Positions 1 through 35,112 of a DNA stretch of 35,112 nucleotides are shown one piece after another. Position 1 is the first letter of the stretch, and each line of letters begins with the position of its first letter. This DNA is from a virus. The translations under genes and the position numbers were made by a program. Where the stretch lies: the IMG/VR virus record IMGVR_UViG_3300031576_000201, positions 1 through 35,112 of that record. One strand, given 5' to 3'. The notes beneath the pieces are model-generated. The model worked only from the letters and a program-made list of their open reading frames with translations. It was not told the DNA's origin and did not search any database.

Positions 1-225
1 CAATACCTTTCAAGATGTAAACTATTCTACTAATGGTGAATTAGATGGTTGGACTCATACAGCTGGAACCGCGGTTTTTACTTGCCCAACTGCCGGTATT
101 TATATCGTTCAATATTTGGGACATGTAAAAAAGACATCTGGAGGAACATCCCTTGTGGAAATGCGTGTAGTACAAAATGGAACAGAACTTGCGGGAAGTG
201 CTTCTCAAACAACTGTGGCATCCAA
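1..225. repeat. Left copy of the terminal redundancy
   Basis: Bases 1-225 recur at 34888-35112 with a constant offset of 34,887 and two substitutions: A at 128 versus C at 35015, and T at 205 versus A at 35092. The fibre reading frame is continuous across the join, so this is best read as circular overlap of one genome of about 34,887 bp. The mismatches change one Lys codon to Gln and leave one Ser codon silent, which points to strain variation in the population or assembly noise. Whether the virion carries true direct terminal repeats or permuted ends cannot be seen here. Confidence 0.9.
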
Positions 226-391
226 TTCTATCGTTCAAGCACTTGGCAACGCAAGGGTTTTTTCCGCAGCAGCAGCAGATGTCATTAAGATTCAATTTAC
301 GGGTGATACAACCGCATCTCAATTAATTACTCCTGTTGGAGATGCTGTAACAAATACAAGTAGCAATGTATTAATTTATAGAATTAAGTAA
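2..391 (+). CDS. C-terminal part of tail fibre (5' part at 33566-35112), C1q/TNF-like tip
   Basis: This is the 3' end of the gene that starts at 33566. Joined across the circular overlap it makes a protein of about 570 residues. The frame is open from base 2 (Asn-Thr-Phe) to a TAA at 389-391. The segment reads as a compact beta-rich domain with the pattern WTHTAGTAVFTCPTAGIYIV followed by a second strand set ending in NVLIYRIK. This resembles the trimeric C1q/TNF-like jelly rolls at the tips of phage fibres and bacterial adhesins. The expected role is receptor contact at the end of a trimeric fibre. The shorter frame from a TTG at 116 is only an artefact of the linear cut. Confidence 0.8.
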   Translation, partial: NTFQDVNYSTNGELDGWTHTAGTAVFTCPTAGIYIVQYLGHVKKTSGGTSLVEMRVVQNGTELAGSASQTTVASNSIVQALGNARVFSAAAADVIKIQFTGDTTASQLITPVGDAVTNTSSNVLIYRIK

Positions 392-397
392 TTTGAT

Positions 398-544
398 ATG
401 CCAACTCCACAACCAGACTATACGGCAGGTAATCAAACAACTCGGACAATATATCCATTGCTTTGTTTAATATCACCAAATGGGACGAGATATGTTGTGA
501 CTATTGATGATAGTGGAATACTTATTACTACTCCTGTTTTATAA
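398..544 (+). CDS. Small hypothetical protein in fibre cassette (48 aa)
   Basis: ATG at 398 follows the fibre stop by 6 bases and has the genome's usual context (TTTGATATG, T at -1, no Shine-Dalgarno). The 48-residue product begins MPTPQPDYTAGNQ and ends in a short strand pattern with ISPNGTRYVVTIDDSGILI. This could be one beta hairpin or a tiny accessory to the neighbouring fibres. No family is recognised. Tight spacing on both sides (6 bases to each neighbour) supports a real gene in the late transcript. Confidence 0.55.
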   Translation: MPTPQPDYTAGNQTTRTIYPLLCLISPNGTRYVVTIDDSGILITTPVL

Positions 545-550
545 AATAGT

Positions 551-799
551 ATGTCTAAACATTACGCAATTGGAGAAAATATACAGCATAAAACAGTGAC
601 CTTTAATAATTCAAAGGTTGCTTCTGTTACTTTTGATAAACCTTTTACTTTGACCCCTAATATCCAAGTTACTTTAAATGATTCAGGGTCTGCACCAGTT
701 TATAAAACAGAAGTAACCATAACAGATTGTAAGATCCGTTTTTTAAATAAATGGACAGGAACCGTTGATTTATTAATTATTGAAAGAAACGGAATTTAA
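551..799 (+). CDS. Small beta-rich virion protein, possibly H-type-lectin-like (82 aa)
   Basis: The 82-residue product alternates strand-like segments (VTFNNSKVASVTFDKPF, IQVTLND, YKTEVTITDCKIRF, GTVDLLIIER). The pattern 'x-V-x-F... F-x-x-x-P-x-I-x-V-x-L... I-x-F... V-x-x-L' recalls the H-type lectin domains that occur as small receptor-binding modules in phages. That assignment is from pattern only, with no catalytic or metal residues to confirm it. It sits within the fibre cassette, 6 bases before the next gene. The start has the TAGTATG context. Confidence 0.6.
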   Translation: MSKHYAIGENIQHKTVTFNNSKVASVTFDKPFTLTPNIQVTLNDSGSAPVYKTEVTITDCKIRFLNKWTGTVDLLIIERNGI

Positions 800-804
800 A
801 CTAT

Positions 805-1014
805 ATGTCAAATTTAGCTATTACTATTACACAGATTACAGAAAATGATTATGCGGGAATACCTGAAACGACTAAAAGTTTAAAAGGATCTATTGATAAT
901 AAAAATTTACCTATTATTCATACGGAAGATTCATTAGTTTCTGATGCTACTTGTAAAACAAACTTTAAGAACAAATTGACAAGTTTAGGATATACATGGA
1001 CAACAGAAAGTTAA
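805..1014 (+). CDS. Hypothetical protein in fibre cassette (69 aa)
   Basis: A 69-residue soluble protein with no membrane segment or signal peptide. The first third (LAITITQITENDYAGIPETTK) looks like beta hairpins. The end (CKTNFKNKLTSLGYTW) looks like a helix followed by an aromatic cap. No family is recognised. Its position between fibre genes, its CTATATG start and its spacing of 5 bases from the upstream stop support expression with the tail genes. Confidence 0.6.
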   Translation: MSNLAITITQITENDYAGIPETTKSLKGSIDNKNLPIIHTEDSLVSDATCKTNFKNKLTSLGYTWTTES

Positions 1015-1029
1015 TATAAATAATAATGT

Positions 1030-1458
1030 ATGCCAAGAATATTTCCTGGTACTGGAGCTACAAGCATCACTGGTAGTGTCGGTACACTAGAACAAGTAAC
1101 AACAAATGGTAGTAGCACCACAAAAAGTCTGGTGTTTGTTCCTAGTGCCACACAATCATTATTAGCAGCTAATGCGATTTTGGCTAATGCAACTACGGTA
1201 AGAGTTCAAGGGAGTGGTGGTTCAGTAATATTGACTTCTATTCCAACAATTGCAGATGGAAGTGATGGTCAATTTCTTATTATCTTAGGGGCAAGTGATA
1301 CAAATTTAGTTACTATTCAGGATTCGGCTAATTTAGCAGGTAGTAATCTACAATTATCAGGAGGAAATGACTTTACTATGGGACAAGGTGATACAATTAC
1401 ATTGATGTTTGATACGAATGCGGCTGATTGGGTTGAAATCAGTAGATCAGGAAATTAA
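1030..1458 (+). CDS. Short fibre-like protein with shared C-terminal beta domain (142 aa)
   Basis: Residues from about 35 to 142 align closely with the last 110 residues of the next large gene (1566-2936). Both share SNLQLSGGN, a GSGG(S/A)V turn, a (D/G)TNxVT(I/V)QD segment and an ending of DW(V/I)E(I/F)xRSxN. The family resemblance extends to the protein at 32424. Such glycine- and threonine-rich domains cap phage fibres, so this looks like a free-standing cap or mini-fibre. The N-terminal 30 residues (GTGATSITGSVGTLEQ) are low-complexity fibre-type linker. It probably arose by duplication of the neighbouring fibre cap or the reverse. Confidence 0.65.
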   Translation: MPRIFPGTGATSITGSVGTLEQVTTNGSSTTKSLVFVPSATQSLLAANAILANATTVRVQGSGGSVILTSIPTIADGSDGQFLIILGASDTNLVTIQDSANLAGSNLQLSGGNDFTMGQGDTITLMFDTNAADWVEISRSGN

Positions 1459-1565
1459 TAGATATTTATTATATTAGAGATATAAAATTATTATGAAAAT
1501 GAAACATACTATTCAAAACATGAATAGATATAAAGTAAAAACAACATTATTTTTAATATAATTTT

Positions 1566-2936
1566 ATGGCACAAAAAGGTGGTACTGGTCATGCAAATGC
1601 AGATGTCATCCAAAGCCTAGAGATCAAAGCAACAAGCTCGCAGATCATCTTTGACTCGACCTCGGCAAATACAACCACATTGCAGGATTCAGCTACAGCG
1701 GCTCGTGTGATTACCTTTCCAGATGCTACTGATACGTTAACAGGTAATACCGCGACACAAACGCTTACAAATAAGAGTATTACAAGCCCAACGATTACTG
1801 GAAGTCCTACGGCAGCTACGGCAACTTGGACAAACCTGGGTTCTGTAACAACGATTGATATTAATGGTGGTACGATCGATAACGTAACTATTGGTGGAAC
1901 GACACCTACAGCCGGTACATTTACAAGTGTTAGTACCAGTGCTCAAGCTGGTGTAGCTCTTAGTCCATTTAACACTGCTGCTGGTAATACTGGTGAAACA
2001 CGATACATTGAATTGGCTGCTAATGGTACTAATTATGTTGGTTTCAAAGCACCAGATGCAATTACAACCAATGTTATTTGGACATTACCTGCGGCTGATG
2101 GTACTTCTGGTCAACAGTTGACTACTAATGGATCAGGTATCTTAACATGGACGGCTAGTGATGCTAATAACAATACCTTAGATCAAGCCTATGATCAGGG
2201 TGGTGCGGGTGCTGGTCGTACTATTACTGCTGATTCTGGTGCAGTAGCGATTACAGCAACTTCTGCCGATGGGGATGATTTGCTAGATATTGATCATACT
2301 GCTAGCGGTGCGTTAACAGCAAATACGACTGATACTGTAGCAATTGATGCTTCTCGTACACATACTGCGGCAACAGTTGTTACTGACAACTATGATGTAC
2401 AACAAGTAACGCGTACAAGCGTTATGAATAATGCTGGTGGTACATTGAATGCTCAAGGTACAGTCATGAGGATTCAAAACGTTGCTACGCAAACCGCTGG
2501 TACATTGTCAGATACCGTTACTGTTTTGACTCTTACACAAGATACCGATTCTACTGGTGCAGCTCTAAGTATTACTGGTGGTTCATTGACTCATGCTCAT
2601 CGATCAGTATTTACACCTAAAGCTAATCAATCATTAGCTGCTGGTAGTGCAATTGTCGTTACAGATACAACAGTAGCTCAAATTTCAGGTAGTGGTGGAG
2701 CAGTAACTTTGACTTCTACACCTACAATTGCTAGTGGAACTGATGGTCAAATTGTCTATATTGTTGGCACTGATGATACAAATACTGTAACCGTTCAAGA
2801 TCAAGCTAATCTTGCATCAAGTAATCTACAGCTTTCTGGTGGTAATAACTTTACCATCGGTTTGGGAGATGTTCTTGGTCTAGTGTTTAGCTCAACTGTA
2901 GGCGATTGGATTGAATTCACTCGCAGCGATAATTAG
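1566..2936 (+). CDS. Tail fibre protein (456 aa)
   Basis: A long Gly/Thr/Ser/Ala-rich protein with typical phage fibre wording. It contains ATDTLTGNTATQTLTNKSI, then TSPTITGSP, IDNVTIGGTTPTAGTFTSVS, and a middle section TNVIWTLPAADGTSGQQL followed by TNGSGILTW. These motifs recur in many tail fibres as beta-prism or shaft segments. The last roughly 110 residues form the same cap domain as the 142-residue protein upstream. It is expected to trimerise and bind the host surface. The start lies in an A/T run (ATAATTTTATG). It is followed by an 83-base gap that holds a hairpin. Confidence 0.8.
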   Translation: MAQKGGTGHANADVIQSLEIKATSSQIIFDSTSANTTTLQDSATAARVITFPDATDTLTGNTATQTLTNKSITSPTITGSPTAATATWTNLGSVTTIDINGGTIDNVTIGGTTPTAGTFTSVSTSAQAGVALSPFNTAAGNTGETRYIELAANGTNYVGFKAPDAITTNVIWTLPAADGTSGQQLTTNGSGILTWTASDANNNTLDQAYDQGGAGAGRTITADSGAVAITATSADGDDLLDIDHTASGALTANTTDTVAIDASRTHTAATVVTDNYDVQQVTRTSVMNNAGGTLNAQGTVMRIQNVATQTAGTLSDTVTVLTLTQDTDSTGAALSITGGSLTHAHRSVFTPKANQSLAAGSAIVVTDTTVAQISGSGGAVTLTSTPTIASGTDGQIVYIVGTDDTNTVTVQDQANLASSNLQLSGGNNFTIGLGDVLGLVFSSTVGDWIEFTRSDN

Positions 2937-2971
2937 CATCTGTACAGGGTAAACAAAATATCGTTTATTAT

Positions 2972-2995
2972 CTTTGCCTCTTTCTGGGGGCAAAG
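2972..2995 (+). other. Intergenic hairpin between fibre genes
   Basis: CTTTGCC at 2972-2978 and GGCAAAG at 2989-2995 form a perfect 7-bp stem around a 10-base loop. No T run follows, so it is not a standard intrinsic terminator. It may be a transcript-stability element or an RNase processing site between two fibre genes. Confidence 0.4.
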
Positions 2996-3019
2996 CATAG
3001 TAAATAATTACTAATCTAT

Positions 3020-4372
3020 ATGGCAGAAATTGGCGGTCAAGGAAACAATAATGGCGAAATTGTTTCCGGTAAACTTAAAATAACCAATTCATTTTTAGAT
3101 TTTGATGAAATTGCCACACCGGCAAATCCATCCACAGATGATGGTCGTCTTTATGTTAAAGATTCTGCTGGAACAACTGCTTTATTTTTTAGAGATAGTG
3201 CTGGAACAGAAACGAATTTATTATCGGGAACTGGAGATGTAACCGGTCCTGCTTCATCTACTGATTTAGCTATTGTTCGTTTTAATGGAACTACTGGCAA
3301 GGTGATTCAAAATAGTGGTAGCTTTGGTGTTTTGAGGGGTGGTACTACCAGTATTTTTATCGGTGGTGGAGGAAATGCAATAACAACAGGTACAAGAATG
3401 GCGGCTTTTGGTACAAGTGCTCTTAATGTTATTCAGTCTGGAACGGGGCATATTGGTATTGGGGCAAGTGCATTAGCCCTACATGTAAGTGGTAGTGATA
3501 ATATCGCGATTGGCGATCAATCCTTTCAAAATTCAACAACACAATCTAATAATGTTGGGCTTGGAGGAAGAGCTGGTGATAATATCACAAGTGGTAGCGA
3601 CAATATCGCTATTGGTACAGATACTTTGGGTGGAAATACGGCTAATGGCTGTGTTGCAATTGGTAGTAATGCTTTAACATTATTTACAACTATTTCTGGA
3701 AATGTTGTTGTCGGCGCACAATCTGCAATAAATCTTTCTACTGGCAGCTTTAATACTATTCTTGGTAGTTCTTCATTCTCAGGCACAAACAGTACTTCTG
3801 AAAATAATACAATCCTTGGTAATCAATCGTGTACAGGAAATGGTTCTAAGGCTGGAAATGTGTGTATTGGCTATCAATCTGCCAATATTCTTAGTACAGG
3901 AAGTTCAAATATTTTCATCGGAAGAGGATCAGCGTCTCTTGCCACCACAGCTAGTAATAATATTTTAATTGGTCATAATTTAGAACTTGATTCAGTCACC
4001 TCTACTCATACTTTAAAGATTGGCAACCTACTTAATGGGTTTGTATCAACAGCAACAAGACCAGCATTAACAGTAAATGGAGCATTTCAAGTAAAAACTT
4101 CAGGAACCGCAGTAAGTGTTACTTCTGCGGGAGAGAGTATTATTGGTGTTACTTCTACTGCGGCCGCTCGAACGATAACTCTTGCTACTGCTGATGTGAT
4201 AACAGGAAATATTATTATTGTTAAAGATGAGTCTGGGGCAGCCGGAACTAATAATATTACTATTGCTGTCCAGGGAGCAGAAACAATAGATGGTCTTACA
4301 AGTATTAAAATTACTGCTAATTACGGGGTAGCCAGATTTTATGCCAGAAGTGGTAACTGGTTCACTTTTTAA
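3020..4372 (+). CDS. Tail fibre with YadA-head-like repeats (450 aa)
   Basis: Three parts are visible. Residues about 23-75 carry a common fibre start module with TDDGRLYVKDSAGTTALFF. Residues about 111-337 hold roughly a dozen degenerate repeats of the form S/T-G-x-x-N-(I/V/T)-x-(I/L/V)-G, such as SGSDNIAIG. This is the signature of YadA/Hia-type left-handed beta-roll heads of trimeric autotransporter adhesins. Residues about 361-450 form a C-terminal domain (IGVTSTAAARTITLATAD, IIIVKDESGAAGTNNITI) shared with the next gene. The protein is inferred to be a trimeric receptor-binding fibre. It has no secretion anchor, as expected for a virion protein. Confidence 0.8.
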   Translation: MAEIGGQGNNNGEIVSGKLKITNSFLDFDEIATPANPSTDDGRLYVKDSAGTTALFFRDSAGTETNLLSGTGDVTGPASSTDLAIVRFNGTTGKVIQNSGSFGVLRGGTTSIFIGGGGNAITTGTRMAAFGTSALNVIQSGTGHIGIGASALALHVSGSDNIAIGDQSFQNSTTQSNNVGLGGRAGDNITSGSDNIAIGTDTLGGNTANGCVAIGSNALTLFTTISGNVVVGAQSAINLSTGSFNTILGSSSFSGTNSTSENNTILGNQSCTGNGSKAGNVCIGYQSANILSTGSSNIFIGRGSASLATTASNNILIGHNLELDSVTSTHTLKIGNLLNGFVSTATRPALTVNGAFQVKTSGTAVSVTSAGESIIGVTSTAAARTITLATADVITGNIIIVKDESGAAGTNNITIAVQGAETIDGLTSIKITANYGVARFYARSGNWFTF

Positions 4373-4384
4373 TATATTTAATAT

Positions 4385-5326
4385 ATGTCAGATACATTTT
4401 TTTCTCCAAGATCAACAGGAAACCAAACAATCGCTATAGGTAATACGGTTTCAACAAGTGTTGCAAACTCTGTTTTGCTTGGTTATACAGGAAATTCTCT
4501 TGGATCAGGAGCCGTTGGTATTGGTCATAATATTAATCCCTCAGGCACTGATACTGTATGTATTGGTAGGGGTGCAACCACGATTGCCACCGATGGCGTA
4601 GCTGTTGGTAATGCCGCCGTAGCTTCTGGGGAAGCTGTATCAATAGGAAGTGATAGTTCTTCTACAAGTGTTGGTGTTGCTATAGGACAACAAGCAACCG
4701 AGGCTTTTGGTGGGGTTGCGCTTGGATATAAGGCCATTACTACAGGATCTTCTCAACTTGTTTGTGGTTCTGTTTCAGCTGGTGTAAGTGAAATTTATTT
4801 TGGAGCTGGAGTTACAGCTGCTGCTCCTAGCTCAGCTAATATTTACCCAACAGGTGGATCAGGAACAAATATTACTGCTGGAGATTTGACTATAAATGGA
4901 GGGCTTTCTACTGGTAATGCTACTCCAGGAAAAGTATTTATTCGTACCTCTACGGCTGGAGCAACAGGTGTAACATTACAAACTGCTAGCAATAGAATAA
5001 CGGTTGATACAAGCGTAACAAGATTTCATCATGGGATGAGATTTAACAGAACTGCTACTGCTGTTAGCTATCAGATTCTTGTTACCGATTTCTATATCGG
5101 TGTTACTTCTACCGCGGCAGCCAGAACGATTACAGTACCTGCTGTTGGATTACTTAACTCTGGAATGACTTTTGTGATTAAAGATGAATCTGGTGGAGCA
5201 GCGACCAATAATATTACAGTTGCAGGTGGTGGAGTAAATATTGATGGTGCTGCTAACTATGTGATTAATACAAATTATGGTTCTGTGACGATTGTTTCAG
5301 ATCAAGCTAATTTCTTTGTTATATAA
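4385..5326 (+). CDS. Second YadA-head-like tail fibre (313 aa)
   Basis: Residues about 10-125 contain YadA-like IG repeats (QTIAIGNTVS, GAVGIGHNI, DTVCIGRGA, EAVSIGSDS, GVALGYKA). A shaft-like middle section follows. A C-terminal domain from about residue 230 (IGVTSTAAARTITVPAVG, FVIKDESGGAATNNITV, IVSDQANFFVI) matches the C terminus of the upstream 450-residue fibre closely. The two look like duplicated and diverged receptor-binding proteins in tandem, 12 bases apart. The role is inferred from repeats and position. No enzymatic motif is seen. Confidence 0.78.
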   Translation: MSDTFFSPRSTGNQTIAIGNTVSTSVANSVLLGYTGNSLGSGAVGIGHNINPSGTDTVCIGRGATTIATDGVAVGNAAVASGEAVSIGSDSSSTSVGVAIGQQATEAFGGVALGYKAITTGSSQLVCGSVSAGVSEIYFGAGVTAAAPSSANIYPTGGSGTNITAGDLTINGGLSTGNATPGKVFIRTSTAGATGVTLQTASNRITVDTSVTRFHHGMRFNRTATAVSYQILVTDFYIGVTSTAAARTITVPAVGLLNSGMTFVIKDESGGAATNNITVAGGGVNIDGAANYVINTNYGSVTIVSDQANFFVI

Positions 5327-5328
5327 AT

Positions 5329-5727
5329 ATGTCACATAATATTATAAATCAGGATGGTTCATACGCTTTGTTAGCCAGTGTTAGTGGCATTGATCTTAAA
5401 ACAGCAGCACAGACAACGCTATACACGGTTCCTACAGGAAAAACTTGTCTTATTACAGAAGTTGTTTTGTTTGCCACAGCTGCTACTGCCGTTACTTCTG
5501 CACCGATTATAAGAATTGGTAAAACAGCCGGTTTTAATGAATGGCTTGGATTAACAACATTAACAGGATTAGATACGACAAATGAATTTTTATCACTTTC
5601 TAAATCAGCAAATCTTTTAATCCATCAATCATTTGCAGCTGCAGAAGTCATAAAAATAGATGTTGGTACTGTTGCCACAGCAACAACATTAACTGTTAAA
5701 GCATTTGTCTTTGGTTTCCTTGTTTAA
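5329..5727 (+). CDS. Putative virion accessory protein (132 aa)
   Basis: This starts 2 bases after the upstream fibre stop with an AAATATG context. The sequence is beta-rich (TLYTVPTGKTCLITEVVLFA, APIIRIGKTAGFNEWLG, ATTLTVKAFVFGFLV). The segment 'T-V-P-x-G-K-x-C-x-I-x-x-V' is typical of small jelly-roll proteins in phage late operons. No signal peptide, membrane segment or catalytic motif is visible. It may decorate the virion or cap a fibre. The family was not identified. Confidence 0.6.
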   Translation: MSHNIINQDGSYALLASVSGIDLKTAAQTTLYTVPTGKTCLITEVVLFATAATAVTSAPIIRIGKTAGFNEWLGLTTLTGLDTTNEFLSLSKSANLLIHQSFAAAEVIKIDVGTVATATTLTVKAFVFGFLV

Positions 5728-5742
5728 TTTTAATGAAATAAT

Positions 5743-6093
5743 ATGGCCTTACAATTATCTATACCGAATAAGTTTGGATCAACTGCCTTTGGAAATGGGT
5801 ATGTTCATTTAAGAAAAATTGATTTAGATGCGATTGACAAAAGGGGAACGCTTACATTGCGTTTTTGGAGTGATCCGGCGACTAGAGCAGATGCAACAAA
5901 ATCAGAATTAGGCAATCTCAATATTTCTATTGGATCCACAGAAATACTTAATTCATCTAATCAGTCAGTTGATCAGATTAAATATGAAGATGTTGCCTTT
6001 AAAACACAAACAGAGTGTTATCTAAAATTAAAAACATTAAAAGTTAACTTTGAAGGTAATATTTTAAACTTAGCAACTGCTGTTGATGTATAA
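5743..6093 (+). CDS. Hypothetical protein at end of fibre cassette (116 aa)
   Basis: A 116-residue soluble protein that starts in the usual context (GAAATAATATG). It mixes strands (ALQLSIPNKFG, GTLTLRFWSDPATRA, TECYLKLKTLKVNFEGNIL) with no metal-binding cysteines beyond one. No family is recognised. It lies between fibre genes and the neck genes in one direction, so a virion or assembly role is the simplest inference. Confidence 0.55.
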   Translation: MALQLSIPNKFGSTAFGNGYVHLRKIDLDAIDKRGTLTLRFWSDPATRADATKSELGNLNISIGSTEILNSSNQSVDQIKYEDVAFKTQTECYLKLKTLKVNFEGNILNLATAVDV

Positions 6094-6107
6094 AAATATG
6101 ACTAATT

Positions 6108-6332
6108 ATGAATATGAAAAAAACAACCGATCTATATCTTTCCGCTTATTTAATGGCAAAAGGATACAAACTAATAGAAGTTGATTCTAAGAAAAAGTGT
6201 TCGTTTTCTTTTGAAATATCAAATCAAATTGAAAAGGATATACAGGATTATTTCAATGAATTGGGCTCAGTAGAACCATTAAGGTTTGTTAACGCAATTC
6301 GCAATATTAAGACATTAATATTTACTAAGTAA
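6108..6332 (+). CDS. DUF5659-like protein (74 aa)
   Basis: The pattern TTDLYLSAYLMAKGYKLIEV near the N terminus, then a FSFE strand, a DIQDYFN helix and the ending LRFVNAIRNIKTLIF match my recollection of DUF5659, a small domain frequent beside phage tail and neck genes. Its biochemical role is unknown. Two starts are possible, 6108 and 6114, and both have T at -1. It ends 1 base before the adaptor gene, so translation is probably coupled. Confidence 0.7.
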   Translation: MNMKKTTDLYLSAYLMAKGYKLIEVDSKKKCSFSFEISNQIEKDIQDYFNELGSVEPLRFVNAIRNIKTLIFTK

Positions 6333-6333
6333 T

Positions 6334-7503
6334 ATGGCTAGGTCACTGGACAATTTAAAAGCAGAATTTCAGTTGCTAAGCCAGGATACAAGTTCTGGAA
6401 CCATAGATACTAATCAACAAACAACGTTGTTTAATTTAGCTATTAGAAATTTACAAGCAACTGCGGATGTCTATGGTACAACATTTGAAAGTGATTTGGA
6501 TTTGTTTAGTGATGAGTTCCAATATCGTGCACCAACGAATTTTAAAGCTAGTATCGATCTTTTAGATCGAGATAACCCAGATCAAAGATTTGAGTCTCGT
6601 TCTGAAAAATATTTCTGGAGACAAAAAAATAAAGAAGAAAACATTTTTGCAGATGCCCATAGGCGTGAGACATTCTTTTTGTTAGTAAATGCAGATATTA
6701 AGACTGGTTCTATTTTATTACATAATTTAGATAGCATTACTGCTAATGGTACTTGGGCAGTTGTCGGTGGTTCGGGGGCAATAAATTTAACGGTAGATAC
6801 GTTTGAATTTAAAGAAGGCTCTGCATCCCTTAATTTTGATGCTACTACGGCAACGGTACCATCTATTCAAAACAGCACATTTACGGCTGTAGATTTATCT
6901 AGTCATCAAGATCGATCTACTATTTTTGCTTGGGTTTTTTTACCAACAATTACTAATTTAACAAATGTTATTTTACGATGGGGTTCAGATACAACTAACT
7001 TTTTCCAGCAAACGGTGACTAGTCAGTTTTCAGGATTTCCCTTTGAGGTTGGTTGGAACCGATTGGGTTTTGCTTGGAACGGAGCAACCACAACAGGTAC
7101 ACCCGTCGCTTCTGCAATTGATTTTTCTCGATTGATTATTACTTATAGCGTAGCTACGACTGCCACCGATTTTAGACTTGATGAAATCATTTCTAAACTA
7201 CCCGAAAGAATTGTGCATAGTTATTACACCATTCCAATGGTTAAGGATATTGCTGGGCTTTATAAAGCAGAATTTACTTCTGGAGATGATGTAACCGTAA
7301 CGCAAGATAGACACGATGAATTGTTGATTTATTATGCATTATTTAAGTATTTCATGATCATGCGTCAATTTGATGATGCAACTATTTATCGTGGTAAATA
7401 TGATGAATTATTGAAGCAAGTTACCTCGGATCATAATAGTTTAAGGGAACGACAAACTGATTTTTATTATGGATTGCAAGGGAATCGATTGATTAGAAAT
7501 TAA
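6334..7503 (+). CDS. Podovirus-type neck adaptor protein with inserted jelly-roll domain (389 aa)
   Basis: The N-terminal roughly 115 residues (LDNLKAEFQLLSQDTSSG, a YRAPTNFKASIDLLDRD segment) and the C-terminal roughly 100 residues (IVHSYYTIPMVKDIAGLY, then DELLIYYALFKYFMIMRQFDD) look like the two halves of a helical adaptor that sits under the portal. Between them, residues about 125-285 form a separate beta-rich segment (NGTWAVVGGSGAINLTVD, TIFAWVFLP, GWNRLGFAWNG, DFRLDEI) that resembles a LamG/concanavalin-like carbohydrate-binding fold. The order adaptor, nozzle, spike fits P22/T7-type tails. The insertion is the unusual point. Function is inferred from order and pattern. Confidence 0.65.
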   Translation: MARSLDNLKAEFQLLSQDTSSGTIDTNQQTTLFNLAIRNLQATADVYGTTFESDLDLFSDEFQYRAPTNFKASIDLLDRDNPDQRFESRSEKYFWRQKNKEENIFADAHRRETFFLLVNADIKTGSILLHNLDSITANGTWAVVGGSGAINLTVDTFEFKEGSASLNFDATTATVPSIQNSTFTAVDLSSHQDRSTIFAWVFLPTITNLTNVILRWGSDTTNFFQQTVTSQFSGFPFEVGWNRLGFAWNGATTTGTPVASAIDFSRLIITYSVATTATDFRLDEIISKLPERIVHSYYTIPMVKDIAGLYKAEFTSGDDVTVTQDRHDELLIYYALFKYFMIMRQFDDATIYRGKYDELLKQVTSDHNSLRERQTDFYYGLQGNRLIRN

Positions 7504-7504
7504 T

Positions 7505-9310
7505 ATGGCCATGAATCTCAATTATAGTATTGTTGAAGATCACTCATCTGGGTTTATTACCAAACGAGATCGTTCGCAATTGCCATTGGGAGCCATGAAA
7601 GAAGGTAGTGAAAACATTGTTATTACTGATGGTGATAGAATCGGATTGCGCCGTGGTCGTGTATTATTTGGTCAATCTTCTACAGCAACGACACCAATTA
7701 CCAGCTCTCATACCCATCGACGTAGAGACTCTATTGAGGTTCAATTAAGGGCTTATTCTACATTAGTTGAATATTATCATTCTGGTACAGCTCAATGGGA
7801 AACATTAAAATCAGGTTTTACTTCAGGTAGACGTTTTGGATTTGCAGACTTTGATCGTTCTGCTGATGCTACGGCTCATGCCAGATTTGGTAATGGAGTA
7901 CAAGATGATCAACGATGGAATGGTCAATTTACTCAACTAAACGGTGCTTTGGTGGGTGGTGAAGCAACAATTACGGTTGATTCCACAACAGGATTTACTG
8001 CCACTGGTTCTATTATTATCAATGGGACAACCGTTACTTATACAGGTATTACAGTAACAACATTTACTGGTTGTGTTGGTACTCCCGCTGCTGCTGATAA
8101 TTCAGGGGTTGCTCAATTACCGGTAGCTTTTCCAGCTAATGCTAAGGGTAATATTTATGAGGTTTATCAAAACAGACTATGTATTGCCAATGTTACCCTC
8201 GCTCCTAATGCTGTATTTATTAGTAAAGTTGATAATGATACCGATTTTACGTTTAGTTCTCCGCGTATAGATGGAGAAGGTGCTATAATTAATGTAAGCC
8301 TTGGAGCTGGCAATATTACAGCTTTAATCAATCATGAACAAAAACTGTATGTTGGTAAGCAAACAGGGTTCCATACAGTAGAATTCTTGCAGTTTGACAA
8401 CAATAATACTGATTTTCCTTTCCTTGTACCTGTATCAGCAGACGAAAATAACCCATTTTTAGGGCCACAAAGTAGTAAATCTGTCTTTGTGGCTTTACAA
8501 GATGTCTATTTTGCCAGTGCTCAAGGTGGTATTAAGCGAGCTAATCGTCTTGAGGCAATAGATGATCCTTTGGAATTATCAGATCGTATTCGTCCAACCG
8601 TAAACAGAGCTGATTTTGCTGATGCGGCGGCCATATTATTTGATAATAAGGGTTATATTTCTGCTAGGGAGAATGACGGTGATCCAGCTAATAACATCGT
8701 TTTTGTCTACAATTTCGAGAGAAAAGCATGGGAAGCACCAATAAAAGGTTGGAATGTGTCTTCTTGGAATATTGCTCAAGGATTATTGTTTGGTCATTCA
8801 AGCCTTGGACCAGTGACGCATCAATATTTAACAGACGAAACAGCTGATGTAGAAGGAGCAAATCGATTCGGCTATAAGGGATTATTCAAATCAGGTGATC
8901 TGAATTTTGGCACACGAGTATTACGAAAGAAATGTTCCGGATTCTATGTTGAAGGATTTATTGCAGAAAACACTACCGTTACTTGTCGATTGGTCTATGA
9001 ATTTGAGGGTCAAAAAGGAACAAAGGAATTTACGATAGAAGGTGATGATACTGATTTTATTTTGGCTAGTGTAAACAATGGGCCGATATCCGTTCTTCCT
9101 TTAGCCGTTGCACCTTTAGCCTCTGGAAGCAGTACTATTCAAAATCTAAATAAGTTTAGAGTTTATTTCACAACCAATTTAAAACCATTTTATGAGATTT
9201 CTGTCGAATTTGAGAGCGAAGGAGTAGATCAAGACTGGGAGATACTGGCATGGGGTATCAATGCAGAAGTTATTCCTCAAATCGATATTAGTCTTCAAAA
9301 AAATGATTAA
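7505..9310 (+). CDS. Tail nozzle/stabilisation-type protein (601 aa)
   Basis: A long beta-rich protein directly after the adaptor (1-base gap). It contains LRRGRVLFGQ and THRRRDSIEVQLRAYSTLVE near the start, the YVGKQTGFHTVEFLQFD segment, and AQGGIKRANRLEAIDDPLE in the middle. I associate these with beta-propeller nozzle proteins of podoviruses. Residues about 155-200 hold an inserted module (ITVDSTTGFTATGSIIINGT) of a type often seen in tail proteins. It is expected to form the lower tube that channels DNA. The assignment rests on length, gene order and general pattern. Confidence 0.65.
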   Translation: MAMNLNYSIVEDHSSGFITKRDRSQLPLGAMKEGSENIVITDGDRIGLRRGRVLFGQSSTATTPITSSHTHRRRDSIEVQLRAYSTLVEYYHSGTAQWETLKSGFTSGRRFGFADFDRSADATAHARFGNGVQDDQRWNGQFTQLNGALVGGEATITVDSTTGFTATGSIIINGTTVTYTGITVTTFTGCVGTPAAADNSGVAQLPVAFPANAKGNIYEVYQNRLCIANVTLAPNAVFISKVDNDTDFTFSSPRIDGEGAIINVSLGAGNITALINHEQKLYVGKQTGFHTVEFLQFDNNNTDFPFLVPVSADENNPFLGPQSSKSVFVALQDVYFASAQGGIKRANRLEAIDDPLELSDRIRPTVNRADFADAAAILFDNKGYISARENDGDPANNIVFVYNFERKAWEAPIKGWNVSSWNIAQGLLFGHSSLGPVTHQYLTDETADVEGANRFGYKGLFKSGDLNFGTRVLRKKCSGFYVEGFIAENTTVTCRLVYEFEGQKGTKEFTIEGDDTDFILASVNNGPISVLPLAVAPLASGSSTIQNLNKFRVYFTTNLKPFYEISVEFESEGVDQDWEILAWGINAEVIPQIDISLQKND

Positions 9311-9319
9311 CCTGAATAT

Positions 9320-11044
9320 ATGCCACGTCAATACGTTGCTGCCGCACAAAAAAGATTAGCCACAGGTATCACTTCCACCGATACCACTATTACGTTACAA
9401 GATATTAACGGACGTGATGGTACAGCCTTAACCATGACTGATTTTGGTGATATTGGATATGCAGCGATTGATCCAAATACTGACACCATGGAGCTAATTA
9501 GTTTTACTGGTATTAGCAGTACGCAATTAACAGGTGTGACTCGTGGATTGAGTTTTAAACAACCTTATACCGCAGTGGTCGCTTTACGATTGGCTCATGC
9601 TGGTAATGCCGTAGTCATTTTTACAAATACGCCACAGTTCTACAATGATTTTGTTGATACTAGAAATGCAGAAACCATTACTGGTCTATATACCTTTAGT
9701 AATACGGTTAATCCAAGACTGGATACCTATGTTGCGCCAACAGTAAATGAACAATTTGCTCCTAAAAAGTATGTTGATGATATTACTCTTGCTGGCGCGC
9801 CAGATGCTTCTACAACCGTAAAGGGTATTAGTGAAGAAGCTACAGCCGCAGAAGCAGCCGCTGGTACTGCTATTGGTGGGACATCGGCTAGATTATTTTT
9901 GCCCTCAGCGATAGCTAATAGTGTTTCTAGTGCAAATACGTTAGTTCCTATTACGGAACCGGATGGAGATATTGATGTGGGTTTTATGGAATTAGATGCG
10001 GTGTGGGCATTTACGGGTAATAATACCCATGCTGGAACAGAAACATTTAGTAATACCACTAATATTACGCCTGCCACCAGTTTTCAGCTGGGTGGGGTTG
10101 CTTTTACTGGTTCCATGGCGAATTTGAATGAATCTTCTACCTTCTTTGGGGCCACAGATATTACAGGAACCGAAGCAGAAGATTTGTCTGATGGTGGTAT
10201 TACTTCTATTCATAATCATACACACGAGGGTTATCAGAGGTTACTTGGTCGAAGAGCTGTTGATTTTCGTAATTGTCGGTTTACTTCAACAACTGATGGT
10301 TCTATTATTATCGCGATCTATTCTCAAAATATTGCTGGTAGCGCTAAGGCAACATTTTTAATTAGGTATCAAAGAGATCCCGTCACATCCGTCTTTTATG
10401 CAACACACAGTACTGGTGGATCTACGATTGCAAATGCAACTACAATCATGTCAGAGCCTACGATTGTTGGGTCATTTGTGTATCAGGTTTATGAATCATC
10501 TACGGGGGTCGTGGGTGTAACTAGATATGCTTTAGCCGATTTAAGCGGTTCTACGGCGATTACGATTTCTGGCGGTACCCTAGTTGCTAGTAGTAATTAT
10601 AATGCGGTATTTACTGATGGTACGGAAATCTTTATACAAAGAAATCCTGCTGGGGGTACACCTGAAGACTATAACCGTTATACTATTTCAGGAACAACCA
10701 TTACCTTTGTGGCGATAAGAACATTTACCAGTATAATTGGTGGTGGTGCCTTGGCTGTTCATGTAAGTGATAATACAAATCTTTGGTCATTTAATAGTAC
10801 TAGCCAATTGGTAAGAAGTACTCTTAGTACAGGTGGAACAGATTCTACCTTCACTTATGGTGGAGCGACAGCAGCCCCTAACTTTGGTTTTGGTGCGGGA
10901 ATCGGGGTAGTATTTGTTGATTCTACTGCCGGATTAGCGATTTTAGGAACTAACAGGCTTTATTTGGGACAGGTAGAAAGTATATTTACAGCAACTTCAG
11001 AGAATGGATTAGATGTTGCTATATTCCCAATACAGAAAACTTAA
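9320..11044 (+). CDS. Tail spike/fibre attached to neck (574 aa)
   Basis: The N-terminal roughly 125 residues (LATGITSTDTTITLQDINGR, then IDPNTDTMELISFTGISS, TRGLSFKQPYTA, TNTPQFYNDFVDTRN) form a module commonly used to attach spikes to the tail. A shaft region follows with APDASTTVKGISEEATAAEA, a GGTSARLFLPSA motif and a hinge at FSNTTNITPATSF. The C-terminal half from about residue 310 has propeller-like repeats (TIVGSFVYQVYESS, GTEIFIQRNPAGG, DNTNLWSFNS, TAGLAILGTNRLYLG). I infer receptor binding. No glycosidase active site is recognisable. Confidence 0.7.
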   Translation: MPRQYVAAAQKRLATGITSTDTTITLQDINGRDGTALTMTDFGDIGYAAIDPNTDTMELISFTGISSTQLTGVTRGLSFKQPYTAVVALRLAHAGNAVVIFTNTPQFYNDFVDTRNAETITGLYTFSNTVNPRLDTYVAPTVNEQFAPKKYVDDITLAGAPDASTTVKGISEEATAAEAAAGTAIGGTSARLFLPSAIANSVSSANTLVPITEPDGDIDVGFMELDAVWAFTGNNTHAGTETFSNTTNITPATSFQLGGVAFTGSMANLNESSTFFGATDITGTEAEDLSDGGITSIHNHTHEGYQRLLGRRAVDFRNCRFTSTTDGSIIIAIYSQNIAGSAKATFLIRYQRDPVTSVFYATHSTGGSTIANATTIMSEPTIVGSFVYQVYESSTGVVGVTRYALADLSGSTAITISGGTLVASSNYNAVFTDGTEIFIQRNPAGGTPEDYNRYTISGTTITFVAIRTFTSIIGGGALAVHVSDNTNLWSFNSTSQLVRSTLSTGGTDSTFTYGGATAAPNFGFGAGIGVVFVDSTAGLAILGTNRLYLGQVESIFTATSENGLDVAIFPIQKT

Positions 11045-11056
11045 TAATGAATTAAT

Positions 11057-13573
11057 ATGGCCATTGGATTATCACAATTTGAACAACAATCAATCCGATC
11101 AACTTTTGAATCTTTACCTCAAAGTAATCCTTTGCGTCAGTTAGGATTGTCTGGATTTACCGCTGAAGTGGGTCAACAAAGGGCTGCATTTCCTGGTATT
11201 ACAACAGATGTTGCTTTGGGTAGATTAGTTCAGCAACAGCCAACGGTGGCTAGTTCTCCAATAACAACAGCTAGTACGCGTTTTACTTATACACCACCAA
11301 CTTCATTATTGCCTAATATACCAAGCCAGGTTTCGCCAATTAGAACAACAGATCAATTGCGCGGTAATTTAAGACAAACAGATGCTGAATTACAACAAAG
11401 ACAAGCCACTAATGAAACGGATATTAATAGACGATTAGATGATCAACTTACTCAATTTGGAAAAGATATTAAGGTTATTCAAGATAAACCATTTACACTA
11501 ACGCCAGAGGAACAAGCATTTCAGACAAGATTAAATACACTTCAGGCAAACCTAGAAGCCCAATTTCCACAACAAGTAGCTTCAATACAAGGCCAATTTG
11601 ATGTTGCTCGCCAAGAACAAGCTGAAGCAGGACGAAGGCGTGCGGGCGCTACAACAGCTGCATTAGCAAGAACTGGTGCTTTAGCAGCTACACCAGAGAT
11701 TTCAGCAGGCATTACAGGAGATGTTGAAAAAAAGAATTTAGAAGCAATGAATTTATTACTTGTTCAAGAACAACAAGCTCTAGCCGCTGCCCGTGCTGCA
11801 AAAGATGCTAAAGATTTTGAATTATTGAATAAACAAATGGAATTAGCTAGAGAAGCTAGAAAAGAATTCAATACTAGACAACAGAAAGCTTTAGAAAATC
11901 TATTAGCGGTTAGTCAAGAGGTTAGATCACAAAGAGGAGAAAGACGAGAAGAATTAGGATTTATCGCAGAACAAGAAAAAGTGAAGAAAGAAGCGTCTAG
12001 AGAAGAAATTAAGTTTAATTTTGATGTTGAAGATCGTGAGAAAAAAGAAGCAAGTGAAGATATTAATATTCTTATTAAATCTGGCTTTGCTGCGGATCAA
12101 CTATCAACCGAGGATTTTATTAAGATTGGTAAATCTTTTAATCTTACACCAGATCGAGCAAAAGGCTTTTATAATAATTTATTTAAGGCTGATCAAGCGG
12201 CTAAAAGTATTGATTATAAAACAGAGATTGCTAATGATGGTACAATTTTACTTATTCCAAATAAGCTTGATCCGACTAAGCCGATAAAAGATCAAGTTTT
12301 ACAGTATGGTGAAAAGGGTCAATTTGGTAAAAAAGAAGAACCAAAGACAATTGGTTCTGATAAACTTGGATATTATCAATACAATAAAGAAACAGGAAAA
12401 TATGACCAAGTTATTTCTGGGCTTGGGGGCGGTAATGATGTTTTAAGTCCAACAGAACTGGCAAATTTAGGGATACCTTCTAGTAAATATGGTATTACTC
12501 AAAAAGAAGCACAACAAATGATCCAAAGTGGTCAGATTGATCAAGCCTTAACACCTCAACAACAAACAATATTTAATTCAATTGTCGATAAATATCAAAA
12601 ATCACCACTAATTCAAGCATCAGATAGAACTATTGTATTAGAAAATACGATTAATCAGATTAAAGAAAATCCAAGTGATGCTGCACAGCAATTAAACCTT
12701 ATTTATTCATATATTCAAGCTCTTGATACATATCAATCGGCAGTAAGAGAAGGTGAATTAACATTAAGTCAAAATATTGAATCTACTTTTGATAAATATA
12801 AAACTAATATTGAAAGAGTTAAAGAAGGTAAGATTATTGGTGATAAGGCTGCACTACAAATAGCCGATGCTGCTAAATTGTTGGTAGATAATATTAAACA
12901 GGGAGCTGCATCAAAAGAAAAGGCATTTCAATCACAAGCAAAAACATCTAGTGAAGCTGTTGGTAATGCTTGGGATAATTATATTGCTGGATTTAAGCCA
13001 TCTTATGGCGATACAACTCCTAAAACACCAGAAGATGAATTACAGAAAAATGCAATTAGTGATGAAGAAGTAGATAAACTTTATGAAATATTTAAAGGTG
13101 AAAAGACAAAGGATGAAATAAGACAACAAGCAGGTTTTAATGGTGACCTGAGCATGTCAGAAAAAGGCTTGAGTAGCTTAGGAAAATCAATTGTAGCGCA
13201 AGAAAGCGGTGGTAACTATGGAAGTGTTGGTGATGTTCCCGTTGGTTATAAAGAATCTGACCGCGCATTAGGTAAATATCAAATTATTCCTAAATTCCAT
13301 TTCAGTAAAATTGGATTATCTAATACATCAAATGATCGTCAAAAATTCTTGAATAGTCCAAAATTACAAGACAAATTATTCAATATCATTATTGCTGATC
13401 TTGCTAAACAATATAATAATGACCCTAAAAAGATTGCAGCAGCATATTATGGTGGGGCTAAAGGAGCTAATATTGTTGGAACTCCTGCTGGTGATAAGCC
13501 ACAGATAGCGGGGGGGAAGAAATATCCTAGTATTAATGAATATGTTGGATCAGTTTTAAGTAGAATAAGTTAA
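11057..13573 (+). CDS. Large internal virion protein with C-terminal lytic transglycosylase domain (838 aa)
   Basis: Residues about 90-330 are Gln/Glu/Lys/Ala-rich and strongly helical, suited to coiled coils or ejected tube subunits. The last roughly 135 residues read as an SLT/lysozyme-fold muramidase: IVAQESGGNYGS with the presumed catalytic Glu at residue 716, ALGKYQIIPKFHF, then AAAYYGGAKGA and a terminal YPSINEYVGSVLSRI. This matches lytic transglycosylases that cut glycan strands while DNA crosses the wall. The size and the position before a second helical protein resemble podovirus internal ejection proteins. The enzymatic domain is the secure part and the virion role is inferred. Confidence 0.82.
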   Translation: MAIGLSQFEQQSIRSTFESLPQSNPLRQLGLSGFTAEVGQQRAAFPGITTDVALGRLVQQQPTVASSPITTASTRFTYTPPTSLLPNIPSQVSPIRTTDQLRGNLRQTDAELQQRQATNETDINRRLDDQLTQFGKDIKVIQDKPFTLTPEEQAFQTRLNTLQANLEAQFPQQVASIQGQFDVARQEQAEAGRRRAGATTAALARTGALAATPEISAGITGDVEKKNLEAMNLLLVQEQQALAAARAAKDAKDFELLNKQMELAREARKEFNTRQQKALENLLAVSQEVRSQRGERREELGFIAEQEKVKKEASREEIKFNFDVEDREKKEASEDINILIKSGFAADQLSTEDFIKIGKSFNLTPDRAKGFYNNLFKADQAAKSIDYKTEIANDGTILLIPNKLDPTKPIKDQVLQYGEKGQFGKKEEPKTIGSDKLGYYQYNKETGKYDQVISGLGGGNDVLSPTELANLGIPSSKYGITQKEAQQMIQSGQIDQALTPQQQTIFNSIVDKYQKSPLIQASDRTIVLENTINQIKENPSDAAQQLNLIYSYIQALDTYQSAVREGELTLSQNIESTFDKYKTNIERVKEGKIIGDKAALQIADAAKLLVDNIKQGAASKEKAFQSQAKTSSEAVGNAWDNYIAGFKPSYGDTTPKTPEDELQKNAISDEEVDKLYEIFKGEKTKDEIRQQAGFNGDLSMSEKGLSSLGKSIVAQESGGNYGSVGDVPVGYKESDRALGKYQIIPKFHFSKIGLSNTSNDRQKFLNSPKLQDKLFNIIIADLAKQYNNDPKKIAAAYYGGAKGANIVGTPAGDKPQIAGGKKYPSINEYVGSVLSRIS

Positions 13574-13618
13574 CGTTCTAATACTTTGCATTTGATGCTA
13601 TACCTATAGAATAAATAT

Positions 13619-15142
13619 ATGGCAAATAGTGTACAACAAGAATTACTAAAATTAAGGCAAGAAAAAAAGCAGCAACCTCTTAATGATGTTCAGCGTGCTT
13701 TATTAGAAATTCGAAGAGAGCCAGTAGTTGGTTTTCAGGAAAGGGAGTTGCCTGGTGGGTTTTCTAAGCCATTGCCACAATTTGCTGCAGGGGTAGGTAG
13801 AAGTATTATTGGAACAATTGCGGGAGCTTCTTCTTTGGGAGAAAGATTTTTACGCGGAGCAACTAGAGCGGCTTTACCTAAAATTCTTGAAAGAGCCATT
13901 GGGATTTCTAAAGAACAGGTGGGTGATAAAACTGCCGCTGAACAATTAATTCCAGAAGAATTAAGAACTGCTGGTGAAGATCGTTTTGGTAAAGCAGGCT
14001 TTATTTCTGGTGAAATTGGTCAATTCCTTGCACCCACACCAGCAGGAAAGACAGGAGCATTGCTTGAAGGGACTAAATTAGCACAAAAGTTTCCTAAAGC
14101 AATAAAGATTGTTCCAAAAGCATTAAAAGAGGCTGGGTTTGATTTTGGTCTTACAGCTACTCAACAAGGAGATATTGATAAGGCGTCTATTGAAGCAGGT
14201 TTAATCAGTTTAGCCTTTCCTGCAGCAAATATTTTAGGTAAAAAAGCATTTGATCCTGTTAAAAGCTATTTATCTACAAAAGTGGCACCAGATGCAATAA
14301 ATGAATTAGTAAGACCATTAGTATCGGCCTTTAATTTTGGTAAAGACCCTGGGCGAGGTGTTGTAAAAGAAGGAATTATTGCAAATACAAGAGAAGGTTT
14401 ATTAAAAGGCATTGTTGTTAAAAGCAAACAACTTGGGCAACAAGTAGATCAAAAATTAAAAACAATTTCTGCTGAAATTAAGATTGATATAGAACCCTTA
14501 TTGGAGCCATTAAATACAAGGATAGGTGATGCTTTTTCTGGCGGAGAAACTGTGTTAGCAAATCGATTAATGGATATTCGTTCTGGAATAAAAAATATCT
14601 TTATTAGAGAAGGCCCACAAGCAGGGAAAGTTGCTGGAACTAATATATTAAAACTTAGTCCATTTCAAGCAAATAATTTAAAAAGGAAAATTTCTGATAG
14701 GGTTAAATGGAATAACCAACCGTTTGATGATGAGGCTAATGCTGCAAGAATTCAAATTTATCGAGCGATAAATGATAAAATAGATGAGGTTGTTCCTGGA
14801 GCAAAAGATTTGAATCGAAGATGGGCAGATTTGATAACAGCAGAAAAATCTTTAGATAGAACAATAAAAATGGTTAAGAAAAATAAATTTATTGGTTTGA
14901 GAGATCTTACAATTGGAGGTATAACTGGTTTGGGAGCAGTAGTTGCTGGTAGTCCACAGGCCTTTTTAATAGGTTTAGGTGCTATTGCTGGAAAAAAAGG
15001 ATTGGAAAGTACTGTCTTTAGAACGAGATTAGCTCAACAGTTAATAAAGCTTAAACCAAAAGAATTAGAAGAACTTTCTAGAACACTTCCTATTTTAAAA
15101 GCTATTTTACTAGGAACTAAATCTTCTAAAGAAAAGGAATAA
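13619..15142 (+). CDS. Probable ejection/internal virion protein (507 aa)
   Basis: A helical protein with small-residue hydrophobic stretches: FAAGVGRSIIGTIAGASSLG near residue 60, ASIEAGLISLAFPAANILG near 190, and GGITGLGAVVAGSPQAFLIG followed by LGAIAGKKG near 445. Such amphipathic or membrane-active segments are typical of pilot and ejection proteins. The central part (VKSKQLGQQVDQKLKTI, then NLKRKISDRVKWN) is charged and helical. It follows the transglycosylase virion gene. The specific family was not recognised. Confidence 0.6.
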   Translation: MANSVQQELLKLRQEKKQQPLNDVQRALLEIRREPVVGFQERELPGGFSKPLPQFAAGVGRSIIGTIAGASSLGERFLRGATRAALPKILERAIGISKEQVGDKTAAEQLIPEELRTAGEDRFGKAGFISGEIGQFLAPTPAGKTGALLEGTKLAQKFPKAIKIVPKALKEAGFDFGLTATQQGDIDKASIEAGLISLAFPAANILGKKAFDPVKSYLSTKVAPDAINELVRPLVSAFNFGKDPGRGVVKEGIIANTREGLLKGIVVKSKQLGQQVDQKLKTISAEIKIDIEPLLEPLNTRIGDAFSGGETVLANRLMDIRSGIKNIFIREGPQAGKVAGTNILKLSPFQANNLKRKISDRVKWNNQPFDDEANAARIQIYRAINDKIDEVVPGAKDLNRRWADLITAEKSLDRTIKMVKKNKFIGLRDLTIGGITGLGAVVAGSPQAFLIGLGAIAGKKGLESTVFRTRLAQQLIKLKPKELEELSRTLPILKAILLGTKSSKEKE

Positions 15143-15256
15143 TTAATCACTATTCCAAAAAATAATATCTGCTATTTCAATAGAAGTAATAAATATTATT
15201 GCCCCAACAATTGTCCAAAACATAAGATTATTTAAGTTGAAGTCAAATAATAACAT
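15143..15256 (-). CDS. Possible antisense single-pass membrane microprotein (37 aa)
   Basis: The gap between the ejection gene and the XhlA-like gene encodes, on the minus strand, a 37-residue peptide beginning MLLFDFNLNN. It has one clear membrane span (MFWTIVGAIIFITSIEIADI) and the tail IFWNSD. The ATG context CTATCTATG has the -1 T typical of this genome, and the stop directly abuts the upstream gene's stop. It is the only minus-strand frame in the late block. It could be a lysis regulator, such as a small antiholin. AT-rich DNA also yields hydrophobic frames by chance, so confidence is low. Confidence 0.3.
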   Translation of the reverse strand: MLLFDFNLNNLMFWTIVGAIIFITSIEIADIIFWNSD

Positions 15257-15276
15257 AGATAGGCTTTATTGTCAAT

Positions 15277-15570
15277 ATGTCAGAAGAAACATTACATTCT
15301 ATTGATAAACGGGTAGCAATACTAGAAACAATCGTTGAAAAGATTGATACGAATTTCGAGCGTTTAAATACTACCTTAGATCGATTTAATCAATTTAGCG
15401 AGAAGGTGAACGGGTTTATTGGCCAACAAGAACGGATCAATGCCAGACTCAATAAAATTGAGGAGAGTCAAATCTCTATAGAAAAACAGATGATCCGGTA
15501 TGGTACTGCCGTTAGTATGATCATCGTTATCCTGCAGTTATTTCCTTGGATTTATGACAAATTTATCTAA
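15277..15570 (+). CDS. XhlA/holin-associated membrane protein (97 aa)
   Basis: Residues about 5-70 form a coiled coil (DKRVAILETIVEKIDTNFER, then RINARLNKIEESQISIEKQM). One C-terminal membrane span follows (AVSMIIVILQLFPWIYDKFI). This layout is that of XhlA-type haemolysin/holin partners, which sit in the membrane and assist lysis. It directly precedes the endopeptidase gene. An alternative is a virion-associated membrane protein. The start has the GTCAATATG context. Confidence 0.7.
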   Translation: MSEETLHSIDKRVAILETIVEKIDTNFERLNTTLDRFNQFSEKVNGFIGQQERINARLNKIEESQISIEKQMIRYGTAVSMIIVILQLFPWIYDKFI

Positions 15571-15633
15571 TACCGCCTCAAACCAATCTTTAAAATTAGT
15601 TGTTTTTAATAGTAATATTTTAAATAAATGAAT

Positions 15634-16380
15634 ATGGAAAAGATAAATTTAGAGTTAGCAGGTAAAATAGTTAAAGGTGCTGATTCACAAGCTGGTAATG
15701 GATATTTACAATATTACGAAAAACATAGGGTATACCATCCTGGCTGGGATATCAACCTTGGTCAGGGTGATGCGGATTTAGGGCTACCAGTAACTTGTCC
15801 AGCTAAGGGTAAGGTTATTTTTGTTTCTACACGGGATGATAACGGTGGGTTTGGTCTACACATGGTCATAAAACACGAAGAATTAGGCCTATACAGCCAT
15901 TGGCTGCATTTAGATGCATGTGTAGTAAAAGAAGGCGATAACATCACTGTAGGCCAGTATATTGCGAATGTGGGCAAGACAGGAACACAGTATGCCCACT
16001 TACATTTAGAGGTCTTTACGGAAAAACATTTTTCAACCATGCAAAAGAAGGCTTTTAGGTTCTATCCCGCTGGATATGATAAAGACTGGGTAGCAAGATA
16101 CTATGTTGACCCTGCTTTATTTGTAATGAAAGGAATGAATATTGTACAAATTACGGCTTCTACTTGGATAGCAACACCGAAAACGAATATTGTTGAAATT
16201 AAGCTTGTAAAAGAAAAGGATAATCCTAAGATTTATTTAAAAGACAAAGAAGGTAAATATCACTGGATTGAAGACGAAGCGGTATTTACAGCCTTTTTTG
16301 GAGGATTTAAGGGGGTAATATGGGAGGAAGTAGATAAAATACCTACAGAAGATAAGGGATTTAATATAGGAGCCAAATAA
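15634..16380 (+). CDS. M23-family endolysin (metallo-endopeptidase, 248 aa)
   Basis: Numbered from an in-frame ATG at 15628, the zinc site of M23/LytM peptidases is visible: His37 and Asp41 in YHPGWDINLG, then SHWLHL with His91, and HLH at 124-126 in YAHLHLEVF. These enzymes cut peptide cross-links of peptidoglycan. The C-terminal roughly 90 residues (VQITASTWIATPKTNIVEIK, then KYHWIEDEAVFTAFFG) are a separate domain, perhaps for wall binding. No signal peptide is seen, so export would need a holin. I chose 15634 because GAATATG fits the genome's start signature, but 15628 is possible. The stop lies inside the following terminator loop. Confidence 0.88.
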   Translation: MEKINLELAGKIVKGADSQAGNGYLQYYEKHRVYHPGWDINLGQGDADLGLPVTCPAKGKVIFVSTRDDNGGFGLHMVIKHEELGLYSHWLHLDACVVKEGDNITVGQYIANVGKTGTQYAHLHLEVFTEKHFSTMQKKAFRFYPAGYDKDWVARYYVDPALFVMKGMNIVQITASTWIATPKTNIVEIKLVKEKDNPKIYLKDKEGKYHWIEDEAVFTAFFGGFKGVIWEEVDKIPTEDKGFNIGAK

Positions 16381-16391
16381 GGCTCCCTTTT
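16369..16391 (+). terminator. Intrinsic terminator at end of endolysin gene
   Basis: GGAGCC at 16369-16374 and GGCTCC at 16381-16386 form a perfect 6-bp stem with loop AAATAA that contains the stop codon. CTTTT follows. It probably ends the long late transcript that begins before the fibre genes. Confidence 0.8.
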
Positions 16392-16392
16392 G

Positions 16393-16401
16393 TGTTATAA
16401 T
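16393..16401 (+). promoter_or_regulatory. Extended -10 promoter
   Basis: TGTTATAAT (16393-16401) is a perfect extended -10. It begins in the T run of the terminator just upstream. No good -35 is present, which is acceptable for extended -10 promoters. It would drive the holin and lysozyme genes downstream. The 11-mer TGTGTTATAAT also occurs before the scaffold gene at 29880-29890. Confidence 0.65.
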
Positions 16402-16460
16402 AGATAAAGGATAATTAATCTATTTGATTTAGTCACAATAGATCACAATAAGTCATATAT

Positions 16461-16661
16461 ATGTCAAAATATATAAAATTGAATGATAAAACTATTATTC
16501 GAGTAAAAGATGATTCTGCCCTTGTTACACAAGGAGAAGAAGTATCTTTCGAGCAATGGGCAATGGTACAATCAATCGATGTTCAAGACAGTGATTTTGT
16601 TCATGTCGGTTTATCCGAAGATGAGCAAAAAAAGTGGCTTGTAATTAAAAATCTTAACTAA
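16461..16661 (+). CDS. Hypothetical protein in lysis block (66 aa)
   Basis: A 66-residue soluble protein (MSKYIKLNDKTIIRVKDDSA, then EEVSFEQWAMVQSIDVQDSD). It is acidic and probably a small beta/alpha fold. The ATATATATG start is a textbook case of this genome's initiation signature. It lies between the endolysin and the holin candidate and is transcribed from the 16393 promoter. A lysis-timing or other accessory role is possible. No family is recognised. Confidence 0.6.
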   Translation: MSKYIKLNDKTIIRVKDDSALVTQGEEVSFEQWAMVQSIDVQDSDFVHVGLSEDEQKKWLVIKNLN

Positions 16662-16667
16662 AAATAT

Positions 16668-16910
16668 ATGATGAGTATATTGAGAAAGATTGGTTGGGCT
16701 ATCAACGATTATTTTCAAGGCGAACGATGGCGTGCGGTAGTCCGATTTTGGAAAGGATTCATTTTTTCTATGTTGTCTGGCGTAGCTCTTACCTTGTCTT
16801 CAGGATTACCACTTAGCAATATTTATTGGAAAGAATTGATTGGTTTAAGTATTTTGACCGGATTAGGGTTGGGTACAGATAAACTGATCCGCGCACATAA
16901 AAAGCCGTAG
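16668..16910 (+). CDS. Holin candidate (80 aa)
   Basis: A short basic protein with a charged N terminus (RKIGWAINDYFQGERWRAVV), hydrophobic segments at about residues 30-50 (FIFSMLSGVALTLSSGLPL) and 53-70 (WKELIGLSILTGLGLGT), and a basic tail ending RAHKKP. This is the layout of a two-span holin. It sits between a hypothetical gene and a membrane-anchored lysozyme-like protein. The call is from topology and context. The start may be 16668 or the second Met at 16671. Confidence 0.6.
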   Translation: MMSILRKIGWAINDYFQGERWRAVVRFWKGFIFSMLSGVALTLSSGLPLSNIYWKELIGLSILTGLGLGTDKLIRAHKKP

Positions 16911-16933
16911 AATATTATTTTTAGCAGACAAAT

Positions 16934-17425
16934 ATGCTAAAATATCTTACGGCTGGGTTATTTCTACTGATATTCCTTGTATCAATCTTGTTTTTTCCCA
17001 TCGCGGCATCAATAAGTGATATATCATATCTAAAGAGTAGTTCGGCGTCTCATAATGAGATTCTCATCTTATCGAAAGATGACACCAATGAAGGAAGGGC
17101 GGGTGATAGCGTACAAGCTCAATCAAATGAGTTTAATCCCCGCTCTTATCTTCATGCACGATGTAAAGAAGAAAAGATCAATTGTGCTATTTTAGAAAAG
17201 ATTGTTCAGTGTGAAAGCGGATGGAGGATGGTCAAGAATCCTAAGTCTTCTGCGTTTGGTTATTTCCGGGTCATTGATTCTACGGAAAAGACGACACCAC
17301 AATATAAAGAAGGTAAGCGTAAATATGACCCTGTTTCTAATATAGAAATGGGGATTTGGCTTTTTAAGAAGCGAGGAACAAATCCTTGGTTAATGAGCGC
17401 TCGTTGCTGGAAAAATGTTAGTTGA
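16934..17425 (+). CDS. Membrane-anchored lysozyme/transglycosylase-like protein (163 aa)
   Basis: Residues 1-29 form a strong signal or signal-anchor segment (YLTAGLFLLIFLVSILFFPI). After a flexible Ser/Asn linker, residues about 70-163 resemble the lysozyme/SLT fold: IVQCESGWRM with presumed catalytic Glu94, SAFGYFRVIDST, DPVSNIEMGIWLF and a final NPWLMSARCW. Cys residues at 77, 84, 93 and near the C terminus could pair in the periplasm. This would be a Sec-exported muramidase that adds glycan cleavage to the M23 peptidase. It could also be a cell-wall remodelling protein rather than the main lysin. Confidence 0.72.
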   Translation: MLKYLTAGLFLLIFLVSILFFPIAASISDISYLKSSSASHNEILILSKDDTNEGRAGDSVQAQSNEFNPRSYLHARCKEEKINCAILEKIVQCESGWRMVKNPKSSAFGYFRVIDSTEKTTPQYKEGKRKYDPVSNIEMGIWLFKKRGTNPWLMSARCWKNVS

Positions 17426-17436
17426 TACTGACATAA

Positions 17437-17459
17437 ACAAAAAAAGCCCATCAAGCCTT
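17437..17459 (-). terminator. Weak leftward terminator at convergent junction
   Basis: Read on the minus strand, AAGGC (17459-17455) pairs with GCTTT (17447-17443), with one G-T wobble and a 7-base loop. A run of seven T follows. It lies between the rightward lysis genes and the end of the leftward operon, the right place to stop leftward transcripts. Confidence 0.5.
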
Positions 17460-17597
17460 CTTTGTCGGTTTCATTTATCCCCTTCTTGTCGTCCCATCTT
17501 ATTTAATGAGAAGAGAGAAATGATATCGTAGATATATTATATCAATCATTTTTTATTTTGACAATTTCCTTTAACATTTAACATTATTGGGTTTTTG

Positions 17598-17681
17598 TTA
17601 AGCAAGTCGACATAGATAGCTGGTGGTATGACCGTTATTTATCAAGATTTGCCCACAGATTTCGCAGTGGAAGTTGGACAT
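17598..17681 (-). CDS. Tiny cysteine-containing protein, possible remnant (27 aa)
   Basis: ATG at 17681 (context CAATTATG) opens a 27-codon frame that starts MSNFHCEICGQIL. The N terminus resembles the small Cys-x-x-Cys proteins common in phage early regions, which normally continue for 30-40 further residues with a GYVTGCEHYP-type segment. Here the frame stops soon after, so it may be a truncated remnant or a minimal peptide. The flanking 17460-17597 and 17682-17699 hold no other gene that I can support. Confidence 0.3.
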   Translation of the reverse strand: MSNFHCEICGQILINNGHTTSYLCRLA

Positions 17682-17699
17682 AATTGTTTAAATATTTCT

Positions 17700-17942
17700 T
17701 TATCGCCGATCTTGTACTTGGGCTTGGGTATTTTCATACGTTTGTTGTTTTTGCTCCAGCTGATTCACTCGCTCGTTTAGTTCTAGGATCATGGCTTTGA
17801 TTTCCTCGTGTTCACCACATAAAATGGCGTATCCTGACGGCCTAATTCTGGATTCATCTAAATAAGAATTTTTAATAAACGATTCGGATTGTTTGGGTTT
17901 TCTTGCTTTCTCAACCCTCTCCCAAAGTTCTTTGTTGGTCAT
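17700..17942 (-). CDS. Hypothetical early protein with C-terminal coiled coil (80 aa)
   Basis: An 80-residue charged protein. The first 30 residues (ELWERVEKARKPKQSESF) are basic and helical. The last 35 (IKAMILELNERVNQLEQKQQ) form a leucine-zipper-like coiled coil. It is the second-to-last member of the leftward operon and lies 4 bases downstream of the YopX gene. No family is recognised. Dimerisation is the only inferable property. Confidence 0.6.
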   Translation of the reverse strand: MTNKELWERVEKARKPKQSESFIKNSYLDESRIRPSGYAILCGEHEEIKAMILELNERVNQLEQKQQTYENTQAQVQDRR

Positions 17943-17946
17943 AAGG

Positions 17947-18363
17947 TTATTTGTTTAATAGTTCGGGGTTTTCGTAGATGTTGCCGATTACCGAAAAACG
18001 ATAGCAATCATCACCAATATTCCAATCCTCTATCCACATTTCTTCATCTACAGGTCTTAAATACCAAGCACCTTGCCCAACGTCCCAGCAGACCGTTGCT
18101 TTATAGGGATAATCAGCATCGATACTAAGCAGAATGTCGCCATCATAGATGCCTTTTGATTGACAATCTTGGAAGCCCGTATATTGCATTAAGGTTATCC
18201 AAGGATTTTCTTTGAATTGTTCAGACAAAAAAAAGCCAGCAAACAAACTTTTTTTGGGATTAATTTCACCAAGTAATGAATCAATCAAGGTTTCCCAGTC
18301 GTGCATACCATGCTTCATTCTTTTTCCAGTATTCCAAGCTCTAAATTTAATTTCTCTATTCAT
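17947..18363 (-). CDS. YopX family protein (138 aa)
   Basis: The start MNREIKFRAWNTGKRM, the central MQYTGFQDCQSKGIYDGDIL and the ending FSVIGNIYENPELL are the hallmarks of the YopX domain. The family is widespread in phages of many hosts and its molecular function is unknown. It typically sits in early operons with recombination proteins, as here. Length is normal for the family. The start context AAATATG fits. Confidence 0.92.
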   Translation of the reverse strand: MNREIKFRAWNTGKRMKHGMHDWETLIDSLLGEINPKKSLFAGFFLSEQFKENPWITLMQYTGFQDCQSKGIYDGDILLSIDADYPYKATVCWDVGQGAWYLRPVDEEMWIEDWNIGDDCYRFSVIGNIYENPELLNK

Positions 18364-18366
18364 ATT

Positions 18367-18510
18367 TTATTCTTCAATTTTTTCCGTAGAGTAAGATACC
18401 GAGAGGTGTTTAGTGTAGAAAAATTCCTTATGCCAAGCACAATCGGGCATGGAACAATCAGGACAATCCCCGAGACGCCCAACAGGGATTCCCATAAGTT
18501 CTAAGATCAT
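18367..18510 (-). CDS. Small zinc-binding-type protein (47 aa)
   Basis: This 47-residue frame fills the gap between the YopX gene and the next upstream gene. It contains GDCPDCSMPDCAWHKEF, a C-x2-C-x4-C-x2-H cluster able to bind one zinc. The ATG at 18510 has the context CTAATATG. Spacing to both neighbours is tight (1 and 3 bases), which supports a translated operon member. No family is recognised. Confidence 0.6.
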   Translation of the reverse strand: MILELMGIPVGRLGDCPDCSMPDCAWHKEFFYTKHLSVSYSTEKIEE

Positions 18511-18511
18511 A

Positions 18512-18865
18512 TTAGTCTAATTTCTCTTTAACAAATTCAATAATCTTTTCCATCTTTTGCTTGTACCAGGAATCAAAGTCTATATCTGGTTTCTGTTGTT
18601 CATAAAGCACATACAAACAAGAACGAAGTCTTTGACTTGGCGTTTTATCGCTTTTAAATTCCGGTACAAATTCTGGAATCTTTACATCTTCTTCCTTGAT
18701 CTTTTGTGGTGAAAACAAACAATACCCATAGGCATGTACAAGAGAAAAAAGATTAGCGATACTGCTATGATCTTTAATCTCTTGTGTGCCGAAAATCAGC
18801 TTGAGCGTGCCATCTTTTCTGGTGGTGATTGATTCAAGAATACCTGATATTTGAATAGTATTCAT
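18512..18865 (-). CDS. Hypothetical early protein next to ERF (117 aa)
   Basis: The N terminus IQISGILESITTRKDGTLKL, followed by IFGTQEI, looks like a small beta barrel. The C-terminal half (RLRSCLYVLYEQQ, then DFDSWYKQKMEKIIEFVKEK) is helical. Proteins with this layout occur beside annealing proteins in phage recombination operons and may assist single-strand DNA handling. That is inference from position. It is 3 bases downstream of the ERF gene. Confidence 0.65.
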   Translation of the reverse strand: MNTIQISGILESITTRKDGTLKLIFGTQEIKDHSSIANLFSLVHAYGYCLFSPQKIKEEDVKIPEFVPEFKSDKTPSQRLRSCLYVLYEQQKPDIDFDSWYKQKMEKIIEFVKEKLD

Positions 18866-18868
18866 AAA

Positions 18869-19453
18869 TTAAAATGGTTGATATTCCGTTGGTGTTTCTG
18901 CTTGTGGTTCAACTTGCTTTGGCGGCCAAGGTTTTGCATTAGGATGTGATTCTTTGGTTAACCAACATTTAGCAGAACAGTAAGGTTTATTGGTTGTTTT
19001 ACTTATGGCTAAGCCCGCACCACATTTAGTACATGATCCTTGTCCTAAATCCTTGTTAATAATTGGTTGTTGGCTAGAAGCATTGCCGTCGTCATCTTCT
19101 TCTGTAGCAATGCCTAAGATTGCAGACATGGCATAGCGTCGCATGTAAGTAATGGCAGAACCTTGTGACTGGGGTGTACTGTCTTTAGGATAAATTTTTG
19201 CCGTTGCTTTAATCCATTCACCAGAAGAGTGTAAAAGAATACTTGTTAAGCTATTATCTCCTGACGGAAATTGGGTTAAAGATAATCCACATTCACTTAG
19301 TATTGGTTTAACATTGTCTAAAATATTATCTAGAGAAGCATACTTTGATTTGAAGAAAGGGTTGGAAGAATCCTTCTTTACAGGCTTTACCTTACCTTGA
19401 AAGATAGATAATGCTTTTGCTAATTCGATAAGTGTTGTTGATTGTTCATTCAT
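18869..19453 (-). CDS. erf: ERF-family single-strand DNA annealing protein (194 aa)
   Basis: Residues 1-125 carry the ERF signature: LIELAKALSIFQGKVKPVKK, NPFFKSKYASLDNILDNVKP, LTSILLHSSGEWI and SQGSAITYMRRYAMSAILGI. These proteins anneal complementary strands and support circularisation and recombination, which fits a terminally redundant genome. The C-terminal part adds a C-x2-C ... C-x3-C cluster (SCTKCGAGLAISKTTNKPYC followed by SAKCW), a probable zinc ribbon, and a Pro-rich acidic tail as in single-strand-binding partners. It lies in the leftward early operon. Confidence 0.93.
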   Translation of the reverse strand: MNEQSTTLIELAKALSIFQGKVKPVKKDSSNPFFKSKYASLDNILDNVKPILSECGLSLTQFPSGDNSLTSILLHSSGEWIKATAKIYPKDSTPQSQGSAITYMRRYAMSAILGIATEEDDDGNASSQQPIINKDLGQGSCTKCGAGLAISKTTNKPYCSAKCWLTKESHPNAKPWPPKQVEPQAETPTEYQPF

Positions 19454-19454
19454 A

Positions 19455-19667
19455 TTATTTAATGTTATCTAAAACAGCGTCTAACCGCGTATTGATAAGT
19501 TGCATGGTTTCATTATCTACTTGTTTGTTGATAAACAATTCCATCCATTGAAGTTTAAGGGACATGATTTGATTGAACACATTGTCTCTAAACCTTTGCA
19601 TTTGTAGTTCTGTTTTTAGAAGACATAAGCTCTCAATGAGAGCAATGGCATTTTTATTCATATTCAT
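19455..19667 (-). CDS. Hypothetical helical early protein (70 aa)
   Basis: A 70-residue all-helical protein (LIESLCLLKTELQMQRFRDN, NQIMSLKLQWMELFINKQVD). It ends 1 base before the ERF start, so the two are translationally close. Two in-frame starts 6 bases apart both have T at -1. No family is recognised. A role with ERF is possible from context only. Confidence 0.6.
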   Translation of the reverse strand: MNMNKNAIALIESLCLLKTELQMQRFRDNVFNQIMSLKLQWMELFINKQVDNETMQLINTRLDAVLDNIK

Positions 19668-19679
19668 ATTTTTTAATGA

Positions 19680-19862
19680 TTAAGCACATTGTAAGTTTTG
19701 GTAAAAACATTTGTCTTTTTCTTCACCACATTTATCGCAGTGGAAGAGGTCTATGGTAAATTCCCGGCCGTCTTCATCTTGCACAAACTTTTCGTAAGGT
19801 TTTTTCGGGAATTTATGATCCTGATAATAGATTCTTTCTTTTAGTTTTATTTTCATTTGCAT
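19680..19862 (-). CDS. Small Cys-x-x-Cys protein (60 aa)
   Basis: A basic N terminus (KIKLKERIYYQDHKFPKKPY) is followed by a C-terminal cysteine group (FHCDKCGEEKDKCFYQNLQC), consistent with one zinc site. It lies in the leftward operon between the ribbon-helix-helix candidate and a helical protein. The start context is ATATATG. It could be a small transcription or translation modulator. No family is recognised. Confidence 0.6.
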   Translation of the reverse strand: MQMKIKLKERIYYQDHKFPKKPYEKFVQDEDGREFTIDLFHCDKCGEEKDKCFYQNLQCA

Positions 19863-19871
19863 ATATGACTT

Positions 19872-20023
19872 AATTAATTCTTGGTTGATTCGAGAACATC
19901 TTTGTAGGGGATAAGGAATTCTTCAAATAAATCATCATAACTTGTACAATTCTTTATGGCCTTAATAATCCTTAACTTTTTTTGTGTCTCCTTGGTAAGA
20001 GGAATCGTTGTGATTTCATTCAT
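19872..20023 (-). CDS. Ribbon-helix-helix-like regulator candidate (about 49 aa)
   Basis: ATG at 20023 (ACAATTATG) opens a frame reading MNEITTIPLTKETQKKLRII, then a short helix IKAIKNCTSYDDLFEEFLIP. The pattern strand 'IPLTKET', helix 'QKKLRIIKAIK', helix 'YDDLFEEFL' fits a ribbon-helix-helix DNA-binding protein. As the first gene of the leftward operon, directly behind the divergent promoters, it is well placed to autoregulate them. The exact C-terminal end is approximate by a few bases because I could not fix the frame near the stop with certainty. Confidence 0.6.
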
Positions 20024-20055
20024 AATTGTTTATTAATTTATCCACAGTTATCTTA

Positions 20056-20084
20056 TTGATTAAATATATAATATACGATACAAT
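20056..20084 (+). promoter_or_regulatory. Rightward early promoter
   Basis: TTGATT (20056-20061), a 17-base spacer and TACAAT (20079-20084) form a good sigma70 promoter with start near 20091, upstream of the gene at 20124. It overlaps the leftward promoter, so the two may compete. Confidence 0.65.
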
Positions 20085-20096
20085 AAATAATGTCAA
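20068..20096 (-). promoter_or_regulatory. Leftward early promoter
   Basis: On the minus strand, TTGACA (20096-20091) is a perfect -35, followed by a 17-base spacer and TATTAT (20073-20068) as -10. Transcription would start near 20061 and run through the ribbon-helix-helix candidate, ERF and YopX genes. Confidence 0.75.
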
Positions 20097-20123
20097 TAAG
20101 AATGATGTGGATAAGATTAATAT

Positions 20124-20309
20124 ATGAGGTGCCGATATTGTGGGAAATACAATGATTACAGTTCCAAATGGTGTATCAGTCATTCTAAGGCAATTCAGGC
20201 GTGGATTGTATCAGATGAAGATGGGCCGGCCGTATGGTTTAATCGAGATCGGTATCAAAATATTGTTTATATCAATGAAAAGATTGAAGAATTTGAGAAA
20301 AAAAATTAA
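20124..20309 (+). CDS. Small zinc-finger-type protein (61 aa)
   Basis: The start MRCRYCGKYNDYSSKWCISH gives a C-x2-C-x10-C-x2-H cluster, enough for one zinc. The remainder (GPAVWFNRDRYQNIVYINEK) is a short beta/alpha segment. It is the first rightward gene after the divergent promoter region, a typical place for an early regulator. The start context TTAATATATG is the genome signature. No family is recognised. Confidence 0.65.
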   Translation: MRCRYCGKYNDYSSKWCISHSKAIQAWIVSDEDGPAVWFNRDRYQNIVYINEKIEEFEKKN

Positions 20310-20327
20310 ATATTAATTATTCTATTT

Positions 20328-20636
20328 ATGGCCAGTCTTGATCCTATGGAGCGTATTCTTGATCATTTTTTAGCTTGCAAAGGTGGATGTTCTGCCTGTT
20401 CAGCTAATCATTCAATGAAACCATCAAAAATCATTCAAAAACGAGCTTTTATCTTAAAAAAACTTTGGGAGCAAAAATATCCATTTGCTCATTATGACCA
20501 TATTCCATCATTTGAGCATTTTAAAATTGACGCTATACTAGAATACATTGATGGATTGTATCTTTCTGCTAAAGAACAACAACAAAAAACAAAAGAATTA
20601 GACGAGGCATTTGAAGACGTATTTTCAAATAACTAA
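20328..20636 (+). CDS. Hypothetical early protein (102 aa)
   Basis: A mostly helical 102-residue protein with an N-terminal cysteine group in ACKGGCSACSANHS, which could bind zinc. A basic helix follows (KIIQKRAFILKKLWEQKY) and then an acidic C terminus. No family is recognised. A large inverted repeat lies in the short gap between it and the next gene. Confidence 0.65.
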   Translation: MASLDPMERILDHFLACKGGCSACSANHSMKPSKIIQKRAFILKKLWEQKYPFAHYDHIPSFEHFKIDAILEYIDGLYLSAKEQQQKTKELDEAFEDVFSNN

Positions 20637-20641
20637 AAAAC

Positions 20642-20672
20642 GTCGAGTCGACATAAACGGAAACGACTCGAC
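20642..20672. promoter_or_regulatory. Inverted repeat before the winged-helix gene, possible operator
   Basis: GTCGAGTCG (20642-20650) and CGACTCGAC (20664-20672) are perfect 9-base inverted arms around a 13-base spacer. They are GC-rich in an AT-rich genome and end 9 bases before the start of a winged-helix-like gene. It could be an operator for that protein or a hairpin that occludes its start. Confidence 0.55.
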
Positions 20673-20681
20673 AGATCATTT

Positions 20682-21005
20682 ATGGAAAAACAACTTATTG
20701 TAAAACGAATCAACGATTATTTCTTAGTAGAAAAGAAGTTTTTTGAGGAATATATGCGTAAATTAGGTCTTTGTACCACCTATATTTACCTTACGCTTTG
20801 TTATTATGCAGAAAAGAAGTCTATTCCAGATGTACGGGACTTATCGTTTCTTTTAGCGATAGATAAGACTTTGATTATTGATTCTTTAAAAGCCTTGGAA
20901 GAAGCAAATATCATCAAGATTCAACGAAAGGAAAATGAAATGGGTTCTTGGGATAATTGTTTATTTATCTTAAATGATTTAGGTGATTGGAAAGATTTGG
21001 AATAA
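20682..21005 (+). CDS. Winged-helix DNA-binding protein (107 aa)
   Basis: The layout FFEEYMRKLGLCTTYIYLTL, then RDLSFLLAIDKTLIIDSLKA followed by LEEANIIKIQRKE, is that of a winged helix: helices 1-3, with the recognition helix around residues 60-75 and a wing near 80. Similar folds occur in DnaD/Rep-type initiators and MarR-type regulators. At 107 residues it is a single domain. The palindrome just upstream suggests autoregulation. No exact family is assigned. Confidence 0.65.
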   Translation: MEKQLIVKRINDYFLVEKKFFEEYMRKLGLCTTYIYLTLCYYAEKKSIPDVRDLSFLLAIDKTLIIDSLKALEEANIIKIQRKENEMGSWDNCLFILNDLGDWKDLE

Positions 21006-21117
21006 ATAAGATTATTTTCTCTTCGTTATCGGTGGATTATTATTCGGCCAAATGGCGTTTCTTCGTGAAATAAACGGGTAATATGTAGACCTTAATGAGG
21101 GGGAAATAATCCTATTT

Positions 21118-21288
21118 ATGAAAATATTGGTTAAATGTCATTTTTGTAAACATGCGGCTTGGAAAGAAAAATGTTTGTTTTTTCCTTTTATGAATGGCTA
21201 TGAGTGTCATCGTTGTCATTGGGATATTTTTTGGCTTAAAAATCTAGTCAAATTTTATGAACGTAAAACAAAAGGGATCAGCCGGTGA
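21118..21288 (+). CDS. Small zinc-ribbon protein (56 aa)
   Basis: ATG at 21118 (CCTATTTATG) encodes MKILVKCHFCKHAAWKEKCL, then GYECHRCHWDIFWL. The two C-x2-C/H knuckles are separated by about 20 residues, a zinc-ribbon pattern. It overlaps the nuclease gene by 32 bases, with the nuclease start inside it, so the two are probably translationally coupled. The 21006-21117 stretch upstream shows no gene or clear signal. No family name is assigned. Confidence 0.6.
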   Translation: MKILVKCHFCKHAAWKEKCLFFPFMNGYECHRCHWDIFWLKNLVKFYERKTKGISR

Positions 21289-21667
21289 AAGAGAATGGGC
21301 TAAGTTTTTACGTGATAATAATTTAGATACCCATGCTGTAAGGAACTATACTTCTGGATCGACTTATAAGAAATCCGATGTTCATAATTCGATGGGCTAT
21401 ATTTTTGAAGTAAAGCGGGTTGAGAAGCTTAATCTTTGGAAAGCAGAAGATCAGGCACAAAGAGACGCAGACAGCTCGCAGGCTATTCCTAGTGTGCCAC
21501 ACAGAAGGAATAATGGTGACTGGTGGATTAGTGTGCCAGCCTGGCATTTTGCTGATTTGTATAAAAAGGCCAGGGAACCCAAAACCATCAATCCTGATAA
21601 GGAATTGAAATGGAAGCTAGAAAATATGATCAAAGCCATTAAGGCCGTACTTAAAATCATTAGTTAA
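21257..21667 (+). CDS. Holliday-junction-resolvase-like PD-(D/E)XK nuclease (136 aa)
   Basis: The sequence has KQKGSAGEREWAKFLRDNNL, SGSTYKKSDVHNSMGYIFEV and then KRVEKLNLWKAEDQA. The D ... E-V-K core with an upstream GERE helix is typical of the Hjc-type/VRR-like resolvases in phage genomes. Candidate catalytic residues are Glu12, Asp41, Glu51 and Lys53. Such enzymes resolve branched DNA before packaging and would act with ERF. It follows the zinc ribbon with an overlap. Confidence 0.75.
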   Translation: MNVKQKGSAGEREWAKFLRDNNLDTHAVRNYTSGSTYKKSDVHNSMGYIFEVKRVEKLNLWKAEDQAQRDADSSQAIPSVPHRRNNGDWWISVPAWHFADLYKKAREPKTINPDKELKWKLENMIKAIKAVLKIIS

Positions 21668-21825
21668 TCATATAACTAAAAAAAAGAAAAATTTAAAATA
21701 AGCCTTTAAATATAGTACTTTTTATAAATTATCATATAAGTGATAAGTAGGCTTTACATCAAATTTATGCTTTATTGTTCTTGTAAAGACTTAATCAGAT
21801 TAGGCTTTCCAACCCTGTCTATTAA

Positions 21826-21855
21826 TTGTAGACATTATCCTAAAAATGCTATAAT
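21826..21855 (+). promoter_or_regulatory. Extended -10 promoter before the small basic protein gene
   Basis: TGCTATAAT at 21847-21855 is a perfect extended -10. A partial -35 (TTGTAG, 21826-21831) lies 18 bases upstream. The start would be near 21862, giving a leader of about 30 bases to the ATG at 21891. The rest of 21668-21890 shows nothing else I can support. Confidence 0.65.
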
Positions 21856-21890
21856 TAAAGCAGAAAATAGTTTTATAAAAGGAAAAACAT

Positions 21891-22061
21891 ATGCCCAAAT
21901 TGTTAAGCAAAAAGAAAGCGAAAATCATGTTAAAAGAGGGTAAAGTAAGGGGGAAAAAGCTGACTCGTAAACAGAAAGGACTTTTTGGATTAATTGCTGG
22001 TGGGGCTGTTCCCACGAGACTTAATTCAGGAAGAAAGAAAATGGGGAGGAAGAAGAAATGA
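21891..22061 (+). CDS. Small basic phage protein (56 aa)
   Basis: The product begins MPKLLSKKKAKIMLKEGKVR and contains LTRKQKGLFGLIAGG followed by a Lys/Arg tail (GRKKMGRKKK). The core pattern KAKxMLxxGxVxGKxLTxKQKGxFGxIAGG is a small phage family that I recall occurring widely near structural genes, with function unknown to me. It is strongly cationic and could bind DNA or RNA. AAAGGA lies upstream as a possible ribosome site. Its TGA overlaps the next ATG. Confidence 0.72.
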   Translation: MPKLLSKKKAKIMLKEGKVRGKKLTRKQKGLFGLIAGGAVPTRLNSGRKKMGRKKK

Positions 22062-22366
22062 GTTCTTTTCGTCCAGAGTTCTTGTTTTGTGTGTTCTGCT
22101 TACATAAGTGGGCAGATTCTGTAAGGGATTGGCATGATCTCAATCCGAGAAAGGTTATCGAGCTAAATGCTTATGGTGCGGGTAGTGGCTGTTGTCCTAA
22201 TTGCATGAAAACCCAACTGATGAAACTTGAAATGAAAGCCAAGTTCAAGGCGGTGACCAATGATCCTGCCATACAGACTGCTCCAGAAGCGACAAAAATG
22301 GCCCCGCTTACGTCGAGGGATGGCGGAGTGTGGAAACGCCCCGATCTTCTACAAGACGCTGTCTAG
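22058..22366 (+). CDS. Hypothetical zinc-binding protein with Shine-Dalgarno (102 aa)
   Basis: The start overlaps the preceding stop (ATGA), and GGGGAGG precedes it by about 9 bases, a real Shine-Dalgarno that is rare in this genome. Two knuckles, FCVFCLHKW near residue 12 and CCPNCMK near 45, suggest a zinc ribbon. The C terminus is low complexity. Base composition is richer in G/C than the surroundings, and T is absent at -1. It looks recently acquired together with the next gene. Confidence 0.65.
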   Translation: MSSFRPEFLFCVFCLHKWADSVRDWHDLNPRKVIELNAYGAGSGCCPNCMKTQLMKLEMKAKFKAVTNDPAIQTAPEATKMAPLTSRDGGVWKRPDLLQDAV

Positions 22367-22376
22367 GAGGATTCTG

Positions 22377-22571
22377 ATGCGTCCTGGAATGATCTACGAT
22401 ACAATCCTGTGGTGTGTCCATAACGGCTGCAAGCGTACCAAGGCAGATGATGAGCCTTGGGGTGAGTATCCAGAACACTTGGAACTTGTGGAAGAATATA
22501 AAGTGGACAAGTTCTGTTATGCCCCTTACTGCGATTTGCATAAGGATGAGCATAAGAATGATCCTAAGTAG
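22377..22571 (+). CDS. Hypothetical Cys/His protein with strong Shine-Dalgarno (64 aa)
   Basis: AGGAGG lies 6 bases before the ATG at 22377, the clearest Shine-Dalgarno in the window. The 64-residue product (ILWCVHNGCKRTKADDEPWG, then DKFCYAPYCDLHKDEH) has Cys/His pairs able to hold one zinc. It shares the G/C-richer composition of the upstream gene. I chose this start over the longer frame from 22260 because of the ribosome site and because that frame would overlap the previous gene by over 100 bases. Confidence 0.65.
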   Translation: MRPGMIYDTILWCVHNGCKRTKADDEPWGEYPEHLELVEEYKVDKFCYAPYCDLHKDEHKNDPK

Positions 22572-22580
22572 TTATCCACA
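22572..22580 (+). other. Third perfect DnaA box
   Basis: TTATCCACA immediately follows the stop of the preceding gene and lies about 265 bases upstream of the replication initiator gene. Together with the pair near 20.1 kb this makes three perfect boxes in one 2.5-kb stretch. Confidence 0.5.
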
Positions 22581-22607
22581 AGACGAGGCTATATGGGCGG
22601 GTTTATC

Positions 22608-22648
22608 GGAGGGTTATTGAGAGAAATCTTGAAACCCTCCATTTGTTT
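22608..22648 (+). terminator. Probable terminator upstream of the replication leader
   Basis: GGAGGGTT (22608-22615) and AACCCTCC (22633-22640) are perfect 8-base arms with a 17-base loop, followed by ATTTGTTT. It would end the 21862 transcript. The -35 of the next promoter lies in its T-rich tail, the same terminator-promoter overlap seen at 16369-16401. Confidence 0.6.
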
Positions 22649-22671
22649 CAAAATAGAATTTGGTATATACT
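22643..22671 (+). promoter_or_regulatory. Promoter of the replication initiator transcript
   Basis: TTGTTT (22643-22648), a 17-base spacer and TATACT (22666-22671) fit sigma70, with a TGG just before. Transcription would begin near 22678, exactly at the first hairpin of a structured leader. Confidence 0.7.
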
Positions 22672-22677
22672 ATTTGA

Positions 22678-22835
22678 AGATACCTACGCGGTATCCACGA
22701 TGGCGAGAGAAAGGCTATCAAATCTAAAAATGCTCAAAAGTACGCAATTTTAAATCACCAATACTCTGTGATGACACCGTAAAATCGGTGGCGGTTGCGT
22801 AGCCGTTGAGCCATTACAGAGTAGTGGTGGTTTTT
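22678..22835 (+). ncRNA. Structured leader RNA or small RNA before the replication gene
   Basis: Four helices are visible. Hairpin 1 pairs GATACC (22679-22684) with GGTATC (22690-22695). Hairpin 2 pairs GATGGC (22699-22704) with GCTATC (22714-22719). A 14-bp outer stem with one mismatch pairs 22756-22769 (CACCAATACTCTGT) with 22816-22829 (ACAGAGTAGTGGTG). Inside it are two hairpins, CACCG/CGGTG (22775-22779 with 22786-22790) and CGGTT/AGCCG (22792-22796 with 22801-22805), giving a three-way junction. Five T follow the outer stem, so it could terminate or attenuate before the ATG at 22842. It matches no riboswitch or ribozyme I recognise. A 44-codon frame also crosses the 5' half but has no supporting sign. 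Confidence 0.6.
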
Positions 22836-22841
22836 ATTTAT

Positions 22842-23690
22842 ATGAAAAAAATCAACGACGCATCTATTCAATACCGTGATAAAGAGGGAAACAATATAGA
22901 AAAAATGATGTTTACCTATGATGAGGCGGAGAGACAAGAAAACGAGATAAATAAGGCTAATGCTAAATTAATTTTTACTCCAGAGTTTATTCCCTTTTAT
23001 CTTGATGTTGTTCAAAAATACAACTTAAATTCCACTGAAGCCCTTATTTATGGATTTATTCGTTTTTATATATCAACGGGAAAAAACAAACGATTTTATT
23101 TCTCTAATAACCATCTAGCGGTTATTTTCAATTGTAGTGAATCGATGATAAAAAAATCTATCCCAACCCTTGAAAAACATGGCTTAATAAAAAGCTCAAG
23201 GAAAATTAAATCTGGTGGAGGTACAATGAGATTTATTACAAGTGTCAATAGATGCTTAGAAGAAAAAAGAACTTCTGAAGTTCCTTCCATTGTGCATTCC
23301 GAAGTTCCCTCCACGGAACTTCAGGAGTTCCTTCCACGGAACTTACATATAAAAGAGAATAAGATAAAAGAGAATAAGATAAAAGAAACTTTACTTCGTA
23401 AAGAGGCCGACGCCTACGGCAATCCACAAATTAATGATTTGATCATTGCCTTTGAAAAGATCATGGGATTTCCTTCTAGTGGAAAAAAAGACCGATGGAT
23501 GGCTAAACATTTGCTACGCAATTTCACAATAGAACAACTAAAAGGAATGATGCTGTATTGTTCTAAGTATGAATATGCTCCGCGGATTGGATCAATTGAA
23601 AAGCTTTGGTTTAAGCGGGGCGATATTATTGCCGGCATAAAATCTTTGAAAAATAAGTCTTCTAAGACTATGATAAAATTTATTTCATAA
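22842..23690 (+). CDS. Replication initiator-like protein (282 aa)
   Basis: Residues about 30-120 form a winged-helix domain (FIPFYLDVVQKYNLNSTEAL, FYFSNNHLAVIFNCSESMIK, KSIPTLEKHGLIKSS). A low-complexity linker follows (EVPSIVHSEVPSTELQ, then IKENKIKENKIKE). The C-terminal helical domain (NDLIIAFEKIMGFPSSGKKD, LKGMMLYCSKYEYAPRI, IEKLWFKRGDII) resembles the DnaD-like or lambda-O-like ends that contact helicase loaders. The linker codons coincide with an iteron-like array, as the lambda origin lies within gene O. I chose ATG 22842 over a GTG at 22806 because TTTATATG matches the start signature and the GTG lies in the leader's stem. Confidence 0.75.
   Translation: MKKINDASIQYRDKEGNNIEKMMFTYDEAERQENEINKANAKLIFTPEFIPFYLDVVQKYNLNSTEALIYGFIRFYISTGKNKRFYFSNNHLAVIFNCSESMIKKSIPTLEKHGLIKSSRKIKSGGGTMRFITSVNRCLEEKRTSEVPSIVHSEVPSTELQEFLPRNLHIKENKIKENKIKETLLRKEADAYGNPQINDLIIAFEKIMGFPSSGKKDRWMAKHLLRNFTIEQLKGMMLYCSKYEYAPRIGSIEKLWFKRGDIIAGIKSLKNKSSKTMIKFIS
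23269..23345. repeat. Iteron-like array inside the initiator gene
   Basis: The octamer GAAGTTCC or its complement GGAACTTC recurs six times, allowing one mismatch. Direct copies are at 23277, 23301 and 23324, and inverted copies at 23269, 23315 and 23338. Spacing is 23-24 bases between successive direct copies. Two units are palindromic, of the form GAAGTTCC-CTCCAC-GGAACTTC. It codes for the linker SEVPS...TELQEFLPR. This is a candidate initiator-binding origin. Confidence 0.7.
23351..23386. repeat. A/G-rich tandem repeat beside the iterons
   Basis: AAAAGAGAATAAGAT occurs twice in tandem (23351-23365 and 23366-23380), plus a 6-base partial copy. The tract is easily melted and strongly strand-biased in purines, like the unwinding element next to lambda iterons. 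In protein it reads IKENKIKENKIKE. Confidence 0.65.
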
Positions 23691-23695
23691 AGACT

Positions 23696-24043
23696 ATGAT
23701 GATATTAAAAACAATGGATAAAGCAACAATTTATGTGAAGGAAGAAACAGCTAAAGAAATCGCTAAAAGTATTCAGGATGGTAATAAAATAATTGTGGTT
23801 GATGGTAATTTTATTAATGTTTCTAGTATTAGTGGAATTTATAAACAAGAAGCTTTAAAAATAGAAACACTAGAAGGACGTTTACATGATGGCGTCAAAG
23901 TTGTTAAAAAGTTTGGGAAATGGATTGATCCTTATAACCCTGATATAACCTTTGATTTAAGATATTATCCTGAATTAGCAAAAGATGAAGTAATGACAGA
24001 AGAAGAATGGCAAGAAAAAGAAACTAAAAAATTACTTAATTAA
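23696..24043 (+). CDS. Hypothetical protein after the initiator (115 aa)
   Basis: A 115-residue alpha/beta protein (KATIYVKEETAKEIAKSIQD, GNKIIVVDGNFINVSSISGI, then VVKKFGKWIDPYNPDI) with an acidic helical end. The NFINVSSISGIY strand pattern is seen in small phage early proteins of unknown role. Starts at 23696 or the adjacent Met at 23699 are equally plausible. It probably shares the initiator's transcript, 5 bases downstream. Confidence 0.65.
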   Translation: MMILKTMDKATIYVKEETAKEIAKSIQDGNKIIVVDGNFINVSSISGIYKQEALKIETLEGRLHDGVKVVKKFGKWIDPYNPDITFDLRYYPELAKDEVMTEEEWQEKETKKLLN

Positions 24044-24065
24044 ATGAATATTAAAAAAAAGAAAT

Positions 24066-24548
24066 ATGAATATAGAAGTAGTTAATACCTTGTATTCATG
24101 TGATTTCAATAGTTCTGGATTAGTTTTTAGAACTTGTAATGGTTGTCATCGGTGCCATAGGGGTACCAATTTATTAGGCCCTAAAACTTGTATACAATGT
24201 AAAAAATTAGCTGATTTAAAACTTATGGAAGATAAAAAAACTATTTCTATTCTTAGAACCAAGCTCAAAGCTATTCGAGTAGAGCTCGAAGTTATTAAAA
24301 AAAATAAAGCAAAGAAACTTATTTATAAAAAAATAACTATGTCGCATAAACCAATCGATCTAAACACCCATTATTGCTGTAATGAACGATTAAAACAAGA
24401 TGGTCATAAGTCTCAATGCTGTGAATGTAATCCCCACAAAGATTGTGAAATTTACATTAAAGAACTGGTTGTTAAAAAAGATTCTAGGTTACAAGGATAT
24501 TTAAAAAAAATTGGATTGAAAAAGTTAGCTAAGTTTTTAAAACGCTAA
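24066..24548 (+). CDS. Cys/His-rich protein with two zinc clusters (160 aa)
   Basis: Two metal-binding clusters flank a basic coiled segment. The N-terminal group reads TCNGCHRCHRGT ... CIQCKKL (residues about 24-46). The C-terminal group reads HYCCNERLKQDGHKSQCCEC, then HKDCEIY (about 104-130). The middle (SILRTKLKAIRVELEVIKKN) is helical and the tail is Lys-rich. It may bind nucleic acid. It is an unrecognised family that stands out as the most Cys-rich protein here. The start has the AAGAAATATG context. Confidence 0.65.
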   Translation: MNIEVVNTLYSCDFNSSGLVFRTCNGCHRCHRGTNLLGPKTCIQCKKLADLKLMEDKKTISILRTKLKAIRVELEVIKKNKAKKLIYKKITMSHKPIDLNTHYCCNERLKQDGHKSQCCECNPHKDCEIYIKELVVKKDSRLQGYLKKIGLKKLAKFLKR

Positions 24549-24550
24549 CT

Positions 24551-24787
24551 ATGATTATAAACCTAGATAAATTAAGAGATATTTATAAACAACCTCCTAA
24601 TTCTTGGTGTAAAATGGTGGGTCAGAAAAAGATTAATTTAGAAGAGTTTAAGTTCCTTTGTAAGAAATGGAAAGAAAATGACAAAGATAAAAGATGTAAG
24701 AAATACGTTGATACCGTCGCCACTGACGCTATTCCTGCTGACTTACAAGCCCTGGCCAATGCGTTTGGTGGTGAAGTTATAGACTAA
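24551..24787 (+). CDS. Hypothetical small protein (78 aa)
   Basis: A 78-residue helical protein (NLDKLRDIYKQPPNSWCKMV, EEFKFLCKKWKENDKDKRC, then IPADLQALANAFGGEVID). It lies 2 bases downstream of the Cys-rich gene, so it is probably co-translated. No family is recognised. The C-terminal half is acidic and could mediate a protein contact. Confidence 0.6.
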   Translation: MIINLDKLRDIYKQPPNSWCKMVGQKKINLEEFKFLCKKWKENDKDKRCKKYVDTVATDAIPADLQALANAFGGEVID

Positions 24788-24881
24788 TGATCGATTTTTA
24801 CTACATGGCCACTACATAAAATTTTGGCTAAAATAAGCTAAAATAATAGATATAGATAAATGAATATTGAACTATAATTAT

Positions 24882-25061
24882 ATGAAAAAACAACAATGGC
24901 TTTTATTCGCACCAAAACGGATTCTTAGTGAATATAAAAAATATGCAAAGCTAGCCAATAATGAATGGGCAATTATTGCTGCTCATAAACTATGGGCAGA
25001 ACTAGAAAATAAACGAAGAATTGTTAAACCGAAAGAACCAAGTATCTTTTTAGAAGATTAA
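24882..25061 (+). CDS. Small basic helical protein (59 aa)
   Basis: ATG at 24882 (AATTATATG) gives MKKQQWLLFAPKRILSEYKK, then two helices (AKLANNEWAIIAAHKLWAEL, ENKRRIVKPKEPSIFLE). It is rich in Lys/Arg and Trp. The upstream 24788-24881 contains two GCTAAAAT motifs (24828-24834 and 24838-24844) that look like weak -10 elements. It is a possible DNA-binding accessory to packaging, by location only. The family is unknown. Confidence 0.6.
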   Translation: MKKQQWLLFAPKRILSEYKKYAKLANNEWAIIAAHKLWAELENKRRIVKPKEPSIFLED

Positions 25062-25087
25062 ATTAATTAGCAGTCTAAGGATAAGAG

Positions 25088-25096
25088 TGCTAAAAT
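25088..25096 (+). promoter_or_regulatory. Possible extended -10 promoter before terminase genes
   Basis: TGCTAAAAT fits TGN plus a -10 with one mismatch. A second hexamer, TATAAT at 25141-25146, lies nearer the gene. Either could drive the packaging operon. Confidence 0.4.
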
Positions 25097-25141
25097 GTAT
25101 CAGTAAAGCAAATTTAATGGCATCAATATCAATATCGTCGT

Positions 25142-25173
25142 ATAATAACAATAGATTTGAATGAAGTTATTAT
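25142..25173 (+). other. Inverted repeat just upstream of terminase small subunit
   Basis: ATAATAAC (25142-25149) and GTTATTAT (25166-25173) are perfect 8-base arms around 16 bases, followed by TTTT. The first arm overlaps a TATAAT. It may be an attenuator, or a recognition site for TerS or a regulator. No direct evidence separates these. Confidence 0.4.
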
Positions 25174-25179
25174 TTTCAT

Positions 25180-25590
25180 ATGGCTGCACCCAAAAAAAAT
25201 AATTACAATACAAAATGGAAAACGGCTAAAGAAAGACAAGATGCTTGTAAACGATTTTGTGATCATTTAAAACAAGGACTATCTTTTGATTGTTGGGCAG
25301 AAGCTGACTTTGATACTATTAAGCGATATATCAAGGATTTTCCAGAAGACTTCCACCCCGACCTAATAAATTTGGCTAAAAGAGAGGCAAAAACCTTCTG
25401 GGAGAAGGTGGGAATAGACGGTACTATTGGCAAGATTAAAGGCTTCAATGCTAAGTCTTGGGAGTTCAATCTTAAAAACCGTTATGGCTGGCGTGATAAG
25501 TACGATGCTGACATTACTAGTGGTGGTGAAAAGATAGCTATTAACTTAGTTATGTACTCTGATCGTGATGCCAAGAAATTTAAAAAATAA
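25180..25590 (+). CDS. terS: Terminase small subunit-like protein (136 aa)
   Basis: The N-terminal half is helical and probably DNA-binding (KTAKERQDACKRFCDHLKQG, FDCWAEADFDTIKRYI). The C-terminal segment SWEFNLKNRYGWRDKYDADI is typical of small terminase subunits that precede TerL in many phages. It lies 3 bases before the large subunit. It recognises the packaging start and regulates the motor. The residues after GEKIAINLVMY probably contact TerL or portal. Confidence 0.82.
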   Translation: MAAPKKNNYNTKWKTAKERQDACKRFCDHLKQGLSFDCWAEADFDTIKRYIKDFPEDFHPDLINLAKREAKTFWEKVGIDGTIGKIKGFNAKSWEFNLKNRYGWRDKYDADITSGGEKIAINLVMYSDRDAKKFKK

Positions 25591-25593
25591 AAG

Positions 25594-26877
25594 ATGATTC
25601 AAATTCCTCATAACTTTGAACCGTATCCTTACCAGAAACAAATTTTAGAAAACGATGCTCGTTTTAAAGTCGTTGTTTTACATAGACGTTCTGGTAAGTC
25701 TAAGACGGCTCTTAACGAAATGCTCCGTAGAGCTGTAGGTAAGCCTGGAGTCTATTGCTATGTTTTTCCGCATTATAATCAGGTAAAGAAGGCTATCTGG
25801 CTTGATCCTGATATGTTATCTCATCATCTACCAAATGAGATTGTTATCAAGAAAAATGAGGCGGAAATGTATATCAAGATACAGGCGATTGGTGGTGAAT
25901 CACTGATTTACTTCTTAGGGGCTGATAAGCCAGAAAATGTCTTGGGTATGCGCTTTGATGGCGTTGTTCTTGATGAATATGCACAGATGAAAGAAGATTT
26001 CTGGATACGTATCATCCGCCCTATTATCGGTAAGTCTGGTGGCTGGGTTATGTTTGTCTTTACCCCAGAGGGTAAAAACCACGCGTGGAAGCTCCTACAA
26101 CAGGCCAAGGAGAAGTCTGATTGGGCTTGGTGGGTACTTGGTATCAATGACACCCGCGACGATCAGGGGAGGCCTTTATTCCCCGTACAAGAGATCGAGG
26201 CAATCAAGCGTGATACACCCGAAGCCATGTTTGATCAGGAATATAACGTTGCTTTTATCGATAATGCTACCTCTGCCTTCAGAAAGGCGAAAGAACTGAT
26301 GATTGATCCTGAACGCTGTAAAACAGGTTTATTTGGCACTAAAGATGATCCGCATCAACTTGGTGTTGATTTAGCTAAGTATCAAGACTGGACAGTTGTT
26401 GCTGGTTGTAACTTAGAAAAAAGCCATATCAGAATTATTGATCGTTGTCAGTTAGTTGGTTGGACTGAACAGAAAGCAAGAATCCATAACCATGTCAAAG
26501 CACATAACACCAGGAATATCGTTATGGACTCTACCGGTGTCGGTGATCCGATTGTTGATGATCTTAAATTACTTGGTTTACGGATTACACCTTTCAAGTT
26601 TACGGAAAGCACTAGGGATTTGCTGTTACGTAATTTGGCTGTCAAGATAGAGAATGCTATAATTACTTTTGAATATGATAAAGGTCTGCTGGAAGAATTT
26701 GAAGCTATGCGGTATGAATTAGAAGGTAGACGGGTTGTTGTTCGTGCACCTAGTGGGATACATGATGATCGTGTCATGGCTGTTGCATTATCTGTTTGGG
26801 AGATGGAAAAAGTGCCGCGATCAGATCAAAGAAATACGGTGTATACGATTGGTAAAAAACCTTATTTAAATCTATGA
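25594..26877 (+). CDS. terL: Terminase large subunit (427 aa)
   Basis: The ATPase domain shows a Walker A variant HRRSGKSK at residues 30-37, Walker B VVLDE at 124-128 and a coupling motif TPEG at 157-160. The nuclease domain shows the RNase-H-like acidic residues: Asp259 in LGVDLAKYQDW, Asp312 in IVMDSTG, and His-Asp-Asp at 390-392. Length is normal for the family. The enzyme cuts concatemers and pumps DNA into the procapsid through the portal. Its stop overlaps the next gene's ATG. Unlike most genes here it lacks T at -1 (AAAAGATG). Confidence 0.97.
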   Translation: MIQIPHNFEPYPYQKQILENDARFKVVVLHRRSGKSKTALNEMLRRAVGKPGVYCYVFPHYNQVKKAIWLDPDMLSHHLPNEIVIKKNEAEMYIKIQAIGGESLIYFLGADKPENVLGMRFDGVVLDEYAQMKEDFWIRIIRPIIGKSGGWVMFVFTPEGKNHAWKLLQQAKEKSDWAWWVLGINDTRDDQGRPLFPVQEIEAIKRDTPEAMFDQEYNVAFIDNATSAFRKAKELMIDPERCKTGLFGTKDDPHQLGVDLAKYQDWTVVAGCNLEKSHIRIIDRCQLVGWTEQKARIHNHVKAHNTRNIVMDSTGVGDPIVDDLKLLGLRITPFKFTESTRDLLLRNLAVKIENAIITFEYDKGLLEEFEAMRYELEGRRVVVRAPSGIHDDRVMAVALSVWEMEKVPRSDQRNTVYTIGKKPYLNL

Positions 26878-27029
26878 GCAATTGGCAAAAACAACAAGAA
26901 ATTATTGATAAAGTTGATCAGGTTGTAAAGACAGAAGGAGCTTCTGCTTTGAAGAATTACAACTCTAGGATGGAACCTAAACGATCACGGTTTGCTACTG
27001 GTATTGATTTTAAAAACCTAAAGAAATAA
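26874..27029 (+). CDS. Small hypothetical protein between TerL and portal (51 aa)
   Basis: The ATG overlaps the terminase stop by 4 bases (ATGA), a classic sign of translational coupling. The product is MSNWQKQQEIIDKVDQVVKT followed by a basic tail (RMEPKRSRFATGIDFKNLKK). It is a helical, positively charged 51-residue protein. It may bridge TerL and portal or bind DNA during packaging. No family is recognised. Confidence 0.65.
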   Translation: MSNWQKQQEIIDKVDQVVKTEGASALKNYNSRMEPKRSRFATGIDFKNLKK

Positions 27030-27038
27030 GCCTTTTAT

Positions 27039-28988
27039 ATGCCCGAACGTGCAACAGTATTAACTTTGCGTGAGAAGGCGCCGGATGTTTTACGACGTCA
27101 GTCTCAGGAGAAAGAAGAGTATAAACAAAGATTAGTTGAACAGTTTAGAAAGGCTGCGTCTTTAAGACATAGGTCTTATCACCAGTTTAATAATCAAACT
27201 TTGATTGAGTATATTAATACCAATCATGATTTGATTATTGGTCGTGTGCGTTCTCGTGATCAAGAAGGCTGGAGATCTAATACCAGTACACAACAAGTGC
27301 GTAATAAATTTATTGTTGTTTTAGCTAGTCTCTTAAGTCAGCTGATTCAGCCTGAAATTCATAGCAATAAAGCGAATGATCCTGATTCCGAAAAGATTGC
27401 CAGAATGATGCAGGAACTTTTAAAAGAGGAATATGAACGTGGAAGTTATTTTAAACAATATCTGAACATGCTCATTGAGTGTGTTAGTCAGGGCACTGTT
27501 TTTATTGAGACTGGCTATAAAGAAGAATGGCGTAAGATCAAGGAGATCATCAAGAAGGACATGAAGACTGGTAAGCTTACGTTTAAGGAGAAGGAAATAT
27601 TGAATTTTAAAGGGCTTTATAATGTAGTTGTTCCTGTAGATGAAGTGTATTTAGGTAACATGTTTGCACAGGATATGGTAGATCAGCCATATATCTTCCG
27701 TCGTCAGAAGGTGGATTACTTCCACGCAGAACGGTTGTATGGTAACCACGCAGATTTTGAACTAGTGCAACCTTTTACCTCAACAAATGAAGGTGAAGAC
27801 GATGAGCCTGATCATTTTGAATTATTCACTCATGATGATCTTAATGCCGGCGAGGTAGAGTTAATTATTTATCAATCCAGGCCAGATGATGAAATGGCCA
27901 TCTTAGCTAATGGTATTTTGTTAACGGAACCTGGTAGTCCATTACCGTATGATCATAAAGATTATTCCCTTGTTAAGGGTATTTTTTCGCCTTTTGATAC
28001 GCGTTTTGCCTATGGAAAAAGTTTGGCAGCGGAGCAAATGTTTAATCAAGAAGTTGCGGACACGCTTTTAAACATGTTGATTGATAAGACGTATTTGAGT
28101 ATCTTTCCACCGCTTGTTTCCAAAGGAAGAGACCATATTACATCAGACGTTATTGTGCCCGGCTCGATTACTCCAGTGGATGAAGACGCAGACGTTACAA
28201 CCATTGGAACCGTTGGACAACCTGTTAATGGTTCAGAAACAGCTTTACTTGGGTTAGTTAGAAATTTACAGGATGAATCTACCCCACCCGAAGCTGGTCG
28301 TGCTCAAACCGATCAAGGTGGTCGTGTTACCGCAAGACAGGTTATCGCTCAACAACAAGAATCAGCTAGATTATTAGGACTATTTGGCTTCACAATTGCT
28401 TTCTTGATTGAAGACTTAGCAAGATTACAGCTGCAGAATTTATTAGATTTCGTATTACCGCAAGACTTAACGGATGAACAAGAAGAATTAGCAGATAAAG
28501 CCTTTATTTTGCGCAATAGGCAGGTGTTTAAAGAACGTGTGCGTGGTTCTATGTTGATTAGACCAAGAGCGATGGAAGAACAACCTACGGAAAAAGAAAT
28601 GTTGATTGAAGAAGAAGAACTAGAAAAGCGTATGGGACAACCTGTACAGGTTATTTACATTGACCCTGAATCTGTCCGTGACTACGATTTATTCGTTACG
28701 GTTAAAGCTAATCCTCAAGAACGTCATTCTGATGCTCTTAAAAAGGCACTTGAGCTTGAATTTTTTACTACATTTAACGGTAATCCATTGATTAATCAAG
28801 AACGATTAGTTAGAAATTTAATTGAAGTATTTGATAAGAATCCTGAAGAATATGTTGCAATACCGCAGACACAAGGACTAGCACCAGAACAAGTACAAGG
28901 ACAAACTGGTAGGATTTCAAATCAAATCCAAGCACCGAATAGACCACTAAGAGAACCGCTTGGATTACAACAATTGTTAGCACAATAA
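27039..28988 (+). CDS. Portal protein, podovirus head-to-tail connector type (649 aa)
   Basis: A 649-residue, mostly helical protein after the terminase. Features include an N-terminal charged helix region, SRDQEGWRSNTSTQQVRNKF, a wing-like middle region with VPVDEVYLGNMFAQDM and PYIFRRQKVDYFHAERLYG, the DTRFAYGKSLAAEQMFNQEV segment, and a Gln-rich stem/crown (VTARQVIAQQQESARLLG). Size and order fit dodecameric P22-like or related connectors through which DNA passes. The last roughly 40 residues are Gln/Pro-rich and flexible. Confidence 0.9.
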   Translation: MPERATVLTLREKAPDVLRRQSQEKEEYKQRLVEQFRKAASLRHRSYHQFNNQTLIEYINTNHDLIIGRVRSRDQEGWRSNTSTQQVRNKFIVVLASLLSQLIQPEIHSNKANDPDSEKIARMMQELLKEEYERGSYFKQYLNMLIECVSQGTVFIETGYKEEWRKIKEIIKKDMKTGKLTFKEKEILNFKGLYNVVVPVDEVYLGNMFAQDMVDQPYIFRRQKVDYFHAERLYGNHADFELVQPFTSTNEGEDDEPDHFELFTHDDLNAGEVELIIYQSRPDDEMAILANGILLTEPGSPLPYDHKDYSLVKGIFSPFDTRFAYGKSLAAEQMFNQEVADTLLNMLIDKTYLSIFPPLVSKGRDHITSDVIVPGSITPVDEDADVTTIGTVGQPVNGSETALLGLVRNLQDESTPPEAGRAQTDQGGRVTARQVIAQQQESARLLGLFGFTIAFLIEDLARLQLQNLLDFVLPQDLTDEQEELADKAFILRNRQVFKERVRGSMLIRPRAMEEQPTEKEMLIEEEELEKRMGQPVQVIYIDPESVRDYDLFVTVKANPQERHSDALKKALELEFFTTFNGNPLINQERLVRNLIEVFDKNPEEYVAIPQTQGLAPEQVQGQTGRISNQIQAPNRPLREPLGLQQLLAQ

Positions 28989-29008
28989 TTTAACTATTAA
29001 ATAATACT

Positions 29009-29125
29009 ATGCCTAAAAAAATGGGTAAGAAAATGAAGATGGGTAAGATGATGATGAAAAAATCATCTGGCCGTATGTGGTCATCTAAAAAGATGAAAAA
29101 ATCCATGCCTCGTAAAATGAAATAA
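29009..29125 (+). CDS. Met/Lys-rich microprotein (38 aa)
   Basis: The product reads MPKKMGKKMKMGKMMMKKSS followed by GRMWSSKKMKKSMPRKMK. About 80 percent of residues are Met, Lys, Arg, Ser or Gly. It carries no acidic residue and is a strong polycation. The start context AATACTATG fits, and the gene ends 1 base before the next small basic gene. It may be a packaged DNA-condensing peptide or a membrane-active peptide. Composition alone cannot separate these. No family is recognised. Confidence 0.65.
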   Translation: MPKKMGKKMKMGKMMMKKSSGRMWSSKKMKKSMPRKMK

Positions 29126-29126
29126 T

Positions 29127-29252
29127 ATGCCAGCAAGTAGTGCATTAAGTCCCAATGTCGTAAAGACGGGACTCGACAAAATCTTTGCGTTTGTAAAGAA
29201 ACGTAAAGCCAAGAAGAAGAAAGTTACTAAAAAACGAAAGAAATATGAATAA
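29127..29252 (+). CDS. Polycationic microprotein with major-capsid N-terminal peptide (41 aa)
   Basis: The first 20 residues, MPASSALSPNVVKTGLDKIF, match the first 20 of the major capsid protein (MAASSALSPNVVKTALDDVF, gene at 31329) at 16 positions. The codons differ at many synonymous sites, so the peptide itself appears to be conserved. The rest is an almost pure Lys/Arg tail (VKKRKAKKKKVTKKRKKYE). It sits between portal and scaffold genes. It plausibly uses the shared peptide to enter or bind the procapsid while the tail binds DNA. It overlaps the next start by 8 bases. Confidence 0.75.
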   Translation: MPASSALSPNVVKTGLDKIFAFVKKRKAKKKKVTKKRKKYE

Positions 29253-29529
29253 AATAGCTAAAGTAAGATTCAGTAAAGGTGGTGGTGAAACAACACTTGA
29301 TATACCTATTTTGGAGGATAAACCAGAAGAATTCCAAATCCATAAGTTTATTGGATTAGGTGTAGAATATAAGGTTTTATCTTATGAAATAATGGATGAT
29401 CAAGATGAGGATGTTGTTGCTGATATTCCGCCTTATGAATCATCTTTTGCCTGTGACAAATGTGAATTTATTGGGAAATCTAATCATGGACTAAAGATTC
29501 ACAAATCAAGATCACATAATAAAAATTAA
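29245..29529 (+). CDS. C2H2 zinc-finger protein in head operon (94 aa)
   Basis: Residues 1-65 form an acidic alpha/beta part (AKVRFSKGGGETTLDIPILE). Residues 70-91 form a classical C2H2 finger, Cys70-x2-Cys73-x12-His86-x4-His91, in FACDKCEFIGKSNHGLKIHK. Such fingers are uncommon in phage head operons. It may bind DNA or mediate a protein contact during assembly. It overlaps the upstream basic protein, which suggests coordinated expression. Confidence 0.68.
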   Translation: MNKIAKVRFSKGGGETTLDIPILEDKPEEFQIHKFIGLGVEYKVLSYEIMDDQDEDVVADIPPYESSFACDKCEFIGKSNHGLKIHKSRSHNKN

Positions 29530-29530
29530 T

Positions 29531-29872
29531 ATGGGGTCCACAAAAAAGACTTCATGGTTGGATGAATATGAATATAAAGGCGTGGTAGACCTTGTAAACT
29601 TGGATACCATGTCTGATCAAGATATTACATTATATGCTGAACAAGCACAGTTTTTGGATAGTAATGTTGTTTTCCATGATGTTTTAAACCGTTTAGAACG
29701 GAAATATCAGGAACAGATTATTAAAAAAGTCCAAACAATTGAAGAATTACAGCTATCTCGGTGCTGGTTAAAAGTCATTGATGAGCTAAGAAACCTTGTC
29801 AATTACTATAAACAAGCATCGAAAATAAAGTCAGCAAAAGGTGGTAGACAAGAACCATATTTGCCGATGTAA
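29531..29872 (+). CDS. Hypothetical helical protein before scaffold (113 aa)
   Basis: A 113-residue helical protein (YEYKGVVDLVNLDTMSDQDI, LNRLERKYQEQIIKKVQTIE, VIDELRNLVNYYKQASKIK) with a start 1 base after the upstream stop and ATTAATATG context. The end is basic and flexible. It could be an assembly chaperone or capsid accessory. The family was not recognised. Confidence 0.62.
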   Translation: MGSTKKTSWLDEYEYKGVVDLVNLDTMSDQDITLYAEQAQFLDSNVVFHDVLNRLERKYQEQIIKKVQTIEELQLSRCWLKVIDELRNLVNYYKQASKIKSAKGGRQEPYLPM

Positions 29873-29890
29873 AAATAGGTGTGTTATAAT
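29861..29890 (+). promoter_or_regulatory. Extended -10 promoter for scaffold and head genes
   Basis: TTGCCG (29861-29866), an 18-base spacer and TATAAT (29885-29890) with TGT before it. The 11-mer TGTGTTATAAT is identical to that of the lysis-block promoter. The leader that follows contains a short hairpin ATGGGT/GCCCAT near 29912-29927. Confidence 0.7.
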
Positions 29891-29945
29891 GAATATATAA
29901 TGTTCGTTCACCATGGGTCGGGGCCCATTGTAAAAAAACCTAGTT

Positions 29946-30740
29946 ATGAGCGAAGACCAAGTAAAGGGTAGCTCTTCTGTAACGGAAGAGGTCGCAACAC
30001 CCGCGACAACAAATACTGTTGAAGAAACGAGCGAGGCGTCTCAATTAGTAGATGAATCTATCGAACCTTCTAGCAAAGAATCACAATCAGTTGATGATGG
30101 TTCATATTATAAACAAGAACTCGAACGCCTTAAAAAGGAACAAGAGGCTCTTGTTGAAAATAATACGAAACTTCAGAAGGCTGTTGCCAAAGCAAGTATT
30201 GAAAATAGACATCTTTCTAAGCAGGTTAAAACAGCTGAATTATCAGAAGATATTTCTGATGAACAACCTCTTGAAGATGGGGATGAAGCCAAGAAAGCTG
30301 CGGATTTTGTTGATGCTCGTATCTCTAAACTGTTAAATGAACAGCTAGGAGCATTCGAGACAAAGATTCTTGCACGAGAAATCGGGAAGGAAATAGAATC
30401 AAAAACACCTAACCCAGATCATCAGAAGTTGATTCGTTGGTATTATGACAACCGAATCAAGCATACCGGTGATTTAAGTGTGGATATTGATGATGCTGCG
30501 GTACTTGCCAATCGGCAGGTGATTCAACAGGCTACACAGAAACGTGTAGACAATGCTCGTTTACGGAGTGCTAAGGTAGAAAGCACTACAGCATTAGCGG
30601 GTGGATCTTCTGTCTCTGGTGGTAGAAAACCATTGCTTAATGAATTACCAAGAACCAATGCGGATGAAAAACTCCTCTACGGATTACTTGGTAAGGATCG
30701 AGCAAAAAAAGTGATAGAAACCAAGCTTGTTAAGCCGTAA
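29946..30740 (+). CDS. Scaffolding protein (264 aa)
   Basis: The N terminus is acidic and disordered (Glu/Ser/Thr-rich, about 1-50). A coiled coil follows (YYKQELERLKKEQEALVENN, then NTKLQKAVAKASIENR, to about residue 100). Helices at about 115-185 contain DFVDARISKLLNEQLGAFET. The C-terminal Gly/Ser linker and the basic end GKDRAKKVIETKLVKP fit a capsid-binding helix as in other scaffolds. Position directly before decoration and capsid genes supports the call. It has its own promoter and is closed by a terminator, allowing a separate expression level. Confidence 0.8.
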   Translation: MSEDQVKGSSSVTEEVATPATTNTVEETSEASQLVDESIEPSSKESQSVDDGSYYKQELERLKKEQEALVENNTKLQKAVAKASIENRHLSKQVKTAELSEDISDEQPLEDGDEAKKAADFVDARISKLLNEQLGAFETKILAREIGKEIESKTPNPDHQKLIRWYYDNRIKHTGDLSVDIDDAAVLANRQVIQQATQKRVDNARLRSAKVESTTALAGGSSVSGGRKPLLNELPRTNADEKLLYGLLGKDRAKKVIETKLVKP

Positions 30741-30770
30741 TTGCTTTCAATCTTATTGTCAGATTATTGA

Positions 30771-30799
30771 CGAGCACTCCAAGGTGCTCGTTTTATTTT
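30771..30799 (+). terminator. Intrinsic terminator after scaffold gene
   Basis: CGAGCAC (30771-30777) and GTGCTCG (30784-30790) make a perfect 7-bp stem with a 6-base loop, followed by TTTTATTTT. Partial read-through would set the scaffold to capsid ratio. Confidence 0.88.
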
Positions 30800-30821
30800 A
30801 ATTCGCCTAAAATTAAACAAT

Positions 30822-31289
30822 ATGTCTCGTGGAGATTTTGACGTTGTTGACCCAAAGCTCAGCGGTTCAACTCCTGCTGCAAAGTACAAGACTAAAGCTG
30901 GGAATACCGCGATCAAAGCTGGTGAATGGGTCGTCCGCGGAACTGCTGGTGACATTGAATACGTTGTTTTAGCCGCAAATGGCTCTAGCAATACATCATC
31001 TTATATTGGCGTTGCGGCATCTAACGATACCAATACAGCTAGTCTTGATGGTGAAATTTTTGTGTTCGATAATCCAGACTATTTGTTCCGTGGTCGTCCT
31101 TCTACTGCTGGCAATCTTGCTACTAGCATTCTTAACAATCAGGTAACACTTGATGTTAGTGGTGCTGGTTTAATGACCATTGATGAAGATGATACTACAA
31201 ACGGAACCTTTATTATTAGAGGTTTCGATACTTCAGCTGGCACAATCGATGTGCAAATGGCTGCAGCTGATCATATTAGTCAAGGTTAA
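30822..31289 (+). CDS. Putative head decoration protein (155 aa)
   Basis: A beta-rich, Gly/Thr/Ala-rich protein (SGSTPAAKYKTKAGNTAIKA, GEWVVRGTAGDIEYVVLAAN, GEIFVFDNPDYLFRGRPS, LDVSGAGLMTIDEDDTTNGT). Small proteins of this size and composition between scaffold and capsid commonly trimerise on the capsid surface. The call is by position and general fold. No specific family is named. Confidence 0.65.
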   Translation: MSRGDFDVVDPKLSGSTPAAKYKTKAGNTAIKAGEWVVRGTAGDIEYVVLAANGSSNTSSYIGVAASNDTNTASLDGEIFVFDNPDYLFRGRPSTAGNLATSILNNQVTLDVSGAGLMTIDEDDTTNGTFIIRGFDTSAGTIDVQMAAADHISQG

Positions 31290-31328
31290 TAGTTGTAGAT
31301 AATTAATTTAATTGAATAAGATAAACAT

Positions 31329-32258
31329 ATGGCCGCTTCAAGTGCGTTAAGTCCAAATGTTGTAAAGACAGCATTAGATGACGTTTTTGACCAAAAGGCA
31401 GACTTTTATCTTGCACGTCCAGACCAAGCTCGTGTTGTAGACTCCTTGATTTTTAATCAGATGTCTACTGATCGTGCTGCGGTAATTGTGGAAGAATTGC
31501 AAGGAACTGGCTACTTTGATCAGAAAAGTGAACTTCAAAATGCTCAAGGTGCAACATCCAAGACCATCAATCAAAACACTGCTTCTGTTCTTACCTTTGC
31601 GCAAACATTGGAAATTTCTAAGGAATTATTCGATGATGCTCAACACAACACAATTAACATGATGATTGCCAAAATGGCTCGTAATGCTCGTGTTACCCAA
31701 GAACGATCCGGTTTTGGTCTATGGCGCAATGCCTTTACCGCCACTTATGGTGATGGTGCGGCATTGGTTTCTGCTACCCATACTCTTGGCACCGGTGCTA
31801 CACAAAGCAATTTAATTACTCCTGCATTGAGCGAAACGGCTCTTGATACTGCGATTCAAACTCTTGAACTGCAAAAGGATCAAGACGGTACTTTGCAAGG
31901 TTTAATGCCACGTTGCTTGTTGGTTCCACCAGCATTGTATAAGTTGGCAATCGAAATTACTGAATCTGAACTGCGATCTTCAACCGCTGATAATGATCTT
32001 AATACCTTCTCTGCGAAGTATGGTATCTCCGTAAGATCAACTCCATTTATCTCTGCTAGTGAGACTGGTAGCGATACCTCTTGGTTCTTGATTGGTGATT
32101 TCCATGGTGTGATGCGTTATCTGCGTGAACCGATTTCTACCCACTTGAAAGATTGGGTCATGAATCGTAACCATGCGTACGAATATACCGCACGTTATCG
32201 CGAGGTATATACCGTTGAATCGCATATCGGAGTAGTAGGTTCAAACGGAACCACATGA
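31329..32258 (+). CDS. Major capsid protein (309 aa)
   Basis: A 309-residue protein with the expected pieces of a HK97-fold shell protein: an N-terminal arm (MAASSALSPNVVKTALDDVF), an E-loop-like stretch near residues 55-95 (EELQGTGYFDQKSELQNAQG), a spine-helix-like region (FDDAQHNTINMMIAKMARNA), a P-domain/A-domain segment (LMPRCLLVPPALYKLAIEIT), and a C-terminal beta part (SWFLIGDFHGVMRYLREPIS). The sequence recalls Mu-like major head subunits, with which I associate the FAQTLEISKELFDD segment. The N-terminal arm is duplicated in the small basic protein at 29127. Confidence 0.85.
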   Translation: MAASSALSPNVVKTALDDVFDQKADFYLARPDQARVVDSLIFNQMSTDRAAVIVEELQGTGYFDQKSELQNAQGATSKTINQNTASVLTFAQTLEISKELFDDAQHNTINMMIAKMARNARVTQERSGFGLWRNAFTATYGDGAALVSATHTLGTGATQSNLITPALSETALDTAIQTLELQKDQDGTLQGLMPRCLLVPPALYKLAIEITESELRSSTADNDLNTFSAKYGISVRSTPFISASETGSDTSWFLIGDFHGVMRYLREPISTHLKDWVMNRNHAYEYTARYREVYTVESHIGVVGSNGTT

Positions 32259-32261
32259 TGT

Positions 32262-32284
32262 ATAAAGTTGCTAATCAACTTTAT
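32262..32284 (+). other. Hairpin after major capsid gene
   Basis: ATAAAGTTG (32262-32270) and CAACTTTAT (32276-32284) are perfect 9-base arms around CTAAT. There is no following T run, so it may protect the capsid mRNA 3' end or act as a weak terminator. Confidence 0.55.
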
Positions 32285-32292
32285 GCGAATGG

Positions 32293-32300
32293 TGTATAAT
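32293..32300 (+). promoter_or_regulatory. -10 promoter element upstream of the second structured leader
   Basis: TGTATAAT (TATAAT at 32295-32300) with no convincing -35. A start near 32307 would produce a leader of about 117 bases containing the three-way-junction structure. Confidence 0.55.
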
Positions 32301-32327
32301 TAAGATAGTAATAAGTTAATTAGGTTA

Positions 32328-32411
32328 GGGGGTGTGTAGACTCTATCATTTGATAGAAGGTAAGCCGTTAAGAAAAACAATTGTTTTTTGCCGGTGCTAT
32401 ATTACACCCCC
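32328..32411 (+). ncRNA. Three-way-junction-like leader RNA
   Basis: GGGGGTGT (32328-32335) pairs with ACACCCCC (32404-32411). Inside are hairpin TCTATC/GATAGA (32342-32347 with 32352-32357) and a long hairpin AAAAAC/GTTTTT (32373-32378 with 32383-32388) extended by CCG/CGG (32365-32367 with 32392-32394). The G5/C5 clamp is striking in an AT-rich genome. The structure ends 12 bases before the ATG at 32424. No known riboswitch is recognised. Confidence 0.55.
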
Positions 32412-32423
32412 TTCCCAATAAAT

Positions 32424-32741
32424 ATGGCTCGAACACATTTTTCCGGTCCAATCGTTCTTAGTAAAGTACAAACACTTACAGGTGCTGGTGTGGTTAGTGT
32501 TGTAACACCTACAACTCATTTGGTGACCACTGGTGCTAATGCAGTAACCCTTGCTAATGGTCAAGAAGGTCAAACTAAATACATCATCATGAAAACAGAT
32601 GCTGGTGATGCAACGCTTACTCCAGCTAGTTTCGCTAACGGTACTACCGTTACATTTGATGATGTTGGTGATTCTGTAGAATTGTTTTTTACTAATAGCA
32701 AATGGCATATTATTGGTTCATTTGGTATTATCGTTACTTAA
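32424..32741 (+). CDS. Small fibre-cap-like virion protein (105 aa)
   Basis: Numbered from ATG 32424 (AATAAATATG), chosen because the longer frame would start inside the leader stem. The 105-residue beta-rich product (LTGAGVVSVVTPTTHLVTTG, ANAVTLANGQEGQTKYIIMK, SVELFFTNSKWHIIGSFG) resembles the C-terminal domains of the fibres at 1030 and 3020, with a 'GQxxxI' turn and a 'W-x-I/F' ending. It is probably a free-standing member of the same fold. Confidence 0.7.
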   Translation: MARTHFSGPIVLSKVQTLTGAGVVSVVTPTTHLVTTGANAVTLANGQEGQTKYIIMKTDAGDATLTPASFANGTTVTFDDVGDSVELFFTNSKWHIIGSFGIIVT

Positions 32742-32760
32742 TAAAATATTATTAATATAA

Positions 32761-32979
32761 ATGTATATGATCGAAAAAATGAAAAACAGAATTTCTGAAT
32801 TAGAAAAGGAATTCAATCTCTTAGAAGAAGAGCGAAAGAAGCTTGTTGATCGACAACAAGAAATCATTAATCGTCAGAATGAATTACGCGGTTCTTATAA
32901 AGATTTACAAGCATTGATTGATCAAGAAACTAAGGTGGAAATTGTTGAAAAAAAAGAATCTAAGACTGCTAAAAAATAA
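32761..32979 (+). CDS. Coiled-coil protein (72 aa)
   Basis: Nearly the entire product is a charged coiled coil (KNRISELEKEFNLLEEERKK, LVDRQQEIINRQNELRGSYK), ending in a Lys-rich tail. A second ATG at 32767 (GTATATG) fits the start signature better and would shorten it by two residues. It is a small structural spacer or chaperone of the fibre genes, by position. The family is unknown. Confidence 0.65.
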   Translation: MYMIEKMKNRISELEKEFNLLEEERKKLVDRQQEIINRQNELRGSYKDLQALIDQETKVEIVEKKESKTAKK

Positions 32980-32987
32980 ACTATTTT

Positions 32988-33563
32988 ATGGCTAGAATAA
33001 CAAGAGAACAAGCAGCCAATAAAATCGGTTCAGGAAGACTCACCATTACCACCGCTGGGACAGAAAGACCTTTAAGCGATGGCCGTATTCTTCTTGATAC
33101 TGGTTCTATTACCGCTGCAACAATTGGTTTTGTAACCAAACCTGTTGGAGGCAATGCCACAATTACCGATTCTGGTAATGGATTTGTTACGGCTGGTTTT
33201 ACCGCAGGAATGATTATTCGTGTTAGTGGTTCAACGAGTAATAATGGAACCTTTCATATTATTGATGTTGATGCTGGTGTTTTAACTCTTGATGCACAAC
33301 ATAACCTGACAACTGAAGCTGCTGGCGCTACTATCAATGTTTATGAAAATATAAAAGTAGATGCTATCCGTTTGAATGCCCCAACAAGTAATACGGGCGT
33401 TCTTTATATCGGACCAGTTGGTGTTAGTTCAATCAATGGTGATGAATTAGCGTCTGGGTCAACGATTGCGTATGAAATTGCTGATTTAAGCACTATTTAT
33501 CTTGATACGGCAACGAATGGTAATATTGTGACCTTTTCTTTTATCTATATTAAAAAGTCATAG
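32988..33563 (+). CDS. Putative tail or fibre-associated protein (191 aa)
   Basis: A beta-rich protein with a Gly/Thr-rich middle (NATITDSGNGFVTAGFTAGM, IIRVSGSTSNNGTFHIIDVD, AGVLTLDAQHNLTTEAAGAT). This wording is typical of phage tail modules where an 'I-x-V-S-G-(S/T)' loop repeats. The C terminus ends FSFIYIKKS. It is 2 bases before the fibre gene. The role is inferred from neighbours. Confidence 0.65.
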   Translation: MARITREQAANKIGSGRLTITTAGTERPLSDGRILLDTGSITAATIGFVTKPVGGNATITDSGNGFVTAGFTAGMIIRVSGSTSNNGTFHIIDVDAGVLTLDAQHNLTTEAAGATINVYENIKVDAIRLNAPTSNTGVLYIGPVGVSSINGDELASGSTIAYEIADLSTIYLDTATNGNIVTFSFIYIKKS

Positions 33564-33565
33564 CT

Positions 33566-35112
33566 ATGGCTTCAATAGGTACTGGTGGATCAAGTGTTGG
33601 TCCATTAGGAACAACTGTAGATATTGGTGAGTTGGCCTCTTTAACAAAAGGGGATCTTATTGTTGGTGATGGCGTTGGTGCTCCTACTACCTTACCTGTT
33701 GGTACAAATGGTTTTGTCTTAACTGCAGATAGCGCAGAAACAAGTGGTATAAAATGGGCTGCTGGTGGAGCCGGCATGGCTCCTGTCGGTGCTCAATATG
33801 TAACCTTAATAGCAGATGCAACCTTAACAAATGAGCGTGTTTTAACGGGTACAGCTAATCAGGTAATTATTACTGATTCTGGAGCTGGATTACCGGTAAC
33901 ACTTTCTTTGCCACAAAGTATTGCAACTGGTTCTTCTGTTACTTTTGGAAGCCTTAGTTTGGGGACAGATTTACCGATTACTGAAGGTGGTACTGGTGCT
34001 AGTACAGCAGCAGCGGCACGAACAAACTTAGGAGTTGCTATCGGTACAGATGTTCAAGCCTTTGATGCGGATTTATCAGCTATTGCCGCCTTGGCTACAA
34101 CAGGAATAATATCTCGCACTGGTGCTGGTACTGTAGCCACAAGAACCATAACAGCTGCTTCTCCAAAAATAACTATTACTGATGGTGATGGTGTAGCTGC
34201 TAATCCAACAATAGATGTAAATCAGGCCAACCTTTCTTTAGGAAGTATTGGTGGATCTATTAGTTTAACAACTCAAGTATCAGGAATATTGCCGATTGCC
34301 AATGGGGGTACTAATTCTGCAACGGTTGCTGGCGCAAGAACAAATTTAGGATTAGGAACAGCCGATGACGTTGTATTTAATTCCCTTACTGTTTCAAATA
34401 CAGGAATTCATATTTTAGATACTGACGCGACACATGATTTGATTCTTAAAATGGGATCAAATATTACTGCGGATAGAACGTTAGAAATATTTACTAATGA
34501 TGCTAATAGAAACCTTGCTTTGACTGGAGGTAACTTAACAGTTAGTGGTAATTCCGATATTAACCAAGATGTTCGAACGGATGCATCTGTTACTCATGCC
34601 AATTTAACATTGAATAATGGTGGAGCATTAAGAACTGCACAATCAGCTGGTAATACCCTGATTTTACAGGCATATGATGTAGATGGGGCTGTTTATAATA
34701 CATTTGCTACATTGACAGCAAATAATACGCCAACCATGGCATTAGCCGGCACTGTTACCGGAGTGACACAAACACCTGGAGATAACAGTACAAAACTCGC
34801 TACAACAGAATATGTTGATGATCAAGTTGTTATTTCCGCAAACTATATTCATTCTTATGATACGACAACACAAGTTGTTGCTGTCGCCAATACCTTTCAA
34901 GATGTAAACTATTCTACTAATGGTGAATTAGATGGTTGGACTCATACAGCTGGAACCGCGGTTTTTACTTGCCCAACTGCCGGTATTTATATCGTTCAAT
35001 ATTTGGGACATGTACAAAAGACATCTGGAGGAACATCCCTTGTGGAAATGCGTGTAGTACAAAATGGAACAGAACTTGCGGGAAGTGCTTCACAAACAAC
35101 TGTGGCATCCAA
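33566..35112 (+). CDS. Large tail fibre (570 aa when joined across the circular end)
   Basis: The frame opens at ATG 33566 and has no stop before the window ends. It continues at base 2 of the window to 391. Typical fibre modules are present: LPITEGGTGASTAAAARTNL with the following AFDADLSAIAALATTG segment, a second NGGTNSATVAGARTNLGL repeat, and KLATTEYVDDQVV before the C1q/TNF-like tip. The repeated GGT(G/N)(A/S)xTxxxARTNLG unit is widely used in phage fibres. It is the largest receptor-binding candidate in the cassette. The Lys/Gln difference between the overlap copies lies in its tip. Confidence 0.85.
   Translation, partial: MASIGTGGSSVGPLGTTVDIGELASLTKGDLIVGDGVGAPTTLPVGTNGFVLTADSAETSGIKWAAGGAGMAPVGAQYVTLIADATLTNERVLTGTANQVIITDSGAGLPVTLSLPQSIATGSSVTFGSLSLGTDLPITEGGTGASTAAAARTNLGVAIGTDVQAFDADLSAIAALATTGIISRTGAGTVATRTITAASPKITITDGDGVAANPTIDVNQANLSLGSIGGSISLTTQVSGILPIANGGTNSATVAGARTNLGLGTADDVVFNSLTVSNTGIHILDTDATHDLILKMGSNITADRTLEIFTNDANRNLALTGGNLTVSGNSDINQDVRTDASVTHANLTLNNGGALRTAQSAGNTLILQAYDVDGAVYNTFATLTANNTPTMALAGTVTGVTQTPGDNSTKLATTEYVDDQVVISANYIHSYDTTTQVVAVANTFQDVNYSTNGELDGWTHTAGTAVFTCPTAGIYIVQYLGHVQKTSGGTSLVEMRVVQNGTELAGSASQTTVAS
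34888..35112. repeat. Right copy of the terminal redundancy
   Basis: This matches bases 1-225 at 223 of 225 positions. The fibre frame passes through both copies unchanged. See the left copy for the interpretation. Confidence 0.9.

Follow-up and report, generated by a model that had tools for sequence, protein, structure and literature searches.

A lysine- and arginine-rich viral microprotein, encoded among the head genes of its record, begins with a near copy of the flexible N-terminal arm (N-arm) of the virus's own major capsid protein (MCP). The same architecture, with a different arm matched to a different capsid, recurs in phages of the CRP-901/CRP-902 type. From the sequences, it is probable (roughly 0.6) that the arm mimic is a tag that docks the microprotein at an MCP-arm site in the procapsid, where the polycation would meet incoming DNA.

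A microprotein that starts like the capsid protein

The window, which is the whole stretch of DNA analysed, is a 35,112-base viral record (IMG/VR IMGVR_UViG_3300031576_000201, positions 1 to 35,112). Its arm-tagged microprotein (Table 1) translates to MPASSALSPNVVKTGLDKIFAFVKKRKAKKKKVTKKRKKYE, in which residues 1–20 mimic the MCP N-arm and residues 21–41 form a Lys/Arg tail with a terminal KKYE. The N-terminus of the MCP ORF is MAASSALSPNVVKTALDDVF, and the two proteins are identical at 16 of their first 20 residues. The DNA likeness runs from the ATG to codon 20, with 42 of 60 bases identical in the peptide, 4 of 30 in the following 30 bases, and 14 of 30 and 7 of 30 in two upstream 30-base blocks. 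Codons differ at eight of the 15 shared non-Met residues. These comparisons confirm the coordinates, identity and codon differences given in the first-pass annotation, which had described a 16/20 match to the capsid start with many synonymous changes. When the microprotein was searched against its own record, the MCP start was the sole other match (E 9.6e-6), and none of 20,000 shuffles attained the observed microprotein–MCP score.

The tagged microprotein is the second gene after the portal gene, and between the two sits another polycationic ORF, Met/Lys-rich in composition. The family libraries Pfam and PHROG contained no match for any microprotein, and gave no identifying family match for the probable scaffolding protein. 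A further plus-strand ORF at 29245–29529 encodes 94 residues with a C-terminal C2H2 zinc-finger-like motif (CDKCEFIGKSNHGLKIHKSRSH), for which Pfam matches fell below the cut-off.

Table 1. Head-region features of the window relevant to the arm-tagged microprotein.
Feature	Coordinates	Strand	Basis or remarks
Portal protein	27039..28988	+	PHROG 156, E 2e-7; polycation genes follow, as in locus L036
Second polycationic ORF, no MCP tag (MPKKMGKKMKMGKMMMKKSSGRMWSSKKMKKSMPRKMK)	29009..29125	+	38 aa, net charge +16
Arm-tagged polycationic microprotein	29127..29252	+	41 aa, net charge +13
Probable scaffolding protein, candidate tag partner	29946..30740	+	synteny and composition only: acidic, coiled-coil-like
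Probable decoration/cement protein, just 5′ of MCP	30822..31289	+	inferred; position and ~165-aa size conserved in relatives
MCP, HK97 fold (Mu gpT / Phage_capsid_4 type)	31329..32258	+	Pfam, PHROG, AlphaFold model, PDB fold search
MCP N-arm, codons 1–21, source of tag	31329..31391	+	pLDDT below 50, helix at residues 9–17

The copied segment and its source

The AlphaFold model of the MCP (31 sequences) has a pLDDT of 86 and a pTM of 0.82. In a PDB fold search its top matches were phage D3, HK97, phiXacJX1 and encapsulins; in sequence, the phage Mu capsid (9jod) lies nearest. Residues 1–21 are the only MCP segment modelled with a pLDDT below 50. As the match to the microprotein ends at codon 20, the microprotein copies what the model predicts to be a flexible N-arm, and no other part of the MCP.

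Single-sequence searches with the MCP and portal proteins returned no close relatives. MCP relatives were sought in viral contigs with the degenerate arm pattern NVVKTxLDxxF, which retrieved 22 contigs; an MCP homologue was present in 20 of these. In the homologue alignment, at ~39–46% identity to the window MCP, PNVVKTxLDxVF is invariant, part of this block having been pre-selected by the search pattern.

Constraint on the tag

Over codons 2–20, the NG86 method gives a dS of ~2.8 (saturated) and a dN of ~0.22, hence a dN/dS of ~0.08 over a short stretch. If one copy were drifting freely, a dN/dS near 0.5 would be expected, so both the microprotein tag and the MCP arm appear to be constrained, short as the stretch is. 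All four amino-acid differences between tag and MCP are residues that homologous MCP arms carry at the corresponding position. Across eight tag/arm pairs pooled with shared ancestry ignored, pS is 0.70 and pN is 0.31. An RNA-level cause, such as a conserved start-site sequence, was rejected because synonymous sites are saturated. Judged from this saturation and the low dN/dS, the window tag is unlikely to be a decaying capsid fragment.

Recurrence in the window's own capsid family

Profile scans covered about 35, then 70, MCP-bearing loci, and each six-frame short ORF was compared with the MCP start of its own locus. With an MCP fragment in L051 set aside, the top-scoring ORF in the first locus set was the window microprotein, with a score of 73. 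The runner-up, L036 7536–7655 (MALTSSANPNVTVGKKRRKKLIKKPKGRNVRKFIKSKKY), is Lys/Arg-rich and immediately follows the L036 portal gene. The L036 MCP is 48% identical to the window MCP and starts MLTTNLNPNVTKTALDAVF; the microprotein reads LTSSANPNVT where its own MCP reads LTTNLNPNVT, so that a V-to-T change is common to both. Among ~40 arms, the cognate MCP is the best match for the window and L036 microproteins alike. Because its score of 38 is not above the best chance matches (37–41), the L036 candidate counts through its position, composition and register taken together, not through its score.

When 5262 ORFs from another 36 relatives were searched with the MCP arm, no match exceeded the chance level, which points to a patchy distribution of the tag in this family. 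Only two records, the window and L036, are tagged, and the other tested members of the family had no tagged ORF. In tblastn searches, the window and L036 microproteins had no matches among phage records, and against whole relatives they matched only those relatives' MCPs. Several untagged relatives have Lys/Arg-rich ORFs without a tag near the portal gene. Given that most of the family has no tag, the function of the microprotein would be dispensable in those relatives or met in other ways.

Three side observations concern this locus set. Three more Lys/Arg-rich microprotein ORFs follow the tagged one at L036 7844–8269 (7844–7957, 7959–8132 and 8132–8269). At L051 10004–10186 and L060 7165–7563 the MCP frame ends early, leaving ORFs of 60 and 133 residues, and the tblastn matches run on; a frameshift, a sequencing error or an insertion would each account for this. 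Finally, L047 6671–7414 is an extra 247-residue lysine-rich ORF in the portal–scaffold region, absent from the near relative L046; a homing-endonuclease-like gene may have been inserted here.

Recurrence with a different arm

The MCP of Roseobacter phage CRP-902 is 31% identical to the window MCP over 71% of the query. In CRP-902, CRP-901 and their relatives, a lysine-rich microprotein starts MNRASFGKLMSKG and the MCP starts MNRASFAKMLEPG. The CRP-902 microprotein (L007 1984–2118) is MNRASFGKLMSKGEQKMMYGKKKPSQPVKKKVKKKKAKPKKKAY and the start of the CRP-902 MCP is MAMNRASFAKMLEPGLNTLFGLEY. The start of the microprotein ORF overlaps the stop of the preceding gene, and the following ORF begins, with its ATG, immediately after the microprotein stop. 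The gene is left unannotated in the CRP-902 record (OQ401624); its CRP-901 counterpart is annotated as gp63 (WED25082.1), described by the depositors as hypothetical. A phage GroES gene lies two genes downstream of the microprotein in CRP-901/902, and several CRP-type relatives have GroES adjacent to it.

A profile scan with the CRP-type MCP revealed more tagged microproteins in L139, L140, L141, L144/L153, L146, L147, L148, L149 and L154. The tag pattern MNRxxFxxLMxxG, which carries no MCP information, was also scanned, and 77 of the 86 matches listed are Lys-rich ORFs of 30–50 residues. Among these listed matches, an MCP start bearing the tag is found ~2.8 kb downstream of the microprotein wherever the sequenced region includes it. 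There are at least 62 distinct CRP-type microproteins, with a mean length of 42 residues and a mean net charge of +16.6, and among the matches listed 51 of 62 distinct ones have a C-terminal Tyr (GY, KY, AY or RY). Their tails drift in sequence and keep their charge. A Tyr near the C-terminus is also seen outside the CRP type, in the KKY that ends the L036 microprotein and in the last residues of the window's. CRP-type arm-tagged microproteins belong to a large group of common marine phages.

Enrichment and tracking of the cognate capsid

Enrichment was assessed in about 100 loci that encode an MCP homologue, not counting the window. These loci contained 7472 ORFs of 30–70 residues, 113 of them Lys/Arg-rich. 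Seven of the 11 ORFs that scored at least 30 against their own MCP start were Lys/Arg-rich, versus 106 of the remaining 7461 (Fisher p 5e-11, shared ancestry ignored). Of the four high-scoring ORFs that were not Lys/Arg-rich, two are microproteins of this family whose composition is diluted because an in-frame start lies upstream.

Tag and capsid also change together. At residue 5 of the CRP-type tag, Ser is present in 41 of 41 cases with Ser in the MCP versus 20 of 27 otherwise (p 0.0009, phylogeny ignored), and Gln occurs only alongside Gln in the MCP (p 0.02, shared ancestry ignored). The window and CRP-type microproteins can be placed in a proposed class of capsid-arm-tagged polycations, which join a cognate-arm N-terminus to a Lys/Arg-rich remainder within a total of 30–50 residues. 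The tag is under selection and, in the CRP type, co-varies with the MCP, as counted with phylogeny ignored. The first-pass annotation had proposed looking for co-variation of the two peptides in relatives, and had named its absence, or capsid-fragment decay, as results that would undo its reading. Tags were found to match the cognate MCP both in arm types unrelated to one another and inside a single family, and with dN far below dS there was no sign of decay.

Some single cases are weaker. The candidate gp50 of HTVC023P begins MAITRGQISKQVE..., versus MAISRSQLVKELE in the MCP, and a candidate in L161 reads RALFTKQISNGKKKKK, versus RSLFTKQLSLG in the MCP. A phrog_27331 protein carries an N-terminal extension in L178 (8366–8653) and L204 (8290–8559); these extensions, MTISRGQLANQI and MAMSRSQMSKQV, resemble the cognate MCP start MAISRAQLAKEL. 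The extension is absent from the phrog_27331 proteins of L158, L180, L187, L189, L208 and L214, and no Lys/Arg-rich tagged ORF was found in 023Pt_psg01, DSL-LC04, HTVC027P or Pag-Yong1.

Proposed function of the tagged microprotein

Inside the P22 procapsid, the N-arm of the coat protein forms a helix that binds the C-terminal helices of the scaffold and, on maturation, turns into an extended loop onto a neighbouring subunit (PMC9965877). Similar arm–scaffold contacts have been reported in other phages and are apparently general (PMC12749128). By this precedent, the first 20 residues of the microprotein, a copy of its own MCP's flexible N-arm, would serve as an address label. While the procapsid assembles, this label may take a site that normally receives an MCP arm, candidates being the arm-binding end of the scaffolding protein and a groove on the inner side of the P-domain in an adjacent MCP. 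A label docked in this way would hold the lysine-rich tail in the lumen, and as DNA is pumped in the tail could bind phosphates and help to neutralise or seat the genome. The microprotein would thus provide a 'basic arm' in trans for a shell protein lacking one of its own.

The docking-tag reading had already been put forward in the first-pass annotation, and the tracking of the cognate capsid by the tag speaks for it. The accompanying suggestion of a role at the portal vertex is unsupported, because the CRP-901 microprotein gene (gp63) is not beside the portal gene (gp75; PMC10149686) but about a dozen genes away, and because the HTVC023P candidate gene is downstream of the MCP gene. A broader proposal can be offered tentatively, with rather less confidence than the docking itself: phages may repeatedly have made a free copy of the MCP N-arm, and kept it matched to a changing capsid, for general use in procapsid import. 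The lysine-rich tail, a trans-acting basic arm for the genome, would be the main cargo, and the tag may be transferable to other proteins, such as the phrog_27331 proteins of L178 and L204.

Alternative explanations

The strongest competing reading is that of an assembly regulator or arm decoy, in which the peptide competes with MCP arms and tunes nucleation or release, and the tail binds the acidic scaffold instead of DNA. Such a role would suit a close arm mimic under strong constraint, as well as the acidic composition of the putative scaffold and the scaffold contact made by the P22 N-arm (PMC9965877). A decoy, however, needs no tail of 20–30 residues that keeps a charge of +13 to +17 and mostly ends in a C-terminal Tyr, and the regulator is considered unlikely.

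Less probable is a shared processing or chaperone signal, by which a prohead protease or a chaperone would recognise one N-terminal peptide on both the MCP and the microprotein. The MCP and internal proteins of T4 have a cleavage motif in common, and the GroES gene of CRP-901/902, two genes downstream, would fit a chaperone. However, Pfam and PHROG identified neither a protease nor a GroES family among the window ORFs scanned, the record being not known to be complete, and the tags track whole, very different arms, not a short invariant site. Such a signal is quite unlikely.

Very unlikely, in turn, is a DNA- or RNA-binding regulator acting outside the virion, which would touch free MCP and might, for instance, link late translation or the initiation of packaging to the capsid supply. 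The polycationic tail and the packing of the genes into the head operon with stop/start overlaps would be compatible with it; it would need arm–arm contacts, and the role known for the arm is a different one (PMC9965877, PMC12749128). A duplicated capsid fragment in decay, or a likeness by chance, which the presence of the tag in only two records of the window's MCP family might suggest, is refuted for the CRP-901 type by dozens of orthologous intact short ORFs, disfavoured for the window microprotein by its constraint (dN/dS 0.08), and opposed by the Lys/Arg-rich enrichment and the depositors' annotation of gp63, and is extremely improbable overall.

Relation to known systems

Among the closest parallels to a docked, arm-tagged polycation are proteins loaded into phage heads. 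In T4, a short N-terminal targeting sequence (CTS) loads the small internal proteins IPI–III into the prohead, where cargo lysines contact the phosphates of the packaged DNA (PMC3012670). The CTS is not described as a copy of an MCP arm (PMC3012670), whereas the microprotein tag closely reproduces the cognate N-arm; the T4 proteins are proteolysed, whereas the microprotein is only ~40 residues long and the window ORFs scanned yielded no protease. By analogy, the microprotein may work like the T4 capsid-targeted internal proteins, a likeness of action that does not by itself make it one of them.

Encapsulin cargo is similar in that it is loaded through a terminal peptide, which attaches to the P-domain surface lining the inside of an HK97-type shell (PMC10960027). 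Unlike the microprotein tag, these peptides use a dedicated pocket and mimic no segment of the shell, and their cargo is an enzyme, not a polycation. The shell considered here is a phage MCP encoded in a terminase/portal/MCP operon, and what the tag copies is the arm of that MCP, which places the microprotein outside encapsulin cargo.

Two further systems share part of the design. The contact between the P22 coat N-arm and the C-terminal helix-turn-helix of the scaffold suggests a likely binding site for an arm peptide inside the procapsid, but in the portion of PMC9965877 available the arm belongs to the coat protein only and no free arm-tagged protein is described. SaPI Ccm is likewise a second protein with capsid-protein sequence that takes part in assembly; PMC8569155 describes it as a homologue of the capsid protein by which the size and shape of the capsid are redirected, as opposed to an arm-only tag attached to a polycation. 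The basic arms (R-arms) of other capsid proteins also bring a disordered basic stretch to the genome within the shell. The basic stretch of the microprotein, in contrast, is on a separate gene product, and the MCPs of large tailed phages are without typical basic arms (PMC7096446).

The new element is a tag copied from the shell's own arm, capsid-targeted internal proteins being already known. No description of a capsid-arm-copy tag was found in the open-access papers searched, which is weak evidence of absence; within that literature, the earlier statement that no capsid-arm-tagged polycation had been described also held.

Implications

Should packaging through the tag hold, there is a real chance that the arm-tagged microproteins are a new kind of system. 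CRP-901, CRP-902 and HTVC023P are culturable, which makes the hypothesis directly testable. A label of 13–20 residues matched to each capsid would also be a handy tag for filling HK97-fold shells. For the phages themselves, which are abundant in the sea, docking by the arm copy would represent a principle of viral-head loading that reuses the arm of the shell protein as an import label, and would suggest a route by which some tailed phages without basic-armed MCPs place positive charge beside their packed DNA.
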